64,000 nt of DNA from Rhizobium etli CFN 42 (lineage in GTDB: Bacteria; Pseudomonadota; Alphaproteobacteria; Rhizobiales; Rhizobiaceae), in the NCBI RefSeq assembly GCF_000092045.1, contig NC_007761.1:4225501-4289500 (forward strand). Reading direction: 5' to 3'. Of the stretch, positions 1-64,000 are shown in pieces (the first letter of the stretch is position 1; each line of letters starts with the position of its first letter). The translations under genes were made by a program, and so were the position numbers. The notes beneath the pieces are model-generated. The model was not told where the DNA came from. It did no database searches and was given only the letters and a program-made list of their open reading frames with translations.

Positions 1-1
1 C

Positions 2-3000
2 CAGCATCGCTGGGCGCGCGGCGACTGGCAGCTCCTGCCCTATATGTTCAATCCGAAATACGGCGTCACGGCCCTTGGCCGCTGGAAGATGTTCGACAAT
101 CTGCGCCGTTCGCTGACGCCGATCGCCTGGTTCTTCGCCTCCGTGCTCGGCTGGTATTTCATGGGTCCGCTCGGCGCGCTCGTCTGGCAGATTCTGCTGA
201 TTTTCTGCCTGTTCGTGGCGCCGACGCTGTCGCTCATCAACGGCATCATCCCCCGCACCAGCGATATCGTCGCCCGCGCCCATCTCTATACGGTCTGGTC
301 GGATATCACCGCCGCCAATGCGCAGGTCGCATTGCGGATTGTCTTCATTGCCGATTCGGCCGCGATGATGGCGGATGCCATCGGCCGTTCGCTTTACCGT
401 CTGTTCGTCAGCCGCAAGCTGATGCTGCAGTGGAGGACCGCCGCCAGCGTACAGGCCGGCGGCCAAGGCACCCTTGCCTCCTATTACAAGCAGATGTGGC
501 ACGCGCCCGTATTGGCGCTGCTGGCGCTCGGTTTCGCAGCACTTCCGGGTGACAACAACGCCTTTCTCGTCGGCATCCCCTTTGCGCTGCTGTGGATCCT
601 CTCGCCTGTCGTCGCCTGGTATGTCAGCCAGTCGGCAGAGACCGAGGACCGGCTCGAAGTTGCCGATTCCGTGTCGAGCGAGCTGCGCAAGATCGCCCGG
701 CGCACCTGGCGGTATTTCGAGACTTTCACGACGGCCGAGCAGAATTATCTGCCGCCGGACAATATCCAGGAAACGCCGCATGTCATCGTCGCGGCCCGCA
801 CCTCGCCGACCAATATCGGCGTCTACCTGCTCTCCGTGGTTTCCGGCCGCCATTTCGGCTGGTTCTCCTTCGAGGAAACGCTTGAGCGGCTGGAGCAGAC
901 GATCGCGACCATCGATAAAATGGAGAAGTTTCGCGGCCATCTCTTCAACTGGTATCACACCGATACGCTACAGACGCTCGGGCCGCGTTACGTCTCGGCC
1001 GTCGACAGCGGCAATCTCGCCGGTCACCTGATCGCGATTTCCTCGGCCTGCCGCAACTGGGCCGAGGCGCCGTCCGCCCATATGCAGGGCAATCTCGACG
1101 GCGTCGGCGACACGGCCGGCATTTTGGGCGAAGTGCTGGCGGATCTACCCGACGACCGCAAGACCGTGCGCCCGCTGCGCCGGCGCTTGGAAGAGCGCAT
1201 CGTCGGCTTCCAGAACGCGCTTGCCGCTGTCAAGCGCGAGCATGAATTCGCCTCGATCCGCATCATCAACCTTGCCGTTCTCGCACGCGACATCGAGAAG
1301 CTCGCGGCCAATCTCGACCATGAGGTCAAGTCGAAGCAGAGCGAAGAGGTCACCCAATGGGCGGCATCGCTGGTGAAGGTCTGCGAGGCGCATATATCAG
1401 ACAGCACCTTCGACCTTTCCAAGGTCGATGCGCTGAGGCCACGGCTGGTGGCGCTGCGCGACAAGGCCCGTGATCTGGCCTTCTCGATGGATTTCGGCTT
1501 CCTCTTCCGGCCGGAACGCCGCCTGCTGTCGATCGGCTATCGCGTCGAAAGCGGCGAGCTCGACCAGGCCTGCTACGATCTCTTGGCTTCCGAATGCCGT
1601 CTGACCAGCCTCTTCGGCATCGCCAAGGGCGACCTGCCGACGGAACACTGGTATCGCCTCGGCCGCCAGGTCGTGCCGGTGGGCTCACGCGGCGCGCTGG
1701 TCTCCTGGTCCGGCTCGATGTTCGAATATCTGATGCCGCCGCTCGTCATGCAGGAGCGTGGCGGGGGCATTCTCAACCAGACAAACAATCTGGTCGTCGT
1801 CGAGCAGATGAATTATGCCCGCAAGCTCGGCATCCCGTGGGGCATTTCGGAAGCGGCCTTCAATGCCCGCGATCATAACCTCAATTACCAGTACACGAAT
1901 TTCGGCGTGCCGACGCTCGGTCTCAAGCGCGGCCTCGGCCACAATGCCGTCATCGCCCCCTATGCTTCGCTGCTGGCCAGCCAGTACGATCCGCCGGGCG
2001 CACTCGAAAACCTGCAGAGGCTGCGCAAGGTCGGCGCGCTTGGCAAGTTCGGCTTCCACGACGCGGTCGATTTCACGCCGACGCGCGTGCCGGAAGGCAA
2101 GAAATGCGCGGTGGTCTACAATTATTACGCCCACCATCACGGCATGTCGATCGCAGCCGTCGCCAATGTCGCCTTCAACGGCCATCTGCGCGAGCTCTTC
2201 CACTCCGACCCTGTCATCGAGGCGGCCGAGCTGCTGCTGCAGGAAAAGGCGCCGCGCGACATTCCCGTCATGAGCGGCAAGCATGAATCCGACACGCCGG
2301 CCAGCATCCAGGACGATCTCATGCGGCCGGAGATCAGGAAGATCAGCGATCCCCTTTCGCGCGACCGCGAACTCGTGTTCCTGTCGAACGGCCATTATTC
2401 GCTGATGCTGACAGCGACGGGCGCAGGTTATTCCCGCTGGAACGGCCTTTCCGTTTCCCGCTGGAAGGCCGATCCGACCGAAGACCGCTGGGGCACCTTC
2501 ATCTTCCTGCGCGATACCGCCACCAATGAATGGTGGTCGGCGACGGCAGAGCCGAAGGGCGTCGAAGGCGAAAAGATCAAGGTCGAGTTCGCCGATGAAA
2601 AGGCGCAGTTCACCAAAACGGTTGGCGATCTGACGAGCGAGGTTGAGTGCATCATTGCGACCGAGCATGATGCCGAGGCCCGCCGTGTCACCCTGCTGAA
2701 CATGGGCATGGAAGACCGTTTCATCGAAGTCACCTCCTATCTCGAACCGGTGATCACCTCTGATGATTCCGACAATGCGCATCCGGCATTCGCCCGCATG
2801 TTCGTCAAGACCGAGATCGGCAAGCGCGGCGACGTCATCCGCGCCGAACGCAACAAACGCGATCCGAACGAGCCGAACATCAGCATCGCGCATCTGATCG
2901 TCGACAATGCCGGCGACACCCGTCACACCGAATTCGAGACCGACCGACGCAAGTTCATCGGCCGTGGCCGCAGCCTCGCCGATGCGGCGGCCTTCGATCC

Positions 3001-6000
3001 GGGCGCCGCACTTTCCGGCAGCGACGGCTTCACGCTCGATCCTGTCATGTCGCTGCGCCGCACCGTCCGTGTACCGGCCGGCAAGAAGGTCAGCGTGTTC
3101 TTCTGGACGATCGCCGCTCCGAGCCGCGAGGAGGTCGACAAGGCCGTCAACCGCTATCGTCATCCCGACGCCTTCAACCATGAGCTCGTCCAGGCCTGGA
3201 CGCGCACGCAGGTGCAGATGCGCCATGTCGGCGTCACTTCGCAGCAGGCGGCAGCCTTCCAGCATCTCGGACGCTACCTCGTCTATCCCGACATGCAGCT
3301 GCGCAAGGATGAGGCGACCGTCGAGGCCGGCTTGCAGTCGCAATCGGCGCTGTGGCCGCTGGCGATCTCCGGCGATTTCCCGATCTTCACCCTGCGCGTC
3401 AACGACGACATGGATCTCGACATCGCCCGCGAGGCGCTGCTGGCACAGGAATATCTGCGCTCACGCGGCGTCACCGCCGATCTCATCATCATGAACGAAC
3501 GCGCCTCCTCCTACGCACAGGACATGCAGCACGCGCTCGACGCCATGTGCGAGAACGTTCGCCGCATGGGCCAGGCCGACGGGTTGCGCCAGCATATCTT
3601 CGCGGTTCGAAAGGACCTCATGGAAGAGAGCACCTATCATGCGGTGATCGCGGCTTCCCGCGTCACCCTGCATGCCAAGAACGGCAAGGTCGTCGACCAG
3701 ATCAACCGCGCGGTCGCTCTGTTTGCACCCTCGAAGGAGGAACTGCAGGAGATGGAGCGCGCCGAGCGCAACAAGCCTCCGGTCAAGCGTATCGCGCCGG
3801 TACCGCCGCCTGTCGTGCCCGCCGTCGTCATCGAAGAGGAAGGCGATCTCGACTTCTGGAACGGCATCGGCGGCTTTGGCAGCGACGGCCGCGAATATGT
3901 GGTTCGCCTGCCCGGAGGTCATGCGACGCCGCAGCCTTGGATCAACGTCATTTCCAACGACAGGTTCGGCTTCCATGTATCGGCGGAAGGCGCGGGTTTC
4001 ACCTGGAGCGTCAATTCGCGCGATTACCAGCTGACGCCTTGGTCGAACGATGCGGTGGTCAACCGTTCGGGCGAGGCCTTCTATCTTGCCGATCTCGACA
4101 GCGGCGCGGTCATGACGCCCTTCGCGGCGCTGTCGCGCCGGCCGGATATTCGTTTCGAAGCCCGCCACGGGCTCGGCTATTCCGTATTCTCCAGCGTTCA
4201 GCACGAGATCGCGCTTGAGGTGACGCAAACGATCCACCGCGACAAGCCGGTGAAACTGCAGCGCCTGCGCCTGCGCAACACCGGTTCGGCCGGCCGCAGG
4301 CTGCGGCTCTACGGTTATGTCGAATGGGTCCTCGGCAATAATCCCGGACGCACGGCGCCCTTTATTCTGTCCAGACATGATGAGGCGACGGGAGCGCTGT
4401 TTGCCACCAATCCCTACAGCATCGATTTTTCCAACCGAACCGCTTTCTTCGCGGCGAGCGAGACGCCTTCGAGCGTCTGCGCAAGCCGGCGCGAATTCAT
4501 CGGCAAGGCGGGAACGATCCAGGCGCCGCAGGCCGTCATGTCGGCGGCCGCGCTTTCCGGTGCCACCGAACTCGATGGCGATCCGGCCGCTGCTCTCGCA
4601 ATCGACATCGAACTCGGCGCCGGCGAGGAGCGCGACTTCACCTTCTTCCTCGGCGATACGCCGACGGAAGAAGAAGCGCGCGCCGTCATCGCCGAGATCC
4701 GCGAGGCGTCGTTCGACGATGCTGTCGAGGCAAACCGCGCCTTCTGGCGGGATTTCACCGGCCGGCTGCAGATCTCGACGCCGGATCGCGGCATGAACAA
4801 CCTCGTCAACACCTGGCTGCCCTATCAGAGCCTCGGCTGCCGCATCATGGCCCGCACCGCCTTCTACCAGGCAAGCGGCGCCTTCGGCTTCCGCGACCAG
4901 CTGCAGGACACGCTGGCCTTCCTGCTGCACGAACCCTCGATCGCCCGCCGGCAGATCCTGAACGCCGCCTCGCGCCAATTCCGTGAGGGCGACGTCCAGC
5001 ATTGGTGGTTGCCGGGAACGGGTGCCGGGGTCCGCACCATGATCTCGGATGACGTCGTCTGGCTGAGCTACGCGATCCATCAATATTGCAGCGTTACCGG
5101 CGACAAGGGCGTACTCGATGAGGAGCTTGCCTTCCTGGAAGGCCCGGCGCTTCTCGAAGGCCAGCACGACTCCTTCTATCAGCCGGAGATTTCCGAGGGG
5201 AAGGCGAGCGTCTACGAACATGCGGCGCTGGCGCTCGATCTCGCCATCGCCCGCAAGGGAGACAACGGCTTGCCGCTGTTCCTCGGCGGCGACTGGAACG
5301 ACGGCATGAACCGCGTCGGCATCGGCGGACGCGGCACCAGCGTATGGCTCGGCTGGTTCCTGGCGGGCGCATTGCGCGCCTTCATTCCCTATGCCGAAGA
5401 GCGCGGCGATGCGGCGCGGGCAGAGCGTTGGACGACGCATCTCGCCGCGCTGAAGAAGGCGCTGGAAACGGCTGCCTGGGACGGGAGCTACTATCGTCGC
5501 GGCACGTTCGACGACGGCGCGCTGCTCGGCTCCAAGGAAAGCCCGGAATGCCGGATCGATTCGATCGCACAATCCTGGAGCGTTCTCTCCGGCGAGGGCG
5601 ACGCTACCCGTGCCGGGAAGGCGATGGATGCCGTGCTCGACCAGCTGGTCGACGAGAAAGCCCGCATCATCCGGCTGTTCACGCCGCCTTTCGTCAATTC
5701 CGCCAGAGATCCCGGCTACATCAAGGCCTATCCGCCGGGCGTCCGTGAAAATGGCGGCCAGTATACCCATGCCGCAACCTGGGTGGTGATGGCGCTGGCG
5801 GAGCTGAAGCGCGGCGATGATGCGCTGCGCTGCTTCCAGATCCTCAATCCGATCACGCATGCGCTCGACAAGGCTTCCGCCGAACAATATCGGGTCGAAC
5901 CCTATGTCGTGGCAGCCGATGTCTATGGACACGAGCCCTATACGTCGCGCGGCGGCTGGACCTGGTACACCGGATCGGCCGGCTGGCTCTATAGGGCAGC

Positions 6001-6214
6001 CGTCGAAGGCATTCTCGGTATCCGAGTGAAAAACGGCCGGCTTTACGTGCGTCCGTCGCTCCCCTCAGAATGGGACGGTTTTGCGGCGGAGGTGGAGCAG
6101 GGCGGCGGCAAATACCGCATTTCGGTCTCAAAAGCGTCCAATGCCAGCGGCTACACTCTGTCGATCAACGGCAGCGAAGTCACCGATCCCGAAGAGGGAT
6201 ATCCGCTCGGATAA
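2..6214 (+). CDS. ndvB: Cyclic beta-1,2-glucan synthase NdvB, 5'-truncated by window edge
   Basis: Inner-membrane enzyme that polymerises and cyclises UDP-glucose into periplasmic cyclic beta-1,2-glucan, needed for hypo-osmotic adaptation and nodule invasion. About 2070 C-terminal residues are present; the family is near 2800. The reading frame is open from base 2 and begins with QHRWARGDW, the QxxRW end of the GT84 glucosyltransferase domain. Two membrane helices follow (about nt 110-250), then another hydrophobic pair (about nt 500-620), a glycoamylase-like domain (about nt 1450-2200), carbohydrate-binding regions, and a C-terminal GH94 phosphorylase domain that sets ring size. The GH94 motif GDWNDGMN puts the catalytic Asp codon at 5300-5302. 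No frameshift is visible. The modifier opgC and exporter ndvA lie downstream, as in chvA/chvB-type loci. Confidence 0.97.
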   Translation, partial: QHRWARGDWQLLPYMFNPKYGVTALGRWKMFDNLRRSLTPIAWFFASVLGWYFMGPLGALVWQILLIFCLFVAPTLSLINGIIPRTSDIVARAHLYTVWSDITAANAQVALRIVFIADSAAMMADAIGRSLYRLFVSRKLMLQWRTAASVQAGGQGTLASYYKQMWHAPVLALLALGFAALPGDNNAFLVGIPFALLWILSPVVAWYVSQSAETEDRLEVADSVSSELRKIARRTWRYFETFTTAEQNYLPPDNIQETPHVIVAARTSPTNIGVYLLSVVSGRHFGWFSFEETLERLEQTIATIDKMEKFRGHLFNWYHTDTLQTLGPRYVSAVDSGNLAGHLIAISSACRNWAEAPSAHMQGNLDGVGDTAGILGEVLADLPDDRKTVRPLRRRLEERIVGFQNALAAVKREHEFASIRIINLAVLARDIEKLAANLDHEVKSKQSEEVTQWAASLVKVCEAHISDSTFDLSKVDALRPRLVALRDKARDLAFSMDFGFLFRPERRLLSIGYRVESGELDQACYDLLASECRLTSLFGIAKGDLPTEHWYRLGRQVVPVGSRGALVSWSGSMFEYLMPPLVMQERGGGILNQTNNLVVVEQMNYARKLGIPWGISEAAFNARDHNLNYQYTNFGVPTLGLKRGLGHNAVIAPYASLLASQYDPPGALENLQRLRKVGALGKFGFHDAVDFTPTRVPEGKKCAVVYNYYAHHHGMSIAAVANVAFNGHLRELFHSDPVIEAAELLLQEKAPRDIPVMSGKHESDTPASIQDDLMRPEIRKISDPLSRDRELVFLSNGHYSLMLTATGAGYSRWNGLSVSRWKADPTEDRWGTFIFLRDTATNEWWSATAEPKGVEGEKIKVEFADEKAQFTKTVGDLTSEVECIIATEHDAEARRVTLLNMGMEDRFIEVTSYLEPVITSDDSDNAHPAFARMFVKTEIGKRGDVIRAERNKRDPNEPNISIAHLIVDNAGDTRHTEFETDRRKFIGRGRSLADAAAFDPGAALSGSDGFTLDPVMSLRRTVRVPAGKKVSVFFWTIAAPSREEVDKAVNRYRHPDAFNHELVQAWTRTQVQMRHVGVTSQQAAAFQHLGRYLVYPDMQLRKDEATVEAGLQSQSALWPLAISGDFPIFTLRVNDDMDLDIAREALLAQEYLRSRGVTADLIIMNERASSYAQDMQHALDAMCENVRRMGQADGLRQHIFAVRKDLMEESTYHAVIAASRVTLHAKNGKVVDQINRAVALFAPSKEELQEMERAERNKPPVKRIAPVPPPVVPAVVIEEEGDLDFWNGIGGFGSDGREYVVRLPGGHATPQPWINVISNDRFGFHVSAEGAGFTWSVNSRDYQLTPWSNDAVVNRSGEAFYLADLDSGAVMTPFAALSRRPDIRFEARHGLGYSVFSSVQHEIALEVTQTIHRDKPVKLQRLRLRNTGSAGRRLRLYGYVEWVLGNNPGRTAPFILSRHDEATGALFATNPYSIDFSNRTAFFAASETPSSVCASRREFIGKAGTIQAPQAVMSAAALSGATELDGDPAAALAIDIELGAGEERDFTFFLGDTPTEEEARAVIAEIREASFDDAVEANRAFWRDFTGRLQISTPDRGMNNLVNTWLPYQSLGCRIMARTAFYQASGAFGFRDQLQDTLAFLLHEPSIARRQILNAASRQFREGDVQHWWLPGTGAGVRTMISDDVVWLSYAIHQYCSVTGDKGVLDEELAFLEGPALLEGQHDSFYQPEISEGKASVYEHAALALDLAIARKGDNGLPLFLGGDWNDGMNRVGIGGRGTSVWLGWFLAGALRAFIPYAEERGDAARAERWTTHLAALKKALETAAWDGSYYRRGTFDDGALLGSKESPECRIDSIAQSWSVLSGEGDATRAGKAMDAVLDQLVDEKARIIRLFTPPFVNSARDPGYIKAYPPGVRENGGQYTHAATWVVMALAELKRGDDALRCFQILNPITHALDKASAEQYRVEPYVVAADVYGHEPYTSRGGWTWYTGSAGWLYRAAVEGILGIRVKNGRLYVRPSLPSEWDGFAAEVEQGGGKYRISVSKASNASGYTLSINGSEVTDPEEGYPLG

Positions 6215-6250
6215 CAGCGTTCTCCACGCTGAAGAACACGGCGATTCGCG

Positions 6251-6287
6251 ACGGCCAAAAGGGAACCCTTTTGGCCGTCGTCGCGTT
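6251..6287 (+). promoter_or_regulatory. Candidate EcfG/RpoE2-type stress promoter inside a hairpin, upstream of opgC
   Basis: GGAAC at 6262-6266 is followed after 17 bases by CGTT at 6284-6287, the consensus for the alphaproteobacterial general-stress ECF sigma factor. It would start transcription about 25 bases before the opgC start. The GGAAC lies in the 3' half of a perfect 13-bp hairpin (6251-6278, loop AA), which could instead be a terminator-like end for ndvB, although no T-run follows. Either reading is possible. Confidence 0.35.
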
Positions 6288-6316
6288 TGCAAAATCGGAA
6301 AACAGGAGAAACCCAT

Positions 6317-7555
6317 ATGGCAAGCACGCTGACCGAAGCCATCGGCACCGAGCGCAGTTCCTCATCCGCAGCTGCGACGGGGCGCGATACAAGGCTTGAC
6401 GTGCTGCGTGGCCTGGCCCTGATCATGATTTTCATCAATCATGTTCCCGGACAGATCTTCGAATATGTGACGACCAAGAATTTCGGTTTTTCCGATGCCG
6501 CCGAAGCCTTCGTCCTGATCTCCGGCATCGCCGTCGGCCTCGCCTATGGTTCCCGCTTCGAGCCGGGCGGCCGCATCAAGACGGCAATCAAGGCAGCACG
6601 GCGCGCCTTCACGCTCTACCTTGCGCATATGATCACCACCTTCATGACGCTGGCGCTCTTCATCTGTGGTGCCTGGCTGTTTCATCGGCCGGGGCTGCTG
6701 GTCGAGATCAATATCCTGGCGGTTCTCATGAACCTGAAGGAAGGCATCCCGGCGCTGCTGCTGCTCGGTCACCAGATCGGCTACAACAATATCCTGCCGA
6801 TGTATGGCGCATTGTTGCTGATGGTGCCGATCATCTTGCTCCTCAACGAGCGAAGCCCGCTTCTGGCGCTCGCCGTTTCCGGCACGGTCTGGCTGCTGGC
6901 CGGCATTTACGAGGTGGCGCCACACAATTTGCTGATAGAGGGCTACTGGTTCCTCAATCCGCTCTCCTGGCAGTTCCTGTTTTCGATCGGAATTGTTTCG
7001 ATCCTGCATATCAAGCGGGGGGGCACGATCCCGCGGCATCCGTTGTTGTTTGCGGCTGCCGCCGGCTATGTCCTGCTGTCCTTCGTCTGGGTAACCGGCC
7101 ATCTCTGGATTTTCGGCAATTCGCTGGCAGCGCTCGGGCTGCCCACTGTCGTCACCGGTTTCGACAAGACCTTCCTGTCGCTGCCGCGGCTGCTGCATGT
7201 GCTAGCGCTGACCTATCTCATCATCAGCATTCCGGCGTTCTCGCGCATCCTGCGGCGCCCCGCCGAACACCCGCTGACAATCCTCGGCCGCCATTCGCTG
7301 AACATCTTCGTCGCCGGCACGATCCTCGCCATGATCGGCCAGGTCGTGCTCTATGTCACCAACAAGGATCCGCTTGTCGGTCCGCTTTTCGTGATCGCGG
7401 GTGTCGCGGCGCAATTCGCCTATGCCTACTACCTCGAGCACAAGCGCCAGCTGGGCAAAATCAAGCACAAGCTGGTGACTGAGATCGCCGCCGTCCCTGT
7501 GCCCGTGAGAGTCGGCGGAGCGGCAAATACCTATCGCCGGACCAATCGGAAATAG
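6317..7555 (+). CDS. opgC: OpgC-family membrane acyltransferase (cyclic glucan modifier)
   Basis: Polytopic inner-membrane protein of the OpgC family, 412 aa, which succinylates osmoregulated periplasmic glucans. After a short cytosolic N-terminus comes the family opening TRLDVLRGLALIMIFINH, with the conserved Asp-Arg-Gly and a His in the first membrane helix, followed by about ten hydrophobic segments. The ATG at 6317 is preceded by AGGAG at 6304-6308. It lies 102 bp after ndvB on the same strand, so its substrate is very probably the NdvB glucan; Brucella has a comparable cgs-linked modifier. Succinylation is inferred from family, since the transferred group cannot be read from sequence. 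Confidence 0.88.
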   Translation: MASTLTEAIGTERSSSSAAATGRDTRLDVLRGLALIMIFINHVPGQIFEYVTTKNFGFSDAAEAFVLISGIAVGLAYGSRFEPGGRIKTAIKAARRAFTLYLAHMITTFMTLALFICGAWLFHRPGLLVEINILAVLMNLKEGIPALLLLGHQIGYNNILPMYGALLLMVPIILLLNERSPLLALAVSGTVWLLAGIYEVAPHNLLIEGYWFLNPLSWQFLFSIGIVSILHIKRGGTIPRHPLLFAAAAGYVLLSFVWVTGHLWIFGNSLAALGLPTVVTGFDKTFLSLPRLLHVLALTYLIISIPAFSRILRRPAEHPLTILGRHSLNIFVAGTILAMIGQVVLYVTNKDPLVGPLFVIAGVAAQFAYAYYLEHKRQLGKIKHKLVTEIAAVPVPVRVGGAANTYRRTNRK

Positions 7556-7630
7556 AGATTCACCGATCTGATTGAAGAGCTGCGGGCTTAGCGGGCGCCC
7601 CGAAATCGGCATCGAAAGCACTACGACATT

Positions 7631-7671
7631 GCAGCGCCTTTCGCGCGTCTGAAAAGACGCGCTGCGCTGTA
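7631..7671 (-). repeat. Dispersed palindromic element, copy 1
   Basis: A hairpin with 8-bp arms GCGCGTCT/AGACGCGC (7643-7650 and 7655-7662) and loop GAAA, flanked by CAGCG/CGCTG. On the minus strand it aligns with the element at 47643-47680: both share an AGCG-GCGCGTCTTT core, a second GACGCGC arm, then AAAGG. It lies between the convergent opgC and VOC genes and may end transcription from both sides. It resembles palindromes scattered through rhizobial genomes. Confidence 0.6.
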
Positions 7672-7682
7672 ATCCCGCCGGC

Positions 7683-8036
7683 TCAACTTTTATGAACGAG
7701 AATATTCACCAGCCGGTCGAAAGGATCGCGCACGTAGAAGCGCCTGACGCCCCAGGGCTCGTCGGCCGGACCGTATTCGATCGGAACGCCAGCGGCAGAC
7801 ATCGCCTCGAAAGCAGCATCGAGATCATCCACCTCGATGGAGAGATCAGGCACCGGAGTCCCTGAACCCCCTTGGCTGGCGACACTGAGCTGAACCTTCA
7901 TGGAAGTATTCGCGCCGAACGTGACGATCCAGCCGAGATCCATCATCAGGTCAAGCCCGAGAATATCCTGATAGAAATGTTTGGCGGCCATGATGTCGGG
8001 CGCCTGGATATTGGCGACGATGCGCAGGACTTCCAT
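7683..8036 (-). CDS. VOC-superfamily (glyoxalase/bleomycin-resistance fold) protein
   Basis: Small single-domain vicinal-oxygen-chelate protein, 117 aa, with two beta-alpha-beta-beta-beta units: the first begins at EVLRIVANIQ, the second at VPDLSIEVDDLDAAF, ending in the family signature YVRDPFDRLVNIL. The usual first-strand metal His appears to be Asn (VANIQ) and the last ligand also seems replaced (VNIL), so ordinary metal-dependent glyoxalase chemistry is doubtful. The ATG at 8036 is chosen because CAGGAGAG lies just upstream; a longer TTG start at 8066 has no such site. It stands alone between opgC and ndvA, and its substrate is unknown. Confidence 0.8.
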   Translation of the reverse strand: MEVLRIVANIQAPDIMAAKHFYQDILGLDLMMDLGWIVTFGANTSMKVQLSVASQGGSGTPVPDLSIEVDDLDAAFEAMSAAGVPIEYGPADEPWGVRRFYVRDPFDRLVNILVHKS

Positions 8037-8073
8037 GCCGCTCTCCTGGGTATCGGCTAGCGACAACAGCTTA

Positions 8074-8114
8074 GAGCCTTTCCGGGTTGGATTGAAGCTA
8101 GCCCGAAAAGGCTC
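8074..8114. repeat. Imperfect inverted repeat (GAGCCTTTCCGGG type)
   Basis: Arms 8074-8086 and 8102-8114 pair at 12 of 13 positions around a 15-base loop. It lies immediately upstream of the VOC gene and downstream of ndvA. The arrangement resembles the dispersed palindromes of rhizobial intergenic DNA. No T-run follows on either strand, so termination is not the obvious role. Confidence 0.5.
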
Positions 8115-8251
8115 CAGAGAGAATCGGCGATGTGATCAATCAGTCCGGCCGCCAGACATGTCGTGCCTCGATCTCGCTTGGCAGAGAGCTGGCCGCCGGG
8201 ACAAAGGAAGGCCCACGCGGCTTTCTGCTATCCCAGAAAGCTACCCTGGAA

Positions 8252-8287
8252 AAACAAAAGGCCGGAAGAGCACCTGCCCTTCCGGCC
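8252..8287 (-). terminator. Rho-independent terminator of ndvA
   Basis: Perfect 9-bp stem GGCCGGAAG/CTTCCGGCC (8260-8268 and 8279-8287). Read on the minus strand it is followed by TTTTGTTTTT. It lies 21 bp beyond the ndvA stop codon. Confidence 0.85.
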
Positions 8288-8308
8288 TTATCCTGTAACC
8301 CGAAGCGC

Positions 8309-10072
8309 TCAGGCGGCTTCGGTGGTATGGGCCTTGCGGACTTCTTCGTCCGTCAGGATGCCGCTGGCGCGCAGCAGCGCGGCGAAGCGGCCGTTGCTGT
8401 GGCTGAGCTCATCGAAGCCGCCCTGCTCGACGACACGTCCATCATCGAGGAAGAGCACCATATCGGCTTCGCGGACCGTCGAGAGGCGGTGGGCGATGAT
8501 GAAGGTGGTGCGGTTCTGCCGCAGATTGTCGATCGCGGCCTTGACGCGGGCTTCAGTCTCTACGTCGAGCGCCGAGGTCGCTTCATCGAGCACTAGGATC
8601 GGCGCATCCTTGAGAATGGCGCGGGCAATCGCAATGCGCTGACGTTCACCACCGGAGAGCTTGTTGCCGCGTTCGCCGACATGGGTATCGTAACGATCCT
8701 CGCGGGTCTCGATGAAGTCGGCGGCGGCGGCGGCTTCGGCAGCACGGCGCATGTCCTCCTCGCTCGCACCTTCGCGGCCGAGGCGGATATTGTCGCTGAT
8801 CGAACGATTCAGCAGGCCCGCATCCTGGAAGACGGTGGCGATATGGCGACGCAGCGACTTCCGGGTCACCTTGGTGATATCGGTGCCGTCGACGAGGATC
8901 TGGCCGCCCTGCGGGTCGTAGACGCGCTGCAGCAGGTTGACCAGCGTCGTCTTGCCGGCGCCGGTCGGGCCGACGATGGCAACCGTCTGGCCTGCCTTTA
9001 CCGAGAAGGAGACATTGTGCAGGCCCTGCGAACTGTTGCCGAAGCCGAAGGAGACGTCGCGGAATTCAATCGCACCCTTGACGTTCTTGATCTCGCCATT
9101 GCCGGCCGGCTCTTCACGATCACGCACGGAATCTTCGAGCGTATAGAAGTCCTCGAGCTTGGAGCGGGCCTCGAAGATCTGCGTTGCGAATTGACGCATC
9201 AGGTCGAGACGGGCGATCAGCAGGTTGGCAAAGCCGATGAAGGCAATGACATCACCGATGCGCAGCTCGCCGGACTGGACGAGCATCGTGCCGATGATCA
9301 GAACCACCATCATCGCGATGGTCGAGGCCATGCGGTTCAGCGCGCTGGCGAGCGCCCACCAGTCGAGCACCGGATACTGCGCTTCGAGCAGCCGGTTGGC
9401 GAAGGACTTCAACGCCTTGGTTTCCGCTTCGATGCGGTTGTAGCTATGCAGAACGGAGACGTTGCTGATCGAGTCGCTGACATGCGAAAAGACGGTATGG
9501 TAGTGGTTCTCGACCGAAGCCTGGCCATCCTTGGTGCGGCTCATGACCACGCGGCCGATCAGCCAATAGGCGATGCCAAGCACGATCAGCACGGCGGAGA
9601 GGCGCAAGTCCATCGACATTGCGGTCGGCACCAGCAGGGCCAGCGCAATGACCGTCGACAGGTGGTTGCGCATGAATTCCAGCCAGAGGCCGAACAGCGT
9701 CTCGCAGGCACGCAGCAGCGTATGCAGCGCGTTGGAGGTGCCGCGCTGATGGTGCCAGGCGAGCGGCATGGAAATGATGCGTCCGAAAGCTTCCGTCAGC
9801 AGCGTTGCCCGCCGGCCATGGGCGAGCCGGTCGGCCTCTCGGGAGACCAGAACGAAGGCGACAGTATTGAACACGGCGAAGGCAGCCCACATGAAGAGGA
9901 TGGGTTTGACTTCACCCTTGCCCGATATCGCATCGATGATGCGACCGAACAGGATCGGTTCCGCAATGGTGATGGTCGCCAGAACAATGTTGGCGATAAC
10001 GACCAGGGATACGCGGAGCTTGTAAGCGCCAAGATAGCGCAGAGCTCTTGCATAGACCTTGAATAGCGACAC
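8309..10072 (-). CDS. ndvA: Cyclic beta-1,2-glucan ABC exporter NdvA
   Basis: Half-size ABC exporter (587 aa) that moves cyclic beta-1,2-glucan from cytoplasm to periplasm, working as a homodimer in the inner membrane. The N-terminal 300 residues hold six hydrophobic helices (opening VVIANIVLATITIAEPILFG). The nucleotide-binding domain has Walker A GPTGAGKTT, signature LSGGERQR and Walker B ILVLDEATSALD, followed by the switch His in IIAHRLS. The GTG at 10072 is preferred over the ATG at 10090: AAGAGG sits six bases before the GTG, nothing comparable precedes the ATG, and the protein then begins MSLFKVYARAL as I recall for S. meliloti NdvA. It is on the strand opposite to ndvB, 2.1 kb away, with its own terminator. 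Confidence 0.97.
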   Translation of the reverse strand: MSLFKVYARALRYLGAYKLRVSLVVIANIVLATITIAEPILFGRIIDAISGKGEVKPILFMWAAFAVFNTVAFVLVSREADRLAHGRRATLLTEAFGRIISMPLAWHHQRGTSNALHTLLRACETLFGLWLEFMRNHLSTVIALALLVPTAMSMDLRLSAVLIVLGIAYWLIGRVVMSRTKDGQASVENHYHTVFSHVSDSISNVSVLHSYNRIEAETKALKSFANRLLEAQYPVLDWWALASALNRMASTIAMMVVLIIGTMLVQSGELRIGDVIAFIGFANLLIARLDLMRQFATQIFEARSKLEDFYTLEDSVRDREEPAGNGEIKNVKGAIEFRDVSFGFGNSSQGLHNVSFSVKAGQTVAIVGPTGAGKTTLVNLLQRVYDPQGGQILVDGTDITKVTRKSLRRHIATVFQDAGLLNRSISDNIRLGREGASEEDMRRAAEAAAAADFIETREDRYDTHVGERGNKLSGGERQRIAIARAILKDAPILVLDEATSALDVETEARVKAAIDNLRQNRTTFIIAHRLSTVREADMVLFLDDGRVVEQGGFDELSHSNGRFAALLRASGILTDEEVRKAHTTEAA

Positions 10073-10458
10073 GTCTAACCTCTTGTGCATCTGCGAAAAC
10101 GGGATGATGGGATGCTACAAAAGGCTACCTGAACCGGCGATTAACGGAGTATTCGGGATTCAGTCCCGCCGGGTGCTTAACTTGATCTCACGATCGCAGC
10201 CGCGACGAATTTGAAGCTGCCTCAATGGGATAGAACGCAGGGACGTTCTCGGGCTCCTCAGATTTTTCGGCAGCGGGGTCTAGCGCCGGAATTCCACCAT
10301 GATTATATCTCGCAACAATTTGCGCTTGCATTTCAATCGCTGTTTAGCGCAGCATTAAATTAGAGACTGCATTTTTGAAGAAGACCGTTACGCGATCAAT
10401 CTGAACAGCCGCCAACGGCCTCGATGCGGGCTTCAGGTCCGGGCAAAGGGCGCTATTT
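10073..10458. other. Divergent intergenic region ndvA/expR
   Basis: This 386-bp stretch holds no convincing gene. It must contain the ndvA promoter (minus strand) and the expR promoter (plus strand). The expR-proximal 160 bp are markedly AT-rich, with a TTAAATTAG stretch near 10357. I could not assign a convincing -35/-10 pair or a lux-box. Confidence 0.5.
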
Positions 10459-11214
10459 GTGAATATTAATTCTTTAATTCAATTGCTTGTAATTCTGGAA
10501 GAGTGCCCAAATCCGGACGCCGTCGTCGCCGAACTCGAGCAGGTCCTCCACGGTTCCGGTTTCGAGTATTACGGTCTGCTGCGACATTTGCAGCAAAACC
10601 CGGCGCAGCAGAATATCGAACTGCGCGCCGCGCCGCTTGCCGGCCGCTGGCCGGAACAATGGCTACAGATATATGCCGCAAAAAAATATGTCCGGATCGA
10701 TCCGATGGTGCGTTATCTCGCGCATGCGCAACGGCCTTTCCGCTGGCGGGAGAGCATGGCAGCCTTCGACGGTGACGCGCATCAGCGCCGCATGGAGCAG
10801 ATGATGGTCGATGCCTTCGGCCACGGATTGGAGGACGGCTATCTCTTTCCGATTCATGGGCGCAACGGCATTCTCGGCAGCCTCACCCTCGGCGGCAAAC
10901 CAATCGACTTGTCGCCGGTGGAAATCGCGCTGCTCGAGGCCGTGGCGCGCAAGAGCTTCTGGCGATTGCTCGACCTCACAGGCGAGGCTGAGGCGCTGGA
11001 AACGGTGCTGCCGACCGAGACGCCGCTGACGCGGCGCGAGATGGAAATCCTCCACTATCTCGCCGAAGGCATGACGTCGATGGAGATCAGCAAGATGCTG
11101 AAGATCTCAAATCATACCGTCGACTGGTACATGAACGGTCTGCAGAACAAGCTGAAGGCGAAAAACAGGCAGCAGGCAGTGGCGCTTGCCTTCCGTCACG
11201 GTCTGATAAGCTAG
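10459..11214 (+). CDS. expR: Solo LuxR-family quorum-sensing regulator, ExpR type
   Basis: Transcription factor of 251 aa with an N-terminal acyl-homoserine-lactone-binding domain (about residues 15-165) and a C-terminal LuxR helix-turn-helix (about 182-245, LTRREMEILHYLAEG to AVALAFRHGL). Conserved ligand-pocket residues are visible in WLQIYAAKKYVRIDP (Trp, Tyr, Asp, Pro) and PFRW. In S. meliloti and R. leguminosarum, ExpR responds to long-chain AHLs and controls exopolysaccharide. No luxI-type synthase is encoded nearby, so it is a solo receptor. The assignment rests on the family plus location between ndvA and pyc, where I recall S. meliloti expR lying. The start is GTG at 10459, with AAAGGG 8-13 bases upstream. 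Confidence 0.85.
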   Translation: MNINSLIQLLVILEECPNPDAVVAELEQVLHGSGFEYYGLLRHLQQNPAQQNIELRAAPLAGRWPEQWLQIYAAKKYVRIDPMVRYLAHAQRPFRWRESMAAFDGDAHQRRMEQMMVDAFGHGLEDGYLFPIHGRNGILGSLTLGGKPIDLSPVEIALLEAVARKSFWRLLDLTGEAEALETVLPTETPLTRREMEILHYLAEGMTSMEISKMLKISNHTVDWYMNGLQNKLKAKNRQQAVALAFRHGLIS

Positions 11215-11387
11215 GCTTCTTTTTATCCGCCTGCTGAAATCGCTGCATACTGCCGGCCGACAGGCTCTGGCATGGCGAGAAAGTGCATTTCGCAGTCGCA
11301 AGAGAAATTGAACTTCCCGTGACAAGAAGTTAAGAATTTTCTTCGCGGGTGCAGCATGCCCGCGTCTGAACGACGGAGGAGACCGTT

Positions 11388-14300
11388 TTGCCCATATCCA
11401 AGATACTCGTTGCCAATCGCTCTGAAATAGCCATCCGCGTGTTCCGCGCGGCCAACGAGCTTGGAATAAAAACGGTGGCGATCTGGGCGGAAGAGGACAA
11501 GCTGGCGCTGCACCGCTTCAAGGCGGACGAGAGTTATCAGGTCGGCCGCGGACCGCATCTTGCCCGCGACCTCGGGCCGATCGAAAGCTATCTGTCGATC
11601 GACGAGGTGATCCGCGTCGCCAAGCTTTCCGGTGCCGACGCCATCCATCCGGGCTACGGCCTCTTGTCGGAAAGCCCCGAATTCGTCGATGCCTGCAACA
11701 AGGCCGGCATCATCTTCATCGGCCCGAAGGCCGATACGATGCGCCAGCTTGGCAACAAGGTCGCAGCGCGCAACCTGGCGATCTCGGTCGGCGTACCGGT
11801 CGTGCCGGCGACCGAGCCACTGCCGGACGATATGGCCGAAGTGGCGAAGATGGCGGCGGCGATCGGCTATCCCGTCATGCTGAAGGCATCCTGGGGCGGC
11901 GGCGGTCGCGGCATGCGCGTCATTCGTTCCGAGGCCGACCTCGCCAAGGAAGTGACGGAAGCCAAGCGCGAGGCGATGGCGGCCTTCGGCAAGGACGAGG
12001 TCTATCTCGAAAAACTGGTCGAGCGCGCCCGCCACGTCGAAAGCCAGATCCTCGGCGACACCCACGGCAATGTCGTGCATCTCTTCGAGCGCGACTGTTC
12101 CGTTCAGCGCCGCAATCAGAAGGTCGTCGAGCGCGCGCCCGCACCCTATCTTTCGGAAGCGCAGCGCCAGGAACTCGCCGCCTATTCGCTGAAGATCGCA
12201 GGGGCGACCAACTATATCGGCGCCGGCACCGTCGAATATCTGATGGATGCCGATACCGGCAAATTTTACTTCATCGAAGTCAATCCGCGCATCCAGGTCG
12301 AGCACACGGTGACCGAAGTCGTCACCGGCATCGATATCGTCAAGGCGCAGATCCACATCCTGGACGGCGCCGCGATCGGCACGCCGCAATCCGGCGTGCC
12401 GAACCAGGAAGACATCCGTCTCAACGGTCACGCCCTGCAGTGCCGCGTGACGACGGAAGATCCGGAGCACAACTTCATTCCGGATTACGGCCGCATCACC
12501 GCCTATCGCTCGGCTTCCGGCTTCGGCATCCGGCTTGACGGCGGCACCTCTTATTCCGGCGCCATCATCACCCGCTATTACGATCCGCTGCTCGTCAAGG
12601 TCACGGCCTGGGCGCCGAACCCGCTGGAAGCCATTTCCCGCATGGACCGGGCGCTGCGCGAATTCCGCATCCGTGGCGTCGCCACCAACCTGACCTTCCT
12701 CGAAGCGATCATCGGCCATCCGAAATTCCGCGACAACAGCTACACCACCCGCTTCATCGACACGACGCCGGAGCTCTTCCAGCAGGTCAAGCGCCAGGAC
12801 CGCGCGACGAAGCTTCTGACCTATCTCGCCGACGTCACCGTCAATGGCCATCCCGAGGCCAAGGACAGGCCGAAGCCCCTCGAGAATGCCGCCAGGCCGG
12901 TGGTGCCCTATGCCAATGGCAACGGGGTGAAGGACGGCACCAAGCAGCTGCTCGATACGCTCGGCCCGAAAAAATTCGGCGAATGGATGCGCAATGAGAA
13001 GCGCGTGCTTCTGACCGACACCACGATGCGCGACGGCCACCAGTCGCTGCTCGCAACCCGCATGCGTACCTATGACATCGCCAGGATCGCCGGCACCTAT
13101 TCGCATGCGCTGCCGAACCTCTTGTCGCTCGAATGCTGGGGCGGCGCCACCTTCGACGTCTCGATGCGCTTCCTCACCGAAGATCCGTGGGAGCGGCTGG
13201 CGCTGATCCGAGAGGGGGCGCCGAACCTGCTCCTGCAGATGCTGCTGCGCGGCGCCAATGGCGTCGGTTACACCAACTATCCCGACAATGTCGTCAAATA
13301 CTTCGTCCGCCAGGCGGCCAAAGGCGGCATCGATCTCTTCCGCGTCTTCGACTGCCTGAACTGGGTCGAGAATATGCGGGTGTCGATGGATGCGATTGCC
13401 GAGGAGAACAAGCTCTGCGAGGCGGCGATCTGCTACACCGGCGATATCCTCAATTCCGCCCGCCCGAAATACGACTTGAAATATTACACCAACCTTGCCG
13501 TCGAGCTTGAGAAGGCCGGCGCCCATATCATTGCGGTCAAGGATATGGCGGGCCTTCTGAAGCCGGCTGCTGCCAAGGTTCTGTTCAAGGCGCTGCGTGA
13601 AGCAACCGGCCTGCCGATCCATTTCCACACGCATGACACCTCGGGCATTGCGGCGGCAACGGTTCTTGCCGCCGTCGAAGCCGGTGTCGATGCCGTCGAT
13701 GCGGCGATGGATGCGCTCTCCGGCAACACCTCGCAACCCTGTCTCGGCTCGATCGTCGAGGCGCTCTCCGGCTCCGAGCGCGATCCCGGCCTCGATCCGG
13801 CATGGATCCGCCGCATCTCCTTCTATTGGGAAGCGGTGCGCAACCAGTATGCCGCCTTCGAAAGCGACCTCAAGGGACCGGCATCGGAAGTCTATCTGCA
13901 TGAAATGCCGGGCGGCCAGTTCACCAACCTCAAGGAGCAGGCCCGCTCGCTGGGGCTGGAAACCCGCTGGCACCAGGTGGCGCAGGCCTATGCCGACGCC
14001 AACCAGATGTTCGGCGATATCGTCAAGGTGACGCCATCCTCCAAGGTCGTCGGCGACATGGCGCTGATGATGGTCTCCCAGGACCTGACCGTCGCCGATG
14101 TCGTCAGCCCCGACCGCGAAGTCTCCTTCCCGGAATCGGTCGTCTCGATGCTGAAGGGCGATCTCGGCCAGCCTCCGTCTGGATGGCCGGAAGCGCTGCA
14201 GAAGAAAGCATTGAAGGGCGAAAAGCCCTATACGGTGCGCCCCGGCTCGCTGCTCAAGGAAGCCGATCTCGATGCGGAACGCAAAGTCATCGAGAAGAAG

Positions 14301-14852
14301 CTTGAGCGCGAGGTCAGCGACTTCGAATTCGCTTCCTATCTGATGTATCCGAAGGTCTTCACCGACTTTGCGCTTGCCTCCGATACCTACGGTCCGGTTT
14401 CGGTGCTGCCGACGCCCGCCTATTTTTACGGGTTGGCGGACGGCGAGGAGCTGTTCGCCGACATCGAGAAGGGCAAGACGCTCGTCATCGTCAATCAGGC
14501 GGTGAGCGCCACCGACAGCCAGGGCATGGTCACTGTCTTCTTCGAGCTCAACGGCCAGCCGCGCCGTATCAAGGTGCCCGATCGGGCCCACGGGGCGACG
14601 GGAGCCGCCGTGCGCCGCAAGGCCGAACCCGGCAATGCCGCCCATGTCGGTGCGCCGATGCCGGGCGTCATCAGCCGTGTCTTTGTCTCTTCAGGCCAGG
14701 CCGTCAATGCCGGCGACGTGCTCGTCTCCATCGAGGCCATGAAGATGGAAACCGCGATCCATGCGGAAAAGGACGGCACCATTGCCGAAGTGCTGGTCAA
14801 GGCCGGCGATCAGATCGATGCCAAGGACCTGCTGGCGGTTTACGGCGGATGA
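11388..14852 (+). CDS. pyc: Pyruvate carboxylase
   Basis: Cytosolic anaplerotic enzyme making oxaloacetate from pyruvate, bicarbonate and ATP; 1154 aa, the full single-chain form. Biotin carboxylase domain: residues 1-450, ATP-grasp loop KASWGGGGRGM, catalytic region EVNPRIQVEHT. Carboxyltransferase domain: about 540-810, opening TDTTMRDGHQS, metal ligands in HFHTHD. C-terminal biotin carrier: EAMKMET, with the biotinylated Lys at codon 14742-14744. With the TTG start at 11388 (GGAGGA seven bases upstream) this Lys is residue 1119, the number I recall for R. etli Pyc, which supports both start and lineage. Monocistronic, with a terminator downstream. Confidence 0.98.
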   Translation: MPISKILVANRSEIAIRVFRAANELGIKTVAIWAEEDKLALHRFKADESYQVGRGPHLARDLGPIESYLSIDEVIRVAKLSGADAIHPGYGLLSESPEFVDACNKAGIIFIGPKADTMRQLGNKVAARNLAISVGVPVVPATEPLPDDMAEVAKMAAAIGYPVMLKASWGGGGRGMRVIRSEADLAKEVTEAKREAMAAFGKDEVYLEKLVERARHVESQILGDTHGNVVHLFERDCSVQRRNQKVVERAPAPYLSEAQRQELAAYSLKIAGATNYIGAGTVEYLMDADTGKFYFIEVNPRIQVEHTVTEVVTGIDIVKAQIHILDGAAIGTPQSGVPNQEDIRLNGHALQCRVTTEDPEHNFIPDYGRITAYRSASGFGIRLDGGTSYSGAIITRYYDPLLVKVTAWAPNPLEAISRMDRALREFRIRGVATNLTFLEAIIGHPKFRDNSYTTRFIDTTPELFQQVKRQDRATKLLTYLADVTVNGHPEAKDRPKPLENAARPVVPYANGNGVKDGTKQLLDTLGPKKFGEWMRNEKRVLLTDTTMRDGHQSLLATRMRTYDIARIAGTYSHALPNLLSLECWGGATFDVSMRFLTEDPWERLALIREGAPNLLLQMLLRGANGVGYTNYPDNVVKYFVRQAAKGGIDLFRVFDCLNWVENMRVSMDAIAEENKLCEAAICYTGDILNSARPKYDLKYYTNLAVELEKAGAHIIAVKDMAGLLKPAAAKVLFKALREATGLPIHFHTHDTSGIAAATVLAAVEAGVDAVDAAMDALSGNTSQPCLGSIVEALSGSERDPGLDPAWIRRISFYWEAVRNQYAAFESDLKGPASEVYLHEMPGGQFTNLKEQARSLGLETRWHQVAQAYADANQMFGDIVKVTPSSKVVGDMALMMVSQDLTVADVVSPDREVSFPESVVSMLKGDLGQPPSGWPEALQKKALKGEKPYTVRPGSLLKEADLDAERKVIEKKLEREVSDFEFASYLMYPKVFTDFALASDTYGPVSVLPTPAYFYGLADGEELFADIEKGKTLVIVNQAVSATDSQGMVTVFFELNGQPRRIKVPDRAHGATGAAVRRKAEPGNAAHVGAPMPGVISRVFVSSGQAVNAGDVLVSIEAMKMETAIHAEKDGTIAEVLVKAGDQIDAKDLLAVYGG

Positions 14853-14959
14853 GCGAACGGCACGAAAGGTTTCGTTCGCCCGTCCTTGTCAGGTCGCGCT
14901 GATCACCCGATTGTGTAGAGTCAGGCTGTTAAAAGGCCGACTTTTTCGAAAGGTTAGCG

Positions 14960-14993
14960 GCCTCCTCGCCTTGCCCGGCGGGGAGGCTTTTTC
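14960..14993 (+). terminator. Rho-independent terminator after pyc
   Basis: Stem GCCTCCTCGCC/GGCGGGGAGGC (14960-14970 and 14977-14987, one G-T pair) followed by TTTTT. It lies about 110 bp after the pyc stop codon. Confidence 0.85.
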
Positions 14994-15040
14994 GTAGACT
15001 TGCGTGCCTGCCCCCCCAAGATCAATCAGGAAACGATTTC

Positions 15041-15613
15041 ATGAGCAAATTAAAGATCGCCGTCATTGTCGGCAGCACTCGTATTGGCCGTTTCGCCGAA
15101 CATCCGGCAAAATGGATCGCCGGGCTCGTCGGCCAACGCTCCGATCTCGAAGTCGAGCTTCTCGATCTTCTCGACTATCCCATGCATTTCTTTGGCGAAG
15201 AGCGCGCCACCACGGCGGAAAGCGACACCGCCGAGCGCTGGAAGAAGAAGCTGCGCGAATTTGACGGCTACATATTCACCGTTGCCGAGTACAATCATGC
15301 GCCGACGGCGGTTCTGAAGAACGCTATCGATCTCGGCGAGTTCCTCCAGAAGCCGGTCGCCTTCGTCGGTTACGGCGGCGTCGGCGGTGCGCGCGCCGTC
15401 GAGCATCTGAGGCTGATCTTTGTGGAAATGGGCGCCGCCTCGGTGAAAACGGGCGTGCACATCGCGTTCAGCGAATATCTGAGCGTACTCAAGGAAGGCA
15501 AGAGCCTTGGCGATTACCCGCACCTCAACGAGGCGGCCAAGAACCAGCTCGATCAGCTCATCTGGTGGGGCAATGCGTTGAAGGCAGCGCGTTCTGTCGT
15601 CACCTCAGCCTGA
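15041..15613 (+). CDS. NAD(P)H-dependent FMN reductase (flavodoxin-like fold)
   Basis: A 190-aa flavoprotein of the NADPH-dependent FMN reductase/quinone reductase family. The N-terminal strand and phosphate loop are IAVIVGSTRIGRFAEHPAKW; the second flavin-contact segment is VAEYNHAPTAVLKNAIDL; a glycine-rich GYGGVGGARAVEHLR follows. It would reduce free flavin or quinones in the cytosol. ATG at 15041 follows CAGGAAAC. It is a single gene, convergent with the amino acid ABC operon; a perfect palindrome separates the two. The physiological electron acceptor cannot be deduced. Confidence 0.88.
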   Translation: MSKLKIAVIVGSTRIGRFAEHPAKWIAGLVGQRSDLEVELLDLLDYPMHFFGEERATTAESDTAERWKKKLREFDGYIFTVAEYNHAPTAVLKNAIDLGEFLQKPVAFVGYGGVGGARAVEHLRLIFVEMGAASVKTGVHIAFSEYLSVLKEGKSLGDYPHLNEAAKNQLDQLIWWGNALKAARSVVTSA

Positions 15614-15635
15614 GGCAAGTGGCTTAAAATCAAAG

Positions 15636-15667
15636 CGTCTCACGTGAATCACGATTCACGTGAGGCG
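15636..15667. repeat. Perfect palindrome with two CACGTG cores between convergent genes
   Basis: Arms CTCACGTGAAT (15639-15649) and ATTCACGTGAG (15654-15664) pair perfectly over 11 bp around loop CACG, and extend to 14 bp with one G-T pair. It sits three bases from the stop of the ABC ATPase gene and 22 bases past the reductase stop. It may serve as a bidirectional transcript end; no T-run is present, and it could equally be a dispersed rhizobial repeat. Confidence 0.6.
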
Positions 15668-15669
15668 AT

Positions 15670-16431
15670 TCAGATGTCGTATGTATGGGCGGCGTTGATC
15701 GTCGAGATGAAGCGCTTGGTACGCTCGCGCTCGGGCGCGCTGAAAATAGCTTTCGCGCTGCCCGTTTCCACCACGGTCCCAGCCTCCAGGAAGACGACGT
15801 CATTGGCGATATTCGAGGCGAGCCGGAGATCATGGGTGGCCATGACCATCGTCGTGCCTTCGCGGGCAAGCTGACCCAGCACATCGACCACTTCCGCCGA
15901 GAGTTCCGGATCGAGCGCCGAGGTCGGCTCATCGCAGAGAAGCACCCGCGGCGACGGCGCGAGGGCCCGGGCGATTGCCACACGTTGCTGCTGACCACCC
16001 GATAAGGTCGAAGGCCAGGCATTGGTCTTGTGCGCCATGCCGACCTTGGTCAGCAGTTCCATGGCGCGCTCGCGCGCTTTCTCCTTCGGCCATTTCAGCA
16101 CCGTGACCAGACCTTCCATGACGTTTTCGATCGCAGTCTGATGCGGAAAGAGCTGGAAATTCTGGAAGACCATGCCGGTCTGACGGCGGATTTTCTGGAT
16201 CGCCGGCCAGCCCAAGCGTTTACCCGGCGCGAAGGAAAGCTCTTCCTCGCCGAGGCGGATCGTGCCTGATCTCGGGATCTCAAGCAGGTTGATGCAGCGC
16301 AAGAGCGTGCTCTTGCCACCGCCGGACGGCCCGACGAGCGCGGTGACGCTGCCCTCGGGAATGCGGATGCTGATATCCTTCAGAATGACGGCATCGCCGA
16401 AGCGCTTTTCGATGTTGGAAAGCTCGATCAT
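15670..16431 (-). CDS. Polar amino acid ABC transporter, ATP-binding protein
   Basis: Cytosolic ATPase subunit of a polar amino acid importer, 253 aa, full length for the GlnQ/HisP family. Walker A GPSGGGKST (about residues 34-42), Q-loop FQNFQLFPH, signature LSGGQQQRVAIARAL, Walker B VLLCDEPTSALDPE and switch His ATHDL are intact. ATG at 16431 overlaps the permease stop by four bases, so translation is coupled. It is the last gene of a binding protein-permease-ATPase operon. Confidence 0.95.
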   Translation of the reverse strand: MIELSNIEKRFGDAVILKDISIRIPEGSVTALVGPSGGGKSTLLRCINLLEIPRSGTIRLGEEELSFAPGKRLGWPAIQKIRRQTGMVFQNFQLFPHQTAIENVMEGLVTVLKWPKEKARERAMELLTKVGMAHKTNAWPSTLSGGQQQRVAIARALAPSPRVLLCDEPTSALDPELSAEVVDVLGQLAREGTTMVMATHDLRLASNIANDVVFLEAGTVVETGSAKAIFSAPERERTKRFISTINAAHTYDI

Positions 16432-17108
16432 GCGTTTGCCTCCAGCATGCCGCCATAACGCGCGAAGCGGCGCTCCAGCCGCACCTGCAGCTGCGATAGA
16501 ATGGAGCTCAGCACGAGATAGATCAGCGCGGCCTCGATATAGAGGATCAGCGGCTCATAGGTGGTGGCGACGATGCGCTGCGCCGCCTGGAAGAGTTCCG
16601 GCACGGTGATGGCCGCCGCAAGCGAGGTATCCTTCACCAGCGAGATGAAGGTGTTCGATAGAGGCGGCACGGCGACACGGCCGGCCTGCGGCAGAATGGT
16701 GCGGCTCATCGCCTGGCGCCAGCTCATGCCGATCGAATAGGCCGCTTCCCATTGGCCCTTGGGCACGGAGGAGATAACGGCCCGGATGATCTCGGAACTG
16801 TAGGCGCCGATATTCAGGGTGAAGCCGATCAAGGCGGCGGGAAAGGCATCGAGCAGGATGCCGACGCTCGGCAGGCCATAGAAGATCACGAAGAGCTGGA
16901 CGAGCAGCGGCGTGCCGCGGATGACCCAGACATAGAAGCGGGCGATGGCCGCGACGGGCGCCGGACTGAAAAGACGGGCGATCGCGGTGATCAGGCCGAG
17001 GATCAGGCCGAAGGTGAAGGAAAGTAGCGTCAGGGGAATGGTGAAGATCAATCCCGCCCAGAGGAGCGAGGGAAGCGATTCCGCCATCAATTGGAGCCAG
17101 TGCGCCAC
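16428..17108 (-). CDS. Polar amino acid ABC transporter, permease
   Basis: Inner-membrane permease of the HisM/GlnP type, 226 aa, about five hydrophobic helices. The conserved loop contacting the ATPase is EAAYSIGMSWRQAMSRTILPQA. N-terminal WVIRGTPLLVQLFVIFYGLPSVG is a family signature. I chose GTG at 17108 (reading VAHWLQLMAESL); ATG at 17087 is the alternative. The frame stays open further upstream, but that sequence runs through a palindromic repeat and the binding-protein gene and is not credible coding. Only one permease is present, so it should work as a homodimer. Confidence 0.93.
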   Translation of the reverse strand: MAHWLQLMAESLPSLLWAGLIFTIPLTLLSFTFGLILGLITAIARLFSPAPVAAIARFYVWVIRGTPLLVQLFVIFYGLPSVGILLDAFPAALIGFTLNIGAYSSEIIRAVISSVPKGQWEAAYSIGMSWRQAMSRTILPQAGRVAVPPLSNTFISLVKDTSLAAAITVPELFQAAQRIVATTYEPLILYIEAALIYLVLSSILSQLQVRLERRFARYGGMLEANA

Positions 17109-17146
17109 AGGTGTTCTCTCTCGTGGGGTTGGTGTTTCGAGGTGTA

Positions 17147-17294
17147 CCCCTCCCCAACCCCTCCCCACAAGGGGGAGGGGCAGAGAGGATGCACCACCCG
17201 AGCCAAAGTGAGCGCCTGCCCCGTTGGTTCCGCGCTTTTGACGGCAAAGCGGACAACAAAACCCCTCCCCATTGTGCGGAGGGGTTGGGAGGGG
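17147..17294. repeat. MITE/RIME-like palindromic element inside the amino acid ABC operon
   Basis: A 148-bp element bounded by near-perfect inverted repeats: 17147-17169 (CCCCTCCCCAACCCCTCC then CCACA) and 17273-17294 (its inverse with one gap and one mismatch). Each end also forms its own hairpin with an adjacent GGGGAGGGG tract. It fills the gap between binding-protein stop and permease start. Such C-rich nested palindromes are a known class of dispersed rhizobial intergenic element. On the minus strand the first hairpin is followed by TTTT, so it may lower permease/ATPase expression relative to the binding protein. Confidence 0.7.
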
Positions 17295-17307
17295 ACTTTT
17301 CCGCAGC

Positions 17308-18081
17308 TTACTTCGAAACGTCCTGGCCGAAATACTTGTCCGCGATCTTCTTGTAGGTGCCGTCGGCCTTGATCTCGGCGAGCGCCTTGTTGATTTCGGC
17401 AAGAAGTTCCGGCTCGTTCTTGCGGATGATGATGCCGGAGTAATCGGCATTTTCCTGCTCGGCGGCGATCTTCACCGGCGCGTCCGGCTTGTGCTTCTTG
17501 AAATCGAGGAAGGATAGGCTGTCGTTGATCGTGGCGTCGGCGCGCTTGGTCAGCACGAGCTGGATCGACTGGTCGAAACCGTCGGTGCCGACGAGTTCGG
17601 CGCCGGATTCAGTGGCGATCTTGCCGAAGTTGCTGGTCAGCGACTGGGCGGATTTCTTGCCTTTGAGATCAGCGAAGGTCTTGATGCTGTCGTCACCTTC
17701 GCGGACGATCAGCACGGCCTTGGAGGCTATATAGGGCTCGGAGAAATCGTACTTCTGCTTGCGCGCTTCGGTGATGCCGACCTGGTTGATGACGGTGTCG
17801 TAGCGCTTGGCGTCGAGACCGGCGATCAGGCCGTCCCACTTGCCTTCGACGAATTCGGCTTTGACGCCGAGCTTTGCGGCGATGGCTTCGCCGATCTCGA
17901 CATCGAAGCCGACGAGCTTGCCGCTTTCGTCATGATAGGTGAAGGGCGCATAGGTGCCTTCGGTGCCGATCTTGAAGACGCCGGCCGATTTGATGGCGGC
18001 AAGGTTTTCGCCGGCATGAGCGGGCAGGAGGGCAGCAGCCTGAATGAGGGCAGCAGCGGCGACGGTTTTCAACCAGTTCAT
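17308..18081 (-). CDS. Polar amino acid ABC transporter, periplasmic binding protein
   Basis: Extracellular solute-binding protein family 3, 257 aa, exported by an N-terminal signal peptide (MNWLKTVAAAALIQAAALLPAHA, cleavage after AHA). The mature protein opens with the typical SAGVFKIGTEGTYAPFTYHD and contains GFDVEIGEAIAAKLG, WDGLIAGLDAKRYDTV and the C-terminal GTYKKIADKYFG. The overall pattern is closest to cystine/polar amino acid binders, but the ligand cannot be fixed by eye. Start: ATG at 18081 puts the charged residue correctly before the hydrophobic core; ATG at 18093 is possible. First gene of the operon. Confidence 0.92.
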   Translation of the reverse strand: MNWLKTVAAAALIQAAALLPAHAGENLAAIKSAGVFKIGTEGTYAPFTYHDESGKLVGFDVEIGEAIAAKLGVKAEFVEGKWDGLIAGLDAKRYDTVINQVGITEARKQKYDFSEPYIASKAVLIVREGDDSIKTFADLKGKKSAQSLTSNFGKIATESGAELVGTDGFDQSIQLVLTKRADATINDSLSFLDFKKHKPDAPVKIAAEQENADYSGIIIRKNEPELLAEINKALAEIKADGTYKKIADKYFGQDVSK

Positions 18082-18274
18082 TGTTTCATCCATCCTTGGG
18101 AGGTTGTTAGCGGATGCGCCATAGTTCGCAGAAAACTAGGGCGTCGGAAGCGAAGAAAACTGCGAATAAAAGCAGCAAGTGCAAATAATTTTCTCAAGCG
18201 GTTGCCTCGGCCTCGAATTGCACGAGCCGGCCCTCGTTTACCGTTTATTTCAACAGGTCGGAAAACGTGTGACC

Positions 18275-18311
18275 GTGCATGTTGCATGCACAGTCTTAAA
18301 AGTTTATGCAC
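18275..18311. promoter_or_regulatory. Candidate operator for the adjacent DeoR regulator
   Basis: Inverted repeat GTGCATG-TTG-CATGCAC (18275-18291) with a further TGCAC half-site near 18307, just 5' of the DeoR gene. Position and symmetry suggest autoregulation, which is inference only. Confidence 0.3.
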
Positions 18312-18346
18312 GTTTTATATCATTCAACTTTCGATTCGGTAAAAAC

Positions 18347-19123
18347 ATGCAGGATTTTCTGTTGCGAGAGCGCCAAGGGGTGATTTCCGAGCGGCTGCGG
18401 CTGAACGGCCGCGTGCTGGCAGCGGAACTTGCGCTCGAATTCGGCGTCTCCGAAGATACGGTGCGGCGTGACCTTCGCGAGATGGCGGCGGCCGGACTCT
18501 GCGAGCGGGTCTATGGCGGCGCCTTGCCGGTATCGCCGGCGCATGGAAGCCTGACGCAGCGCATCGGCGTTGCCGCCGACCGGAAGCAGGCACTGGCGCG
18601 GGCCGCGGCAAAGCAGATCGCCGCCGGTTTGACGGTGTTCTTCGATGCCGGCAGCACCAATCTCGCGATTGCCAATGCCTTGCCGGCCGAACTCGAACTG
18701 ACGGCCGCGACCAACGCGCCGGCAATCGCCGCAGCGCTGATCGACAAGCCGGCCGTCAACGTCATCCTGATCGGCGGCATGGTGGATCGGCAGACCGGCG
18801 GTGCGCTTGGCGCCAAGGCGCTGCGGGATATGGAACAGATATCACCGGATCTTTGCATTCTCGGCGCCTGCGGCGTCGATCTCGAGGCCGGCATCACCGC
18901 GTTCGGCTTCGAGGACGCGGAGTTCAAACGGTTTGCCACGTCGAAAAGCAGAAGAGTTCTGGTGGCCGTGACCTCGGAGAAATTCGGCACCGCTGCCCCC
19001 CACAGCATCCTGCCGATGGCGCATTGCGAATGCCTGGTTGTCGAGCACGATGCCGACCCGGCCGTCCTTGCCGGCTACCGCCAGCGCGGCTGCAGGACCG
19101 TCATCGCCGGGCAAACGAACTGA
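18347..19123 (+). CDS. DeoR/GlpR-family transcriptional regulator
   Basis: A 258-aa repressor with an N-terminal winged helix-turn-helix (RERQGVISERLRLNGRVLAAELALEFGVSEDTVRRDLREM, residues about 6-46) and a DeoR sugar-phosphate sensor domain (FFDAGSTNLAIANAL, ILIGGMVDRQTGGALG, CILGACGVD). The family usually senses a phosphorylated sugar. ATG at 18347 lacks a clear ribosome-binding site; the frame is open further upstream, but homology begins here. It lies 65 bp before a co-directional MFS permease, which is its likely target. The ligand is unknown. Confidence 0.9.
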   Translation: MQDFLLRERQGVISERLRLNGRVLAAELALEFGVSEDTVRRDLREMAAAGLCERVYGGALPVSPAHGSLTQRIGVAADRKQALARAAAKQIAAGLTVFFDAGSTNLAIANALPAELELTAATNAPAIAAALIDKPAVNVILIGGMVDRQTGGALGAKALRDMEQISPDLCILGACGVDLEAGITAFGFEDAEFKRFATSKSRRVLVAVTSEKFGTAAPHSILPMAHCECLVVEHDADPAVLAGYRQRGCRTVIAGQTN

Positions 19124-19188
19124 GACCGCTGTCATAGAGTTTAGGGAAACTGGGCTTGTTAGACCCGGCAACGAGGAAAGACCGAGAA

Positions 19189-20382
19189 ATGGACAGTCAT
19201 GTGAATGCATCGCGGGGAGCCCGGAGCGGCTTCATCACCAGAAAAAGGGCGGCGGTTTCACTGCTCTTTCTGATGAACGGCTTCGTCGTCGGCTGCTGGG
19301 CACCAAAGATTCCGGATTTTGCCGAGCGTCTCGGGCTCTCCAAGTTCGAGCTCGGGCTTATGATCATCGTCTTCGGTGTCGGCTCGCTGGTCATGATGCC
19401 GATCGCCGGCGCGCAGATCGCCAAACATGGCTCGCGTGTCGTCGTTCGGGCAACCGCCGTTTGCGTGCTGCCGCTGCTCCTGGCTCTGACGCTCGCCCCG
19501 AATGTGATCACCGCGGCAGTCTCGCTCTTCCTGTTCGGCGGCTTCATCGGCGCCATGGATGTGGCGATGAATGCCAACGCGGTCTCGGTCGAAAAATCGA
19601 TGCGCCGCGCCATCATGTCCTCCTGCCACGCCTTCTGGAGCCTCGGCGGCTTGATCGGCTCCGGCCTCGGCGGCATCGTGATCGCCAAGCTCGGCATTCT
19701 CGGCCACGCCCAGCTGGCGACCGTGCTTGCGGCGATCTTCCTTGCCGTCGCCTGGCCGATGATCCTTGCGGATCCGCCCCATCCCGATGCCAAAAAGGAA
19801 AAGACCAGGCTGCCGATGGTACCGCTGCCGTGGCTGCTCGGCTTGATGGCGCTGTTCTCCATGGTGCCGGAAGGCGCGGTTCTGGATTGGGGCGCACTCT
19901 ACCTCCGGCAGGAAATGGATGCGTCGGTCGCCCTTTCGGGTCTCGGTTTCGCAGCCTTTTCGGCGACCATGGCGACCATGCGCTTTGCCGGCGATCTGGT
20001 GCGCGATCGCCTCGGAGGCGTCAAGACGCTACGCATCTGCACGCTCTTTGCCATCGTCGGCATGTTGCTTGCTGGTCTTGCGCCTGACGCCGAGATCGCC
20101 ATCCTGGGCTTTGCCCTGTGCGGCATCGGTATTTCCAACATGGTGCCGATCGCTTTCTCGGCGGCTGGCAATATTCCCGGCCTCAAACCCGGCATCGGCA
20201 TCTCCGTCGTCACGACGATGGGTTATTCCGGCATGCTGGTCGCGCCGTCGCTGATCGGTTTCGTTGCTGAACATATCGGTTTTGCCATTGTCTTTATGGC
20301 GCTGCCGGTGCTGCTGCTGTTTGTTCTCGCGTTTTCGAAGCTCGCCCATTATGCCGACGGAGTTTCCGGGGGCGGCCACTGA
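19189..20382 (+). CDS. MFS permease (YbjJ/FucP-like)
   Basis: Major facilitator of 397 aa with about twelve hydrophobic helices and the opening FLMNGFVVGCWAPKIPDFAERLGLS, typical of the YbjJ-like group. A central charged loop (ADPPHPDAKKEKTRLP) separates the two halves. ATG at 19189 is preceded by GAGGAAAG at the right distance. It forms a pair with the upstream DeoR gene, suggesting transport of a sugar or sugar-derived metabolite; the direction and substrate are not evident. A GC-rich hairpin (20366-20392) spans the stop codon but has no T-run. Confidence 0.88.
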   Translation: MDSHVNASRGARSGFITRKRAAVSLLFLMNGFVVGCWAPKIPDFAERLGLSKFELGLMIIVFGVGSLVMMPIAGAQIAKHGSRVVVRATAVCVLPLLLALTLAPNVITAAVSLFLFGGFIGAMDVAMNANAVSVEKSMRRAIMSSCHAFWSLGGLIGSGLGGIVIAKLGILGHAQLATVLAAIFLAVAWPMILADPPHPDAKKEKTRLPMVPLPWLLGLMALFSMVPEGAVLDWGALYLRQEMDASVALSGLGFAAFSATMATMRFAGDLVRDRLGGVKTLRICTLFAIVGMLLAGLAPDAEIAILGFALCGIGISNMVPIAFSAAGNIPGLKPGIGISVVTTMGYSGMLVAPSLIGFVAEHIGFAIVFMALPVLLLFVLAFSKLAHYADGVSGGGH

Positions 20383-20478
20383 GCCGCCCCGGAACAAAAG
20401 TGATATGGGAGGCGGTTGACAAGCAGCCAGGCTTGATCCACCTGAAAGGCACTGTTTTTAGGGGTGCAAGAACTCTGC

Positions 20479-21729
20479 ATGTTGTCAGCCGCCGATTTTG
20501 ATCCGAAACCGCGCCGCGCGTCCGTCGCCGTCGATGTCGGCGGCGTCATCGTTGGCGGAGGCGCGCCGATCGTCGTGCAATCGATGACGAATACGGATAC
20601 GGCCGATATCGATTCGACCGTTGCGCAGGTTGCCGCCCTGCATCGGGCAGGCTCGGAGCTGGTGCGCATCACCGTCGATCGCGACGAGAGTGCGGCTGCC
20701 GTGCCGAAGATCCGCGAAAGGCTGCTGCGGCTCGGCATGGACGTGCCGCTGATCGGCGACTTCCACTATATCGGTCATAAACTGCTTGCCGATCATCCCG
20801 CCTGCGCCGAGGCGCTGGCGAAATACCGCATCAATCCCGGCAATGTCGGCTTCAAGGACAAGAAGGACAAGCAGTTCGCCGAGATCATCGAGATGGCGAT
20901 CCGCTACGACAAGCCGGTGCGCATCGGCGTCAACTGGGGCTCGCTCGATCAGGACCTGCTGACGGCGCTGATGGATGAGAATGCGGCCGCCGGCTCGCCG
21001 CTCTCGGCCCGGCAGGTGACGCGCGAGGCGATTGTCCAGTCGGCGCTGCTTTCGGCAGCGCTTGCTGAGGAAATCGGCCTGCCGCGCAACCGCATCATCC
21101 TATCGGCGAAGGTCAGCCAGGTGCAGGATCTGATCGCCGTCAACTCCATGCTCGCCGAACGCTCGAACCATGCCCTGCATCTCGGTCTGACCGAAGCCGG
21201 CATGGGCAGCAAAGGCATCGTCGCTTCGTCGGCGGCGATGGGCTTCGTGCTGCAGCATGGCATCGGCGATACCATCCGCGTTTCCCTGACGCCCGAGCCG
21301 AACGGCGACCGCACGCGCGAAGTCCAGGTGGCGCAGGAAATTCTGCAGGTCATGGGTTTCCGGCAGTTCGTGCCTGTCGTGGCCGCCTGTCCCGGCTGCG
21401 GTCGCACGACCTCGACGGTGTTCCAGGAACTGGCCCAGAACATCCAGAACGATATCCGCAAGAACATGCCAGTCTGGCGTGAGAAATATCCAGGCGTTGA
21501 GGCGCTGAATGTCGCCGTCATGGGCTGTATCGTCAACGGACCGGGTGAAAGCAAGCACGCAGATATCGGCATTTCGCTTCCAGGCACCGGCGAGACGCCC
21601 GCAGCACCGGTTTTCATCGACGGCAAGAAGGCCCTGACGCTGCGCGGCCCCAATATCGCCGCTGATTTCGAAGCACTTGTCGTCGACTATATCGAGAAGC
21701 GCTTCGGTCGGCAGACCGCGGCGGAATGA
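20479..21729 (+). CDS. ispG: 4-hydroxy-3-methylbut-2-en-1-yl diphosphate synthase (IspG/GcpE)
   Basis: Penultimate enzyme of the MEP isoprenoid pathway: a [4Fe-4S] enzyme reducing MEcPP to HMBPP. The protein has 416 aa from ATG 20479, with a TIM barrel beginning at [16 protein letters not shown] and a C-terminal Fe-S domain holding the cluster cysteines in [12 protein letters not shown] and the fourth-ligand region [13 protein letters not shown]. An in-frame GTG at 20464 would add five residues; the ATG agrees better with the family N-terminus. hisC follows 16 bp downstream, probably in one transcript; a prenyl synthase of the same overall pathway lies a gene further on, on the other strand. 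Confidence 0.96.
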
Positions 21730-21745
21730 AGACCGGCGGGATTAG

Positions 21746-22807
21746 ATGAGCCGGTACTGGTCGCCCATCGTCAGCAAGCTTCGGCCCTATGTCGCGGGGG
21801 AGCAGCCCCGCATCCCCGGCCTGGTGAAGCTCAATACCAACGAGAATCCCTACGGGCCTTCGCCGAAGGCGCTGGAAGCAATCCAGCAAGCGGCGGACGA
21901 TCGCCTGCGGCTCTACCCCGATCCCGCCGCCACCGAATTGCGCGAAACGATCGCGGCCCGTTTCGGACTGACGGCGGAAGAAATCTTCGTCGGCAACGGC
22001 TCGGACGAGGTTCTCGCTCTCACGTTTCAAGCGCTGCTGAAACATAAGCTGCCGCTCCTTTATCCTGATGTGAGCTACAGCTTCTATCCGACCTATAGCC
22101 TGCTATACGAGATCGAGGCGATCGAGGTGCCGGTCGATGATCAATACCGGATCCGGCTGGCGGACTACGACAGGCCGTGCGGCGCGATCATCCTTCCCAA
22201 TCCGAATGCGCCGACCGGTACCGGCCTGCCGCTGACCGGGATAGAGGCGCTTCTTGCCGCCCATCCGGATGCGGTCGTCGTGATAGACGAGGCCTATGTC
22301 GATTTCGGCGGCGAAAGTGCCGTGCCGCTGATTTCCAAACATCCCAACCTCCTCGTAGTCCAGACCCTGTCCAAATCTCGTTCCTTCGCGGGTTTGCGGG
22401 TCGGCTTCGCGCTGGGGCAGCAGGATCTGATCGAAGCGCTGGTGCGCGTCAAGGATAGTTTCAATTCCTATCCGCTCGATCGGCTGGCGCAGGTCGCCGC
22501 CACGGCGGCGATCAAGGACGAGGCGTGGTTCGAGGCATGCCGGCGGAAAATCATCGCCAGCCGGGAAAACCTCGTCCGGGATCTGGAAGCGCTGGATTTC
22601 GAAGTTCTGCCATCCCAGGCGAATTTCGTCTTCGCAAGGCATAAAAGCAGGTCCGGCGCGGCACTCAACGCCGCGCTGCGGGAGCACGGCGTCCTCGTCC
22701 GGCATTTCGCCAAGCCGCGCATTTCGGAATTCCTGCGCATCAGCATCGGCACGGATGAAGAATGTGCCCGGCTGGTTTCTGCTCTCAAGGAGATCCTGGT
22801 CGTCTGA
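21746..22807 (+). CDS. hisC: Histidinol-phosphate aminotransferase
   Basis: PLP-dependent class I/II aminotransferase, 353 aa, converting imidazole acetol phosphate to histidinol phosphate in histidine synthesis; HisC-type enzymes may also serve phenylalanine/tyrosine synthesis. Seen: [13 protein letters not shown] near the N-terminus, [17 protein letters not shown] and the PLP-lysine segment [17 protein letters not shown] at 21746 is 16 bp after ispG. No other his genes are here, so it may be one of several paralogues. It is convergent with the prenyl synthase gene (8-bp gap). Confidence 0.93.
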
Positions 22808-22815
22808 CCTTGCGA

Positions 22816-23730
22816 TCAGCTCTTGCGGTCGGCGATGAAATGCGCCGCGGCAATGAGGGTCGATGCACGCGCGCCGTAGGGGGCGAGTAGATCCTCGGCA
22901 TCGCGGACATGCCGGCGGAGTTCGGTCTCGGCCCATTCCATCCCGTGCAACGCCACGAGCGTTCCCTTGCCGCGGGCCGCATCCTTGCCGGTCGCCTTGC
23001 CCATGGTTGCGGCATCCGAGGTCAGGTCGAGAATGTCGTCGGCGAGCTGGAAGGCAAGGCCGATCTTTTCGCCGAAGGCGCGCAGACGCTGGCGATCGTC
23101 CTGCGGGCTTCCCGCGATGATGGCGCCGGCCTCGCAGGCGAACCGGATCAGCGCGCCCGTTTTCATCGCCTGCAGGCGGATGATGCCGGTCTCGTCTGGC
23201 GCCTTTTTTTCCGCCGCGAGATCGAGCGCCTGGCCGCCGGCCATGCCGCCGAGACCGGCGGCGCGCGCAAGAGCCAGCACCAGCGATGCCTTGCTGCTAT
23301 CGGGAAGCGCCGTTTCCGGTGCTGCGACAATGTCGAAGGCGTAGGTCAGCAGGCTGTCGCCGGCGAGGATCGCGGTGGCTTCATCGAACTTGACGTGCAC
23401 CGTCGGTTTGCCGCGGCGCATGTCGTCATCGTCCATGGCCGGCAGATCGTCATGCACGAGGGAGTAACAATGCACGCATTCGAGCGCGGCGCCGATGCGA
23501 AGGGCGGCCTGCGCATCGCCGCCGAGAAGCGCGGCACTTTCGGCGACCAGGAATGGGCGCAGCCGCTTGCCGCCGTTCAGCACGGCATAGTGCATGGCGC
23601 TGCGCAGGGTCTCGGGCCTGGCGATTTCATCGGAAAGGGCGTTCGGCGACAGCAATGCGACGAGCAGCGCCTCGATCTTGCGGGCGTTGTTCTTCAGCCT
23701 CGTCTCGAAAGTGTCCCGGTTCGCGTCCAT
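22816..23730 (-). CDS. ispA: Short-chain polyprenyl diphosphate synthase (farnesyl/geranylgeranyl type)
   Basis: Trans-prenyltransferase of 304 aa that condenses IPP with allylic diphosphates. The first Asp-rich motif is DDLPAMDDDD (with the two-residue insertion typical of bacterial FPP/GGPP synthases) and the second is DDILD; NGGKRLRPFL and YSLVHDDLP match the family. ATG at 23730 (MDANRDTF) is used; the open frame extends another 220 bases but loses similarity. The chain length of the product (C15 or C20) cannot be settled by eye. It is divergent from mtgA. Confidence 0.93.
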   Translation of the reverse strand: MDANRDTFETRLKNNARKIEALLVALLSPNALSDEIARPETLRSAMHYAVLNGGKRLRPFLVAESAALLGGDAQAALRIGAALECVHCYSLVHDDLPAMDDDDMRRGKPTVHVKFDEATAILAGDSLLTYAFDIVAAPETALPDSSKASLVLALARAAGLGGMAGGQALDLAAEKKAPDETGIIRLQAMKTGALIRFACEAGAIIAGSPQDDRQRLRAFGEKIGLAFQLADDILDLTSDAATMGKATGKDAARGKGTLVALHGMEWAETELRRHVRDAEDLLAPYGARASTLIAAAHFIADRKS

Positions 23731-23866
23731 CGGCGCTGTTTGGCATGGGGCAAGGGGGCTTGCAACGGAATTGTCGATGGCTACCGCAAGATTTCCCATG
23801 TGCTCTGGCATAAGCGCCTCACAGGCGTTATGAGAACGACAGGGAGCGAAGTGGACTGGGGACATT

Positions 23867-24604
23867 TTGGATATAGCGCCGGAGACAGAGGATATCGCCG
23901 ACATGCCGGCCCGTCGGCGATGGTTCGAAAATCGGCCTGTGCTGAAGCGCATCGTTCTTGCCGTGCTGGCGCTGGTCGTCCTTCCCTACGTGCTGATCTT
24001 TTTCTATCTGCTGCCTTTCATCCATCCCGTCTCGACGCTGATGCTGCGCGATCTCGTGCTATTGCGCGGTTATGACCGGAGATGGGTGTCGCTGGATGAG
24101 ATCTCTCCGGTCCTAGTGCAGTCGGTGATGATGTCCGAGGACGGACAATATTGCTTCCACGGCGGCGTTGACTGGGCGGAAATGCGCATGCTCGTCGAGG
24201 ACACGCTGAAAGGTCAAGCGACACGCGGCGGCAGCACGATCCCGATGCAGACAGCCAAGAACCTCTTCCTCTGGAACAGCCGCTCCTTCGTGCGCAAAGC
24301 GATGGAGCTACCGCTCGCCGTGTCCACGGATTTCGTCCTGTCGAAACGGCGGCTGATGGAAATCTACCTTAACATCGCCGAATGGGGTCCCGGCATTTAC
24401 GGCATCGAGGCCGCCGCCCAGCATCATTTCAAGGTGCCGGCCTCGAAGCTGACGCGACGCCAGGCATCGCTGCTTGCCGTTTCGCTGCCGAACCCGATCG
24501 ACCGCAAGGCAGGCAAGCCGGGACGCGGCCTTCGCCGGCTCGCCGGCGTGATCGAGAGACGGGCGCAGGGTTCGGGCGAATACATCAAGTGCATCTATGA
24601 GTGA
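23867..24604 (+). CDS. mtgA: Monofunctional peptidoglycan transglycosylase MtgA
   Basis: Inner-membrane GT51 glycosyltransferase, 245 aa, polymerising lipid II into glycan strands. One N-terminal membrane anchor ([21 protein letters not shown]) precedes the catalytic domain: the motif with the catalytic Glu is [16 protein letters not shown], then [17 protein letters not shown] and the second-motif region [20 protein letters not shown]. The start is uncertain: TTG at 23867 gives the full frame, ATG at 23903 would drop 12 residues without affecting the anchor. It is divergent from the prenyl synthase gene. Confidence 0.95.
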
Positions 24605-24699
24605 GATCAGAACTTGTCGTTAGAAGGACCAAGCGTCATCTGACATTCTTGGTTCTGCCATATGGGCGGTGCAGTGAAACCAGAACCCTCGAGTTGCCC

Positions 24700-25422
24700 A
24701 TGACCACCACGACATTTTCGCCCGAGCTTCTCTCTCACTCGAAGACCCACAATCCGACCCCACCCGCCCATCTCGGCAGCCGCTACCGCAAGGTCGGCGG
24801 TTTTCTGCCGGAAGCCGGCAATACCATCATCTGCCATATCGAGAAGGGTTCGCAGACGCAGACGGCGCTGATCGAGGCGCGTGAAACATATCTGGCGATG
24901 CCCGAGGCCGCGCAATTCCTGTTCACGCCGATCTCCAGCCTTCACATGACGCTTTTCGAAGGGCTCATCGAGACCCGGCGCCGGCAGGATTGTTGGCCGG
25001 GCGATCTCCCTCTCGAGACTCCGATCGAAGACATGACCGCGCGCATGGCGGCCCGGCTCGAAGGTTTCTCGATGACCGAGCCTTTCAAGGTGGCCGTCGT
25101 CGAAGCTCGCCCGTCGGGGCTGCTCGTCGACGGGGCAAACGAGAAGGACCGCAGGGTCATGCGCGCCTGGCGCAACGCCTTTGCCGATCTTCTCGGCTAT
25201 CGCCAGCCGAACCATGAAGACTATAAGTTCCACGTGACCTTCGCCTATCCGATCGAACGGCTGGAGGACGAAGCCTTGCCGCGCTGGCAGGCGATGCTCG
25301 ACGACGTAGCCGACGAGATCCGCCGCAAGACGCCCGTTTTCGAGTTGACGCCACCGGCCTTTTGCGTCTTCGAGGACATGAACCATTTCCACGAATTGCT
25401 GATCTTCGATTTCGACGCCTGA
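24700..25422 (+). CDS. 2H phosphoesterase superfamily protein (DUF1868)
   Basis: A 240-aa cytosolic protein with two HxT motifs, SLHMTLFEG (about residue 86) and KFHVTFAYP (about residue 180), the hallmark of 2H phosphoesterases (LigT/cyclic phosphodiesterase fold). The N-terminal GSRYRKVGGFLPEAGNTIICH is typical of the DUF1868 group. Such enzymes hydrolyse or make 2',3'-cyclic phosphates or related bonds in RNA or small nucleotides; the substrate here is unknown. ATG at 24700 is chosen because homology starts there. It is followed 14 bp later by a GST gene, so the two probably share an mRNA. Confidence 0.8.
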   Translation: MTTTTFSPELLSHSKTHNPTPPAHLGSRYRKVGGFLPEAGNTIICHIEKGSQTQTALIEARETYLAMPEAAQFLFTPISSLHMTLFEGLIETRRRQDCWPGDLPLETPIEDMTARMAARLEGFSMTEPFKVAVVEARPSGLLVDGANEKDRRVMRAWRNAFADLLGYRQPNHEDYKFHVTFAYPIERLEDEALPRWQAMLDDVADEIRRKTPVFELTPPAFCVFEDMNHFHELLIFDFDA

Positions 25423-25436
25423 ACGGGAGAAACCCC

Positions 25437-26084
25437 ATGGACAGACCGACGCTCTACATCGCCAACAAGAACTATTCCTCATGGTCGTTCCGGCCATGGA
25501 TTGCGCTGACGGGCGTCGGCATCGATTTTGAGGAGGTGCTGATCCCCTTCGACTATCCCAGCGGCAATCCCGACATCAAGGCCATCTCGCCAAGCGGCAA
25601 TGTGCCGGTCCTGCAGCACGGCGCATTGAAGATCTGGGAATCGCTGGCGATCATCGAATATGCCGCCGAGCTTTATCCCGAAGCCGGCCTTCTGCCGAGG
25701 GATCGCGCTGCGCGGGCAATCTCCCGTTCGGTTTCGATGGAAATGCTGTCGGGTTTCCGGGCCCTGCGCGGCGCCTGCCCGATGAACATCCGCCGGCCGA
25801 AGGCCAGGATCGTCTTGCCGGATGGTGTCGATGCCGATATCCGCCGCATCGAGACGATCTGGCGCGACCTCCTGGAGAAATCCGGCGGACCGTTTCTCTT
25901 CGGCGCCTTCGGGGCCGCGGATGCGATGTTTGCGCCTGTCGTCAATCGGTTCGACATTTATGACCTTGTCCATCGAGACGACACGCTCGCCTATATGACG
26001 ACCATGAAGGCGCATCCGGCCTGGCGGAAATGGGAAGAAGCCGCCCGTGCCGAGCGTTGGATCGTGGCGGAAGACGAAGTCTGA
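25437..26084 (+). CDS. Glutathione S-transferase family protein
   Basis: A 215-aa GST: N-terminal thioredoxin-like domain (LYIANKNYSSWSFRPWIAL, with SGNVPVLQHG carrying the cis-Pro, and WESLAIIEYAAELYP binding the glutathione gamma-glutamyl group) and an all-helical C-terminal domain. The NKNYSSWSxRPW opening is typical of the bacterial group close to maleylacetoacetate isomerases and stress GSTs. ATG at 25437 follows GGGAGA. Probably co-transcribed with the 2H phosphoesterase. Substrate unknown. Confidence 0.9.
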   Translation: MDRPTLYIANKNYSSWSFRPWIALTGVGIDFEEVLIPFDYPSGNPDIKAISPSGNVPVLQHGALKIWESLAIIEYAAELYPEAGLLPRDRAARAISRSVSMEMLSGFRALRGACPMNIRRPKARIVLPDGVDADIRRIETIWRDLLEKSGGPFLFGAFGAADAMFAPVVNRFDIYDLVHRDDTLAYMTTMKAHPAWRKWEEAARAERWIVAEDEV

Positions 26085-26238
26085 GCGAGGAATCATTACC
26101 TCGCAAAAAAAATTGATGGGGACTGGTCAAGACCGCCCCTTGCATGTATAAGCGCGCGAAATTCCGAAATCGCGACATGTCCGTTTCGGCCGCCAGTTTG
26201 GCCGTGGGAATGTTTTGCCCGCAAGTGGAGTAAGAGAA

Positions 26239-26424
26239 ATGGCTGTACCGAAGAGAAAAACGAGCCCGTCCAAGCGCGGCATGCGCCGTTCGGCTGATGC
26301 GCTGAAGGCTCCGACCTACGTCGAAGACAAGAATTCCGGCGAACTGCGCCGCCCGCATCATATCGACCTGAAGACCGGCATGTATCGCGGCCGTCAGGTT
26401 CTGACGCCGAAGGAAAGCGCGTAA
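26239..26424 (+). CDS. rpmF: 50S ribosomal protein L32
   Basis: A 61-aa basic ribosomal protein: [20 protein letters not shown] is the diagnostic L32 N-terminus, and CTD residues [11 protein letters not shown] complete the family. The alphaproteobacterial form lacks the zinc cysteines. ATG at 26239 with GGAG and GAG upstream. A plausible promoter is TGGTCA-17-TATAAG (26124-26152), giving a leader of roughly 80 bases. It ends in a strong terminator; a smaller hairpin (26431-26449) precedes it. Confidence 0.97.
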
Positions 26425-26457
26425 ATTTTCCGATCGGCTCGTCCGATCGCAAGTTTC

Positions 26458-26484
26458 AAGGCCGGCTTCACGCCGGCCTTTTGC
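26458..26484 (+). terminator. Rho-independent terminator after rpmF
   Basis: Perfect 9-bp stem AAGGCCGGC/GCCGGCCTT (26458-26466 and 26472-26480), loop TTCAC, followed by TT. Confidence 0.85.
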
Positions 26485-26566
26485 ATTTAGCCAATATCAT
26501 ATTTGCAATCACTTGCGGTGAGACGACAGTTTGCGGCAGTATTCTTCCTGCGCAAGGAGATTGCCG

Positions 26567-26974
26567 ATGATAGCCGCAATGCCGCTGATGATTATCCCGT
26601 TTATTCTTTACAATCTGGCGATGCTTGGCCTGATGGGCGGCGGCGGCATCGCAGCCTTGCAGCACAACATCATCGTGCTGTCGATGCTCTCGGGTGCGAC
26701 CTGGAGCATGGCGCTCGGCGATCTCCTCATCGTCGTTGCGCTCATCGTGCTGTTCTTCGAAATCCTGAAAGCAACGCGAACCGGGTCCGGTAACCTCTTG
26801 AACCACATCTTGTCGATGCTAGTCTTCATCGCCTTCCTGGTCGAGTTTCTTCTCGTCCAGGGCGCTGCAACGCAGGTGTTCTTCATTTTGATGACGATCG
26901 CTCTGATCGACGTGATCGGCGGTTTTGCCGTTTCGATCCGGAGCGCCGGGCGGGATGTCTCTATCGGACTATAG
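26567..26974 (+). CDS. Small four-helix membrane protein, function unknown
   Basis: A 135-aa, very hydrophobic protein with about four membrane helices: PLMIIPFILYNLAMLGLM, a middle pair (SMLSGATWSM, LLIVVALIVLFFEIL), MLVFIAFLVEFLLV, and a C-terminal helix near IALIDVIGGFAVS. A good ribosome-binding site (AAGGAGA, 26554-26560) fixes ATG at 26567. Similar small membrane proteins are common in Rhizobiaceae between rpmF and the PHB genes. Its last six bases overlap the convergent phaR stop. I recognise no functional domain. Confidence 0.8.
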   Translation: MIAAMPLMIIPFILYNLAMLGLMGGGGIAALQHNIIVLSMLSGATWSMALGDLLIVVALIVLFFEILKATRTGSGNLLNHILSMLVFIAFLVEFLLVQGAATQVFFILMTIALIDVIGGFAVSIRSAGRDVSIGL

Positions 26975-27544
26975 GTTGTCGAGTTTATTCTGGAGAGCGC
27001 GGAGCTGCTCCTTCAGCTCGTCGATATCCTTGGCCTCAGCCTTGCGGCTTTCCTTGGCCGCCGGCGGCGCCATGAATGGCGAAAACATCTGCATTGCCTG
27101 CTGAAACAGCTCGGTATTGCGGCGAACCTGGTCCTCGACCATCTGCATCGGCAATTGCAAGTTCTTGCCGAGCGGCGTCTCGCCAAAGGCGCGGTTTACC
27201 TGTTCGCGCATCTGAGCCTGCTGCTCGGTAAAGGCACGCATAGAATGTTCGAGGAAGCTCGGCACGACCATCTGCATCTGGTCACCGTAATAGGTGATGA
27301 GCTGGCGCAGGAAGGAGATCGGAAGCAGCGTGTTGCCGGTTTTCGATTCCTGCTCGAAGATGATCTGGGTCAGCACCGAATGGGTGATGTCGTCTCCGCT
27401 TTTTGCGTCCTGGACGGTAAAGTCTTCGCCCCTCTTCACCATCTCCGCCAGATCTTCCAGCGTCACGTAGGTGCTGGTGCCTGTATTGTACAGGCGGCGA
27501 TTGGCGTATTTCTTGATGACTATCTGACCCTCGTTCTTCGCCAT
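26969..27544 (-). CDS. phaR: Polyhydroxyalkanoate synthesis repressor PhaR (AniA)
   Basis: A 191-aa DNA- and PHB-binding regulator. The N-terminal PHB/PHA accumulation regulator domain is IVIKKYANRRLYNTGTSTYVTLEDLAEMVKRGEDF (residues about 8-42); the PHB-associated middle part has TLLPISFLRQLITYYGDQMQMVVPSFLE; the C-terminus is a charged coiled coil (DIDELKEQLRALQNKLDNL). ATG at 27544 follows AGGAGACT. In R. etli and S. meliloti, AniA/PhaR controls carbon flow into PHB and exopolysaccharide. It is divergent from phbAB, which are its likely targets through the 237-bp gap. Confidence 0.95.
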   Translation of the reverse strand: MAKNEGQIVIKKYANRRLYNTGTSTYVTLEDLAEMVKRGEDFTVQDAKSGDDITHSVLTQIIFEQESKTGNTLLPISFLRQLITYYGDQMQMVVPSFLEHSMRAFTEQQAQMREQVNRAFGETPLGKNLQLPMQMVEDQVRRNTELFQQAMQMFSPFMAPPAAKESRKAEAKDIDELKEQLRALQNKLDNL

Positions 27545-27781
27545 ATCAGTCTCCTGAACTCCCGTCTGATTTTTGGATGCTCCTCCACTTTAGACTGTAA
27601 ACGCAAAAGAAGGCCGGTGACAATCTCTTTGTGCGTTGCGGCAAACCTTTAACAGATCAAACGAATCGGCGCTGACGGCTGCCGCCGAAAAATGGCGGCG
27701 ACCAGTCTTCCCGTTTGACTTGTGCTCAAAGCTTTGCCAGTTTCCCCTTATGTAAGTGGGACGAAAACGAGGAGCCTCCCC

Positions 27782-28963
27782 ATGAGCAATTCATCCGTCG
27801 TCATCGCCAGCGCAGGTCGGACAGCCGTCGGCTCGTTCAATGGCGCTTTTGCAACGGTCCCCGCGCATGAACTCGGCGCGGCCGTCATCAAGGGCGCGCT
27901 CGCACGTGCCGGCGTCGACGCCGGCGAGGTGGATGAGGTGATCCTCGGCCAGGTGCTGGCCGCAGGCGAAGGCCAGAACCCGGCCCGCCAGGCGGCGATC
28001 AAGGCCGGGCTTCCGAAGGAAACGACGGCTTGGGGCGTCAACCAGCTCTGCGGCTCGGGCCTGCGCGCCGTCGCGCTCGGCATGCAGCAGATTGCCACCG
28101 GCGATGCCAAGATCATCGTTGCCGGCGGTCAGGAATCCATGTCGATGGCGCCGCATGCCGTGCACTTGCGCGGCGGCGTCAAGATGGGCGACACGAAGAT
28201 GGTCGACACGATGATCAAGGACGGCCTGACCGATGCCTTCCACGGTTATCACATGGGCATCACCGCCGAGAATATTGCGCGTCAATGGCAGCTTTCGCGC
28301 GACGAACAGGATCGGTTCGCGGTCGCTTCGCAGAACAAGGCCGAGGCCGCCCAGAAAGCCGGCCGCTTTACCGACGAGATCATCCCCTATGTCATCCAGA
28401 CGCGTAAGGGCGATGTTACGGTCGATGCCGACGAATATATCCGCCACGGCGCCACGCTGGAGGCTATGGCCAAGCTGCGCCCCGCCTTCGACAAGGAGGG
28501 CACGGTGACGGCTGCAAATGCCTCCGGCCTCAATGACGGTGCCGCGGCAGCGGTGCTGATGAGCGAAGCGGAAGCGGTCCGCCGGGGCATCCAGCCGCTG
28601 GCCCGCATCGTTTCCTGGGCAACGGCGGGCGTCGATCCGTCGATCATGGGCACCGGCCCGATCCCCGCTTCGCGCAAGGCGCTCGAAAAGGCCGGCTGGT
28701 CTGTGAACGATCTCGATCTCGTCGAGGCCAACGAGGCTTTCGCTGCACAAGCCTGCGCCGTCACCAAGGATCTCGGTTGGGATCCTGCCATCGTCAACGT
28801 CAATGGCGGGGCGATTGCCATCGGCCATCCGATCGGCGCTTCCGGCGCGCGCGTTCTCAACACGCTGCTGTTCGAGATGAAGCGTCGGGGCGCGAAGAAG
28901 GGCCTGGCCACGCTTTGCATCGGCGGCGGCATGGGTGTCGCCATGTGCTTCGAGGCACTTTAA
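27782..28963 (+). CDS. phbA: Acetyl-CoA acetyltransferase (beta-ketothiolase) PhbA
   Basis: First step of PHB synthesis: condensation of two acetyl-CoA to acetoacetyl-CoA. 393 aa, full thiolase length. Catalytic residues are seen in [14 protein letters not shown] (nucleophilic Cys), [16 protein letters not shown] (His) and [12 protein letters not shown] (second Cys). ATG at 27782 follows GAGGAGCC. phbB lies 71 bp downstream on the same strand; the PHB polymerase gene is not in this window. Confidence 0.97.
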
Positions 28964-29034
28964 CAGCATACGATACGATCCGTCATTGATTGAAACCCCG
29001 CCATGCGCGGGCGAAAACAAAAGGGGAGCGGAAC

Positions 29035-29760
29035 ATGAGCAGAGTGGCTCTGGTCACCGGAGGTACACGCGGCATTGGCGCAGCAATATCCACGGCGCTG
29101 AAAAATGCCGGCTACAGGGTTGCGGCCACTTACGCCGGTAATGACGAGAAGGCTCATGCCTTCCACGACGTCACCGGCGTTGCGGTATTCAAATGGGATG
29201 TTTCGGACTACGCAGCCTGCGGTGAAGGGATCACCAAGGTCGAAGGCGAGATCGGGCCGGTCGAAATCCTCGTCAATAATGCCGGCATCACCCGCGACGC
29301 AATGTTCCACAAGATGACGCCGCAGCAGTGGCACGAGGTGATCAACACCAACCTGACCGGTCTATTCAACATGACGCATCAGGTCTGGAGCGGCATGCGC
29401 GACCGCAGCTTCGGCCGCATCGTCAATATCTCGTCGATCAACGGCCAAAAGGGCCAGATGGGCCAGGCGAACTATTCGGCGGCCAAGGCGGGCGATCTCG
29501 GCTTTACCAAGGCGCTTGCCCAGGAAGGGGCTGCAAAAAACATCACCGTCAATGCCATCTGCCCCGGTTATATCGGAACGGAAATGGTGCTTGCCGTGCC
29601 GGAGAAGGTACTGAATGAACGCATCATTCCGCAGATCCCGGTCGGTCGTCTCGGCGAACCGGAAGAAATCGCGCGTTGCGTCACCTTCCTCGTCTCCGAC
29701 GATGCCGGCTTCATCACCGGCTCGACGCTGACGGCCAATGGCGGGCAATTCTTCGTTTAA
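29035..29760 (+). CDS. phbB: Acetoacetyl-CoA reductase PhbB
   Basis: NADPH-dependent short-chain dehydrogenase, 241 aa, reducing acetoacetyl-CoA to (R)-3-hydroxybutyryl-CoA, the PHB monomer. Rossmann motif TGGTRGIG (residues 8-15), NNAG, catalytic Ser (NISSINGQKGQMGQ), and YSAAKAG with Tyr and Lys; C-terminus ITGSTLTANGGQF is typical of PhaB. ATG at 29035 follows AAGGGGAG. Second gene of phbAB, with a strong terminator downstream. Confidence 0.97.
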   Translation: MSRVALVTGGTRGIGAAISTALKNAGYRVAATYAGNDEKAHAFHDVTGVAVFKWDVSDYAACGEGITKVEGEIGPVEILVNNAGITRDAMFHKMTPQQWHEVINTNLTGLFNMTHQVWSGMRDRSFGRIVNISSINGQKGQMGQANYSAAKAGDLGFTKALAQEGAAKNITVNAICPGYIGTEMVLAVPEKVLNERIIPQIPVGRLGEPEEIARCVTFLVSDDAGFITGSTLTANGGQFFV

Positions 29761-29784
29761 GACAGGATGAACGTTTGTCGATTC

Positions 29785-29819
29785 GCAAAGGCGCGTTGCA
29801 GAACGCGCCTTTGCTTTTT
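29785..29819 (+). terminator. Rho-independent terminator after phbB
   Basis: Perfect 13-bp stem GCAAAGGCGCGTT/AACGCGCCTTTGC (29785-29797 and 29802-29814), loop GCAG, followed by TTTTT. Confidence 0.95.
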
Positions 29820-29829
29820 GTTTGGGAGG

Positions 29830-29988
29830 TCAGAAGCGGTTGCCGGTGTCCCGGTCTCGCTGAACCCGAATCTTGACCGGCATTCGCTGCCGCAAGCGAT
29901 CTCCGCTACGAAGAGCTGAGACCGCGGTTGTCAGGAAAGCCGCAGCGACGAGAATGACGACGGTGGAATTCAGGACAATCTGGTCCAT
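29830..29988 (-). CDS. Small single-helix membrane protein (52 aa)
   Basis: ATG at 29988 preceded by AAAGGA at ideal spacing; 52 codons to TGA at 29830. The product has one N-terminal hydrophobic helix (IVLNSTVVILVAAAFLTTAV) followed by a strongly basic tail ending RDRDTGNRF. I see no match to a named family. Evidence is the ribosome-binding site, membrane-helix pattern and clean fit between the phbB terminator and the next gene's terminator. It lies in the same direction as the two small envelope genes at 30.2-30.6 kb but is separated from them by a terminator. Confidence 0.5.
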   Translation of the reverse strand: MDQIVLNSTVVILVAAAFLTTAVSALRSGDRLRQRMPVKIRVQRDRDTGNRF

Positions 29989-30120
29989 GCAAATATTCCT
30001 TTCAGCGCGTCGGGCGATGGTGCCTGCCCTGCGATCACCAAGGAAATATGCGCCTCCAATAGGTGCCGGTAGATTTGACTTTCACGACTGATCGTCAACA
30101 TCACGTTGACGCGCCGGCAA

Positions 30121-30149
30121 AGAAAAACGGGCGCAAAAGCGCCCGTTGG
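30121..30149 (-). terminator. Rho-independent terminator of the small lipoprotein operon
   Basis: Perfect 9-bp stem AACGGGCGC/GCGCCCGTT (30126-30134 and 30139-30147). On the minus strand it is followed by a T-rich tract (TTCTTT). It lies 23 bp beyond the stop of the glycine-zipper lipoprotein gene. Confidence 0.9.
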
Positions 30150-30169
30150 GAGTCCGATATGTTATGCGA

Positions 30170-30430
30170 TCAGTAGCGGCAACGAGCCTCGTAACGGCGG
30201 CCGTAGCGGTCGCGATAGATGCAGTAGCCGCGGCGTTCGACCGACTGGCCGATCAGGGCACCGGTCAGACCCCCGGCAACGGCGCCGACAGCGGCACCAC
30301 CCCAGCTATTGGTGACGGCGCCGCCGATGACCGCACCGGTGCCGGCGCCGATCGCCGTGCCCTGCTCGGTCGCCGTGCAGGATGCGAGAGCGCCCACGAG
30401 CGCGCCAATAAGAACAATCTTCTTCATCAT
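30170..30430 (-). CDS. Small glycine-zipper outer-membrane-type lipoprotein
   Basis: 86 aa with a lipoprotein signal peptide (MMKKIVLIGALVGALASC, lipobox L-A-S-C, lipidated Cys at residue 18). The mature part is a glycine-zipper (GTAIGAGTGAVIGGAVTNSWGG and GAVAGGLTGALIG) ending in a basic Tyr/Arg/Cys-rich tail. The layout resembles the Rick_17kDa/SlyB/OsmB-like small lipoproteins that sit in the outer membrane and respond to envelope stress. ATG at 30430 follows GGGGAG. It lies 27 bp after the DUF3309 gene and probably shares its stress-type promoter. Confidence 0.85.
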   Translation of the reverse strand: MMKKIVLIGALVGALASCTATEQGTAIGAGTGAVIGGAVTNSWGGAAVGAVAGGLTGALIGQSVERRGYCIYRDRYGRRYEARCRY

Positions 30431-30457
30431 GTCGTAACTCCCCAGGTTTGTCGGGCT

Positions 30458-30613
30458 TTAGATGCGGCCCATTAGTACAAGGATAATGATAATGACGAGA
30501 ACTAGCCCCAAACCGCCGGAAGGTCCATAGCCCCAGCCACGGCTGTAACCCCAATTCGGCAAGGCTCCGATCAAGAGCAGAATGAGGATAACGAGAAGTA
30601 TCGTGCCAAGCAT
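30458..30613 (-). CDS. DUF3309 small membrane protein (51 aa)
   Basis: A 51-residue protein starting MLGTILLVILILLLIGALPN, then a Trp/Gly/Tyr-rich middle (GYSRGWGYGPSGG) and a second hydrophobic helix (LGLVLVIIIILVLMGRI). This hairpin arrangement is the DUF3309 family. ATG at 30613 is preceded by AAGGAA. Upstream is a GGAAC element matching the general-stress sigma consensus. It heads a two-gene unit with the glycine-zipper lipoprotein. Function unknown. Confidence 0.88.
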   Translation of the reverse strand: MLGTILLVILILLLIGALPNWGYSRGWGYGPSGGLGLVLVIIIILVLMGRI

Positions 30614-30656
30614 GGTGTGTTTCCTTCATTTTCATCCGCAATCTGAATGGACAAGA

Positions 30657-30681
30657 AACACGCATTGGCGATTTTTGTTCC
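30657..30681 (-). promoter_or_regulatory. EcfG/RpoE2-type promoter for DUF3309-lipoprotein genes
   Basis: On the minus strand, GGAAC (30681-30677) followed after 18 bases by TT, giving TGTT in place of the CGTT -10 (one mismatch; the S. meliloti RpoE2 consensus I recall is GGAAC-N18/19-TT). Predicted start lies about 35-40 bases ahead of the DUF3309 ATG. Confidence 0.5.
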
Positions 30682-30785
30682 CGGTTGAGCGCGCGAATTG
30701 TGATGCGGCGCGATTCATGGTTTGCAATCCGTCTTCCCCGGAAAATTATCGATATGGTTAAAAAGACGTTTGAATACAATAGGTT

Positions 30786-31264
30786 GCGGTGAACAAAGCG
30801 GGAAGGTCGCAATGTCGTCGATTCGTCGACGATTCGTTCCGTTTTTGATCGATCCGATCGCGCAAGCGGTCCCGGGTTAAGACCGTGTGAATTTCGTCGT
30901 CGAAAGATTAACGCCCGCCCGAACGGTCCGACATGAGGATCTGTCGCTTGCCTGCATCTAGCGGCGGGTGACGGCGGCGCCACCAGATCTTGACCTGAAC
31001 GAAAGGTGAAAGTGGTTCGGTCGGCGATTCGTCTCCGATTCGTTCCGGATTTGGTCGAGGCGTTAATTTTGGGTGGAATTTTCGCTCGGCAAAAGGTGGC
31101 GGCAGCCTCCCGGCAAGGCGACAGAAATGCGAACAGGACAGAGTCTCGCGATTCAGCATCTAGTGGGAAAAAGTGATTCAAAATCAATACTTAGCCGTGA
31201 ACAAAAGCTGAATCAGCAGGAGTCAGCGATTCGTCGCTGATTCGTTCTCAGGCTGTTCTGAATC
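30786..31264. repeat. Three diverged direct repeats about 205 bp apart, dense in GANTC
   Basis: Cores at 30817-30840, 31022-31045 and 31226-31249 share CGATTCGTC-n2-(C/T)GATTCGTTC, itself two GATTCGT words 11 bases apart. Similarity extends about 35 bp upstream (TGAAC-AAA-G block). Spacing is 205 and 204 bp. From 30712 to 31264 there are 13 GANTC sites (CcrM methylation motif), eight of them in 31141-31264; chance predicts about two in the whole stretch. The 30614-31421 region otherwise holds no convincing gene. A long minus-strand frame crosses it but also covers the DUF3309 and lipoprotein genes out of frame. Confidence 0.65.
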
Positions 31265-31421
31265 GGAAATGCGGACCTTCCGGACGACTCGCAAAGGTCG
31301 CAATCCCGAGCGCATTTTGAAATCTGCCCTTGCGTTTGCGGCGGTAGCTGTCCATGTGTTCTGTGCCTCCATCGAGATGGCAAAACTTTTCCCGGGGGCG
31401 CCTGCCTCACTTGCATGGACC

Positions 31422-34400
31422 ATGACTCTGACTTCGCAGCCAATGATTCTGAGCGGGCGCGGTGTGACCGCGGTGCTCGGACCAACCAATACTGGCAAGA
31501 CCCATTATGCCATCGAGCGCATGGTCGCACACGGGACCGGCGTGATCGGCCTGCCGCTCAGACTGCTGGCCCGCGAGGTCTATACGCGGGTGGTGGAGAA
31601 GGTCGGCTTGCAGAACGTGGCGCTGGTCACGGGCGAAGAAAAGATTTCGCCGCCCGATGCCCGGTTTTCCGTCTGCACGGTCGAGGCGATGCCACGGGAG
31701 ACCAAAGCCGCCTTTGTCGCGATCGACGAGGTGCAGCTCGCCGGCGATCTCGAGCGTGGCCATATCTTCACCGACCGCATCCTGCACCTTCGCGGCCGTG
31801 ATGAAACGCTGCTTCTGGGTGCTGCGACGATGCGGCCGATCCTGCAACAGATCCTGCCCGGGATCACGATCGTCGAGCGGCCGCGGCTTTCGCATCTGCT
31901 TTACGCGGGGCAGAAGAAGATCACCCGGCTGCCGCAGCGCTCGGCCATCGTCGCCTTTTCCGCCGATGAGGTCTATGCCATCGCCGAGCTCATCCGCCGG
32001 CAGCGCGGCGGCGCGGCGGTCGTGCTGGGGGCGCTGAGCCCGCGCACCCGCAATGCGCAGGTCGCGCTCTATCAGGCGGGCGACGTCGAATATATGGTGG
32101 CGACCGATGCGATCGGCATGGGGCTCAACCTTGATGTCGATCACGTCGCCTTCGCCCAGGACCGGAAATTCGACGGCTACCAGTTCCGCAACCTCAATCC
32201 GGCCGAACTCGGCCAGATCGCCGGACGCGCGGGGCGGCACGTGCGGGACGGCACCTTCGGCGTCACCGGACAGGTCTCGCCCTTCGACGAGGAACTGGTG
32301 CAGCGCATCGAGGGACATGAATTCGACAACGTCAAGGTTCTGCAGTGGCGCACGACGGCGATGGACTTCTCCTCGATTCAGTCGCTGCGCGCCAGCCTGG
32401 AGGCCGGGCCGCGCGTGCCCGGGCTGACGCGGGCGCTGCCGGCGGTTGACCAGCAGGCGCTCGAGCAGCTTTCGCGCTATCCCGAGGTGATCGACCTTGC
32501 CGACAGGCCGGCCCGTGTCGAAAAGCTCTGGGAGGCTTGCGCACTGCCCGACTACCGGCGTATCACTCCGGCCCAACATGCCGATCTTATTTCGACCCTC
32601 TTTTCCGATCTCGTGCGCTATGGCACGGTGAATGAGCAGTTTCTCGCGGAGCAGGTTCATCGCTCGGATCGAACTGATGGGGAAATTGACACGCTTTCGG
32701 CGCGAATCGCGCAGATAAGGACCTGGACCTACGTTTCGAATCGGCCCGGCTGGCTTGCCGATCCGACACATTGGCAGGAAAAGACGCGGGAAATCGAAGA
32801 TCGATTGTCCGATGCGTTACATGAAAGGTTGACGAAACGCTTTGTTGATCGCAGGACATCTGTGCTCATGAAGCGCCTGAGAGAGAATGCGATGCTGGAA
32901 GCTGAAATCAGTGTGAATGGCGATGTCTTCGTTGAAGGACATCATGTAGGGCAGTTGAGCGGATTCCGTTTCACCCCGGTGGCGGGAACGGATGGACCGG
33001 ATGCCAAGGCGGTTCAGGCTGCGTCGCAGAAGGCGCTCGCGCTCGAGTTCGAGGCCCGTGCGGCTCGGCTGCATGCCGCGGGCAACAGCGATCTTGCGAT
33101 CGGTTCGGATGGCTTGATCCGTTGGCTCGGCGATCCGGTGGCGCGGCTTTCCGGCAGCGACCACATCATGCGGCCGCGCGTGATCCTGCTCGCCGACGAG
33201 CAGTTGACGGGCAATGCCCGCGATCACGTCGCCGCTCGTATCGAGCGTTTCGTCAATCATCATGTCAGCACGGTATTGAAGCCGCTGGACGATCTGTCGC
33301 GAGCCGAAGACCTGCAGGGTCTTGCCAAGGGACTTGCCTTCCAGCTGGTCGAAAATCTCGGCGTGCTCTTCCGCCGTGATGTCACCGAGGAGGTGAAGTC
33401 GCTGGATCAGGAGGCTCGCGCCTCCATGCGCCGCTACGGCGTGCGTTTCGGTGCCTATCATATCTTTGTTCCGGCCCTTCTGAAGCCGGCACCTGCCGAA
33501 CTCATCACTTTGCTCTGGGCGTTGAAGAACGATGGTCTCGACAAGCAGGGCTACGGCGATCTCATCCCCGTGCTTGCCGCCGGCCGCACCTCGGTTGTCA
33601 CCGATCCGAGCTTTGAACGGATGTTCTACAAGCTCGCTGGCTTTCGTTTCCTCGGCAAGCGCGCCGTGCGAATCGACATTCTTGAGCGGCTTGCCGATAT
33701 CATCCGTCCGCTGCTGCAGTGGAAACCCGGTCAGAACAACCGTCCGGAGGGCGCCTATGACGGCCGCCGTTTCACGACGACGACGGCGATGCTGTCGATT
33801 CTCGGCGCGACGCTCGAGGACATGGAAGAGATCCTCAAGGGCCTCGGCTATCGCGCCGATGCCGTGAAGGCGGAAGAGGCGTCGACCCATCTTGCGGCGC
33901 AGGACGCAGCTTCAGCCCCTGCCGCCTCCGCGGAAACCTCCGGGGAAGAAGCGGCAGAAAAAGCCGATCACGACGATGCCGACGGAGCGACGGAAGAGGC
34001 TGCTTCTGAGCCATCCGCCGAGCCGGCTTCGACGGCGGCCGACGTCCCCGCGACAGAAGCGAACGACAGCAACGTTGCGGCCGAAGTGACCGATGCAGCC
34101 GCGTCGGCAGAGGCTGTCGTTTCCGGGGAAGCTGGCGAGCCGGCGGAACCAAAGCCGGTTCTTTTGTGGCGTCTCGGCGGCCGCAATGACAATCATCGCC
34201 AGGCACGCGGCGGCCATGGCGAACGGCGGGGCGGCCAGAATCAGGAGCGCGGCGAGCGCAATCGCCGTCCGAACGGCGGTGAAGGCGGCGAGGGCAATCG
34301 CGGCGGCGACGGGCGCGACAACCGCCACGGCCGCGGCAAGGACGGTGGCAGCCGCGAAGGCGGCCGGCCGCAGCAGGCAAGGGGCGAGCGCAAGGATCAG

Positions 34401-34601
34401 CCGCGCGGTGACCGTCAGGACCGTGGCGATCGGAAGGACCGCGGCGAGCGTAACGATCGCAATGACCGTAACGACCGCAACAACAATCGCGGAGCCCAGC
34501 CGCTGCGCTTCGAGGCCAAGCCGCCGCGCAAGGAGAAGCCGATCGATCCGGATTCGCCCTTCGCCAAGCTAGCCGCTCTCAAGGAACAGATGAAGAAGTA
34601 A
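31422..34601 (+). CDS. Suv3-like superfamily 2 RNA/DNA helicase with RG-rich tail
   Basis: Large helicase, about 1059 aa. Walker A GPTNTGKTHYAIERM is near the N-terminus, motif II is IDEVQLAGD (DEVQ), and the second RecA-like domain has VATDAIGMGLNLDVDHV and QIAGRAGRHVRDG. This is the pattern of Suv3, the mitochondrial degradosome helicase, whose alphaproteobacterial relatives are long. From about residue 815 the chain becomes low complexity: Ala/Glu-rich, then Arg/Gly/Asp-rich with repeated R-x-D-R units, a likely RNA-binding disordered tail, ending in a conserved basic helix (DPDSPFAKLAALKEQMKK). Start uncertain: ATG 31422 best precedes homology; 31377 or 31443 are possible. It overlaps functionally with the S4 gene two bases downstream, so an RNA role is likely. 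Confidence 0.88.
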   Translation: MTLTSQPMILSGRGVTAVLGPTNTGKTHYAIERMVAHGTGVIGLPLRLLAREVYTRVVEKVGLQNVALVTGEEKISPPDARFSVCTVEAMPRETKAAFVAIDEVQLAGDLERGHIFTDRILHLRGRDETLLLGAATMRPILQQILPGITIVERPRLSHLLYAGQKKITRLPQRSAIVAFSADEVYAIAELIRRQRGGAAVVLGALSPRTRNAQVALYQAGDVEYMVATDAIGMGLNLDVDHVAFAQDRKFDGYQFRNLNPAELGQIAGRAGRHVRDGTFGVTGQVSPFDEELVQRIEGHEFDNVKVLQWRTTAMDFSSIQSLRASLEAGPRVPGLTRALPAVDQQALEQLSRYPEVIDLADRPARVEKLWEACALPDYRRITPAQHADLISTLFSDLVRYGTVNEQFLAEQVHRSDRTDGEIDTLSARIAQIRTWTYVSNRPGWLADPTHWQEKTREIEDRLSDALHERLTKRFVDRRTSVLMKRLRENAMLEAEISVNGDVFVEGHHVGQLSGFRFTPVAGTDGPDAKAVQAASQKALALEFEARAARLHAAGNSDLAIGSDGLIRWLGDPVARLSGSDHIMRPRVILLADEQLTGNARDHVAARIERFVNHHVSTVLKPLDDLSRAEDLQGLAKGLAFQLVENLGVLFRRDVTEEVKSLDQEARASMRRYGVRFGAYHIFVPALLKPAPAELITLLWALKNDGLDKQGYGDLIPVLAAGRTSVVTDPSFERMFYKLAGFRFLGKRAVRIDILERLADIIRPLLQWKPGQNNRPEGAYDGRRFTTTTAMLSILGATLEDMEEILKGLGYRADAVKAEEASTHLAAQDAASAPAASAETSGEEAAEKADHDDADGATEEAASEPSAEPASTAADVPATEANDSNVAAEVTDAAASAEAVVSGEAGEPAEPKPVLLWRLGGRNDNHRQARGGHGERRGGQNQERGERNRRPNGGEGGEGNRGGDGRDNRHGRGKDGGSREGGRPQQARGERKDQPRGDRQDRGDRKDRGERNDRNDRNDRNNNRGAQPLRFEAKPPRKEKPIDPDSPFAKLAALKEQMKK

Positions 34602-34603
34602 TC

Positions 34604-35008
34604 ATGGGCGGGGAAACACAGCCAGCAAGCGGTTCGCGCCAGCGCATCGACAAGTGGCTGTTCTTCACGCGCATGGTAAAGTCGCGTTCGCTGGCGCAGA
34701 GCCATGTCCAGTCGGGGCACGTGCGCATCAACGGCGAGCGTTGCAGCCAACCGAGTCAGATGGTCAAGCCGGGCGACCGCATCGAACTGACGCTGGAACG
34801 GCGTGACGTCGTCCTCATCGTGCGTCTCGTCGGCGAGCGGCGGGGTCCCTACGAGGAGGCCCGCCTGCTCTATGATGACCAATCCCCGTTGCCGGATGAG
34901 GCAAAACGTCTCAGCCCCTACGAGCAGGCGATCCGGGCGACCGGGACCGGCCGTCCGACCAAAAAGGAAAGACGCGCAATCGACAGACTGATGTCGGACG
35001 AGGATTAG
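34604..35008 (+). CDS. S4-domain RNA-binding protein (Hsp15-like)
   Basis: A 134-aa cytosolic protein with an N-terminal S4 domain (QRIDKWLFFTRMVKSRSLAQ, GHVRINGERC, KPGDRIELTLERRDVV) as in Hsp15, which binds free 50S subunits carrying nascent chains. The C-terminus is basic (TGRPTKKERRAIDRL). ATG at 34604 lies two bases after the helicase stop, so the genes are translationally coupled and probably act on the same RNA or ribosomal substrate. Confidence 0.92.
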   Translation: MGGETQPASGSRQRIDKWLFFTRMVKSRSLAQSHVQSGHVRINGERCSQPSQMVKPGDRIELTLERRDVVLIVRLVGERRGPYEEARLLYDDQSPLPDEAKRLSPYEQAIRATGTGRPTKKERRAIDRLMSDED

Positions 35009-35199
35009 AAAACTCTGTCTGCGGCGGCGGCTTTTGCAGATCGTTTATCCTTGAAATCCGGCGATAAAGCCGATACGTCACTGACAACCTGCCGGAAGCG
35101 TGCTTGCCTCCCAAGCCTGTCCACGCTTCGTCCGGCACGGGATAGGCGCGACGTTCCAGGTTGCCCGGTCCCATCCGCATGGAAATCCTGGAGTTCTTC

Positions 35200-35538
35200 A
35201 TGACCTATGTCGTGACCGACAATTGCATTAAGTGCAAATACACCGATTGCGTAGAAGTCTGCCCCGTCGACTGCTTCTATGAAGGCGAGAATTTCCTCGT
35301 CATCCATCCTGACGAGTGCATCGATTGCGGCGTCTGCGAGCCCGAATGTCCCGCCGAGGCGATCAAGCCGGATACCGAACCAGGCCTCGACAAGTGGCTG
35401 AAGATCAATACAGAGTATGCCAGCATCTGGCCGAATATCACGGTCAAGAAGGACCCGCTGCCGGAGGCCAAGGAGATGGACGGCCAGACCGGAAAATTCG
35501 AGAAGTATTTCTCCGAAAAACCCGGTTCCGGCGATTAA
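35200..35538 (+). CDS. fdxA: Seven-iron ferredoxin FdxA
   Basis: A 112-aa 7Fe-8S ferredoxin. Cluster ligands are in [18 protein letters not shown] (3Fe-4S/4Fe-4S mixed set) and [12 protein letters not shown] (4Fe-4S). The C-terminal extension ([19 protein letters not shown]) is typical of FdxA. It carries electrons in the cytosol; its partner is unknown. ATG at 35200 with CTGGAG upstream. The conserved order S4 protein-fdxA-carD is usual in alphaproteobacteria. Confidence 0.96.
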
Positions 35539-35932
35539 CACGGCCGCCCGATTCGACCGTCGGATTTGGGAGCTTACGCGATGAAACGTTTTAAATCCTG
35601 CGTGTCGCATATGGGTGATGTGTGTTGCCCGCATGACTCAGGCGAACCAAATTATTGATTTCCTCATATTTTTATGATAGGTTTCGCCTACTGTTCCATT
35701 TGTGGCATGACGCATGCCCAAAACCATCACGAAAGCAAAACCAATCCGTACGCGGTTTCCGTGACATATCAACGCTTTGAGCGCCGGGTCCCCCAGATCG
35801 CGCGCAAGAAGTCCTTGCTTTTGCCTGATGGGACCAGAGTGAAGTCACCCGACGGATGCAACCGTCTCAACCGGGCCTGACTGACCCGGCTCCGGCCGCC
35901 GCCGGAAGCGTAACAGGGAGTTTTTGGATAGA
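35539..35932. other. fdxA-carD intergenic region
   Basis: 394 bp without a gene I can support. Two small frames are present: 35581-35658 (25 codons, GGGAG upstream, Cys-rich) and 35674-35880 (68 codons, no ribosome-binding site, CxxC near the start). Codon use in the latter is unlike the neighbours at its 5' end. The carD promoter must lie here; the last 50 bases are GC-rich with a CCGGG/CCCGG hairpin. Confidence 0.4.
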
Positions 35933-36505
35933 ATGACGACTCAGCAGAAAAAACCTTCTACAGCACGTCACGGCTTCAAGACCGGTGAATCGATCGTCTA
36001 CCCCGCTCATGGCGTCGGTACCATCACCGCTATCGAAGAGCAAGAAGTTGCCGGCATGAAGCTCGAACTTTTCGTTATCGATTTCGAGAAGGACAAGATG
36101 CGCCTGAAGGTTCCGGTCGCCAAGGCGATGAGCATCGGAATGCGCAAGCTTTCGGAAACGGATTTCGTCGATCGTGCATTGAAGGTTGTGCAGGGCAAGG
36201 CGCGCGTCAAACGCACCATGTGGTCCCGCCGCGCCCAGGAATATGATGCCAAGATCAATTCCGGTGATCTGATTTCCATCGCTGAAGTCGTGCGTGATCT
36301 GTATCGTGCAGAGAATCAGCCCGAGCAGTCCTATTCCGAGCGCCAGCTCTACGAAGCAGCGCTCGATCGCATGGCCCGCGAGATCGCCGCTGTCAACAAG
36401 ATGTCGGAAACCGAGGCGGTCCGCCTCGTCGAGACCAATCTCAACAAGGGTCCGAAGCGCGGCAAAGCCATCGAAGAAGACGACTCGCAGGACGAAGCCG
36501 CATAA
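35933..36505 (+). CDS. carD: CarD/CdnL-family RNA polymerase-binding transcription factor
   Basis: A 190-aa regulator that binds the RNA polymerase beta subunit and stabilises open promoter complexes, often at rRNA promoters. The N-terminal Tudor-like RNAP interaction domain is FKTGESIVYPAHGVGTITAIEEQEVAGMKLELFVIDF; the helical C-terminal DNA-binding domain holds the conserved WSRRAQEYDAKINSGDLISIAEVVRDLYR. ATG at 35933 is taken; an in-frame TTG nine bases upstream is too close to the AGGGAG site. Ends in an acidic tail (EEDDSQDEAA). A strong terminator follows. Confidence 0.94.
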   Translation: MTTQQKKPSTARHGFKTGESIVYPAHGVGTITAIEEQEVAGMKLELFVIDFEKDKMRLKVPVAKAMSIGMRKLSETDFVDRALKVVQGKARVKRTMWSRRAQEYDAKINSGDLISIAEVVRDLYRAENQPEQSYSERQLYEAALDRMAREIAAVNKMSETEAVRLVETNLNKGPKRGKAIEEDDSQDEAA

Positions 36506-36522
36506 CGCGACCTTCTTTTTCC

Positions 36523-36556
36523 TAAAAAAACCCGGCCATCGAGCCGGGTTTTTTAT
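36523..36556 (+). terminator. Rho-independent terminator after carD
   Basis: Stem ACCCGGC/GCCGGGT (36530-36536, 36543-36549) extended by an A-tract/T-tract pairing; TTTTTT follows. Works in both directions by its A and T flanks. Confidence 0.9.
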
Positions 36557-36557
36557 T

Positions 36558-36582
36558 GGAACTTTTTCCGCGCTGGCGCGTT
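36558..36582 (+). promoter_or_regulatory. Perfect EcfG/RpoE2-type general-stress promoter ahead of rpoH2
   Basis: GGAAC (36558-36562), 16 bases, then CGTT (36579-36582): an exact match to the alphaproteobacterial EcfG consensus. It abuts the carD terminator and points at rpoH2. rpoH2 is a known member of the RpoE2/RpoE4 regulon in S. meliloti and R. etli. The start site should lie near 36590, giving a leader of about 290 bases that contains a tandem repeat, a 23-codon frame and a terminator. Confidence 0.75.
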
Positions 36583-36603
36583 CATCACACGTAATTGCGG
36601 ACT

Positions 36604-36630
36604 GCTCGTCGGGCGATGCTCGTCGGGCGA
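36604..36630 (+). repeat. 14-bp tandem duplication in the rpoH2 leader
   Basis: GCTCGTCGGGCGAT (36604-36617) is directly followed by GCTCGTCGGGCGA (36618-36630). It lies about 15 bases after the predicted stress-promoter start, so it would be transcribed. Confidence 0.7.
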
Positions 36631-36666
36631 ACTGCTATTCCGTCAATGTTCGATGAGGAGCGGATC

Positions 36667-36738
36667 ATGCCTATTCAATATTGCCCATCCGGCAACGTGA
36701 AGAAACAGGTCCGGCCCAGCCGTCTTAGCGGCACATGA
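36667..36738 (+). CDS. Possible 23-aa micropeptide in the rpoH2 leader
   Basis: ATG at 36667 is seven bases after GAGGAG, as good a ribosome-binding site as any in the window; 23 sense codons follow (MPIQYCPSGNVKKQVRPSRL and three more) to TGA at 36738, only nine bases before a strong terminator. Promoter, site, frame and terminator fit a short independent mRNA of about 195 bases. It may be a true small protein, or a leader peptide affecting the hairpin before rpoH2. No known family. Confidence 0.4.
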   Translation: MPIQYCPSGNVKKQVRPSRLSGT

Positions 36739-36746
36739 TGAGAATT

Positions 36747-36785
36747 AGGGCCTCTCCCTGAAAAGTCCAGGGGCGAGGCCCTTTT
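36747..36785 (+). terminator. Strong terminator/attenuator between stress promoter and rpoH2
   Basis: Two stacked helices, AGGGCCTC/GAGGCCCT (36747-36754, 36775-36782) and CCCTG/CAGGG (36756-36760, 36768-36772), followed by TTT. It lies inside the leader between the EcfG-type promoter and the rpoH2 start, so it should stop much of that transcription. Confidence 0.85.
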
Positions 36786-36879
36786 GCATTCAGAACCCCA
36801 TTCAGTCCGGACAGCGATGTTCCGGAAGACGAGTTTTATTGTTCATTTTGAGGGCGAAGGCCTGTTTTGGGAGATCGAA

Positions 36880-37743
36880 ATGAAGAACATGTCTGCAGAT
36901 CGGCGCATGATCAAAATCGCGATGGCCGCCCCCTATCTCGCCCGTCAGGAAGAGCACGATCTCGCCACCCGCTGGAAAGATCACGACGATCGCGGTGCGC
37001 GCAACCAAATCGCCATGGCGCATATGCGCCTGGTTATCTCCATGGCCGGCAAGTTCCGCAATTTCGGTCTGCCGATGAGCGACCTCGTGCAAGAGGGCTA
37101 TGTCGGTCTGCTGGAGGCCGCCGCGCGTTTCGAACCGGAACGGGACGTGCGCTTTTCGACCTATGCCAGCTGGTGGATCAGGGCGTCGATCCAGGATTAT
37201 ATCCTGCGCAACTGGTCGATCGTGCGCGGCGGCACCAGTTCGGCGCAGAAGGCGCTGTTCTTCAATCTGCGCCGCCTGCGCGCCAAACTCGCCAGGGGCG
37301 ATACGCAGTTGACGCTGCAATCCATTCATCAGGAAATCGCCGCAGCCCTCGGCGTCAGCCTTGCCGATGTGCAGACCATGGATGCCAGGCTTTCCGGCAA
37401 CGACGCTTCGCTCCAGGCGCCTTCCGTCTCCGGCGATGCCGAGAGCGCGGAGAAGATGGATTTTCTCGTCAGCGACGATCCGCTGCCGGACGAGCAGGTT
37501 TCCAATATGATCGACGGCGAGCGCCGCCGCGTCTGGCTCGCTTCGGCGCTGAAACATCTCAACGAACGCGAGATGAAGATCATCAGCGCCCGGCGCCTGG
37601 CGGAAGACGGCGCCACGCTCGAAGAGCTCGGCGCCGATCTCGGCATTTCCAAGGAGCGCGTGCGCCAGATCGAAAGCCGGGCGATGGAAAAGCTTCGCAG
37701 CGCGCTGGTCAGCGCCGATCCGCATATGGCAGCCTACGCGTGA
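36880..37743 (+). CDS. rpoH2: RNA polymerase sigma-32 factor RpoH2
   Basis: A 287-aa sigma-32 family factor. Region 2 is seen in RLVISMAGKFRNFGLPMSDLVQEGYVGLLEAAARFEPERDVRFSTYASWWIRASIQDYILRNWS; the RpoH box region reads QKALFFNLRRLRAKL; region 4 ends in LEELGADLGISKERVRQIESRAMEKLR. It directs stress genes in the cytosol and in rhizobia is itself induced through the general-stress ECF sigma factor. ATG at 36880 with GGGAGA upstream is chosen; the frame remains open 96 bases further, but that part overlaps a terminator. The assignment as RpoH2 rather than RpoH1 rests on location and the EcfG-type promoter. Confidence 0.9.
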   Translation: MKNMSADRRMIKIAMAAPYLARQEEHDLATRWKDHDDRGARNQIAMAHMRLVISMAGKFRNFGLPMSDLVQEGYVGLLEAAARFEPERDVRFSTYASWWIRASIQDYILRNWSIVRGGTSSAQKALFFNLRRLRAKLARGDTQLTLQSIHQEIAAALGVSLADVQTMDARLSGNDASLQAPSVSGDAESAEKMDFLVSDDPLPDEQVSNMIDGERRRVWLASALKHLNEREMKIISARRLAEDGATLEELGADLGISKERVRQIESRAMEKLRSALVSADPHMAAYA

Positions 37744-37769
37744 ACTTCTTGACCTTCCAGCAGCACTGC

Positions 37770-37798
37770 CTGGCCCGGCGCAAGCCGGGCTTTTTTAT
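37770..37798 (+). terminator. Rho-independent terminator after rpoH2
   Basis: Perfect 7-bp stem GCCCGGC/GCCGGGC (37773-37779 and 37784-37790), loop GCAA, followed by TTTTTT. The T-tract overlaps the stop codon of the convergent protease gene. Confidence 0.93.
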
Positions 37799-39339
37799 TC
37801 GGCGATGATTTTGACGCGGTCGCCAGGGGAAACGGCCGCGCCCGTCGGCAGGGCATTGATGAGCTTGAAGAGATCGAGCTTGCGGTCGGTGCCCATCATG
37901 CGGGCGGCGAGCGTCGAGATGTTCTCACCCGGCCGCACCGTCACGACGCGAATGCGCAGCGGCTTCAACGAAGCCGCTTCCGCCGGATTCATGCGCCGGA
38001 AACTGGCGCGCAGAACATTGGCCGTCGGTTCAAGGGCGTCGCTGCCCTTCGGCACGGCGGTCAGGAAACGGAAGATCTGCGCATTGTTGCGGATCACGGT
38101 GACATCGAAATCCCAGCGATCAGCGCTGGCGCGGGCGGTCGCTGCTTCCATGCCATTGACGGTGATCTGTTGAATGGTCGATGGGTCGAGACCGGTCACC
38201 CAGCCGCTCGAGATATAGTTTGTGAGGCTTTGGTTCTGGTTGTCGGCGACGCCATCGAAGCGGACGGCGATGTCGTTGGGGCCGGTGGCCATCACGGCTT
38301 CGACCTTGTTGTCGATCTTGAAGTCCGCCGGCACGTCGAAGCGGATACCGAGGCCGCCATGCAGGAAAGTCTGGCCGCGCACGAAGCCTTCTTCCGGGCT
38401 GTCGCCGTAGAGCAGGCCGTCAATGCCGTCGAGATAATAGTCGCGGCCCTTGTCGCCGACCATCCCCTCCTGGCCGAAGGCGCGCGCATGGGTGCGCGCA
38501 AGCTCGATGCGCTGAGCGGAGTTCGGATGGCTCGAGAGGAAGTCGAGGCTCTGGTCGGCTTCCGGGTCGACCGACATGAAGCGGCTGTAGGCCGCCATAG
38601 AATCGAGGAAACGGGCGGCGGCATAGGGGTCGTAGCCGGCCTCGCCGAGCATGCGAACGCCGATGACATCGGCCTGCAGCTCCTGCTGGCGGGAGAAGGC
38701 GGCAAGCCTGAGCTTGCCCCGGGCAAGCGCCTGCTTGCCCGCGATGTCGCTCGAGAGGACCTCGGCGACGACGCGGCTGGCGATGACTTCGGCTTCTTCG
38801 CGCTTCTGCCGCTCGATGCCGTGATTCGCCGTTACGTGGCCCATTTCGTGCGACAGCACAGCGGCGACTTCCGAGGCGTCGTTGGCTAGGGCGAGCAGGC
38901 CGCGGGTGACGTAGAGGTAACCCCCCGGCAGCGCGAAGGCGTTGATGGCAGGGGAGTTCAGGATGGTGATACGGTAGGACTGGCTCGGATTTTCCGACAC
39001 CGCCGTCAGCGCGCCGGCAATGCGGGCGACGAGACGCTCGGTCTTGGCATCCTTATATTCGCCGCCGTAGCTTGCCACGATGCGCGGATGTTCGCGGGCG
39101 CCCATCGCCGCGCGCGGGTCGTTCTTCTGCACCTCGTCAACGATCTGCGGATTGGAAGACGGCGAGATGCTCGGCTGATAGGATTGTTCGATCAGCGATT
39201 GACACCCGTTCAGCGTCATTGCGATGGCTGAAAGTAACACCAGGCGACGCGCCAAACGGCGCGCCGCGGAGATGGCATCACTGGAAAGCGCGGGTGATTT
39301 CCACGTCGTCAAGCTATCCAGTCTGGTTCTCCGCATCAT
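37795..39339 (-). CDS. M48-family metalloprotease lipoprotein with LysM-like C-terminus
   Basis: A 514-aa periplasmic zinc protease of the BepA/LoiP type. The N-terminus has a lipoprotein signal (RLVLLSAIAMTLNGC, lipobox L-N-G-C). The zinc motif is LSHEMGHVTANHG (HExxH), with the third-ligand region in RQQELQADVIGVRML (Glu). After the catalytic domain comes a beta-rich region of unknown role, and residues about 460-514 (IRVVTVRPGENISTLAARMMG to VSPGDRVKIIAE) look like a LysM peptidoglycan-binding domain. Expected role: outer-membrane protein quality control. Start uncertain: ATG 39339 or 39336. A longer frame to 39441 lacks a proper signal peptide position. Confidence 0.9.
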   Translation of the reverse strand: MMRRTRLDSLTTWKSPALSSDAISAARRLARRLVLLSAIAMTLNGCQSLIEQSYQPSISPSSNPQIVDEVQKNDPRAAMGAREHPRIVASYGGEYKDAKTERLVARIAGALTAVSENPSQSYRITILNSPAINAFALPGGYLYVTRGLLALANDASEVAAVLSHEMGHVTANHGIERQKREEAEVIASRVVAEVLSSDIAGKQALARGKLRLAAFSRQQELQADVIGVRMLGEAGYDPYAAARFLDSMAAYSRFMSVDPEADQSLDFLSSHPNSAQRIELARTHARAFGQEGMVGDKGRDYYLDGIDGLLYGDSPEEGFVRGQTFLHGGLGIRFDVPADFKIDNKVEAVMATGPNDIAVRFDGVADNQNQSLTNYISSGWVTGLDPSTIQQITVNGMEAATARASADRWDFDVTVIRNNAQIFRFLTAVPKGSDALEPTANVLRASFRRMNPAEAASLKPLRIRVVTVRPGENISTLAARMMGTDRKLDLFKLINALPTGAAVSPGDRVKIIAE

Positions 39340-39728
39340 TTCGCCGCTTTGCCGGTTTGCCGAAAATCGGGGCCGGCCTTGGCAAGGGGAACTCAACAGG
39401 TGTGCACCCCTGATCTCGCGCTGCACATTAGGCCGATACAAGTCATTGCTGTAGCTGATTTACGCATCGGTTGCATAGCGAGACTCTGTTTAATTGTGGC
39501 GCCGTTGCATTTTGGCAATGCCTCAGCCGTGAGGCCTCCCTTCGCTCGGATGAAATTATGGCGAAAGTTCCGTCACCTGGCACAGATTTGTCCGCGGCGC
39601 GGAAAAAAAGCGGCGTGATTGAAGCAATGGGCTGGAAAACGGCAGCCCGCTAAAAAAACGCAACTTTCGATTTAATCATGCGACAAGGGAACGTCTGCTG
39701 GTGAATATTCCCGCTATGCCGCCGCCCG
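39340..39728. other. Intergenic region between M48 protease and MFS exporter
   Basis: 389 bp between two minus-strand genes. The protease promoter is expected in its lower half. A 31-codon plus-strand frame (39558-39653) starts with ATG but has no clear ribosome-binding site. I see no terminator with a stable stem for the MFS gene and no other feature. Confidence 0.4.
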
Positions 39729-41261
39729 CTATTCCGCCGCTTCCGCCGGTTGCGGTCGCTTCGTTTCCCCGGTGCGCGGCAACTGCACGGGCTTCAGCAT
39801 CATTGCGGCAGCAAGGCCGATCAGGGCAATGGCGCAGGAAGTCATGAAAAGGGGCGAGAAGGCGGCGGCATAGACATCTGCGACTGCGTGGCGGCTCGCA
39901 TCGGGAAGGGCGGCCATCATCTTCGGCGTCAGCTGTTCGATATCGGCAACACCGGGAATGGGAGCGCCGACCTTGCCGAGCCCGGAGGCGATGATCGCGC
40001 CATAGATCGATATGGCGATCGAGGCGCCGCCCATGCGCGAGAGCGTCACCGAGCCGGTCGCGGCACCGACGTCGCGGGCGGGGGCGGTATTCTGCACGCC
40101 GATGACGGGGACCTGCTGCGCAAGGCCGATGCCGATGCCATGCAGCATCATGGTCGCGCCGATGAAGGCGATCGGCGTTCCCGCATGGACCTGCGACATC
40201 AACGCGAAGGCAGTGGCGCTACAGGTGAGGCTTGCGATGGCGAAGGGTTTGTAGCGGCCGGTCATCGAGATGATACGCCCGGCAGACAGTGATCCGCAAA
40301 CGAGACCACCGGTCAGCAGAATGAACAGAAGGCCGGCGGCCGATGGCGAAAGGCCGGTCGTCGTCTGCAGGAAGAGAGCGAGGTAGTTGACCATGCCGAT
40401 GGCGATGGCGCCGCCCATCACCGATATTACCAGGAGTAGGCTGAAGGTCGAATTGCGGAAGAGCTGCAGGGGAACGATCGGCTCCGGCGCGCGACGCTCG
40501 ACGATCACCCAGGTCACGCCGCAGACGGCGCCGAAGGCGACGATCCCGATACTCTGTGGTGAGATCAACGAGCCGAACAATTCGCTGCTGTCTGTGGCAA
40601 GCACGATGCTCGTCGTCGTCAGGGCGATCAGCAGCGCGCCGGCATAATCGATCTTCGGGCGTCGATGCGGCTTGCGGTAGGGCAGCATGAAGGCAAGGCC
40701 GGTGAGCACGATGAAACCGATTGGCACGTTGACGAGGAAGATCGAGCGCCAGCCGAAGAGATCGCTCATCGTTCCCCCGAGCACCGGGCCGATCGCGCCG
40801 GAAGCCATCAGCACGAGGCTGGAATAGCTTTGATAGCGCGCGCGCTCGCGCGGCTCGAACAGATCGGCGTTAACGGCAAAGATCGATACCATGATGCCGC
40901 CGCCGCCGAGGCCTTGCAGCACCCGGGCGGCGATCAGCGTGTCCATCGAGACGGCGAGGCCGCAGACCGCGGAACCGACCGTGAAGATTGCGATCGCTGT
41001 CATCATCACATATTTGCGGCCGTAGAGATCGCCAAGCTTGCCGTAGAGCGGCATGACCGCACTGAGCGCCAGGAGATAGGCCGAGCCGATCCAGCCGAAA
41101 CGTTCAAGATGTCCAAACTCGCCGACGATCGTCGGCAGCGCCGTGGAGACGATCTGATTATCGAGTGTGGCCATGAACATGGCGGTCATCAGAAAGAAGA
41201 AGAGGATAAGCCGGCGACGAGGATCCGTCACGAGCGGCGCAGGCGCGAGTTGCATGTCCAT
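39729..41261 (-). CDS. DHA2-family multidrug MFS exporter (EmrB/QacA type)
   Basis: A 510-aa drug:proton antiporter with about 14 membrane helices. Motif D1 LDNQIVSTALPTIVGEF and motif A GKLGDLYGRKYVMM are diagnostic of DHA2; motif C region reads GAIGPVLGGTMSDLFGWRSIFLVNVPIG. ATG at 41261 follows GGAAG. It is divergent from a marR gene with a promoter-operator region between them, a classic repressor-pump pair. Substrate unknown; no EmrA-type adaptor gene adjoins, so export may stop at the periplasm. Confidence 0.93.
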   Translation of the reverse strand: MDMQLAPAPLVTDPRRRLILFFFLMTAMFMATLDNQIVSTALPTIVGEFGHLERFGWIGSAYLLALSAVMPLYGKLGDLYGRKYVMMTAIAIFTVGSAVCGLAVSMDTLIAARVLQGLGGGGIMVSIFAVNADLFEPRERARYQSYSSLVLMASGAIGPVLGGTMSDLFGWRSIFLVNVPIGFIVLTGLAFMLPYRKPHRRPKIDYAGALLIALTTTSIVLATDSSELFGSLISPQSIGIVAFGAVCGVTWVIVERRAPEPIVPLQLFRNSTFSLLLVISVMGGAIAIGMVNYLALFLQTTTGLSPSAAGLLFILLTGGLVCGSLSAGRIISMTGRYKPFAIASLTCSATAFALMSQVHAGTPIAFIGATMMLHGIGIGLAQQVPVIGVQNTAPARDVGAATGSVTLSRMGGASIAISIYGAIIASGLGKVGAPIPGVADIEQLTPKMMAALPDASRHAVADVYAAAFSPLFMTSCAIALIGLAAAMMLKPVQLPRTGETKRPQPAEAAE

Positions 41262-41287
41262 GAGGCTTACTTCCGGGTTCGATCTGT

Positions 41288-41321
41288 TTTATGTGCTGTC
41301 AGCACGTATTTGTCAATGACA
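41288..41321 (-). promoter_or_regulatory. Sigma-70 promoter of the MFS pump with palindromic operator in its spacer
   Basis: On the minus strand: -35 TTGACA (41316-41311), 17-bp spacer, -10 CATAAA (41293-41288), about 27 bases before the pump ATG. The spacer is filled by the perfect palindrome GTGCTG-A-CAGCAC (41293-41305). A second palindrome TGTCA-A-TGACA (41311-41321) overlaps the -35. Both are good MarR operator candidates. Confidence 0.65.
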
Positions 41322-41375
41322 CACGAATGACATCGGCATATTCAATTTTTGCGGCGGCTCTGTTATGGTTCCGTG

Positions 41376-41903
41376 ATGAATGAGACTCTGACCAAGATCC
41401 TGTCCAACAGCTCGGCCGAGCCGGACGACGAAAACCTGCCGCGCATCGGCCGGAGTATGGCCCGCATGCGTTTGATGACCGGGCGGCGGCTGATCGGCAG
41501 GCTGGCAATCCAGAGCGCCGCGCCGGGGCTTGAGCTTTCCCATCTCGACGTGCTGGACGCCGTGCGGCGGGCCGAGCCTGCCGGCGAGGTGACTGTCGGC
41601 ACGATCGCGGAGATGTTGCGCATCGATCCGTCGCGAGCAAGCCGGGTGGTGGCCGAGATGGTTGGACGCAACGTGCTGCGTCGCGAGGCCTCGCAGGCCG
41701 ATGCACGGCGGATCGTCGTCGTCATCACCGACGCTGGTCAGGCGCTGCTTGCCGAGATCCATGCGCAGAAGCTCGCGATCATCTCCGAGATCGTCTCCGA
41801 TTGGCCAGGCGAGGATATCGAGCGTTTCGCGACGCTGTTCGAACGCTTCATCGGTGGCTACGAAGCAATTTTCCTGTCGCGCGACAGGGATACGCCCGGT
41901 TGA
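41376..41903 (+). CDS. MarR-family transcriptional repressor
   Basis: A 175-aa winged-helix regulator: GLELSHLDVLDAVRRAEPAGEVTVGTIAEMLRIDPSRASRVVAEMVGRNVLRREASQADARRIVVVITDAG covers the recognition helix and the wing (DxR motif, residues about 50-120). ATG at 41376 is chosen. It is divergent from the DHA2 pump, 114 bp away, and presumably represses it until a small ligand binds. Confidence 0.92.
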   Translation: MNETLTKILSNSSAEPDDENLPRIGRSMARMRLMTGRRLIGRLAIQSAAPGLELSHLDVLDAVRRAEPAGEVTVGTIAEMLRIDPSRASRVVAEMVGRNVLRREASQADARRIVVVITDAGQALLAEIHAQKLAIISEIVSDWPGEDIERFATLFERFIGGYEAIFLSRDRDTPG

Positions 41904-41975
41904 GGCGACGGGCCGCCGATCCGCGATACGGCGCCCCTTCCCCTCGACCCCCCGTTTGCGCTAAGGGCAATGCCC

Positions 41976-42626
41976 ATGAGCCAATCCACCTTTACCATTC
42001 TGCTCGGCGGCGAGCTCAGCCTGACGGAGCGTCTGCGCCACGCGATCGGCGGCAGCCGTTTCATCGCGGCCGATGGCGGCATGCGGCATGCGATGGCGCT
42101 TGGTGTCATGCCGGAGCTCTGGGTCGGCGATTTCGATTCAACGCCCCCCGAGCTCGAAGGGGGGTTTCGCGATGTGCCGAAGCAGCCCTATCCCGCAGCA
42201 AAGGCGGCAACGGACGGCGAAATCGCCGTGTCGGAAGCGATCGCGCGTGGCGCACGGCGGCTGATCCTCGCCGGCGCGCTCGGCGGCGACCGCTCCGACC
42301 ATGCGCTTCAGCATCTGCTGTCGGCTGTCGGCCTGGCGGAAAGGGGTTTCGACGTACTGCTGACCTCGGGCAAGGAAGAGGCAGTGCCGCTGGTTCCCGG
42401 CACGATCGAGCTCGATCTTCCCAAAGGCAGCCTGTTTTCGGTGCCCGGATTTGGTCCGCTGACCGGACTTTCGATCGAGAATGCGCGTTATCCCCTCACG
42501 AATTTCCACCTGCCTTTCGGCTCATCGCGCACCATTTCCAACGTCGCGGAAGGCAAGGTTCGCTTTTCGCTCGAAAGCGGCCGGGCGATCGTGCTTGCCC
42601 GCCCCTATGATCTTTCCGGAGTCTGA
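41976..42626 (+). CDS. thiN: Thiamine pyrophosphokinase
   Basis: A 216-aa enzyme transferring pyrophosphate from ATP to thiamine. Seen: ADGGMRHAMALGVMPELWVGDFDS (substrate and Mg binding), KAATDGEIAVSEAIARGARRLILAGALGGDRSDHALQHL (the signature TPK nucleotide site) and a C-terminal beta-sandwich with SIENARYPLTNFHLPFG. ATG at 41976 has AAGGG at better spacing than ATG 41970. Three bases separate its stop from the ABC-F start, implying co-transcription. Confidence 0.9.
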   Translation: MSQSTFTILLGGELSLTERLRHAIGGSRFIAADGGMRHAMALGVMPELWVGDFDSTPPELEGGFRDVPKQPYPAAKAATDGEIAVSEAIARGARRLILAGALGGDRSDHALQHLLSAVGLAERGFDVLLTSGKEEAVPLVPGTIELDLPKGSLFSVPGFGPLTGLSIENARYPLTNFHLPFGSSRTISNVAEGKVRFSLESGRAIVLARPYDLSGV

Positions 42627-42629
42627 TAT

Positions 42630-44450
42630 TTGGCCCCTCCCATCCTCAAACTCGATGATATCTTCCTGAGCTTCGGCGGCGCACCGCTTCTGGCGGGTGC
42701 GTCGCTGCAGGTCGAGCCCGGCGACAAGATCTGTCTCGTCGGGCGCAACGGATCGGGAAAATCGACGCTCCTGAAGATTGCCGCCGGCCTGGTCGAGGCG
42801 CAGTCCGGCGAAGTCTTCCGTCATCCGTCCTCGACGGTGCGCTATCTCGAACAGGCGCCGGACTTTGCCAGTTTCAGCACCGTTCAGACCTATGCCGAGG
42901 CGGGGCTGGGACCGGGCGACGACCCCTATCGCGTGACCTATCTTCTGTCACATCTCGGCCTGACCGGCGAAGAACATCCGAGCACCCTTTCGGGCGGTGA
43001 AGCACGCCGGGCCGCTCTTACCCGCGTGTTGGCCCCGGAACCCGATATTCTCCTGCTCGACGAGCCGACCAACCATCTGGACCTGCCGACCATCGAATGG
43101 CTGGAAGGCGAGCTGCAGAAGACCCGCAGTGCGCTGGTGCTGATTTCCCACGACCGTCGTTTCCTCGAAAAAGTCTCGACGGCAACCGTCTGGCTCGATC
43201 GCGGCGCCTCGCGCCGGCTCGACAGGGGCTTTGCGCATTTCGAAGCCTGGCGCGACCAGGTGCTGGAGGCGGAAGAGCTCGAGCAGCACAAGCTCGGCAA
43301 GGCGATCGAGCGCGAAGAACACTGGCTGCGTTACGGCGTCACGGCCCGGCGCAAACGCAACATGCGCCGCCTCGGCGAGCTGCAGACGATGCGTTCGCAA
43401 TATCGCGAGCATAAGGGGCCGCAGGGCACGGTGCAGGCGACGGTTTCGGACGCGCAGGAGTCAGGCAAGCTGGTGATCGAGGCCGAGAAGATCACCAAGA
43501 GCTTCGGCGACCGGGCCATTGTCTCGCCGTTCTCGATCCGCGTGCATCGCGGCGATTGCATCGGTCTCGTCGGGCCGAACGGCGCCGGCAAGACGACGCT
43601 CCTGAAAATGCTGACCGGCCAGCTTTCGCCGGATAGCGGGACGGTGAAGCTCGGCACCAACCTGGAGATCGCCACCCTCGACCAGAAGCGCGAGGACCTC
43701 AACCCCGCGGATACGCTTGCAAACTACCTGACCGACGGGCGCGGCGAAAACCTGCTTGTCAGTGGCGAGCAGCGCCATGTCACGGGGTATATGAAGGAAT
43801 TCCTGTTCCAGCCGGAACAGGCGCGCACACCGATCAAGAGCCTCTCCGGCGGCGAGCGCGCCCGGCTGATGCTGGCTCGCATCCTGGCGCGCCCGACAAA
43901 CCTCCTGATCCTCGATGAACCAACCAACGATCTCGATATCGAGACGCTCGACCTTCTGCAGGAAATCGTCGCCGGCTTTCCCGGCACCGTCATCATCGTC
44001 AGCCACGATCGTGACTTCCTCGACCGCACCGTAACCTCGACGATCGCGCCCGCCGTGCCGGATGCGCCCGACGGTCGATGGATCGAATATGCCGGCGGCT
44101 ACACCGACATGTTGGCGCAGCGCAAGGGCGCGCTCGAAGAGCGCAGAAAGGCCGAGAAAGCGGCGGAGAAGCCGAGGACGCAGGAGACAACAGCTTCCGG
44201 CGCAGCCTCGAAGGGCAAGCTCTCCTTCAAGCAGAAATTCGCGCTGGAAAACCTGCCGAAGGAGATGGCCAAAGCCGAGGCCGAGATCGCCAAACGCGAA
44301 CTGGTCATGGCCGATCCAAATCTCTTCACGCGCGACCCCGCTGCCTTCAACCGGCTTGCAGGCGAGATGGAAAAGCTGCGCGCGGGCCTGACCAAGATGG
44401 AAGAGCAGTGGCTGGAGCTCGAAATGCTGCGGGAAGAGCTGGAGGGCTGA
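42630..44450 (+). CDS. ABC-F family ATPase, Uup type
   Basis: Soluble twin-ATPase ABC-F protein, 606 aa, no membrane helices. Domain 1: Walker A GRNGSGKST, signature LSGGEARRA, Walker B ILLLDEPTNHLD. Linker with charged helices (EELEQHKLGKAIEREE). Domain 2: Walker A GPNGAGKTT, signature LSGGERARL, Walker B LILDEPTNDLD. The Ala/Lys-rich stretch (residues about 505-530) leads into a C-terminal coiled coil (LPKEMAKAEAEIAKRE to MLREELEG), the feature of Uup, which acts on ribosomes or DNA precise excision. TTG start at 42630, with CCGGAG eight bases upstream. Confidence 0.9.
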   Translation: MAPPILKLDDIFLSFGGAPLLAGASLQVEPGDKICLVGRNGSGKSTLLKIAAGLVEAQSGEVFRHPSSTVRYLEQAPDFASFSTVQTYAEAGLGPGDDPYRVTYLLSHLGLTGEEHPSTLSGGEARRAALTRVLAPEPDILLLDEPTNHLDLPTIEWLEGELQKTRSALVLISHDRRFLEKVSTATVWLDRGASRRLDRGFAHFEAWRDQVLEAEELEQHKLGKAIEREEHWLRYGVTARRKRNMRRLGELQTMRSQYREHKGPQGTVQATVSDAQESGKLVIEAEKITKSFGDRAIVSPFSIRVHRGDCIGLVGPNGAGKTTLLKMLTGQLSPDSGTVKLGTNLEIATLDQKREDLNPADTLANYLTDGRGENLLVSGEQRHVTGYMKEFLFQPEQARTPIKSLSGGERARLMLARILARPTNLLILDEPTNDLDIETLDLLQEIVAGFPGTVIIVSHDRDFLDRTVTSTIAPAVPDAPDGRWIEYAGGYTDMLAQRKGALEERRKAEKAAEKPRTQETTASGAASKGKLSFKQKFALENLPKEMAKAEAEIAKRELVMADPNLFTRDPAAFNRLAGEMEKLRAGLTKMEEQWLELEMLREELEG

Positions 44451-44513
44451 GGCTATCGCACTCAGCTGCTCGCGTCACGCTGTAGGCAGGGGTCCTGCCG
44501 ATCAGGGGACGTA

Positions 44514-46370
44514 TTAAAGCGCCGGAGCGGTGACGGCGGCGGTGCCGACACTGGCACTGGCGCCGGTCTGGGCGACCTGCTGCTGCGGCTCTTCGGATCT
44601 CGAAGGCAGAGCCTGCAGATGCAACACCCGCGGCTGCAGCGCCTCCAGATAGGTTTCAGAGCGGCCGATATAGATCATGCCGGTTTCGGGCATCGAAGTC
44701 AGCGCGCTGCACATCGTTTCCTGCCATTCCGGCTCCATGCCCTCGAGCACTTCGTCGAAGATGATCCATCGCGGGCGCACCAGCAGCAGGCGGGCGAAGC
44801 CGATCGCCTTCTGTTCATCGCCGCCGAGCAGCTTGTCCCAGCGGGCGCGGGTATCGAGCCTTGCGATCAGAGAGTGCAGGCCAGCCTTTTCAAGGGCCGC
44901 CTCGACAGCAGCCTGCTCGTAGGCATCGGGGCTTTCGGGGAAGGCAAGCGCCTCGCGCAGCGTGCCGCCCGGAATGTAGGCAATCTGTGGAACGAACAGC
45001 ATGTCGTCGATCGGCGGCAGACCCATCGTGCCGCTGCCGCACGGCCAGAGGCCGGCCATGGCCTGGAACAGCAGCTTGCGGTTGACGCTATGATCGCCGT
45101 TGATCATGATTTTTTCGCCGGCCTTGATCACGATATCGGTTTCACGCAGGCGAAAACCGCCGCATTCCTCGATGTCTTCGCCGATCTTGGCATTGATCAC
45201 CACATCCTTCAGCGTCAGCCTGTCGGGGGCGGTGTTCTCATAGGCGATGCTGCCCTTCAGGCCAAAGTCCTCGTCCATGTCGAGCAGCGCCTGGCGGAAG
45301 TCGGTGACGCGCATCAGCGTGGCACGCCATTCGGCGATCGGGCCGAAATTGGCGACATACCAGCGCAGCGCCGTATTGACCTGGTTGAAGGCGCCGACCG
45401 ACATCATCAGCTGACCAAGGGTGAGGCCGCCGGAAAAATAGGCGGGTGCGGCAACGATGATCGGGATGACGATCACCAGCCAGCCGTAGCCGGCTGAAAC
45501 CCAGGTGAGATTGGTATTGGCCATGGCGAGCCGCTTGACGACCCTCAGTACCGAGCTGATATCGGTATTGATGCGCCGGCGCTCGTTCTCCTCACCGCGG
45601 GCGACGGTGATTGCCGGCATGTTCTCGTTGGCATGCATCAGCGTGAAACGAAGCTCGGCCTCCTTCGAGAACCGGTCGGCATTGAGCTTGACCAGCTTGC
45701 GGCCGACGACCTGGCTCAGCACCGAGGCAGAAGCGGCATAGAAAATCGCTGCCCAGACCATATAACCCGGTATGGAGAAACTGTGGCCGCTGATGCGGAA
45801 GACGAAGCCGCTCGACAGCTCCCAGAGCACGCCAATGAAGCTCACCAGAAGGATGGTCGACTGTAAGAGGCCGAGCACGAGTCCCGTCGTGCTTTCGGCG
45901 AGGTTGCGGGAATCCTCGTGCAGGCGCTGGTCCGGGTTGACTCCGATCAGCCCGCTCGAGGCGAGCCGCAGCGCCCGCTTGCGCTTCAGCCACTGGTCGA
46001 CGAGATCGCGCGACAGGCCCTCGCGCATATAGAGCGCCGTCATCTGGTTCAGCCAGGCCTGCAGCACGTTGAGCAGCAGCAGCGTGCCGGCGATCATTGC
46101 GAAGATTTCGAGCTGGTGGAAGAACTCGCCGAGATCGCGGCGCTCGAGCGAATCGTAAAAGGGGGCGTTCCACTCGTTGAGGATGACCTGGCCATAGGCC
46201 GTCGCCAGGATGACGAGGATCAGCACGGTCGCCAGAAACAGCACCTTGCCACGCACTTGCGAATTCCAGAATGCTGAGAACATCACCCCAAGGCGATATG
46301 TCAGGCTGAAATCATACCCTACTCTATCCCGCTTCCGGATGCCCGGCCTCCCTTCGATCTTGTCTGCCAT
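44514..46370 (-). CDS. YddA/SbmA-like ABC transporter with degenerate ATP site
   Basis: A 618-aa fusion of an ABC_membrane_2 (SbmA/BacA-like) domain and a nucleotide-binding domain. The membrane part (about 40-340) has six helices and the family features YDSLERRDLGEFFHQL and NPDQRLHEDSRNLAEST. In the ATPase part the Walker A region reads MINGDHSVNRKLLFQAMAGLWP where GxxGxGK(S/T) is expected, so the P-loop Gly-Lys-Ser/Thr is lost. The signature region (LLGGDEQKAIGFARLLL) and Walker B (WIIFDEVLEGME) keep the DE. It may have little ATPase activity and work like SbmA/BacA, which lack the domain. ATG 46370 chosen; GTG 46373 is also in frame. Substrate unknown. Confidence 0.85.
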   Translation of the reverse strand: MADKIEGRPGIRKRDRVGYDFSLTYRLGVMFSAFWNSQVRGKVLFLATVLILVILATAYGQVILNEWNAPFYDSLERRDLGEFFHQLEIFAMIAGTLLLLNVLQAWLNQMTALYMREGLSRDLVDQWLKRKRALRLASSGLIGVNPDQRLHEDSRNLAESTTGLVLGLLQSTILLVSFIGVLWELSSGFVFRISGHSFSIPGYMVWAAIFYAASASVLSQVVGRKLVKLNADRFSKEAELRFTLMHANENMPAITVARGEENERRRINTDISSVLRVVKRLAMANTNLTWVSAGYGWLVIVIPIIVAAPAYFSGGLTLGQLMMSVGAFNQVNTALRWYVANFGPIAEWRATLMRVTDFRQALLDMDEDFGLKGSIAYENTAPDRLTLKDVVINAKIGEDIEECGGFRLRETDIVIKAGEKIMINGDHSVNRKLLFQAMAGLWPCGSGTMGLPPIDDMLFVPQIAYIPGGTLREALAFPESPDAYEQAAVEAALEKAGLHSLIARLDTRARWDKLLGGDEQKAIGFARLLLVRPRWIIFDEVLEGMEPEWQETMCSALTSMPETGMIYIGRSETYLEALQPRVLHLQALPSRSEEPQQQVAQTGASASVGTAAVTAPAL

Positions 46371-46530
46371 CACCCTTTTCCAACACCGCCCATACTGACA
46401 TTATTAACATGGTGGCGTTACCGGTCTATCAACAGATTCTATCAGTCATTAAAGTGTGATGATTCTTGACGTGCCGCTCCCGCATGCATTCAGAGTTGAT
46501 TCGCGGCTCAACTGGGACTAATTAAGGCAC

Positions 46531-46587
46531 TCCGTGGTGATTTGGCCGGCCGGCTTGCAGCCACGTTAAAAAAGTCGCTAAAGGGCC
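46531..46587 (+). promoter_or_regulatory. SAM-II riboswitch upstream of metA
   Basis: Matches the short alphaproteobacterial SAM-II pseudoknot: 5' stem CGTGG (46533-46537), GATTT loop, CTTGCA, 3' stem CCACG (46561-46565), then A-rich linker, GTCGCTAAAGGG (46574-46585). It binds S-adenosylmethionine and shuts off methionine synthesis. A weak promoter candidate, CTTGAC-17-ATTCAG, lies at 46465-46493. Confidence 0.9.
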
Positions 46588-46595
46588 GCGTGCGG

Positions 46596-46627
46596 ACCGG
46601 TAGCGATTTTTTCGCCACCGGTTTTTT
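46596..46627 (+). terminator. Intrinsic terminator between riboswitch and metA
   Basis: Stem ACCGGTAGCGA/TCGCCACCGGT (46596-46606, 46612-46622) with one mismatch, followed by TTTTT. It lies 9 bases past the riboswitch and 22 before the metA ATG, so SAM control may be transcriptional. Confidence 0.85.
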
Positions 46628-46649
46628 ATTTTGATCGAGTTGACCGCAA

Positions 46650-47573
46650 ATGCCCATCAAGATCCCCGATACGCTGCCCGCTTTCGAAACCCTGGTCCAG
46701 GAAGGTGTGCGGGTGATGACCGAGACGATGGCCATCCGTCAGGATATAAGACCGTTGCAGATCGGCTTGCTCAACCTGATGCCCAACAAGATCAAGACCG
46801 AACTGCAGATGGCCCGTCTCGTCGGCGCTTCGCCGCTGCAGGTGGAGCTGTCGCTCATCCGCATCGGCGGCCACAAGGCGAAGAACACATCCGAGGATCA
46901 CCTGCTCGCCTTCTACCAGACCTGGGAAGAGGTGAAGCAGCGCAAGTTCGACGGCTTCATCATCACCGGGGCACCGATCGAGCTTCTCCCCTATGAGGAC
47001 GTGACCTATTGGGCAGAGATGCAGGAGATCTTCAATTGGACAGAGACCAACGTCCATTCGACGATGAACGTCTGCTGGGGCGCGATGGCGGCGATCTATC
47101 ACTTTCACGGCGTTCCGAAATACGAACTGAAGGAAAAGGCCTTCGGCGTCTACCGCCACCGGAACCTGAAGCCCTCCTCCATCTATCTGAACGGTTTTTC
47201 CGACAATTTTGAAGTGCCGGTGTCCCGGTGGACCGAGGTGCGCCGCGAAGATATCGAGAAATCCGCAAGCCTGGAAATCCTGATGGAATCCAGCGAGATG
47301 GGCGTATGCCTCGTGCACGAGAAGCGGGGCCGGCGGCTCTACATGTTCAACCACGTCGAATATGATTCCACCTCACTTTCGGACGAGTATTTCCGCGACG
47401 TCGATGCCGGCGTGCCGATCAAGATGCCGCACAATTACTTCCCGCATAATGATCCGACGCTTGCGCCGCAGAACCGCTGGCGCAGCCACGCGCACCTCTT
47501 GTTCGGCAACTGGATCAACGAGATTTACCAGACGACGCCCTACGACGTCGAAGAGATCGGCATGGATCTCTGA
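46650..47573 (+). CDS. metA: Homoserine O-acyltransferase MetA (acetyl-CoA type predicted)
   Basis: First committed enzyme of methionine synthesis, 307 aa, class I glutamine amidotransferase-like fold. The catalytic Cys is in [10 protein letters not shown], and the His-x-Glu pair is in NHVEYD. The acyl-donor site reads [16 protein letters not shown]: a Glu after TGAPI where E. coli MetA has Gly; that Glu is known to shift specificity from succinyl-CoA to acetyl-CoA, so the product is probably O-acetylhomoserine. ATG at 46650. Controlled by the SAM-II riboswitch and terminator upstream. Monocistronic. Confidence 0.95.
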
Positions 47574-47623
47574 ACGGCATTTCTTTCTGACCTGCCGGTT
47601 GCGGTTCGGAGCAAATGCGGGCA

Positions 47624-47640
47624 GGTTCCGGTCCGGAACC
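47624..47640. repeat. 17-bp perfect palindrome after metA
   Basis: GGTTCCGG-T-CCGGAACC, arms 8 bp, in the metA-galM gap. It directly abuts the dispersed palindrome at 47643. Its GGAAC half followed by 18 bases and TT is a weak match to an EcfG promoter for galM. Confidence 0.5.
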
Positions 47641-47642
47641 CT

Positions 47643-47680
47643 ATAGCGTCGCGCGTCTTTATCGGACGCGCAAAGGAACG
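47643..47680 (+). repeat. Dispersed palindromic element, copy 2
   Basis: Hairpin with arms GCGCGTC (47651-47657) and GACGCGC (47665-47671), preceded by ATAGCG and followed by AAAGGAACG. It aligns over about 38 bases with the element at 7631-7671 (opposite strand). It lies 12 bases before the galM start. Confidence 0.6.
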
Positions 47681-47691
47681 GACGGTCGATC

Positions 47692-48714
47692 ATGTCGAAT
47701 AAATTGGAGCGGGAAGTTTTTGGGCAGACGAAGGCGGGCGAGACCGTCTATCGCGTCGTCATCAAGGGCGGCGGCCTGACGGTCAGGATCATTACCTGGG
47801 GCGCGGTCATCCAGGATCTGCGCCTTGCAGGCCATGAGGCGCCGCTTCAGCTCGGCTTCGAGGATTTTGACAGCTATCCCCTCTATTCGGCTTATTTCGG
47901 CGCGACGCCCGGCCGCTGCGCCAACCGCGTCGGCGGCGGCGGGTTCACGCTCGACGGCAAGGACTACCAGCTCGAGCGAAACGAAAACGGCGTCACGCAT
48001 CTGCATGGCGGCAGCGACAACATCGCCAAACGCAACTGGACGATCGTCGAGCACGAGGCCGATCGCCTGGTGATGAAGATCGTCGATCCCGACGGCCGCG
48101 CCGGTTATCCCGGCAATTGCACCATCCAGGCGACATTCTGGGTGCACGGCAATGGTGAATTGTCGATCACCTACGAATCGACCAGCGATCAGCCGACGCT
48201 CGCCAATGTCTGTCAGCACGCTTATTTCAACCTCGACGGTCGCGAAGACGCGCTGGGCCACGACATTATGATCGCCGCCGATCACTATCTGCCGACCGAC
48301 GAGAAGCAGGTGCCGACCGGCGAGATCCGCCCCGTCGACGGCACCGAATTCGATTTCCGCGAGATGGCTCCGATGAAGCGTTTCGTCGGCAGCGAACAGG
48401 TGCTGTACGACCATAATTTCTGCCTGTCTCGCGAGCGCACCGCTAAGCGGACCGTGGCGCTCGCCCGCAGCCTCTATTCCGGCGTGTCGCTAGAAGTGCG
48501 CAGCACCGAGCCGGGCGTGCAGTTCTATGCCGGCTTCAAGCTCAATACCGGCGCGCCCGGCCTCGACGGCCGTAAATACGGCCCGTTCGCCGGCTTCTGC
48601 CTGGAGACGCAGGTCTGGCCGGATGCAATCAACCACGATGGCTTCCCGAATGCGGTCCTGCGTCCAGGCGAGGTGCTGCGCCAGCAGACGGATTACATCT
48701 TCACCAAGAGCTGA
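47692..48714 (+). CDS. galM: Aldose 1-epimerase (galactose mutarotase)
   Basis: A 340-aa cytosolic mutarotase interconverting alpha and beta anomers of aldoses. Conserved elements: ITWGAVIQDLR near the N-terminus, GRCANRVGGGGFTLDG, THLHGG with the first His, CQHAYFNLDG with the catalytic acid His, and the catalytic base in GFCLETQVWPDAINH (Glu). Length is normal for GalM. A terminator follows. No sugar catabolic genes adjoin; the GntR operon begins after the terminator. Confidence 0.93.
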   Translation: MSNKLEREVFGQTKAGETVYRVVIKGGGLTVRIITWGAVIQDLRLAGHEAPLQLGFEDFDSYPLYSAYFGATPGRCANRVGGGGFTLDGKDYQLERNENGVTHLHGGSDNIAKRNWTIVEHEADRLVMKIVDPDGRAGYPGNCTIQATFWVHGNGELSITYESTSDQPTLANVCQHAYFNLDGREDALGHDIMIAADHYLPTDEKQVPTGEIRPVDGTEFDFREMAPMKRFVGSEQVLYDHNFCLSRERTAKRTVALARSLYSGVSLEVRSTEPGVQFYAGFKLNTGAPGLDGRKYGPFAGFCLETQVWPDAINHDGFPNAVLRPGEVLRQQTDYIFTKS

Positions 48715-48756
48715 GCGCTCTGCAGACGCACGGCCGTCAAATTTGACCGCTATGAG

Positions 48757-48786
48757 CCCTCTTCGGATTGCCGGGGAGGGTTTTTT
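48757..48786 (+). terminator. Rho-independent terminator after galM
   Basis: Stem CCCTCTTCGG/CCGGGGAGGG (48757-48766, 48771-48780; two G-T pairs), loop ATTG, followed by TTTTTT. Confidence 0.85.
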
Positions 48787-48808
48787 CTTCTGCATCTTCC
48801 GATTCAGG

Positions 48809-48858
48809 CTTGCCGATTGGTTCTATATAGGTTCTATTGTGTATCCATGGATAGAACC
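48809..48858 (+). promoter_or_regulatory. Promoter-operator of the amino-sugar operon; apparently leaderless start
   Basis: -35 CTTGCC/TTGCCG (48809-48815), 17-bp spacer, -10 TCTATT (48833-48838) would start transcription at or next to the ATG at 48847, which has no ribosome-binding site. Word GGTTCTAT occurs at 48819 and 48830 (11 bp apart) and inverted at 48851-48858, overlapping spacer, -10 and first codons. These are likely GntR binding sites giving autorepression. Confidence 0.55.
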
Positions 48859-49623
48859 AGTCTAGTAGCTGAACTCAATAGACGCGGCCTGCGCGACGAA
48901 GCGCTGGCCGGCCCGCTCTACAAGCGGCTGGCGCAGGCGCTGACCAGCCTCATTCAGGAAGGCCTGCTGAAGCCCGGCACGGCGCTGCCGGGCGAGCGCG
49001 ACCTTGCCGAGGTTCTGAAGCTCGGCCGCGTTACCGTGCGCACTGCCTATCGCGACCTCATGGCGGCGGGCGCACTGGAATCGCGCCATGGAAGCGGTAC
49101 TTTCGTATCGAGTAAGGTGGAGCGCATGGAGCAATCGCTCTGGCGGCTTTCCTCGTTCTCCGCCGACATGCGCTCGCGCGGGCGTCTGCCGGCCGCACGC
49201 ATCTTGTCGCGGGAGATCAACGCGCCGTCGCCGGAGGAATCCTTCCTGCTCGGCCTCGGCGGCGGCGAACCGGTGCTGAGGCTCGACCGGCTGCGCCTTG
49301 CCGATGGTCTGCCGCTGGCAATCGAGCGCGCCGTCGTGCCGGTCAAGTTTCTGGGGGAGAACGCCGGTGGCGAGGGATCGCTCTACGATGCGCTGGCGTC
49401 GAATGGGCACCGGCCGGTCCGTGCGTTGCAGCGGCTTACCGCCGTCACGCTCGATGCGTCCTATGCTGCGATGCTGAACGTCAAGGCAGGCGCGCCAGCG
49501 CTTCTGATTGAACGTGTCTCGCGCCTGGAAGACCAGCGCGTCGTCGAATACACCCGCTCGCATTATCGCGGCGATGCCTATGACTTCGTTGCCGAATTGA
49601 GAATTGGAGATGACCATGAGTGA
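48847..49623 (+). CDS. GntR-family regulator (HutC/NagR subfamily)
   Basis: A 258-aa repressor: N-terminal winged helix (PLYKRLAQALTSLIQEGLLKPGTALPGERDLAEVLKLGRVTVRTAYRDLMAAGALESRHGSGTFVS, residues about 22-88) and a UTRA ligand domain (about 105-255). HutC-type regulators with UTRA domains bind phosphorylated amino sugars. It is first in an operon with a glucosamine-6-phosphate deaminase-like protein and nagA, so GlcNAc-6-P or GlcN-6-P is the likely effector. Its stop overlaps the next start by eight bases. Confidence 0.92.
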   Translation: MDRTSLVAELNRRGLRDEALAGPLYKRLAQALTSLIQEGLLKPGTALPGERDLAEVLKLGRVTVRTAYRDLMAAGALESRHGSGTFVSSKVERMEQSLWRLSSFSADMRSRGRLPAARILSREINAPSPEESFLLGLGGGEPVLRLDRLRLADGLPLAIERAVVPVKFLGENAGGEGSLYDALASNGHRPVRALQRLTAVTLDASYAAMLNVKAGAPALLIERVSRLEDQRVVEYTRSHYRGDAYDFVAELRIGDDHE

Positions 49624-50647
49624 GAACCAGTCGCTGATGCTGCAGGAAGCAGGCCAATCACCCGAAGTGGTGGCCACGCTTCTCGACAGGGAAAAACCGG
49701 TCTTTGCCGAGATCGCCCGGCTCTTTTCATCTTCCCGCCCGAGCGTGGTGACGACGGCGGCGCGCGGCTCCTCGGACCACGCTGCTACCTTCTTCAAATA
49801 TCTGTTCGAGATCACCTGCGGCGTCCCGGTCGCATCGGTCGGCCCCTCGATCGCTTCCGTCTATGGTGCTGCCCTCCACCTGAACGGCGGCGTGCATTTC
49901 ACCGTTTCGCAGTCGGGCGCGAGCCCGGACATCGTCGCCCTGCAGGAGGCGGCGAAGAAGGGCGGCGCGACGACGATCGCCGTCGTGAATGTCACCGATA
50001 GCCCGCTTGCCAAACAGGCCGATATCGTCCTTGGCCTCAATGCCGGCGCGGAAAAGAGTGTGGCAGCGACGAAATCCTTCATCGCCTCCGTCGCCGCGCT
50101 GTCCGGCGTGACGGCTGCGATCGGCGGCTCGTCCGACCTGCAGGCAGCCCTGGAAAAACTGCCGGAGGCGCTTTCGGCGACCGCCGGGATCGACACGGCG
50201 GCGGCCGAGGAGGTGCTGTTCCATGCGACCTCGCTCTATACGGCCGGCCGCGGCCCGGCTTTCGCGATCGCGCTCGAAGCGGCGCTGAAGGCCAAGGAAA
50301 CCTCCGGCCTGCATGCCGAGGCATTTTCGCTGGCGGAACTGATGCATGGCCCGATGCGCCTGGTGCAGCCGGGCTTTCCGATCGTCGCCTTCGCACCCGA
50401 CGATGCGGCTTTCGTCAATAACGGCCAGGCGCTGGAGCGCCTGCAGAAGCTCGGTGCCACCACCGTCGGTTTCTCCACGCAGCCGCTCTCCGGCATCAAT
50501 CTGCGTGTGCCAACGACGGGCAATGGCCTTGTCGATCCGCTGGTGTCGCTGCTGGTCTATTACCGGCTGATCGAATCGGTGACGCGCCGCAAGGGCTTCG
50601 ACCCGGACCGGCCGGCAAACCTGCTGAAGGTGACGGAGACGGTCTGA
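49616..50647 (+). CDS. SIS-domain glucosamine-6-phosphate deaminase (NagB-II type)
   Basis: A 343-aa double-SIS protein like the isomerase half of GlmS but without the glutaminase domain. Seen: TAARGSSDHAATFFKYLFE (SIS 1 start), SQSGASPDIVALQ, NAGAEKSVAATKSF, second SIS with ALKAKETSGLHAEAFSLAELMHGP, and the C-terminal GFDPDRPANLLKVTETV common to GlmS/NagB-II. It would convert glucosamine-6-P to fructose-6-P and ammonia. ATG 49616 has GGAG six bases upstream. It overlaps gntR by eight bases and nagA by one, so all are translationally coupled. Confidence 0.88.
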   Translation: MSENQSLMLQEAGQSPEVVATLLDREKPVFAEIARLFSSSRPSVVTTAARGSSDHAATFFKYLFEITCGVPVASVGPSIASVYGAALHLNGGVHFTVSQSGASPDIVALQEAAKKGGATTIAVVNVTDSPLAKQADIVLGLNAGAEKSVAATKSFIASVAALSGVTAAIGGSSDLQAALEKLPEALSATAGIDTAAAEEVLFHATSLYTAGRGPAFAIALEAALKAKETSGLHAEAFSLAELMHGPMRLVQPGFPIVAFAPDDAAFVNNGQALERLQKLGATTVGFSTQPLSGINLRVPTTGNGLVDPLVSLLVYYRLIESVTRRKGFDPDRPANLLKVTETV

Positions 50648-51798
50648 TGGTCCGCAAGATCTTCGTCGGCGCCCGCATCTTCGATGGCGAGCGCTTCCAT
50701 GACGACAAGGCGCTCATTGTCGCGGGCGGCCGCGTCGAGGCGATCGTCGCAGGAAACGACCTGCCCAATGGCGAGACGGTCAAACTGGAAGGCGGCGTCC
50801 TGTCGGCCGGCTTTGTCGATGCGCAGGTCAATGGCGGCGGCGGCCGAATGCTGAACGATGAGCCGTCGCCAGCGTCGATGGATATCATTGCCGGCGGGCA
50901 TCGTCCCTACGGCACGACGTCGCTATTGCCGACCTTGATCACCGATACATCGGAAGCGACCAATGCCGCCATCGAGGCGGCGAAGGAGGCTGTAAAAGAA
51001 AACCGCGGCGTCGCCGGCCTGCATCTCGAAGGCCCGCACCTGGCGCCGGCCCGCAAGGGCGCGCATCTGGCCGAGCTGATGCGGCCGGTTGAGGACCGTG
51101 ACGTCAAGGCCTTCATCCGGGCACGTGAGTCGATCGGCACGCTGCTCGTCACCATCGCGGCCGAGCAGGTGACGGTCGCCCAGGTGCGCGAGCTTGCGGA
51201 AGCCGGCGTCACCGTCAGCATCGGCCATTCCGATTGTTCGAGCGAGGCGGCGGAGGAACGTTTCGATGCCGGAGCGCGTGGGGTCACGCATCTCTTCAAC
51301 GCCATGAGCCAGATGGGACATCGCACGCCCGGCCTCGTCGGCGCGGCGATCGATCATCCCGCAACCTGGTGCGGCATCATTGCCGACGGCCATCACGTCG
51401 ATCCGAAGGTCCTGCGCACGGCGCTGCGCGCCAAGCGCGGCGAAGGCAAGTTGTTCTTCGTCACCGATGCGATGTCGCTTGTCGGCTCGCAGCAGGACTC
51501 GTTCACGCTGAACGGCCGCACCGTCCGGCGCGAAAGGGGCGGCTTCTGCTCGAAGCTGGTGCTTTCCGACGGAACGCTCGCGGGCTCCGACGTCGATATG
51601 ATGTCGGCGATCCGCTACGGCGTCACCTATCTCGACCTGACGCTCGCCGAGGCTCTACGAATGGCGACCCACTATCCCGCCCGTTTTCTGAGACTTGCCG
51701 ATCGCGGCCATCTTTCACCGGGCGCGCGTGCCGATCTCGTGCATCTCACCGATGCGCTCACCGTGTCCGCCACCTGGCTTGCCGGCGAAGCGGCCTGA
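50647..51798 (+). CDS. nagA: N-acetylglucosamine-6-phosphate deacetylase
   Basis: Amidohydrolase, 383 aa, removing acetate from GlcNAc-6-[13 protein letters not shown] shows the Q-x-N variant at the first metal site typical of NagA, then HLEGPHL (metal Glu), SIGHSDCS and [13 protein letters not shown] (metal His residues), ADGHHVDP, and the catalytic Asp in [10 protein letters not shown]. Starts at the TGATG overlap with the deaminase gene. Together they feed peptidoglycan- or chitin-derived GlcNAc-6-P into glycolysis. Confidence 0.95.
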
Positions 51799-51815
51799 AC
51801 TCAGGGAGAAGTAGG

Positions 51816-52544
51816 ATGACCGACATTACCGATACCTATTTCTCCAATCTGATCGGCCGGCTGGAAGAGCTGAAGCGGACGCTTGCCGAGCCGATGGCGC
51901 AGGCGGCGGCAGTGATCCTCGATGCCGCCCGCGGTGACAAGCGCGTCTATGTCTTCGGCACCGGCCATTCGCATATGCTGGCCGAAGAGGTGCATTATCG
52001 CGCCGGCGGGCTTGCCTTCACGGTGCCGGTGCTCGTCGGATCAGCCATGCTGCACGAGGGAGCGGTCATCAGCTCGGTCTATGAGCGGACCCAGGGCCTC
52101 GTGCGGCCGATGCTGGAGCGATACGGCATGCAGCCGGGCGACGTCATCATCATTGCGTCGAATTCCGGCGTGAACGCCGCACCGATCGAGGCCGCGGACT
52201 ACGCGCATGAAATCGGCGCGAAAGTGATCGCCATCACCTCGATCGCCTATTCGACAGCGATCGCCAACGGTCGCCGGCGGCTCGCCGAGGTCGCCGATAT
52301 CGTGCTCGACAACGGACTGCCGCCCGGCGACGCCGTCGTCAATCTGGAAGGCACCGGGCTTCGGGTCGGGCCGGTCTCGACGGCGGTCGGGGTGACGGTC
52401 ATCAATGCGATCTTCGCCGAAGTCGCCTCGGAGCTTTCCAAGTCAGGCGATGCGCCTGTTTATCTCAGCGCCAACATGCCGGGGGCAGCCGAGATCAACC
52501 AGAAGCTCGTCAAGAAATATCGGCCGCGCAACCCGCACCTCTGA
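51816..52544 (+). CDS. SIS-domain sugar phosphate-binding protein (UPF0309-like)
   Basis: A 242-aa single-SIS protein: [22 protein letters not shown] (phosphosugar loop), [38 protein letters not shown], and [21 protein letters not shown]. This combination resembles the UPF0309 group. ATG at 51816 with AGGGAG upstream, 17 bp after nagA, so it is the fourth gene of the operon. Likely an isomerase or sensor for an amino-sugar phosphate; exact reaction unknown. Confidence 0.85.
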
Positions 52545-52566
52545 GAGAGCACCTCGTTGGGCGTCT

Positions 52567-52995
52567 TCAAACTTTCCGAAATTCTAACCGGTAGATCACT
52601 TCTTCGCCGGTCGTCGGGTCTGTTCCCGGCGCGTCGCTGATCACCAGCCTATCGCCGTCGAGGATGTAGGGACGGATGAGGTCGGTTGTGCCCCAAGCCG
52701 GATTCCAGCTCGCATCGACATGGTGGATAACCCTATCGTCCTCCAGCGTGTAGGAAGCGGAATAGGCCAGCATAGAATCGAAAAGTGCGATCTTTTCATC
52801 GTCCGCGGGGCGCGGCCCCTTGAGCGCGGGCCGATGACGGTTCACGACGAGCGCCATCATACGTCCATCGGCATGATAGGCGATATATCCGATGGGATCG
52901 GCCCCCATGGCGTCGGTCACTTCACCTGACGCCACGACCTTTCGGGTCCAGGAGATCATTCGCCAGGTTCCAACCAGTGCGGCAACATTCGCCAT
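52567..52995 (-). CDS. Lipocalin-like domain protein
   Basis: A 142-aa soluble protein of the lipocalin-like (PF13924-type) family: LVGTWRMISWTRKV opens the beta barrel, GYIAYHADGRMMALV follows, and TDLIRPYILDGDRLVIS and VIYRLEFRKV close it. No signal peptide. ATG at 52995 with GGAGGGG upstream. Single gene, convergent with the amino-sugar operon. Ligand unknown. Confidence 0.8.
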   Translation of the reverse strand: MANVAALVGTWRMISWTRKVVASGEVTDAMGADPIGYIAYHADGRMMALVVNRHRPALKGPRPADDEKIALFDSMLAYSASYTLEDDRVIHHVDASWNPAWGTTDLIRPYILDGDRLVISDAPGTDPTTGEEVIYRLEFRKV

Positions 52996-53169
52996 CGGTC
53001 CCCTCCAAAAGCGCTGTTGGATGAGCCGACAATATCAGATGGTGGATGTGCGGGACAGATGTAGCCGCGATACCGGTCGAGGCTGCTTCGACTTCGGAAC
53101 CGCCGAGACGGCGGCCCCGTATTCATGCATGCGTCGAGAAGTAGCTGCTAGAAGCAGCCCTTGCCGAGA

Positions 53170-53739
53170 TCAATCCTTGGCGCGTTCGACGTAGGAATTG
53201 TCTTCCGTCGCGATGACGACGCGGGTGCCGGCGTCGATATGCGGCGGGACCGATGTGCGGATGCCGTTGGAGAGCATGGCCGGCTTGTAGGACGAGGATG
53301 CCGTCTGGCCCTTGACGACCGGTTCCGTCTCGACGATCTCGAGCGTGACGTGGCGCGGCAGTTCGAGCGCCAGCGGAACGCCTTCATGGATCGACAGGAT
53401 GCAGGTCATGCCTTCCTGGAGATAGGCCTTCTGGTCGCCCATGGTTTCGGCGCTGACGACCACCTGGTCGTAGGTCGCCGGGTTCATGAAATGGAAGCCT
53501 TCGCCGTCTTCATAGAGGTACTGGAAGTTCACGTCTTCGACGAAGGCGCGTTCGACCTGTTCGGTGGTGCGCCAGCGCTCGGAAACCTTCACGCCGTCGA
53601 CGATGCGGCGCATGTCGACCTGGGTGACAGGCGTGCCCTTGCCCGGGTGAAAATTCTGGGCGGTGAGAACAACGTAGAGCTTGCCGTCCACGTCGAGAAC
53701 GTTGCCCTTGCGGACCGAAGAGGCGATGACCTTGACCAT
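53170..53739 (-). CDS. efp: Translation elongation factor P
   Basis: A 189-aa EF-P with KOW-like N-terminal domain and two OB domains (middle [18 protein letters not shown] region, C-terminal [33 protein letters not shown]). It rescues ribosomes stalled at polyproline. The modified residue is Lys34 in FHPGKGTP; the EpmA and EpmB genes directly opposite show it is beta-lysylated. ATG at 53739 with AAGG-containing site upstream; the frame extends further 5' but without homology. Confidence 0.97.
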
Positions 53740-53887
53740 AAGACTTCCTTGTAACTCGGCTTTCGGCGTCGTAGAGGACTGTCGAGACGCCCTGAAGATG
53801 CAAATGTTTTTCTTTGGGGGCGCAACTAACCTAAAATCCGGGAAATAGCCACCCCCATACCGGCTTCTCCGGCGAAGAAAGCTTGGA

Positions 53888-54949
53888 ATGAATTTTTCGG
53901 CCAAAGCGTCCCCCTGGTGGACCCCGTCCGTGCATGCCGACCGCCGCCCGTTCCTGATCGGGCGCAATGCGATTCAGGCGGCATTGCGCGGGTTTTTCGC
54001 GCGCGAGGATTTCATCGAGGTCGATACGGCGGTGCTGCAGGTCTCGCCAGGCAACGAAGCGCATCTGCATGCCTTCGCGACGCAAGCGATAACGACAGAC
54101 GGTCAGACGGCGCCGTTCTACCTGCACACCTCGCCGGAATTCGCCTGCAAGAAGCTGCTTGCGGCGGGCGAGCAGCGCATCTCCTGTTTTGCCCATGTCT
54201 ATCGCAATCGCGAGCGCGGGCCGTTGCACCATCCCGAATTCACCATGCTCGAATGGTACCGGGCCGGTGAAAGCTACGAGAGCCTGATGATGGACTGCGT
54301 GCGGATTCTGGCGCTCGCGGCTGAAACGGTGAAGACGTCGATGTTAGCCTATCGCGGCGCGAAGAGCGATCCCTTCGCAGGACCGGAGCGGATCAGTGTC
54401 GCCGGAGCCTTCGAGCGCCACGCCGGCATCGATCTCCTTGCCTCCGTCGCCGACGACGGTTCGACCGATCGCGACCATCTGGCGGCCGAACTTAGGCGCG
54501 TCGGCATGCGTGTCGCCGATGACGATGGCTGGGCCGATCTGTTCAGCCGGGTGCTGGTCGAAAAGGTCGAGCCGCATCTCGGCTTCGGCCGCATCACCAT
54601 CCTCGACGAATACCCGGTCTCGGAGGCAGCGCTTGCGCGCCCCTCGGCGCGCGACCCCCGGGTCGCCGAGCGCTTCGAGCTCTATGCCTGCGGCGTCGAG
54701 CTTGCCAATGGTTTCGGCGAGCTCACCAATGCTGGCGAACAGCGGCGGCGCTTCGAGATCGAGATGGCCGAGAAGGCCCGGATCTACGGCGAGACTTATC
54801 CGGTCGATGAGGATTTCCTCTCGGCACTGTCGCTGATGCCCGAGGCAAGCGGCATCGCGCTCGGCTTCGACCGGCTGGTGATGCTGGCGACAGGGGCGTC
54901 GCGTATCGACCAGGTGCTCTGGGCGCCGGTTGCGGAGTACGGAAGATGA
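53888..54949 (+). CDS. epmA: EF-P--(R)-beta-lysine ligase EpmA (PoxA/GenX)
   Basis: A 353-aa homologue of the class II lysyl-tRNA synthetase catalytic core without the anticodon-binding domain. Motif 2 is [31 protein letters not shown], and motif 3 is [12 protein letters not shown]. It attaches (R)-beta-lysine to Lys34 of EF-P. ATG at 53888. Divergent from efp by 148 bp; overlaps epmB by four bases. Confidence 0.95.
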
Positions 54950-55995
54950 ATGCCGTCAAACCGATCAAGAGCGTCGACGACCTTGTCGAAGCGGGGCTTG
55001 CTACGCCTGCCGATCGTGCAGCGCTCGAGGCGGTGACCGCGCGTTACGCGATCACGCTGACGCCTGAGATCACCAGGCTGATCGATCGCGCCGATCCCAA
55101 CGACCCGATCGCCCGGCAATTCGTGCCTGACGCTGCCGAACTCGTCGTCGCGCCGGAAGAACGTGCCGATCCGATTGGCGATCACGCTCACAGCCCTGTC
55201 GAGGGCATCGTGCACCGTTATCCCGACCGGGTGCTGCTGAAGGCCGTGCATATCTGCCCGGTCTATTGCCGCTTCTGCTTCCGCCGCGAAATGGTCGGGC
55301 CGCAGGGCCTCGGCACGCTCGATGCGGCGGCGATGGAGGCAGCCTTCGATTACATCGGGAGCCATCAGGAGATCTGGGAGGTCATCCTGACCGGCGGCGA
55401 CCCGCTGGTACTTTCGCCGCGCCGGCTCCGTGAGATCATGAAGGCACTCGCTAATATCTCGCATGTGAAGATCGTGCGTTTCCACACGCGCGTTCCCGTC
55501 GTCGATCCCGAGAAAATCGACGCGGCGCTCATCGCCGCGCTGAAGGCGAGCGGTAAGACGGTCTATGTGGCGCTGCACGCCAACCATCCCCGCGAGCTGA
55601 CGATGGAAGCGCGGGCGGCCTGCGCGCGCTTGGTCGATGCCGGCATCGTCATGGTCAGTCAATCGGTGCTGCTCAAGGGTATCAACGACGATCCCGCAAT
55701 TCTTGCCGACCTAATGAAGGCATTCGTCGAAAACCGCGTCAAACCTTATTACCTCCATCATCCCGATCTCGCGCCCGGCACCGGTCATTTCAGATTGACG
55801 ATCGAGGAGGGGCAGAGGATCGTGGCGGCACTGCGCGGGCAGATTTCCGGCCTCTGTCAGCCGACTTACATCCTCGATATTCCGGGCGGTCACGGCAAGG
55901 CTGTCGTCAGCGGAAGCACCGTTCAGGCAACGGGCGACGGCTGTTATTCTGTCTCAGATTACCGCGGCGGCGAGCATTCCTATCCGCCTGCCTGA
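54946..55995 (+). CDS. epmB: EF-P lysine 2,3-aminomutase EpmB
   Basis: A 349-aa radical-SAM, PLP-dependent aminomutase producing (R)-beta-lysine for EpmA. The cluster motif is CPVYCRFCFRREMVG (CxxxCxxC), followed by EVILTGGDPLVLS and the C-terminal PYYLHHPDLAPGTGHFR with PLP-site region YILDIPGGHGKAVV. Starts in the ATGA overlap with epmA. No EpmC hydroxylase gene is adjacent. Confidence 0.95.
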   Translation: MNAVKPIKSVDDLVEAGLATPADRAALEAVTARYAITLTPEITRLIDRADPNDPIARQFVPDAAELVVAPEERADPIGDHAHSPVEGIVHRYPDRVLLKAVHICPVYCRFCFRREMVGPQGLGTLDAAAMEAAFDYIGSHQEIWEVILTGGDPLVLSPRRLREIMKALANISHVKIVRFHTRVPVVDPEKIDAALIAALKASGKTVYVALHANHPRELTMEARAACARLVDAGIVMVSQSVLLKGINDDPAILADLMKAFVENRVKPYYLHHPDLAPGTGHFRLTIEEGQRIVAALRGQISGLCQPTYILDIPGGHGKAVVSGSTVQATGDGCYSVSDYRGGEHSYPPA

Positions 55996-56260
55996 TGACG
56001 CGAAGCCGGACTTTCCGTGTCATTTCTGTACTCGCTGCTTCGGAAGCCGTGTCGAACATAATTAATCGAATGATCTTAGCTCATTGAATAAAATACATAT
56101 TCGATCCTTTATCGGAGGGATTCGCTAAAATCCTAACTATGAGGAACAATCATCTTTAACCCAATAAATTAGCGGAACGTTCTATTTTCCGTACTAAAAG
56201 AACGCTCATGACAAGGCGATGAACGCCGGTTCGGGATCATGAGATTCTTGGAGTGATGGG
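55996..56260 (+). promoter_or_regulatory. AT-rich promoter region of the carrier-protein operon
   Basis: 265 bp without a gene. Bases 56041-56220 are about 37% GC against about 60% around. Contains inverted repeat CGTTCT-N15-AGAACG near 56177-56203 and several A/T tracts. No consensus -35/-10 pair or EcfG element was convincing. This low GC may mark a silenced or recently acquired control region. Confidence 0.45.
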
Positions 56261-56512
56261 ATGAATAAGACAATCCGCGACCTCGTAGCCAAATTCGGCA
56301 AGCTTCCTACGTCGGTCGACCAGATCGCAGACGACGCCGATCTTTATGCGGCGGGTCTGACGTCCTTTGCCTCGGTGCAGTTGATGCTGGGCATCGAAGA
56401 GGCGTTCGACATCGAATTCCCCGACAATCTCCTGAACCGCAAATCCTTCGCGAGCATCTCGGCCATCGCCAAGACGGTCGATATCATCCAGGACGGCCGG
56501 AAGGTCGCCTGA
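56261..56512 (+). CDS. Stand-alone acyl/aminoacyl carrier protein
   Basis: An 83-aa acidic carrier protein. The phosphopantetheine Ser is Ser35 in YAAGLTSFASVQLMLGIEEAFDIEFP, where the usual DSL is TSF. Small four-helix fold predicted. It is not next to fatty acid or NRPS/PKS genes but heads an operon containing an aaRS-like ligase, matching carrier proteins known to be partners of such ligases in Bradyrhizobium and Agrobacterium. Its stop overlaps the next start (TGATG). Confidence 0.9.
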   Translation: MNKTIRDLVAKFGKLPTSVDQIADDADLYAAGLTSFASVQLMLGIEEAFDIEFPDNLLNRKSFASISAIAKTVDIIQDGRKVA

Positions 56513-57693
56513 TGAACTTCCCCGTCAAGATCCTAGAGGACGACCTTGTCGCAAGGGTCGCCCGTGTCGCCGAAGTTGCGGCGAGACATGCGGATGCCGT
56601 CGATGCCGAAGGCCGCTTTCCCCGCGAAGCGGTCGATGCGATGAAGGCCGAAAGGCTGCTCGGCATCCAGGTGCCGCGCCATCTCGGCGGCGAATCCGCC
56701 TCGATCACCGAAATCGCCGAATTGTGTTCGATGCTCGGCCAGGCCTGTGCGGCGAGCGCCATGGTCTTCGCCATGCACCACATCAAACTGTCGAGCCTCG
56801 TCGAACACGGCGCCGACAGCGATTGGCACCGTAGTTTCATGCGCAGCATCGCGGCCGACCAGCTGCTGATCGCCTCCGCCACCACCGAGGGCGGCATCGG
56901 CGGAAACCTACGCAACAGCATCTGCGCGGTCGAAGTCGATGGTGATACTTGTCGCCTTGAAAAAGATGCGACCGTCATTTCCTACGGTTCGCATGCCGAT
57001 GCGATCCTCATCACGTCGCGTGCCCACGCGCAGGCGGCTTCTTCCGATCAGGTGCTGACGGCCTTCCTCAAGGACCAGTATACGCTCGAAAAAACGCATG
57101 CCTGGAATACGCTCGGCATGCGCGGCACTTGTTCCGACGGTTTCCTCTTCAAAGGCGAAGCGCCGGCTCGGCAAATTCTGCCGAAGCCTTTCGCCGAGAT
57201 CGCGGCGCAATCCATGCTCGCTTCCTCGCATCTGCTCTGGAGCGGCGTCTGGTACGGCATCGCGGTCGACGCGGTCGCCCGCGCCCAGACCTTCGTCCGC
57301 GCCGCTGCCCGCAAGGCCCCCGATGCCCAGCCTCCGGGCGCGCTGCGTCTCGCCGAAGTTTCGAACCTGCTGCAGATGGTGAAATCCAACGTTGTCGCGG
57401 GCCTCAAGGCCTATGAACATGCCAGATCCGATCCGGATAGGCTGTCGTCGATGGGTTTTGCCGTAGCGATGAACAACGTCAAGATCGCCTCTTCCGAGAC
57501 GATTCTGGAGATCGTCAATCACGCCATGCTGATCTGCGGCATCATGGGCTACAAGAATGGTACGCCTTTCAGTCTCGGACGGCATCTGCGCGACGCCCAT
57601 TCCGCACAGCTCATGATCTCGAACGATCGCATCCTCGGCAACACGTCGAGCATGCTTCTCGTCCATAAGCAGGACACTAGTCTACTGGGGTAA
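56512..57693 (+). CDS. Acyl-CoA-dehydrogenase-like flavoprotein
   Basis: A 393-aa FAD enzyme of the acyl-CoA dehydrogenase fold (N-terminal helical domain, middle beta domain about 130-235, C-terminal helices). FAD-contact region: [16 protein letters not shown]. By eye the segment corresponding to the catalytic-base motif IYEGT of medium-chain enzymes reads [16 protein letters not shown], so the classical Glu is missing. Related enzymes in peptide pathways oxidise amino acids bound to carrier proteins, and the neighbours suggest the same here. Starts in a TGATG overlap with the carrier gene; 4 bp to the ligase gene. Confidence 0.88.
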
Positions 57694-57697
57694 AGCC

Positions 57698-58606
57698 ATG
57701 GATATGCAGACCTCGTTTCTGGACCGGCTCTTCGAGTCCGGCCTGCTGATCGATACCGGCGTTGATGGTCTCTATGGCCGCAGCGGCCAGTTCGAAGATG
57801 TCATCACCGCCTTCGAACGGTTGATCGACAGGTTCGGCGGCGCCGACGGCGCCGAGGCGATGCGTTTCCCGCCCGGCATGAACCGCGCACTCTTCGAAAA
57901 GAGCGGTTACATGAAAAGCTTCCCGCAGCTGGCCGGCACGGTGCACAGCTTCTGTGGCAGCGAGCTCGATCATATGAGCCTGCTTGAATGCATGGAGGTC
58001 GGCCAGGACTGGACCAAGGACCAGCAAGCGACCGATATCGTGCTGACGCCGGCCGCCTGCTACCCGCTTTATCCAACCGTCGCCAAGCGGGGCAACCTGC
58101 CGAAGACGGGCGGCCTCTTCGACTTGCAATCCTACTGCTTCCGCCATGAGCCGTCGAAGGATCCGGCCCGCCAGCAGCTGTTCCGTATGCGCGAATATGT
58201 CTGCATGGGAACGGAGCAGCACGTCACCGATTTCCGCCAGCGCTGGATGGACCGTGGCGTCGAAATGATGAAGCAGGTCGGCCTCGACGTGACCATCGAC
58301 GTTGCCAACGACCCGTTCTTCGGCCGCGCCGGCAAGATGATGGTCAACAATCAGCGTGACCAGAACCTGAAATTCGAGCTGCTGATCCCGATCGCCTCAG
58401 TGGCCAAACCGACCGCCTGCATGAGCTTCAATTACCATCAGGACTCCTTCGGTCTGAAGTGGGGCCTCAATCTCGAGGACGGCAGCGTTGCGCATACCGC
58501 CTGCGTCGGCTTCGGTCTGGAGCGTATCGCGCTCGCCCTCTTCCACCACCACGGGCTCGATGTGAAGGAATGGTCGGCCGGCGTACGGAAAACGCTGTGG
58601 GGCTGA
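57698..58606 (+). CDS. Amino acid:[carrier protein] ligase (seryl-tRNA synthetase-like)
   Basis: A 302-aa homologue of the catalytic domain of atypical methanogen-type seryl-tRNA synthetase, with no tRNA-binding domain. Motif 2: [26 protein letters not shown]; motif 3: [12 protein letters not shown]. The predicted zinc ligands are Cys121 (PAACYP), Glu166 (MREYV) and Cys269 (TACVG), each exactly ten lower than the numbers I recall for the B. japonicum enzyme. Characterised relatives activate glycine or alanine and load the phosphopantetheine of a neighbouring carrier protein instead of tRNA. The carrier gene lies two genes upstream. Which amino acid is used here is unknown. Confidence 0.93.
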
Positions 58607-59577
58607 TGACGGCGATGGCATCGGTCTTCCCGGGGATAAGCCCGGAAAACTACCGGCAGCACGCGCTGCATTCCGGCGAGCGTGCATGGCCGGAAACCAA
58701 CTGCTATGTCGATCTCTGGATCGAAGTGCTGGCAACATCGGGCGCCGCGCCCGAGGCGATGCTGGGTTTCACCCTGGCGCAGGACTTCGAGGGCGACCAG
58801 TTCACCTTCTTCAAGGTGCCGCTCGAAGATCTCGAAGCGCTTTATGGGATTCGCGCGACCGAGCTTGCGATCTACGACCGTGTCGAATGCCATGTTGAGG
58901 TGCAGATTGCGCGGGGTCGTCTCTGCCTGATCGAGATGGATTCCTTCTATATGCCGGATACGCGCGGCACCGCCTACCGGCAGGAGCACGGCAAGACGAC
59001 GGTTGCGATCAACCGGCTGGACGTTACGGCAAAGCGCGTCGAATATTTTCACAATGCCGGCTATTTCCAGCTTGAAGGCGAGGATTTCGACGGACTGTTC
59101 CAGCTGCAGCTGACGGAAAGCGATCCGCCGTTCCTGCCCTATACGGAATTTGCACGATTTCCGGAAAAGCCGGCTGATGAAGCGCATCTGCGCGCGACCG
59201 CGCGGCGGCTTGCCGCTTTTCATTTCACTAGGCGTCCGCGGGAAAATCCGATCCGCGCCTTCGCGGCGGTCTTTCCGCAGCAGGTCGAAGCGGTGGCGGA
59301 TCGGCCGTTCGGCTTCTTCCACAAATACGCTTTCAACACGCTTCGCCAGGTCGGCGCCAATTTCGAGCTGGCGGCCGATCATCTGGCATGGCTTTCACCG
59401 GATGAATTCGCAGCCGCCGCCGAGCATGCCAGGCGCATTTCGGACGTAGCGAAATCCGTGCAGTTCCAGCTTGCCCGCGCCGTTGCTCGCAGGAAGTTCG
59501 AGCCGCTGCAGGCAGCCCTTGATCCGGCCGCCGATGCATGGGATTCCATGATGGCATCACTTGCGGAGCGAATCTGA
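58606..59577 (+). CDS. DUF1839 protein, candidate aminoacyl transferase
   Basis: A 323-aa soluble protein beginning [22 protein letters not shown]. Conserved-looking segments: WPETNCYVDLWIEVL (with a Cys), MDSFYMPDTRGTAYRQEHGKTTVAIN and GYFQLEGEDFDGLF. No signal peptide or membrane helix. I recognise it as the DUF1839 family, which tends to occur with the carrier protein/ligase pair. It starts in a TGATG overlap with the ligase gene. Role unknown; moving the aminoacyl group from carrier to an acceptor is an inference. A conserved Cys and Asp/His would suit acyl-transfer chemistry. Confidence 0.82.
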   Translation: MTAMASVFPGISPENYRQHALHSGERAWPETNCYVDLWIEVLATSGAAPEAMLGFTLAQDFEGDQFTFFKVPLEDLEALYGIRATELAIYDRVECHVEVQIARGRLCLIEMDSFYMPDTRGTAYRQEHGKTTVAINRLDVTAKRVEYFHNAGYFQLEGEDFDGLFQLQLTESDPPFLPYTEFARFPEKPADEAHLRATARRLAAFHFTRRPRENPIRAFAAVFPQQVEAVADRPFGFFHKYAFNTLRQVGANFELAADHLAWLSPDEFAAAAEHARRISDVAKSVQFQLARAVARRKFEPLQAALDPAADAWDSMMASLAERI

Positions 59578-59593
59578 GGCCGGAGATCAGAGA

Positions 59594-62074
59594 ATGCGGG
59601 GGCGTTTGGCAAGCATCGGCGGCAGGGAAAGCGTGCTTTCCGAAGGCTGGAATCTGATCCTGACGGAGCCGGGCGCCTGCGCCGTACCGCACGATATTCC
59701 TCTCTCCGCGCAATTCATTCCTGCACCCGTTCCCGGCACCGTTGCGGCAGCGCTTGAAAAAGCCGGGCTCTTCGACCGGGAAAATCCCGAGCCGCTAAAT
59801 ATGAAGGACGCGTGGTATCTGTGCCGGCTTTTTGATGCCGAGCCAGGCGAAGCCATCCTGCGTTTCGGCGGGCTTGCCACGATTTGCAATGTCTTCCTCA
59901 ACGGTCAGGAAATCCTCTTTTGCGAGAGCATGTTCACGGCGCATGAGCTCCCGGTGACGCTTTCGGGCGGCGACGAGCTGGCGCTCTGCTTCCGGGCACT
60001 CGGCCCCCGGTTGTCAGAGCCCGGTCCGCGGGCGCGCTGGCGGCCGCAGATGATCACGCCGGCGGGTCTGAAGAATTTCCGCACGACGCTGCTCGGCCAT
60101 ATGCCGGGCTGGTGCCCCGATATCCATGCGGTCGGGCCGTGGCGGCCAATTTCATTGGTGCGACGCGATCCCGTATCGATCGACAATGTCTCCATCCGCG
60201 CGGTCCTGGAGGAGAGCGGCGCCGGCCGGCTGAGCGTCTCCCTGCGTAACAATGCCGAAGATCCAGCAATGCTGCTGCGCTGCGGCGGCATGGAACAGCC
60301 CTTCGAGAAAATCGGCGAGAATCATTACTCGGCTATCCTCAAGCTGTCCGATATCGACCCCTGGTGGCCGCATACGCACGGCACTCCGCGTCTCTATGAT
60401 GTGACGCTGGTTTTCGACGGCGAGGAATATTCGCTCGGCAGCACCGGCTTCCGGCGCATTGACGTCGACCGCAGTGCGGATGGCGAAGACTTCGCGCTCC
60501 TTATCAACGGCGAGCGTGTGTTCTGCCGCGGCGCGGTCTGGACGTCCGCCGATATTGCGCGGCTGCCCGGCGGGCGGGCGGATTATGAGCCCTTCTTGCG
60601 GCTTGCCTGTCAAGCCGGCATGAACATGATCCGCATCGCCGGCACCATGGCTTACGAGACGCCCGATTTCTTTGCGCTCTGCGACGAGCTCGGCCTGCTC
60701 GTCTGGCAGGATTTCATGTTTGCCAATTTCGACTATCCGCGTAACGACAAGGCTTTTCTCGGCCACGTTCATGCCGAGGTCGAGGAGTTCCTGTACGGCG
60801 TCCAGGCGTCGCCTTCCCTTGCCGTTCTCTGCGGCGGCAGCGAGATCCATCAGCAGGCGGCAATGCTCGGCCTGCCCATGGAATTCTGGAGTGGACCGGT
60901 GACCGACGAAATCATCCCGGCCATCGCCGGCCGCATGCGTCCCGACGTGCCCTATGTGCCGAATTCGCCATACGGCGGAGCGATGCCCTTTTCGCCCAAT
61001 TCAGGCGTTGCGCATTATTACGGCGTCGGCGCCTATATGCGGCCGATTGCCGATGCCCGCCGCGCCGATGTGCGCTTTGCCTCCGAAAGCCTCGCCTTTG
61101 CGCATGTGCCGCAGCAAAGGACGCTGCAGCGCCATCTCGATGTGCCCGCCGTCCACAGCCCACTGTGGAAGGCGCGGGTGCCCCGCGATCGCAGCGCATC
61201 CTGGGATTTCGAGGATGTTCGCGACTTTTATTTGAAGCTTCTCTACGATTTCGACCCGGCCCGGCTGCGCCGCGAAGATCCGGAACGCTATCTCGATCTT
61301 TCCCGTGCCGTTACCGGCGAGGTGATCGAAGAGACCTTCGCCGAATGGCGGCGCAAGGGCTCCGGCTGCAACGGGGCGCTCGTCTGGACGCTGCAGGATC
61401 TGCTGCCCGGCCCCGGCTGGGGGGTAATCGATTCCACCGGCGAGCCGAAACCTGTCTGGTATGCGACGCGCCGTGCCTTCCGGCCGGTTCAGGTGGTCTT
61501 CACTGACGAGGGAACCAACGGTCTCGACGTGCATGTCGTCAACGAGACGGACACCGACCTCGACCTGGAACTCGAGGTCGTCTGCCTACGTGATGGAAAA
61601 CAGCAGGTGGTCAGCGGCAACATGGCTTTCAAGCTGGCCGCAAGAAGCGTGGAGCGCTTTGCCTCCACCGCGCTGTTCGGCGCCTTCTTCGATACGACCT
61701 ATGCCTTCCGCTTCGGCCCGCCGGCGCATGATGCAAGTGTGGCGCGCCTGCGCTCCCTCGCCGATGGCGCCGTTCTCGCGGAAAGCTTCCATTTCCCCTG
61801 CGGGCGCGGAAAAGCACTACACGACGCCAATATCGAGGCGTCGCTCGGCAGAGACGGCGACAGCTGGGTTATCGATCTCAGGACCGACCGGCTGGCGCAA
61901 TCTGTGCATATCGACGTCGAAGGCTACAGGGCCGAGGACGACTGGTTCCACCTTGCTCCCGGTCCGGTGCGGCGCGTGAAGCTCTTCGCGCTGTCCGACA
62001 CCGAGAGCGATGTTCCCCCGACGGGCGAAATCAGAAGTCTAGGCAGTTCGCGCCGCATCGGGGTCACGGGCTGA
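59594..62074 (+). CDS. Cytosolic glycoside hydrolase family 2-like protein (beta-mannosidase-like)
   Basis: A 826-aa protein with GH2 architecture: N-terminal jelly-roll sugar-binding domain, Ig-like domain, TIM barrel (about 310-560) and C-terminal beta domains. Barrel motifs: AGMNMIRIAGTMAYE, LGLLVWQDFMFANFDYPR. The acid/base position is LCGGSEIHQQ (Glu417), where beta-mannosidases usually have GNNE or GNSE-type Asn before Glu; the nucleophile candidate is Glu498 in ASESLAF, 81 residues on, a normal GH2 spacing. There is no signal peptide. ATG at 59594, 17 bp after DUF1839. The changed motif and cytosolic location suggest a biosynthetic or sensing role on an intracellular glycan or lipid-linked sugar. 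Confidence 0.85.
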   Translation: MRGRLASIGGRESVLSEGWNLILTEPGACAVPHDIPLSAQFIPAPVPGTVAAALEKAGLFDRENPEPLNMKDAWYLCRLFDAEPGEAILRFGGLATICNVFLNGQEILFCESMFTAHELPVTLSGGDELALCFRALGPRLSEPGPRARWRPQMITPAGLKNFRTTLLGHMPGWCPDIHAVGPWRPISLVRRDPVSIDNVSIRAVLEESGAGRLSVSLRNNAEDPAMLLRCGGMEQPFEKIGENHYSAILKLSDIDPWWPHTHGTPRLYDVTLVFDGEEYSLGSTGFRRIDVDRSADGEDFALLINGERVFCRGAVWTSADIARLPGGRADYEPFLRLACQAGMNMIRIAGTMAYETPDFFALCDELGLLVWQDFMFANFDYPRNDKAFLGHVHAEVEEFLYGVQASPSLAVLCGGSEIHQQAAMLGLPMEFWSGPVTDEIIPAIAGRMRPDVPYVPNSPYGGAMPFSPNSGVAHYYGVGAYMRPIADARRADVRFASESLAFAHVPQQRTLQRHLDVPAVHSPLWKARVPRDRSASWDFEDVRDFYLKLLYDFDPARLRREDPERYLDLSRAVTGEVIEETFAEWRRKGSGCNGALVWTLQDLLPGPGWGVIDSTGEPKPVWYATRRAFRPVQVVFTDEGTNGLDVHVVNETDTDLDLELEVVCLRDGKQQVVSGNMAFKLAARSVERFASTALFGAFFDTTYAFRFGPPAHDASVARLRSLADGAVLAESFHFPCGRGKALHDANIEASLGRDGDSWVIDLRTDRLAQSVHIDVEGYRAEDDWFHLAPGPVRRVKLFALSDTESDVPPTGEIRSLGSSRRIGVTG

Positions 62075-62115
62075 GGCTCGCAGAGAACAATGCAAACTCA
62101 TCGGAAGTTCGTAAT

Positions 62116-63294
62116 TTGAGAACGGTATATCGCTACCTACGTGCCCATGTCCTGCAGCGGCTGATCCCGCGGTCGCGTCTCGCCTTCAATCCGCGCAAGC
62201 CGGTCGAAATCGTCGGTTATCTCTCAATGCCCGTTGGTGTCGGTGAATCGGCAAGGCTTTGTGCGGGGGCGCTTTCCCAAGCGGGACGGGCGGTTTCGCT
62301 CTCAGACGTCAGCACGCACCCGGATGAAAAATCCTTCGTCGGCTGGGTGTCGTCGCATCTTTCGGCCGAACCGCCGGGAAGCCGTATCTGGCATCTCAAT
62401 CCGCCGATGCTGCCGCGCGCCATCCTGAAGATGGGTGTCGGCAATTTCATCCGCGCCTTCAACATCGGCTATTTCGCCTGGGAGCTTGCAGTCGTGCCGA
62501 CAGAGTGGCGCAATGGGTTGCGTTACATGAATGCCGTCTTCGTGCCATCGGAATTCACGAGGCGGGCGATCGCACCGCTGACGGCGGCGCCCGTGATCGT
62601 GGTACCGCATCCCGTCACCGAGAAGCCGGCGAGCGAAGGCATGCGGGAGAAATTTGGCATCGACCAGGATGCCTTTCTCGTCAGCTTCATCTTCAGCGCC
62701 GGCTCTTCGATCAACCGGAAGAACCCGCAGGCCGTGATCGAGGCCTTCAGACTGTTCAGCGCCGAATGCCCGAGCGCCTTTCTGTTGATGAAGGCGAGCG
62801 GCGACCTCGACAAGGATCAGGGCTTGCGCGAACTGATTGCTTCGGTCGCCGGCAATAGCCGTGTGAGGATCATCACCGACAAGCTCTCGAACGCCGAGAT
62901 CAACGGCCTCATCCGCTCTTCCAATGCCTATCTTTCGCTGCATCGCTCTGAAGGTTTCGGCCTGACGGTTGCCGAGGCGATCATGCAGTGTACGCCTGTC
63001 GTTTCCACAGCCTGGTCGGGCACGGAAGATTTCTGCGATCCCGACAATACCTGGCTGGTCGACGCTCCCCTCATTCCCGTCGTCGACACCCATCCCGAAT
63101 TTGCCGGGCTCGAAAGCGCGGTCTGGGCGGATCCCCCTCCTGAAATCGCGGCCGCGCATCTCGGCGATATCTTCCGTGCGCCCGAGCATGCACGAGAGAA
63201 GGCCGCGAAGGCGCGGGAATTCCTGCGCCGCTACCTCGCAGAGAACAGTTACGAGAAGGCGCTCCAGAAGCTGGCGGCGATGCAGGCCAGCTAA
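62116..63294 (+). CDS. GT4-family glycosyltransferase
   Basis: A 392-aa GT-B enzyme. N-terminal acceptor side opens VEIVGYLSMPVGVGESARLCAGAL; the C-terminal donor domain has FIFSAGSSINRKNPQAVIEAF and the EX7E motif SEGFGLTVAEAIMQ. No membrane helix is obvious, but the basic N-terminus could bind membrane. The start is TTG at 62116 with CGGAAG upstream. 41 bp after the GH2-like gene and before a flippase, as in surface polysaccharide clusters. Donor and acceptor sugars unknown. Confidence 0.9.
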   Translation: MRTVYRYLRAHVLQRLIPRSRLAFNPRKPVEIVGYLSMPVGVGESARLCAGALSQAGRAVSLSDVSTHPDEKSFVGWVSSHLSAEPPGSRIWHLNPPMLPRAILKMGVGNFIRAFNIGYFAWELAVVPTEWRNGLRYMNAVFVPSEFTRRAIAPLTAAPVIVVPHPVTEKPASEGMREKFGIDQDAFLVSFIFSAGSSINRKNPQAVIEAFRLFSAECPSAFLLMKASGDLDKDQGLRELIASVAGNSRVRIITDKLSNAEINGLIRSSNAYLSLHRSEGFGLTVAEAIMQCTPVVSTAWSGTEDFCDPDNTWLVDAPLIPVVDTHPEFAGLESAVWADPPPEIAAAHLGDIFRAPEHAREKAAKAREFLRRYLAENSYEKALQKLAAMQAS

Positions 63295-63382
63295 GGTGAG
63301 GTCACCGCTCCGCTTTATTTTAACATTTCCGCATTAGTGATGACGGGTATCCGGCCTTAGGCTGATCCCCGCGGATGGACAG

Positions 63383-64000
63383 ATGTCGAAGGGTATTATC
63401 GCAAATTCGGTGATGAATGCGGCGGCAGGCATGCTGCTGTTGCTGACGGGCTTCGTCTCCTCGATCATCACCGCGCGCCTGCTTGGGCCGGAAGCCAACG
63501 GCATCGTCGCCTTCTCGCTGTGGCTGGTGATGACGGGCGCCTCGATCGCCGAGCTCGGCTCCAGCATCACGCTGCTGAAGACCCTGCCGCAGCTTGCAGC
63601 GGAGGGCTATGACGCGCGCCGCCGGCAAGGCTTTGCCGCCATCCTCGTCGGCTTCATGATGTTTTCGACCGTCGCGCTGTTGGCGCTCTACGCCCTGTTT
63701 TTCCTGACTTCCGAGGAGATGCACTGGGCGGAGACCGCGCCTTCCGTCGCGCTTGTCACCGGCGCGCTGTTCTTCATCCAGGCGATCGGATCTTTCGTCA
63801 AATTCTACCTGATCGGCGAAAAGAAGCTGGGCACCTTCTTCAAGCTGACCGTCGCCGTCTCCATCATACAGCTTGCCGGCGTCGCCGCCGGCGCCGTGCT
63901 TTATGGCGTCGAGGGCGTTCTCGTCGGTTATGCGCTCGGACAGCTCGTGCTGTTTTTCGCCACACTGCCGATCCTTCTTGCACGGCGCGACTGGTGCGGG
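63383..64000 (+). CDS. Polysaccharide flippase (Wzx/MOP superfamily), 3'-truncated by window edge
   Basis: ATG at 63383 opens a frame that runs off the window (206 codons seen). Product begins MSKGIIANSVMNAAAGMLLL and has at least five hydrophobic helices: LLLTGFVSSIITARLLGPEANG (typical first-helix pair of Wzx proteins), FMMFSTVALLALYALFFL, SVALVTGALFFIQAIGSF and two more. MOP-type flippases carry lipid-linked oligosaccharides across the inner membrane. It follows the GT4 gene by 88 bp in the same direction, linking the carrier-protein operon to export of a glycan. Confidence 0.88.
   Translation, partial: MSKGIIANSVMNAAAGMLLLLTGFVSSIITARLLGPEANGIVAFSLWLVMTGASIAELGSSITLLKTLPQLAAEGYDARRRQGFAAILVGFMMFSTVALLALYALFFLTSEEMHWAETAPSVALVTGALFFIQAIGSFVKFYLIGEKKLGTFFKLTVAVSIIQLAGVAAGAVLYGVEGVLVGYALGQLVLFFATLPILLARRDWCG

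Follow-up and report, generated by a model that had tools for sequence, protein, structure and literature searches.

A candidate NRPS-free, aaRS-powered counterpart of lincosamide synthetase in an operon of Rhizobium etli

Introduction

Where does an amino acid go once an aaRS homologue has placed it on a carrier protein? The question is raised by an operon of Rhizobium etli CFN 42, in which a carrier protein and an aaRS-like ligase are followed by a glycosidase-like protein, a glycosyltransferase and a flippase. The operon lies at the end of a 64,000-nucleotide stretch of contig NC_007761.1 (positions 4,225,501 to 4,289,500), here called the window. A preliminary description, made from the sequence alone, had presented it as an undescribed operon of seven genes joining aminoacyl-carrier chemistry to glycan assembly and export. 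We have followed up this proposal by comparison of families, folds and gene neighbourhoods.

Results

Seven open reading frames, all on the forward strand, occupy positions 56261-64000 of the window (Table 1). The carrier and flavoprotein genes overlap by TGATG, as do the ligase and DUF1839 genes; 4 bp separate the flavoprotein gene from the ligase gene, and the later gaps are 16 bp to GH2, 41 bp to GT4 and 88 bp to the flippase. This layout agrees with the preliminary description, and the gene families it had named were confirmed by Pfam and NCBIfam, the ligase through NF005479 and the flippase through PF13440 at full length. Pfam matches above cut-off comprised PP-binding, Acyl-CoA_dh_N and Acyl-CoA_dh_1, DUF1839, two of three GH2/mannosidase domains and GT1-type domains, while tRNA-synt_2b for the ligase (24 vs 29.3 bits) and Polysacc_synt for the windowed part of the flippase stayed below it. 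The operon genes contain no NRPS modules, as had been claimed. A terminator dividing the two halves would have spoken against the proposal, and no terminator-like site was found between them; the 12 such sites found overall are within chance (expectation 9.5, sd 3.4), and so is the number of promoter-like sites. There were no tRNA genes in the window and no Rfam families at gathering score in L002, the window's own genome locus.

Table 1 Genes of the operon, with positions in the window
Feature	Position	Strand	Support
Stand-alone aminoacyl carrier protein, 83 aa, phosphopantetheine Ser35	56261..56512	+	PF00550; PDB 4h2w_C and 2jq4; Ser35 conservation
Acyl-CoA-dehydrogenase-fold flavoprotein, 393 aa, Ile369 at the place of the SCAD-type catalytic Glu	56512..57693	+	Pfam; PDB matches
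aaRS-like amino acid:[carrier protein] ligase, 302 aa	57698..58606	+	NF005479; PDB 3mey/4h2w Bll0957
DUF1839 protein, 323 aa, papain-like and helical domains, Cys33; predicted CcbD-type aminoacyl transferase/amide synthase	58606..59577	+	
GH2 beta-mannosidase-like protein, 826 aa	59594..62074	+	Pfam; PDB 5n6u and 2vjx beta-mannosidases
GT4 family glycosyltransferase, lineage-specific, outside the conserved core	62116..63294	+	PF00534
Wzx/MOP-type flippase, 5' part only in the window	63383..64000	+	Full ORF L002:8384-11695; PF13440

Conservation was assessed within Pseudomonadota, in the best 80 loci of a scan, all from Rhizobiales (L046 and L102 being one locus), and in 51 stretches of other genomes. 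The listing of homologues covered 120 of 3468 proteins. Under a strict test the first five genes, GH2 included, were collinear in 78 of the 80 loci and 48 of the 51 stretches, a gene order far from chance. Relatives of the window GT4 were present within about 9 kb of this core in 23/80 loci and 2/51 stretches, those of the flippase in 40/80 and 4/51. A conserved unit of all seven genes is thus rejected, as the last two accompany the core in a minority or half of loci. The preliminary description had reckoned with the first four genes occurring without the last three as evidence against itself; half of this pattern was observed, in that the first five, not four, occur without GT4 and flippase. 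The joining of aminoacyl-carrier chemistry to glycan assembly is supported by the GH2 protein in the core, the fold of DUF1839 and a hydrolase, described below, that is fused to the flippase or located in polysaccharide loci. The conserved set is six proteins, the five-gene core and this tandem hydrolase as a sixth constant partner.

The carrier matched PDB 4h2w_C and 2jq4 ('Atu2571') with E-values of about 2.5e-37 and is probably, judged by sequence, the orthologue of Agrobacterium Atu2571; Ser35, the phosphopantetheine site, is kept in 127 of 128 aligned carriers. The ligase exceeded the cut-off of NF005479 ('amino acid--[acyl-carrier-protein] ligase') with 519.9 vs 357 bits. It consists of the class II core only, residues 112-298 aligning to nothing but the C-terminal core of seryl-tRNA synthetase, and has a dedicated carrier in the same operon. 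It is 83% identical to a homologue in an Agrobacterium tumefaciens locus, and we take the Agrobacterium orthologue to charge its carrier with an amino acid. Relatives of the ligase load an amino acid on a carrier, according to the portion of PMC9437257 concerned with them.

Pfam and PDB matches identified an acyl-CoA dehydrogenase (ACAD) fold in the flavoprotein, the fold search not separating dehydrogenases from monooxygenases; the RedW model gave 41 vs a cut-off of 650 bits. Ile369 occupies, in 129/129 aligned homologues, what we take to be the place of the catalytic Glu of SCAD and MCAD, a site assigned by hand from HMMER alignments. Some true ACADs have the catalytic base at another place. 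Because the usual ACAD base is missing, we favour imine formation or oxygenation over ordinary alpha,beta-dehydrogenation as the putative reaction; it counts against this that the ACAD-fold precedents acting on carrier-bound amino acids, ColB1 and RedW, are named dehydrogenases. KijD3 and DnmZ were among the PDB matches. A nitrososynthase acting on a sugar amine was also considered and is disfavoured, since loci lacking DUF1839 and GH2 still keep the flavoprotein beside the ligase.

The DUF1839 protein has the two domains, papain-like and helical, of CcbD/LmbD-type amide synthases. CcbD was the best solved match by Z, at an identity of only 12-13%, and the match includes the C-terminal part holding CcbD's sugar- and carrier-binding residues; by Foldseek E-value the best matches were AziU3 and CtaG. 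Of 131 aligned rows, at least 97% keep Cys33 (34 in alignment numbering), the likely catalytic residue; His128 and His149 are invariant. In one locus (L091) the in-operon protein lacks the Cys, which counts against the explanation preferred below, though a second copy in the same genome has it. The active site of DUF1839 has been modelled as Cys-(Thr/Ser)-His (PMC10318531), unlike the Cys-His-Glu triad of CcbD, which counts against the assignment. The link to CcbD is drawn from folds. Sequence searches lent it no credible support: the search against PDB gave no credible match, and in a Pfam scan BtrH_N appeared in 1 of 27 members (E 0.15), outscored by unrelated families. PHROGs gave no match for DUF1839. 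We predict from the fold that the protein is a CcbD-type aminoacyl transferase/amide synthase.

In the GH2 protein the catalytic-type residues Glu418 and Glu499 (numbered in an 827-aa reading from 59591) were matched by eye to alignments with the beta-mannosidases 5n6u and 2vjx and are kept in 129/130 homologues; no signal peptide was obvious by eye. The last gene had been described as a Wzx-type flippase, which it is (44.7 vs a PF13440 cut-off of 23 bits at full length), but the window ends inside the gene: the whole open reading frame of 1103 aa runs about 2.7 kb further and carries two fused alpha/beta hydrolase domains at its C-terminus, the second with a plausible Cys-Asp-His set. The tandem hydrolase is related to the exosortase-A-associated hydrolases 1 and 2, combining both types in one protein. 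It is not a member of either family, scoring 72.0 vs 168.45 bits (TIGR03100) and 71.8 vs 202.75 bits (TIGR03101), and differs from them in its tie to DUF1839 and its fusion to Wzx in Rhizobium; in PHROGs it weakly matched an esterase/lipase family. Hydrolase and flippase form a single open reading frame in 37 loci, and elsewhere the hydrolase is found in polysaccharide loci. It co-occurs with the aminoacyl module in 49/49 genomes; one genome (G582) with the hydrolase and without DUF1839 counts against the explanation preferred below. It also counts against that explanation that the genome of the window has its polysaccharide genes in separate places: out of 13 polysaccharide queries, only the hydrolase (as part of the flippase frame) and the downstream GT4 had their best match in L002. 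In the Burkholderia cenocepacia Bcam1330-1341 exopolysaccharide cluster, as far as PMC3584217 details it in the part consulted, a TIGR03100-type hydrolase, Bcam1334, lies beside glycosyltransferase and flippase genes.

Discussion

By analogy, we lean on balance towards reading the operon as an NRPS-free, aaRS-powered analogue of lincosamide synthetase, which would equip an amino sugar in an exopolysaccharide precursor with an amino acid. The ligase would adenylate a small amino acid and pass it to the phosphopantetheine arm of the carrier, where the flavoprotein may oxidise it. The cysteine of DUF1839 would accept the aminoacyl group and, considering fold and co-occurrence, may hand it to an amino sugar, at its amine or, with less likelihood, at a hydroxyl group, in a nucleotide- or lipid-linked precursor. 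The tandem hydrolase could be an editing thioesterase or a second transferase on the same acylated precursor; in Rhizobium it is tethered to the Wzx flippase, which presumably exports that precursor. The GH2 protein may trim or edit the glycan acceptor. More tentatively, there could be a widespread alphaproteobacterial exopolysaccharide bearing an oxidised, amide-linked amino acid, supplied by a tRNA-free relay of ligase, carrier, flavoprotein and CcbD-like DUF1839, with the tandem Cys-nucleophile hydrolase, in Rhizobium as part of the flippase, coupling acylation to flipping. On this reading the long-missing fate of the aminoacyl-carriers that aaRS homologues make would be found.

The lincosamide synthetases (LmbC/LmbN-CP/LmbD and CcbC/CcbZ-CP/CcbD) likewise combine an activating enzyme, a carrier protein and a papain-like condensing enzyme. 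They activate through an NRPS adenylation domain, whereas the operon would use an aaRS-like ligase, has in addition the flavoprotein, GH2 protein and hydrolase, and has a polysaccharide setting in place of an antibiotic one. Bll0957, and Atu2573 with carrier Atu2571, belong to the same ligase family and carrier type as the operon, and all five core genes recur in a locus of Agrobacterium tumefaciens (L139). Bll0957 is about 50% identical to the window ligase and of a type that has neither DUF1839 nor GH2 in its vicinity; in such loci (the ligase of one, L206, matched 3mey with 713 bits) flavoprotein and ligase are kept, the carrier is present in 10/11, and DUF1839 is absent.

The operon is not undescribed. 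Iyer and co-workers (Biol Direct 2010; PMC2922099, note added in proof) predicted the same idea for the neighbourhood of the StRS paralogue of the Atu2573 type: carrier, redox enzyme, aaRS-like ligase, uncharacterised Atu2574, glycosidase and liposaccharide genes, the predicted product being a cell-surface sugar whose amino group carries an amino acid. We equate Atu2574 with DUF1839. As far as the consulted part of that article goes, the tandem hydrolase and its flippase fusion are unnamed, the ligase protein is given without a fold and no co-occurrence test is included; the mechanism and the sixth constant partner stand out better in the present analysis. The literature listed in searches for Atu2572-Atu2576 included no study of the operon's product; in the consulted part of PMC11941606, Atu2573 has no role beyond that of a hub gene in an expression network.

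An unlikely alternative is a diffusible product, an amide of an amino sugar or amino acid (a signal, siderophore-like or antibiotic-like), made by the module beside incidental flippase and glycosyltransferase genes. CcbD is an antibiotic-pathway enzyme, CtaG and AziU3 presumably come from such pathways too, GT4 and flippase are outside the constant core, and among the matches listed for 114 flanking genes there were five ABC-transporter genes, which also weigh against the preferred reading, and two MFS genes; against the alternative stand the constancy of GH2 and of a hydrolase that shares the flippase frame or sits in polysaccharide loci. Unlikely, too, is transfer to a hydroxyl as an ester, like teichoic acid D-alanylation, or to a protein or lipid head group. 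Papain-like transferases take varied nucleophiles, the carrier matches DltC models weakly (29 vs a cut-off of 68 bits), and Acyl_transf_3 proteins account for 2/108 genes near the hydrolase among the matches listed. No amino-sugar biosynthesis gene was seen fixed in the core neighbourhood, and the amine acceptor is therefore putative. An amide is, however, the product of CcbD, and no Dlt-type membrane transferase was among the matches listed around core and hydrolase.

That DUF1839 is a mere thioesterase or peptidase, releasing an oxidised amino acid (e.g. a glyoxylyl or pyruvoyl product) as a metabolite rather than a glycan substituent, would suit a papain-like fold, and Bll0957-type loci imply that other uses are open to the first half. 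We consider it improbable, given the exact co-occurrence of DUF1839 with the GH2 neighbourhood and hydrolase and a fold match that spans CcbD's sugar- and carrier-binding part. Chance adjacency in Rhizobium of the aminoacyl module and an unrelated flippase/glycosyltransferase pair is very improbable: most genomes do show the two sets apart, but the hydrolase that accompanies the module belongs to the flippase frame in Rhizobium.

Taken as an analogue of lincosamide synthetase, the operon now has a fold-based mechanism, a six-protein set and core relatives in the model organism Agrobacterium (Atu2571 and neighbours), which open the question to direct tests. The preferred reading, if true, would mean an NRPS-free route by which plant-associated bacteria place amino acids on their surface polysaccharides, and would physically connect acyl transfer or editing with flipping.

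Results

Operon in Rhizobium etli

The seven ORFs and their spacing, re-read in the window, were as the preliminary description had claimed, and its seven gene families were recovered with Pfam and NCBIfam: a carrier protein, an ACAD-fold flavoprotein, an amino acid--[acyl-carrier-protein] ligase, DUF1839, a GH2 beta-mannosidase-like protein, a GT4 and a flippase. The window corresponds to G000:C2:4225501-4289500; in this 6.5-Mb genome the ligase and DUF1839 each have a single match, and the closest named loci among the matches listed are from Rhizobium. The flippase ORF extends about 2.7 kb past the window end; the full-length protein, of 1103 aa, also carries a pair of alpha/beta hydrolase domains (the tandem hydrolase). 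The aaRS-paralogue and radical SAM genes upstream of the operon we take to be of the EpmA/EpmB type; with the EF-P gene they form a second, unrelated aaRS-paralogue modification system adjoining the ligase operon. A pair of this type is likewise found upstream of the core in L157.

Coordinates of features in the window, in its genome (G000) and in two other genomes
Feature	Coordinates	Remarks
EF-P gene, class II aaRS paralogue and radical SAM genes	window 53173-55995	directly upstream of the operon
GT4 gene	L002:11718-12896	after the flippase ORF, opposite strand
Second polysaccharide sub-locus of the window's genome	L254:8334-13473 = G000:C2:240.8-246.0 kb	relatives of the Wzz/GNVR and 397-aa proteins flanking the core in L093
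Best counterpart of the L093 397-aa protein and one of three Wzz/GNVR relatives	G000:C2:241.9-245.9 kb	adjoins genes reading by eye as GH5 and acyltransferase
DUF1839 gene split across two frames	G210:C1:2515620-2516545	
Tandem hydrolase region of G582	L231:7014-10806	after an AMP-binding adenylating enzyme gene; Wzc-type gene in the same stretch

Conservation of the five-gene core

DUF1839 was present in 49 of the 297 genomes of the order sample and in 16 of the 398 of the phylum sample, in total 55 genomes, 10 being common to both lists. Surroundings were examined for 45 of the 49 (all but G296, G249, G279 and G246) and for six extra phylum-sample genomes; without the window's genome this gave 51 stretches (L046-L096) from 50 genomes. 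Carrier, flavoprotein, ligase, DUF1839 and GH2 genes occurred together in all 50 genomes and were strictly collinear in 48 of the 51 stretches. Of the exceptions, L063 has 2.6 kb before GH2, L090 holds an additional DUF1839 copy (the core of that genome is L091), and in L092 a second DUF1839 copy was scored, the core itself being complete. Among the matches listed, the core was also complete in 78 of 80 named loci, one of which (L102) is L046 again; the two incomplete loci, both short, lack carrier and flavoprotein (L110) or carrier (L123).

Two genomes of family f109, G521 and G588 (L091, L090, L092), have two DUF1839 genes each. In G521 the in-operon copy has lost the Cys (ANR for TNC) and the second copy, adjoining the tandem hydrolase, retains it; a split of roles is possible. 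Among the matches listed, some DUF1839 proteins bear the public names 'serine--tRNA ligase' or 'succinylarginine dihydrolase', and these are most likely wrong annotations.

Ligase and flavoprotein without DUF1839

The ligase was found in all 49 order-sample genomes with DUF1839, each time at 432 bits or more. A further 21 genomes had a ligase match, 15 at 281-317 bits and six weaker only, and surroundings were examined for 11 and four of these, respectively. L206, among the 11, has a ligase that scores 713 bits against Bll0957, after which the 281-317-bit group is here called the Bll0957 type. In its loci (L206-L216) the flavoprotein directly precedes the ligase in 11 of 11 and a divergent carrier, in the opposite direction, accompanies them in 10; relatives of DUF1839 or GH2 were not found near the ligase in any of these loci. 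In the four weaker loci no core gene other than the ligase was matched. The MIxN motif, standing in place of the ACAD glutamate, is invariant also in eight aligned Bll0957-type flavoproteins. Since these loci keep the flavoprotein, with the same motif, in the absence of DUF1839 and GH2, the flavoprotein travels with the ligase rather than with the glycan half.

The tandem hydrolase as a sixth constant partner

When the same 297 genomes were searched for the tandem hydrolase (E <= 1e-30), it was present in 49, exactly the DUF1839 set (Fisher p ~3e-57, a figure that ignores shared descent); as at most four best candidates per genome were scored, it may have been missed in some other genome. By genome labels the 49 come from 21 genera in nine families, and DUF1839 is present in some genomes of families f1 and f42 and absent from others. 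Hydrolase and DUF1839 are no more than 10 kb apart in 32 of the 49 and no more than 20 kb apart in 37; in three they are distant from each other on one contig, and in nine they are on different contigs. Full-length hydrolase (E <= 1e-130) was found in 17 phylum-sample genomes, namely all 16 with DUF1839 and G582, and four additional genomes had weak, part-length matches. G582 gave no DUF1839 match in the phylum-sample search despite its full-length hydrolase, and perhaps uses the same acyl logic with a different activating enzyme.

Among the matches listed, flippase and hydrolase form a single ORF in 37 loci, including that of the window, and separate adjacent genes in eight. In an alignment of 88 rows (the window's protein twice; L046 and L102 one locus) the second hydrolase domain has a nucleophile-elbow Cys in every row, and the same position of the first domain has Gly in 72, Arg in 14 and Ser in two. 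Asp518 and His551 are invariant, and with the elbow Cys they are a plausible predicted catalytic set of the second domain.

Polysaccharide context

Among 114 genes picked out of 182 called around 16 core loci, the commonest domains included glycosyltransferase-4-type (11), ABC transporter (5), GNVR (4), GT2 (4), Bac_transf (3), Wzy_C (3) and Polysacc_synt (3). Around the hydrolase (108 genes in 11 loci: nine unlinked to the core, L242 at ~13 kb from it, and G582) GT4-type (11), WecG (9), GH5 (9), Polysacc_synt_3 (6), GNVR (6) and GINT1_N (5) were found. Genes for GT4, GH5, a Wzz/GNVR protein, the hydrolase, Wzx and GT2 flank the core of both L093 and L145.

Discussion

The operon had been put forward as undescribed, which did not hold: a note added in proof in PMC2922099 describes a paralogous seryl-tRNA synthetase as linked with a carrier, a redox enzyme, a protein that is conserved but uncharacterised, a glycosidase and genes for liposaccharide, and the finding therefore rediscovers a prediction already in print. 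PMC10318531, the only paper of the literature library searched that mentions DUF1839, assigns it to the papain-like superfamily, gives its site as Cys-(Thr/Ser)-His and suggests that it processes glycans at a cell wall. According to PMC9437257, it is not known what the amino acid on the carrier is for. The top PDB matches of the window carrier are Agrobacterium Atu2571 and its complex with a ligase (2jq4, 4h2w_C). A named Agrobacterium tumefaciens locus (L139) has the same five genes as the window core, with 83% identity in the ligase and 72% in DUF1839. Gene content, co-occurrence, the fusion, the fold match and the conserved residues are observations, and the identity of the amino acid, its oxidation, its acceptor and what the hydrolase and GH2 do are inferred. 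Beyond the published prediction, a concrete enzymatic analogue is now available, and the tandem hydrolase joins the set as a new constant partner.
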